Positions 1 through 8,258 of a stretch of 8,258 bases of DNA are shown here, in pieces; within the stretch, counting starts at the first letter, position 1, and every line of letters begins with the position of its first letter. A program made the position numbers and the translations under genes. The notes below the pieces were generated by a model. The model was not told the DNA's origin and ran no database searches. It worked only from the letters and a program-made list of their open reading frames with translations. The stretch lies in assembly GCA_002686955.1 (NCBI GenBank), contig NYZA01000268.1, forward strand, positions 1-8,258, given 5' to 3'. Source of the stretch: Gemmatimonadota bacterium (GTDB taxonomy: Bacteria; GCA-2686955).

Positions 1-1
1 A

Positions 2-205
2 GGGGGAGGAATGCGCTTCCCCGCCGGAATCTGGGAGGGGACCCAAGATCTGCTCCCGGCCGAAGGCGAGAGCGACCCGAAGCGCCTGGTGGTGGTCAAA
101 GGCGGCGGTCGCGCCGACCCCGCTACGAGCCTGGAAGCGTGGATGTCCGACGCGCGACCGGCGACCTTGCGGGTGTCGGATACGGGGTTTCGGGTGGCGC
201 GCTAG
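2..205 (+). CDS. C-terminal end of a formylglycine-generating enzyme (FGE-sulfatase/SUMF1) domain protein, partial
   Basis: The frame is open at the left edge and stops at TAG 203-205, so only the last ~67 codons are visible. Two family landmarks are recognisable: a segment AGIWEGTQD, matching the usual GNVWEWTxD of FGE-sulfatase domains, and a closing block VVKGGG...DTGFRVAR, matching the usual RVxRGGSW...GFRxAR end of the domain. Family knowledge: such domains either oxidise a sulfatase cysteine to formylglycine or, in the many bacterial paralogues, serve as accessory modules of kinases and secreted proteins; the visible part cannot tell which. The second Trp of WEWT is Gly here, and RGGS is KGGG, so it is a divergent member. 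An ATG at 11 sits directly behind a purine-rich AGGGGGAGGA, but spacing is almost nil and the frame continues upstream, so I treat it as internal. Family call fairly sure; function unknown. Confidence 0.7.
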   Translation, partial: GGGMRFPAGIWEGTQDLLPAEGESDPKRLVVVKGGGRADPATSLEAWMSDARPATLRVSDTGFRVAR

Positions 206-1015
206 GAAACACCGCTGCCGCGGCCGGTCATGGCACCGATCTCTTTGCGCCAGGGGTCAAGCTCACCCTCCTCTCCGTACGAGAACCGTCGCGACCACCT
301 CTGGTCCGCGTGGGATCAGATCGCGCAGCGGGCATGTGAGCCGGGAGCGGAGCCCCTGGGCAGGCCCGCTATTCGAGACAGCTACCCCACAGGACGAAGC
401 ACAGTCCGTCCCGGTTCCCGGGGTTGTGCCGAGATGCCGGAAGATCGACAGAGGTTTCGACATAGTCCCAGGTTCCCGAGCGCCCCGACGAGAGATCCCG
501 AGTGAGTCGTGGCCCGGGACGTTCGCCGGAGATGGGGCTGGGCGCGACATCTGTGTTCCGGGCGCCACCGATGCGCCCAGGCCGGCATTCCGTTCGCGCG
601 ACGGGCGTGAGACGCCGCGTCGGCTGAGATCAGCCCTCGGTGTCGTCTTGTTTGAGGTGCGCCGTATGGCATCCGCGGACCACGACGGAGAGGCTGCGCG
701 CGAAGTCAGTCCGGATTTGCGTGGTTTGCGGTGATTGGTGACAGGAGAATGGCGAGGGCTACGGCCCCGCGGAGAACGCGCGACGCGGACTCCTGGCTGG
801 GGAGCCGAGCTGAGGTTCCAAGGCCGAAATGCCCAAGAAGCTAGACAGCCACGAAGGGGAGGATCGCCTGAGACCTCGGCGCGCCGGATGAGTGCCATAC
901 TGACGGACTCAAGTCGCCCAAGACTGTTTGGAGGTCAGATTAGGGATTGTTGGGGTCACGATAAACGCATTGCGTACGTTAGGATGCCGTTTCGCAGCAC
1001 GCATCGGAGATAGTC
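206..1015. other. Long stretch without a convincing gene
   Basis: About 810 bases between the FGE-like gene and the kinase. Open frames exist on both strands (for example 263-898 minus and 336-734 plus), but their translations are Arg/Pro/Ser-rich with no recognisable motif, as expected from stop-poor high-GC DNA. I see no tRNA T-loop signature, no repeat array and no U-tract terminator. The promoter of the kinase gene presumably lies in the AT-richer last ~80 bases, but no pair of boxes is good enough to call. Confidence 0.55.
1006..1010 (+). promoter_or_regulatory. Ribosome binding site of the hybrid kinase gene
   Basis: GGAGA lies 5 bases upstream of ATG 1016. It supports this start, which is also the first ATG that leaves the N-terminal helix intact. 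Confidence 0.6.
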
Positions 1016-2713
1016 ATGGACAGCCCAGATAAATCGAAAGCTCAGCTCCTTGAAGAACTCGCGGCGTCGCGTCGAGAAATAGCGGCTCTCAGGCGCAGGT
1101 TTGCGACGGCCAGCCAGGACCGAGAGCGCTTCACCGGCTTCTTTAGCACAATCAGCGAATACTGTTACATGGTTTCGCCGGAAGGTCTCATTATTGACGC
1201 CAACCGCGCCGCGCTCGAAGCACTGAATTACGAGCACGATGAGCTGGTCGGCAAGCCGCTCGCCTTGATTTACGCCCCGGAGTCGAAGGAAGAAATGAAG
1301 TCCGCCTTTGCCACCTGGAAACGGACCGGCATAGTTCGCGACACTGAGCTGGTCATTCAAACAAGAGAGGGGAAACGTCTGACCGTGATACTAAACGTAA
1401 CGGCCGTGCATGACCAGGACGGTTCACTCCTCCACTCAATATCAGTGCAGCACGACATCACGGAACGTAGGCGCCGCGAGGACGATCAACGTAGAATGGA
1501 TACGGTGATTCAGCAGACACAACGACTGGAGGGCCTTGGCGTTCTCGCCGGCGGGATCGCCCACGACTTCAACAACATCCTGATGGGAATCATGGGGCAC
1601 GCGGAACTTGCCCTCGTAAATCTGTCTCCGCTCTCTCCCGCCAGGGAGGACCTTGCCAAGATCATGGTCGCATCCAAGCGGGCAGCAGAGCTGTGCGGAC
1701 AAATGCTTGCATACGCGGGCAAGGGCCGGATCGAGCAGCAGGACATATTCCTGGGAGATCTCATCGAAGAAACGCTCCACATGCTGGAGACGTGTATCTC
1801 CAAGAAAGCCATTCTGAATTTGAATCTTGCGAAGGAACTCCCCGGCATGCATGGCGACCCCTCGCAGATTCGTCAGATCTTGATGAATCTGGTTGTCAAC
1901 GCGTCGGAGGCAATTGGCGAGCGAAGCGGCGTAATCACCATTTCCACCGGCGCGATGGAAAGCTCCAATGAGCACCTTCCCGGCGGCCACATCATTGTGC
2001 TCGGCGAGCCGGGGACATATGTCTACGTCGAGGTGTCCGACACGGGCTGCGGAATGGACAAGAAGACAGTTGAACGTATCTTCGATCCGTTCTTCACGAC
2101 GAAGTTCACCGGACGCGGTTTAGGGTTGTCGGCTATCATGGGCATTGTTACCGCTCACAAGGGAGCTTTCAGAGTCTACAGCGAAGTCGGAAAGGGAACG
2201 GCATTCAAAGTGCTGTTTCCCATGATCGAGGTGGCGGAAGAGAGACACCCCGATGGTGTCGTGGGTGGTGCCTGGCGTGGCGCCGGAACGGTAATGCTCG
2301 TTGACGATGAGGAAACAGTTCGCACGGTCAGTTCAAAGCAGTTGCGGCAATTGGGCCTCGAAGTCCTGACGGCGGACGACGGTCGGCAGGCTGTCGAGAT
2401 CTATCGGGAGCGGAGGGCTGACATCGCCCTCGTCTTACTGGATTTGACGATGCCGCACATGAATGGCGAGGAAGCCTACCGAGAATTGAGGAGAATCAAC
2501 CCGGATGTTCGCGTCATCCTTGCAAGCGGCTACTCGGAGAACGACATCGAAGCGCGATTTGCCGGAAAGGGCATGGCGGGCTGCCTGCAGAAACCATACA
2601 CATTGATCGCATTGCGTTCACTGCTTTCGAGACTGCTGCCGGCGGCCAAGCCATTGGGCGTTTCCGAAGGGGATGCAGACCACAACAAGGCAATCGACAG
2701 CGACAAGGAATAG
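1016..2713 (+). CDS. Soluble hybrid histidine kinase: PAS - HisKA - HATPase_c - receiver
   Basis: Cytoplasmic two-component sensor of 565 residues with no signal peptide or membrane segment. Order: charged, probably coiled-coil helix (about 5-38); PAS sensor domain (about 42-150) ending in the typical DITERRRRE linker; HisKA dimerisation helix with H-box GGIAHDFNN, phospho-accepting His183; HATPase domain with N-box NLVVNASEAI (Asn291, Asn295), G1 box DTGCGM (Asp342), F-box FDPFFTTK and G2 box GRGLGLS (366-372); then a receiver domain (about 424-541) with acidic pair Asp430/Asp431, phospho-acceptor Asp476, Ser504 and Lys526. Every catalytic residue is present. Family knowledge: the kinase phosphorylates His183 on a PAS-sensed cue and passes phosphate to its own receiver, often onward to an Hpt protein. 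No Hpt, regulator or output gene is adjacent, so it is an orphan and the signal and target are unknown. The last ~24 residues are a polar tail. Confidence 0.95.
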   Translation: MDSPDKSKAQLLEELAASRREIAALRRRFATASQDRERFTGFFSTISEYCYMVSPEGLIIDANRAALEALNYEHDELVGKPLALIYAPESKEEMKSAFATWKRTGIVRDTELVIQTREGKRLTVILNVTAVHDQDGSLLHSISVQHDITERRRREDDQRRMDTVIQQTQRLEGLGVLAGGIAHDFNNILMGIMGHAELALVNLSPLSPAREDLAKIMVASKRAAELCGQMLAYAGKGRIEQQDIFLGDLIEETLHMLETCISKKAILNLNLAKELPGMHGDPSQIRQILMNLVVNASEAIGERSGVITISTGAMESSNEHLPGGHIIVLGEPGTYVYVEVSDTGCGMDKKTVERIFDPFFTTKFTGRGLGLSAIMGIVTAHKGAFRVYSEVGKGTAFKVLFPMIEVAEERHPDGVVGGAWRGAGTVMLVDDEETVRTVSSKQLRQLGLEVLTADDGRQAVEIYRERRADIALVLLDLTMPHMNGEEAYRELRRINPDVRVILASGYSENDIEARFAGKGMAGCLQKPYTLIALRSLLSRLLPAAKPLGVSEGDADHNKAIDSDKE

Positions 2714-2770
2714 CCGCGCTTCGCACGTCCATTCCTTGCGCGTCATTGCAGTCGTTAGACGTCACAATTA

Positions 2771-2789
2771 CTTCTGCGTGATGCAGAGG
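2771..2789 (+). other. Small hairpin downstream of the kinase gene
   Basis: CTTCTGC and GCAGAGG pair over 7 positions (one T-G wobble) around a 5-base loop GTGAT, about 58 bases after the kinase stop. No T-run follows, so it is not a classic intrinsic terminator. It may be chance or a factor-dependent 3' end. Confidence 0.2.
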
Positions 2790-3181
2790 CACTTGGTGGT
2801 AGCGTGACGAATGGTAGGAAGAGAGCACAAGTCAGTGAACAAAGTCCTGCGGTTGGATCCATTCCTTCGAGGCCACCAGTCTGTGTCATGAACGTCCTGG
2901 CGAGTCCTCTTCCGGCCGCCGAGGGCCTTGGGCCCACCGGCGCGTCGCCGTCCTCCGGGACAGCAAGCAGGCAAGGGGCAGACCAGGCTTGGGGCGTTGC
3001 GGGATGAGAGCGAGCTGCATGATCGATCTAGATGCCTTGTTGCGCGGCGGTCTCATCAATCGACCTTGCAAGGCGATCATCAGCGTTCGCACGCCATGAC
3101 TCCCTCGCGTGTGCCGTAATGGTGTTCGTATCAAGCGCTTGTCCTCGTTCAAGGTTTGGGGCAGAAGGACGCACACGGCGG

Positions 3182-3190
3182 TTGTACAAT
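3182..3190 (+). promoter_or_regulatory. Possible -10 box / operator palindrome upstream of the MNT gene
   Basis: TACAAT (3185-3190) resembles a sigma-70 -10 box and overlaps the perfect 8-base palindrome TTGTACAA (3182-3189), about 39 bases before the MNT start. Toxin-antitoxin operons are often self-repressed at such palindromes. No clear -35 box lies at the right distance, so this is a weak call. Confidence 0.2.
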
Positions 3191-3228
3191 TGGGCCTCGG
3201 ACGCGATCACCACCATGCGAGGCCGACA

Positions 3229-3519
3229 ATGCCTGCGAAAGAACTTCTGAAGAAGAACCGCGAAGAGATACTCCGGTTGGCGAACCTGCACGGCGCGCTA
3301 AACCTCAGGGTTCTTGGAGCCGCGGCAAGGGGAACTGATCGAGAAGACAGCGACATTGACGTACTCATTGATGTCGGCCAACAGACGACGCCGTGGTTTC
3401 CTGGCGGCCTCATTATCGACCTTGAGGATCTTCTTGGGCGTTCCATCGACATAGCAACAGAAGCTTCCCTGCATCCGGCTATCCGGGACCGCGTCTTGAA
3501 CGAGGCCATTCCGCTGTGA
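3229..3519 (+). CDS. MNT-domain nucleotidyltransferase, antitoxin-type partner of a HEPN (DUF86) protein
   Basis: A 96-residue protein of the minimal nucleotidyltransferase (MNT) family. The core LRVLGAAARGTDREDSDIDVLIDV aligns with the family's hhGSxARG...SDxDhhV motif. Metal-binding Asp42 and Asp44 are present, and a third acidic position is likely Asp74 in GRSIDIAT. The end, IRDRVLNEAIPL, is the typical family C-terminus. Family knowledge: in HEPN/MNT (type VII) systems the MNT protein neutralises the HEPN RNase, in MntA by adding AMP to a toxin tyrosine. The start ATG 3229 was chosen because GAGG (3219-3222) lies 6 bases upstream and the length then equals the family's usual ~95-100; an in-frame extension to 3109 adds unrelated residues. 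The key Gly-Ser is Gly30-Ala31, which may weaken transferase activity. It overlaps the next gene by 4 bases (GTGA), so the two were one operon. Confidence 0.85.
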   Translation: MPAKELLKKNREEILRLANLHGALNLRVLGAAARGTDREDSDIDVLIDVGQQTTPWFPGGLIIDLEDLLGRSIDIATEASLHPAIRDRVLNEAIPL

Positions 3520-3656
3520 AAGACGAACGTCTCTACCTAGAACACATCCTGGAGTGCGTCGGAAAGATCGATGAGAACATCCAGGGTGGCGAAGACGTCT
3601 TCTTCGCTAACGATATGGTCCAGGACATGGAATGGAGCACGCTGCGACGGTTGTGA
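3516..3656 (+). pseudogene. Truncated HEPN (DUF86) toxin, partner of the MNT gene
   Basis: Starts at GTG 3516 inside the MNT stop (GTGA overlap), with GAGG at 3502-3505. The first 37 residues, beginning VKDERLYLEHILECVGKID and ending NDMVQD, are a textbook DUF86 N-terminus, where families normally continue VQDAVxRNLxxxGEA. Here the frame instead reads MEWSTLRRL and stops at TGA 3654-3656, giving 46 residues against the usual ~110. The catalytic RX4-6H motif of the HEPN RNase, near residue 80-90 in the family, is therefore missing. In another frame just beyond, ATVVRRMIVEG (about 3642-3674) resembles the lost DAVxRxLxxxGEA helix, so a short insertion of about 17 bases may have caused the shift. 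Further on, a possible WRN (near 3767) could be later remnant, but this is weak. I infer a decayed, harmless toxin; a shortened functional peptide is unlikely. Confidence 0.75.
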
Positions 3657-3847
3657 GACGGATGATCGTCGAGGGAACTCTTGAGCTCCCGCGGCCTCGC
3701 TGCTTCGGTCGAGAGGCCCGGTCGGTCGAGTTGCCCGATACGCCTCGGCATCGAACCTGTAGAACTTTGGAGGAACCACCAGTTTCCGCCGCGCCCGACG
3801 TGCGCACACCGGTACGCGGAAGGTCAAGAGAAGGTCGACCAGAATCC
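3657..3847. other. Degraded convergence zone between the HEPN remnant and the minus-strand tail copy
   Basis: No intact gene. The part nearest 3657 may carry frameshifted HEPN sequence on the plus strand. On the minus strand the frame running in from the duplicated tail stays open to 3607, but its translation has no recognisable content and is antisense to the HEPN remnant. I see no terminator here for either convergent unit. Confidence 0.4.
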
Positions 3848-3936
3848 GAGGGCCTGTCGACTACGATCTCGCCCTGGTCCAAGTCGAGCTCATCTCCGAG
3901 CGTATTGTTGGGGCAGATCTGAAGGTATCCGCTCAC
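3848..3936 (-). repeat. Degenerate second copy of the large gene's C-terminal tail (direct repeat copy 1)
   Basis: This 89-base segment matches 6016-6104 in the same orientation with 12 mismatches by eye, including a 25-base identical block (3907-3931 against 6075-6099). On the minus strand it encodes SGYLQICPNNTLGDELDLD and so on, against NGYLQICPNDSPGEELDLD in the intact gene: 21 of 29 residues identical. It has no gene body of its own. It follows the propeller gene's stop after two codons, in the same frame. Ten of the 12 base changes alter the amino acid, which suggests decay. Probably the relic of a lost paralogue of the large gene. Confidence 0.8.
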
Positions 3937-3942
3937 AATTCC

Positions 3943-5967
3943 TCAGCGCGGACCAAAAGGGGGTGGATCGGTGGAGATCGCGGCCGGATCGGTCATGAGC
4001 CGCGGCTCCTCGCGCGGATCGAGATCCTCGTAGATCGCGCCTCCTCCCTCAGCCATCGCCGAAGCGACGAGAGCTGTTCCCGGGATGAGAACGATCTCGT
4101 GAATGTTGCCGGCCGACTCCGCGCCCGCGCCGCGGGTCAGGCCCCCTACTTCGTCGACGAGCACGATATGCAGGCTGTCGGATGTTTCCGTGTAGATCCG
4201 CTCGCCGGTGAATGCAATATTGTCGCCGATCAGCGAGAGCTCGCGCCAACCTAGCGACTGGACCGCGTGGGTCTTGGGATCGTAGTCGATGATTTCGATC
4301 GCACCGCTGCACGCCACGGCGATGCGCTTCGCCACTCGCTCCACCGCGTCGGCGCAGCGCATCGTAATCGGAGTCGATGAGATCGAGTGCACATAGCTGT
4401 CGCCACGTGTGTCCCAGCCGGCCGAGACGATGTGGAGAAGATCTTCACCGTTGATCGCCGCGATCGTGGAGTCGCCCGATGCCCACGCGTGCTGGCCGCG
4501 GGATCCGCTCGTGCGGAATTCGCCGATCTCCAGCGGGTGCGTCGGATCGACGGTGTCGATGAAGGTCACGAACACTCCCACGCGCCTTGCGACGAGCATG
4601 CGGCCGCCCCAGCTCAGGTCGTCATAGGCATGCCCGTACCCGCTATCGAACACCCCCAGAGGAGACAGGGTTCCGTCCCCTTCCTCGCGAAAGAAGTGGA
4701 TCTGCTCGTCCCCGCTCGCCGCCACCAGGGGCCGATCCGGCGAGACCGCTACGCTCCACCAGTTATTCTCGTCGATATGGTTGAAGATTTGCCGGTAGCG
4801 CCCCTCGGCATTGCGCTGAAGCACGCGCAGGCCGCCATCGTGGTCGGCCACATAGAGCCGATCGCCCTTGGCGGCGATGTCCTTCGCCGAGCCGGGGACG
4901 TTGAAGCGACGTTCCAAGACCGGATTCGAGGGATCGCTGAGGTCGTAGAATTCGAAGCCCTCGTCTGCCGCGGCGGCGATCAGGTGGTGGCCGAGGAAAT
5001 CGGCGCTTGGTGTGTAGGAAGCGCGCGGCTTCTCGATTGTCGCGACGTGCTCCCAGCCCACCGGGCCGCGGCGCTCGAAGAGCTCGATATTCGAGGCGAG
5101 ATCGCCCCTGATCGCGATGGCCAGGAGCGAATCGTGTATCGCCATCGAGCTGATCGTTCCCGCGACCTCGCGTTGGAACACCAAAGGCGGATCGAGAGGG
5201 TCGTGGCTGAGGTCGTGCAGCGTGAACCAGATCTGGTCTGGGTTGGATTTCGACCAAGCGGTGGCCAAGTGCTCGCCGCCGATCGTCAGGTCATAGGCAT
5301 GGCGCCGGCCGCTTCGCAACTCGCCCAAGATCTGGGGATTGCCGGGTTCGGCCAAGTCCACGATCGAAACGCCGTTGTTCTTTGAACTGGTGGCAACATA
5401 CGCAAGTCGTTCATGGAACTCCGCATCCGCACAGCTCAGCTGCAGTGTCGAGAGCCAGCGCGGGGAGTCGGTCCTTGCCACCGAGTAAATGTCGGTCTTC
5501 CCTATCCCGCCCAACACAGCAACTGTGTCTAGGTTCGCGATGGTGCAAAACTCCCCCGAAACCCCGCCACGGTAGTGAAGTGCATGGTCGCCGATCTCGT
5601 AGATCCGGAACTCATCGGGGTATTGCCAGTCGGGCTGGTGGAGAACGTAGACGTGCTTTTCGCTGACCGAGACCTGATGGTCCAGGATACTCCCGCCCAA
5701 GAGCGCTCCACCAACAGCACGAAGCGGAATCCCGGCCAGCAGACCAACGCCCCTGGACGTACCCAAGGCGACGTTCGTCGCGGCGGCACACACGACCGTT
5801 GCATACGTATTCGGCAACCACTGCCGAACCCGAATGCTCGGCATCGGCTCGACGTCGCCAGTCAAAGGCAACACCGGCATTTCGCCCGCGGCCGCGGCCC
5901 CGAGACCGATCGCAAGAGCGATCGATGCCGAGCCGCGGCTCCAGGCAATGAGGGCGCCCGACCGCAT
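3943..5967 (-). CDS. Secreted LVIVD-repeat beta-propeller protein
   Basis: A 674-residue exported protein. Residues 1-28 form a signal peptide: Arg2 and Arg11, hydrophobic core IALAIGLGAAAA, probable cleavage near AAAAG-E. There is no lipobox Cys. The rest is a run of beta-propeller blades of the LVIVD type, shown by repeated 'h-x-h-h-D-L-x-x-P-x-x-P-x-h-h-G' units: VSIVDLAEPGNPQILGEL (about 200-217), FEFYDLSDPSNPVLERRF (about 338-355) followed by GDRLYVADHDGGLRVL, and VTFIDTVDPTHPLEIGEF (about 467-484). Family knowledge: LVIVD proteins are surface or periplasmic and mostly uncharacterised; no enzyme motif is visible. The start is fixed by the TAATG overlap with the upstream gene's stop, with a weak AAGAG ribosome site, implying translational coupling. 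The C-terminus ends STDPPPFGPR. Two codons past its TGA, the same frame enters a copy of the neighbour's tail, so the present end may be a deletion scar. Confidence 0.85.
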   Translation of the reverse strand: MRSGALIAWSRGSASIALAIGLGAAAAGEMPVLPLTGDVEPMPSIRVRQWLPNTYATVVCAAATNVALGTSRGVGLLAGIPLRAVGGALLGGSILDHQVSVSEKHVYVLHQPDWQYPDEFRIYEIGDHALHYRGGVSGEFCTIANLDTVAVLGGIGKTDIYSVARTDSPRWLSTLQLSCADAEFHERLAYVATSSKNNGVSIVDLAEPGNPQILGELRSGRRHAYDLTIGGEHLATAWSKSNPDQIWFTLHDLSHDPLDPPLVFQREVAGTISSMAIHDSLLAIAIRGDLASNIELFERRGPVGWEHVATIEKPRASYTPSADFLGHHLIAAAADEGFEFYDLSDPSNPVLERRFNVPGSAKDIAAKGDRLYVADHDGGLRVLQRNAEGRYRQIFNHIDENNWWSVAVSPDRPLVAASGDEQIHFFREEGDGTLSPLGVFDSGYGHAYDDLSWGGRMLVARRVGVFVTFIDTVDPTHPLEIGEFRTSGSRGQHAWASGDSTIAAINGEDLLHIVSAGWDTRGDSYVHSISSTPITMRCADAVERVAKRIAVACSGAIEIIDYDPKTHAVQSLGWRELSLIGDNIAFTGERIYTETSDSLHIVLVDEVGGLTRGAGAESAGNIHEIVLIPGTALVASAMAEGGGAIYEDLDPREEPRLMTDPAAISTDPPPFGPR

Positions 5968-5969
5968 TA
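5965..5969 (-). promoter_or_regulatory. TAATG stop-start overlap coupling the two minus-strand genes
   Basis: On the minus strand the stop TAA of the large gene and the ATG of the propeller gene share one base (TAATG). This arrangement normally means co-transcription and re-initiation by the same ribosome. Confidence 0.8.
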
Positions 5970-8258
5970 CGGTCTCTTGAAGCGGACCAAGACCGCGTCG
6001 TTGGTCCCGATGACTGAGGGACTATCGATTACGATTTCGCCCCAGTCCAAGTCGAGCTCCTCTCCGGGCGAATCGTTGGGGCAGATCTGAAGGTATCCGT
6101 TCGCCTGCCGCTCGGGCGCCTGCCTCACGGCGGGCGCCGGGAGAGTGGCGCGAAGTGTACCGTCGAGCTCCAGGATCTCGATGTCGGCATACCCATCGAT
6201 GCGATTGGTGTAGAGACGGATCTGAGAACAGGCATTGCTGTCGCCCGTCACGAGCAACACCACCGCGTAGCCCTGAGCATCTCGACCGGTCACCAGATCG
6301 ATCGTCACCAACTGATCGTTCGACTCCTCTACGACGGTGATCGGATCGGAGTGCGGCTTGCCCGATTCGACGTAAGCGATCAGATTGGGCACGGTCGCGA
6401 GAGTGAAGCCACGGCCAATGCAGCGTGAGTTCGGACCGATGCAGTCGGAGTCGTAGAGGGCGAGAGCGATCGGATCGCCGACGAAAGTCTCTCCGTTTTG
6501 GGGATCGATGCGCCGGTAGCCGGTCAGGTAGAGACCGTGATTCCCGCTTGGATCGGCGAGCCACTGGTCGACGATGCCGGTCACGTCGATCCGCAGGAGC
6601 TGGGTATTCATGTCCATGAATGAGCCGCTGCCAGAAGTCCGGAGGACTTCATGGGCGGCGATGGCGTCGCGGAGGAACGTGTAGCTTTCGGGCATGTACC
6701 GTTCGAAGTACTTATCGTCCTCTCCGTCGTATGCGGCTTCGAGACCAGCCTTCACAGATCCCCACTCAATCCCCTCAGTCCACGGAACACCCACGCCCCC
6801 AACCTCATCCGGCACGGGCGACACGATCAGCCGCATCGGCGCGAAGTCCGTGCGATCCGGGTCCTCGTCGTCAGCAGAGACTACGACAACGCCATAGTCG
6901 GGATCGGTAAGGCGCCTCCACGCGGTCTGGCCGACGAGCGTGAGCTGCAGATCGACACGGTGGTACCCGATCCCTTCCAGATCGGAGAGGTCGTCGAAGC
7001 GCAGCAACGTTCTGGTGACCACGGGGCCGTCCGGCCAGGGCATCTCGTAGTTGTTGCCGATACTGAGAAGGGTCTCGTTGTTCGGGAATCCATCCTCGTT
7101 CGACTCGATGAACGTGTCGACCACGTCGTGCTCATCCACCTCGGTCTTGTTGTCGATCACCACCTCCCACACGGCGTCGGGCCCAGGGTGCATCGTCGCA
7201 TAGCCTTTGATGACGAAGTCCCAGCCTTGATTCAGCTCATTGAGCCCGTCGTAGAACTCCTGCGCGCTACGCCTACCCAGGCAGCCACCGTCTGAGTTGT
7301 CGAGCCAGCAGCGCGCGGTTTCGCTCAGCAGATTCCAGATCGGGCAGAAGGTGGTCAGGCCAAGTGGTAGCTCGATCGGTCCCTGTGGGCAGAGAGGTGG
7401 AGGTGTCTGGGGGCAGTCCAGACGGACGGTGTCGTAGTCGTCTTCGTTCGGCAACTCACCGTAAGATCCGGTCGATCGGTAGAGAACCACACCGGTGGCT
7501 CCGGCGGCGATCGACGATGCCACCATCGAATTGACCTGCCCGGGACTCGGTGGAGAGGTATTCACCTTGTTGGGATAGATCTGCACCGCGGGCCACACCG
7601 CGGTCGGCTGCCAGCAGTACTCCGTGCCATTCCAGTCACAACCGTTGACCGGGTGAGGAGCAACGGTGAAGCCGCCGCAGCCACCACCATGGCAGATGTT
7701 GGGATCGAGATCGCAGGCTCGGATCGCGTCGATCGCGATGCGGGTCAGTGTGTTTACGTGCTCCTCGGCGTTAGATCCGCAGTTCTGCAAAGGGAAGTGA
7801 TTCGGCACGATGACGTCGACCGCTCGGGCGATCTTCTTGAAGCGCTCATGAGGCCCGCACTCGTCGTCGGCGATATCGCACTCGATGGTTTCTTCGGTGC
7901 TGCGATCGTCCCACCCCGCCGGCATGCCCGGGCCCGGATCGCCGCTCGTGAAGGCCAGCAGGGGCCGAAATGGCGCGGGCGGGTTGAAGGTCTGTTCCTC
8001 CGCGCGGATCCAGTGTCGAATCTTGTGAAGCTCCATCCAGCCCTGGTCCTCCTCTTCGATGCCACCGAAAACGGTGCAGGTCATCTCGTCGCCCGCGATC
8101 CAGCCGTCGTCGAGGTACGAGAATAGTAGGTCCAGGCTGCCCGGGCCGTCGGCGGCGGCTGCGGCGAGCTCCGGGAGGATCTCGTTCAGCGCGAGGGAGA
8201 AGGCGAGCGGGGCGACGGGATCGCCCTGCTGGCCGCCCGCCTCCGACGAGAGCACCTC
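5967..8258 (-). CDS. Large multidomain protein, 5' end outside window: RT-palm motifs, glycosidase-like barrel, DNRLRE module, duplicated tail
   Basis: The frame is open at the right edge; residue numbers below count from position 8255, a GTG that need not be the start. Residues 1-57 carry reverse-transcriptase motifs (GGQQGDPVAPLAFSLAL, then SYLDDG). Residues about 51-370 resemble the second half of a TIM-barrel glycoside-hydrolase-like protein: GWIAGDE (like the GWYxxDEP strand with an acidic pair), RPLLAFTSG, a strand VDVIVPNHFPL, and WPAVQIYP...SMVASSIAAGATGVVLYRSTG, a strand-helix-strand pattern typical of such barrels. Residues about 373-580 match a DNRLRE module: DTFIESN...NNETLLSIGNNY, TRTLLRFD-DLSDL, VPWTEGIEW, LLRIDVTGIVDQWL...HGLYLTG. 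The last ~180 residues have no family I recognise. There are many Cys in 120-330, consistent with an exported, disulfide-bonded protein, but the signal peptide, if any, lies outside. First gene of a coupled pair with the propeller. The barrel assignment is fold-level only; substrate unknown. Confidence 0.75.
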   Translation of the reverse strand, partial: EVLSSEAGGQQGDPVAPLAFSLALNEILPELAAAAADGPGSLDLLFSYLDDGWIAGDEMTCTVFGGIEEEDQGWMELHKIRHWIRAEEQTFNPPAPFRPLLAFTSGDPGPGMPAGWDDRSTEETIECDIADDECGPHERFKKIARAVDVIVPNHFPLQNCGSNAEEHVNTLTRIAIDAIRACDLDPNICHGGGCGGFTVAPHPVNGCDWNGTEYCWQPTAVWPAVQIYPNKVNTSPPSPGQVNSMVASSIAAGATGVVLYRSTGSYGELPNEDDYDTVRLDCPQTPPPLCPQGPIELPLGLTTFCPIWNLLSETARCWLDNSDGGCLGRRSAQEFYDGLNELNQGWDFVIKGYATMHPGPDAVWEVVIDNKTEVDEHDVVDTFIESNEDGFPNNETLLSIGNNYEMPWPDGPVVTRTLLRFDDLSDLEGIGYHRVDLQLTLVGQTAWRRLTDPDYGVVVVSADDEDPDRTDFAPMRLIVSPVPDEVGGVGVPWTEGIEWGSVKAGLEAAYDGEDDKYFERYMPESYTFLRDAIAAHEVLRTSGSGSFMDMNTQLLRIDVTGIVDQWLADPSGNHGLYLTGYRRIDPQNGETFVGDPIALALYDSDCIGPNSRCIGRGFTLATVPNLIAYVESGKPHSDPITVVEESNDQLVTIDLVTGRDAQGYAVVLLVTGDSNACSQIRLYTNRIDGYADIEILELDGTLRATLPAPAVRQAPERQANGYLQICPNDSPGEELDLDWGEIVIDSPSVIGTNDAVLVRFKRP
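6009..6104 (-). repeat. C-terminal tail segment of the large protein (direct repeat copy 2)
   Basis: Encodes residues ~718-749 of the large protein, from NGYLQICPNDSPGEELDLD to the region of IVIDSPSVIG, followed by the true end TNDAVLVRFKRP. Positions 6016-6104 align with 3848-3936. With that copy it brackets the propeller gene in direct orientation, about 2.17 kb apart. This copy is in frame in an intact gene and so is the functional version. Confidence 0.8.
6516..7139 (-). other. DNRLRE domain within the large minus-strand protein
   Basis: Residues about 373-580. The order of landmarks is that of DNRLRE (CBM96-like) beta-sandwich modules: a 'DTFI' opening with a 'LSIGNNY' strand, 'RTLLRFDDL' with the conserved Arg and Asp, a 'WTEGIEW' turn, and 'IDVTGIVDQWL' near the end. 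Family knowledge: these modules occur in secreted surface proteins and some bind polysaccharide. An insert of about 30 residues (455-485) lengthens the middle. Confidence 0.7.
8085..8258 (-). other. Reverse-transcriptase palm fragment (motif B/domain 4 and YxDD/domain 5) at the right edge
   Basis: The sequence GGQQGDPVAPLAFSLAL (residues 7-23) fits the RT consensus GVxQGDPLxPLLFxLAL at nearly every fixed position. A catalytic-type YLDD (residues 47-50, DNA 8106-8117) follows after 33 residues, a normal spacing for RT palms. What follows lacks the later RT landmarks (GLxLNxxKCE, FLG) and instead looks like the glycosidase-like barrel, so only the middle of the palm can be present in the window. 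The QQGDPL...YLDDG flavour is, as far as I know, that of non-LTR-type elements rather than bacterial group II introns or retrons (QGxxxSP...YADD). Confidence 0.65.

Follow-up and report, generated by a model that had tools for sequence, protein, structure and literature searches.

The last open reading frame of this contig raises the question of whether a bacterium carries a reverse transcriptase (RT) fused to a surface protein, or whether two unrelated pieces of DNA have come to lie in one frame. The window is the entire contig C268 (8258 bp), whose sequence stops at position 8258, and the host assembly is a draft of 270 contigs (4.28 Mb) with a completeness estimated at 84.5%. On the minus strand a frame of 763 codons runs from 8258 to a stop at 5967; its 5' end is missing, it has no start of its own and no stop codon interrupts it before the contig end. 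The RT palm motifs QQGDPVAPLAFSLAL and YLDDG described by the first-pass annotation are present in this frame at the spacing given there, with no stop between them and the GWIAGDE stretch, and the RT palm piece makes up the final ~155 bases of the contig. Among the four explanations that the annotation offered, an assembly chimera at the contig end is the best supported. We consider it highly probable (about 85%) that retrotransposon DNA from another organism was joined there to a truncated bacterial gene; the apparent RT-protein fusion is probably not real.

The neighbouring genes on the contig are bacterial in type and code for an LVIVD beta-propeller protein and a PAS-histidine kinase-receiver protein. 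The contig also contains an 87-base direct repeat (87% identical, at 3848-3934 and 6016-6102), in which the 3' terminus of the 763-codon frame reappears just downstream of the stop of the beta-propeller gene, giving GYLQICPN..GDELDLDQGEIVVD. Some 800 bases (205-1015) hold no recognisable gene; the open frames tested there had no Pfam match and no RNA family was found in Rfam at E up to 1. An inverted-repeat pair (4008-4041 and 8163-8196, 79%) and a 37-base match at contig C19 were both taken as chance.

The frame opens with about 52-56 residues of an RT palm (QQGDPVAPLAF...YLDDG), in which QGDP and YxDD stand at the spacing of an RT; the fragment itself comprises residues 1-52 (8103..8258, minus strand) and is cut by the contig end. 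The RVT_1 profile matched the 65-aa tip with 18.6 bits (E=0.0017, profile positions 116-162), below the curated cut-off of 29.6, a shortfall that is expected because the tip is a quarter-length fragment. Against the PDB the best matches of the tip were R2 retrotransposon proteins, over GxxQGDPxxPLxFxLA, although these were not significant. Among the fetched loci, the tip was 43% identical over 58 residues (tblastn E=8e-6) to a 1109-codon ORF (L116) whose RVT_1 domain is complete (E=3e-16) and which in its own PDB search matched R2 (E=1e-4) and LINE-1 ORF2 (E=0.003). L116 came from contigs of bacterial genomes that were scanned for a pattern and was thus chosen via the motif; two further ORFs of the same bin (L143 and L144) were found via L116 without use of the motif and provide a fairer test. 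The alignment scores of the tip against L116, L143 and L144 were 85, 78 and 74, while the maxima reached by 1000 shuffles per ORF were 61, 55 and 65, so that every shuffle was beaten for all three.

The host has its own RTs of the group II intron RT/maturase kind (on contigs C71, C265 and C181), which belong to the same RT superfamily as the tip but read QGAPLSPLLAN and ADD, unlike the QGDP and YLDD found here. Against the copies on C71 and C265 the tip scored only 42 and 30, values equalled by 18/1000 and 53/1000 shuffles, and its match to the group II profile TIGR04416 was weak (E=0.16). In the shuffle test, group II RTs were no nearer to the tip than RTs of other kinds. The earlier claim that the RT subtype is unusual for bacteria is therefore upheld, since the best matches are R2-like, LINE-type ORFs and not the group II RTs of the host. 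Judged from the sequence, the RT origin of the tip is real and its subtype is closest to the R2-like LINE type rather than to that of the host introns. R2-like LINE-type elements are, as far as is known, eukaryotic.

Partial convergence, by which the tip would be an RT-resembling N-terminal part of the same protein and not an RT at all, could draw on the RVT_1 score under the curated cut-off and on a strand ahead of GWIAGDE that could fit a barrel. We regard it as very unlikely: the match spans SSE.G.QQGDP..P..FSLA plus YLDDG at RT spacing, as in the restriction-like-endonuclease (R2-like) LINE, or non-LTR, RTs, and two of the ORFs for which all the shuffles were beaten (L143 and L144) were not selected by motif.

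The RT similarity ends at YLDDGWIAG, just past YxDD, where the RVT_1 match stops at profile position 162 of 205, and the RT alignment finds no continuation in the sequence beyond. In R2-type ORFs the RT is followed by a CCHC motif and a PD-(D/E)xK endonuclease (PMC6895275), and the ends of L116, L143 and L144, judged by eye, look like this arrangement. In the frame studied here, by comparison, the remaining palm, thumb, CCHC motif and PD-(D/E)xK endonuclease of a complete R2-like LINE RT are absent downstream in the same ORF, unrelated sequence stands in their place and the 5' part lies beyond the contig end. Base composition changes near the same point, the GC content per 60 bases being 0.72-0.78 up to about 8109 along the frame and 0.55-0.63 after it; as a whole the tip has a GC of 0.73 and a GC3 of 0.92, where the remainder of the frame has 0.62 and 0.77. 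No 52-codon window in the three main ORFs of the contig reaches the GC level of the tip, but the shift is modest and we use it only as supportive evidence, because about 2% of equal-sized windows in a sample of another host contig are as GC-rich. The end of the RT alignment together with the GC drop suggests that the RT fragment gives way to the unrelated protein in the GWIAGDE stretch, with the probable join somewhere within 8082..8108 (minus strand).

When the RT domain of L116 was used as a query, the only match in the host genome was this tip (E=0.002), nothing was found in the single family relative, and no match at E 0.001 came from the 386 genomes sampled; as a control, the same query recovered matches in L116's own bin. 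The tip had no relatives in viral contigs, phages or plasmids, and no published work with similar motif strings was found. Single-query scans reach close relatives only, and such negatives are weak evidence. The host phylum has a single other searchable genome in the collection, its lineage being very sparsely sampled. These searches bear on a second alternative, a genuine truncated retroelement copy (R2-like or of another unusual RT) left as an insertion remnant in a bacterial gene. The genuine RT fragment and the bacterial neighbours on the contig would both fit such a remnant. However, there is no second copy in the genome and none of the same type in the 386 sampled genomes, and the fragment breaks off inside the palm with no element 3' end ahead of the host sequence, which makes an insertion as improbable as convergence.

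The remaining frame (704 codons plus stop, 5967..8081, minus strand) is probably a truncated bacterial protein. In the first-pass annotation the RT motifs continued, in one frame, into a surface protein resembling a glycosidase, with a barrel and a DNRLRE domain; the RT and the open frame stand, but the barrel found no confirmation. Residues 60-763 matched no Pfam family above its cut-off and no glycoside hydrolase barrel was among the matches, the whole frame matched no solved structure in the PDB, and a single-sequence fold model of residues 1-419, made without homologues, had an unusably low pLDDT of 33.9. A DNRLRE match (NF033679) does exist toward the C-terminal part, at residues 551-580, but with 19 bits against a curated cut-off of 34 it is a weak likeness of 30 residues to DNRLRE domain-containing proteins, and nothing else in the remainder has a match. 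No relatives of the remainder were found in genome_contigs, plasmids, viral contigs, the same phylum or the 98 and 386 sampled genomes; only short stretches of it recur, within the host genome itself.

A true RT-enzyme fusion, with an RT palm ahead of a secreted-type domain, has as its sole support a single frame that stays open over 763 codons up to the contig end. It is the least probable reading of all, since an RT that lacks all the parts past YxDD could not function as a polymerase. No further copy of the fusion turned up elsewhere in the host genome or in its family relative, and neither another example nor a homologue among the 98 and 386 genomes sampled or in scans of the collection.

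The assembly chimera is the simplest reading because the RT palm is cut both by the contig end and just past the catalytic strand, is not of the host's type and is followed by an unrelated partner. It is further supported because a search with a positive control found this RT type nowhere else in the host and not at all in its only family relative. According to this reading, the assembler would have attached to a bacterial gene without its own N-terminus, at about 8082-8108, some 150-175 bases of a LINE of the R2-like (restriction-like-endonuclease) type, whose most likely donor is a eukaryote present in the same sample. The open frame over the join would be a coincidence, as coding pieces on the same strand should stay in frame about one time in three, and the fused protein would not exist in any cell. 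That the source is a eukaryote and that the assembler made the join are inferences; what we observe is the RT fragment with its affinity, its place at the contig end, a truncation at each of its edges and the lack of further copies in the searches. Misassembly leading to chimeric contigs is a recognised error of metagenome-assembled genomes, but it has been termed relatively rare (PMC8201837), which counts against a chimera, as does the frame being open across the join.

R2-like LINE-type ORFs were also found elsewhere in the collection. The three used above (L116, L143 and L144, on contigs C57, C41 and C54 of genome G386) have 1109 to 1761 codons and come from a bin named 'uncultured Clostridia' (Lapin-021 bin91). 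Their contigs are short (3.5-5.5 kb) and richer in GC (0.61-0.66) than the other sampled contigs of the bin (0.42-0.59), which suggests that they are foreign DNA there. In the host genome, the end of another contig (G000:C181:15863-16501; L010, L012) carries part of a group II intron RT, which leads into a stretch with a GC of 0.41 and further pieces. Short parts of this end recur in at least eight other host contigs, so that it looks like a mosaic of repeats, and the idea of a second foreign chimera was dropped.

That an R2-like LINE-type RT fragment truly resides in the bacterial genome, inserted in or fused with a protein gene, is highly unlikely. If this were true, it would point to a bacterium having acquired a retrotransposon of eukaryotic type by transfer, and a real join would count among the rare instances of a bacterial genome that carries a eukaryotic-type LINE RT. 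As things stand, the biological weight of the finding is small. Its value lies in caution: R2-like retrotransposon ORFs do turn up in bins filed as bacteria, and in draft metagenome bins a frame that stays open up to the edge of its contig can mimic a convincing fusion.
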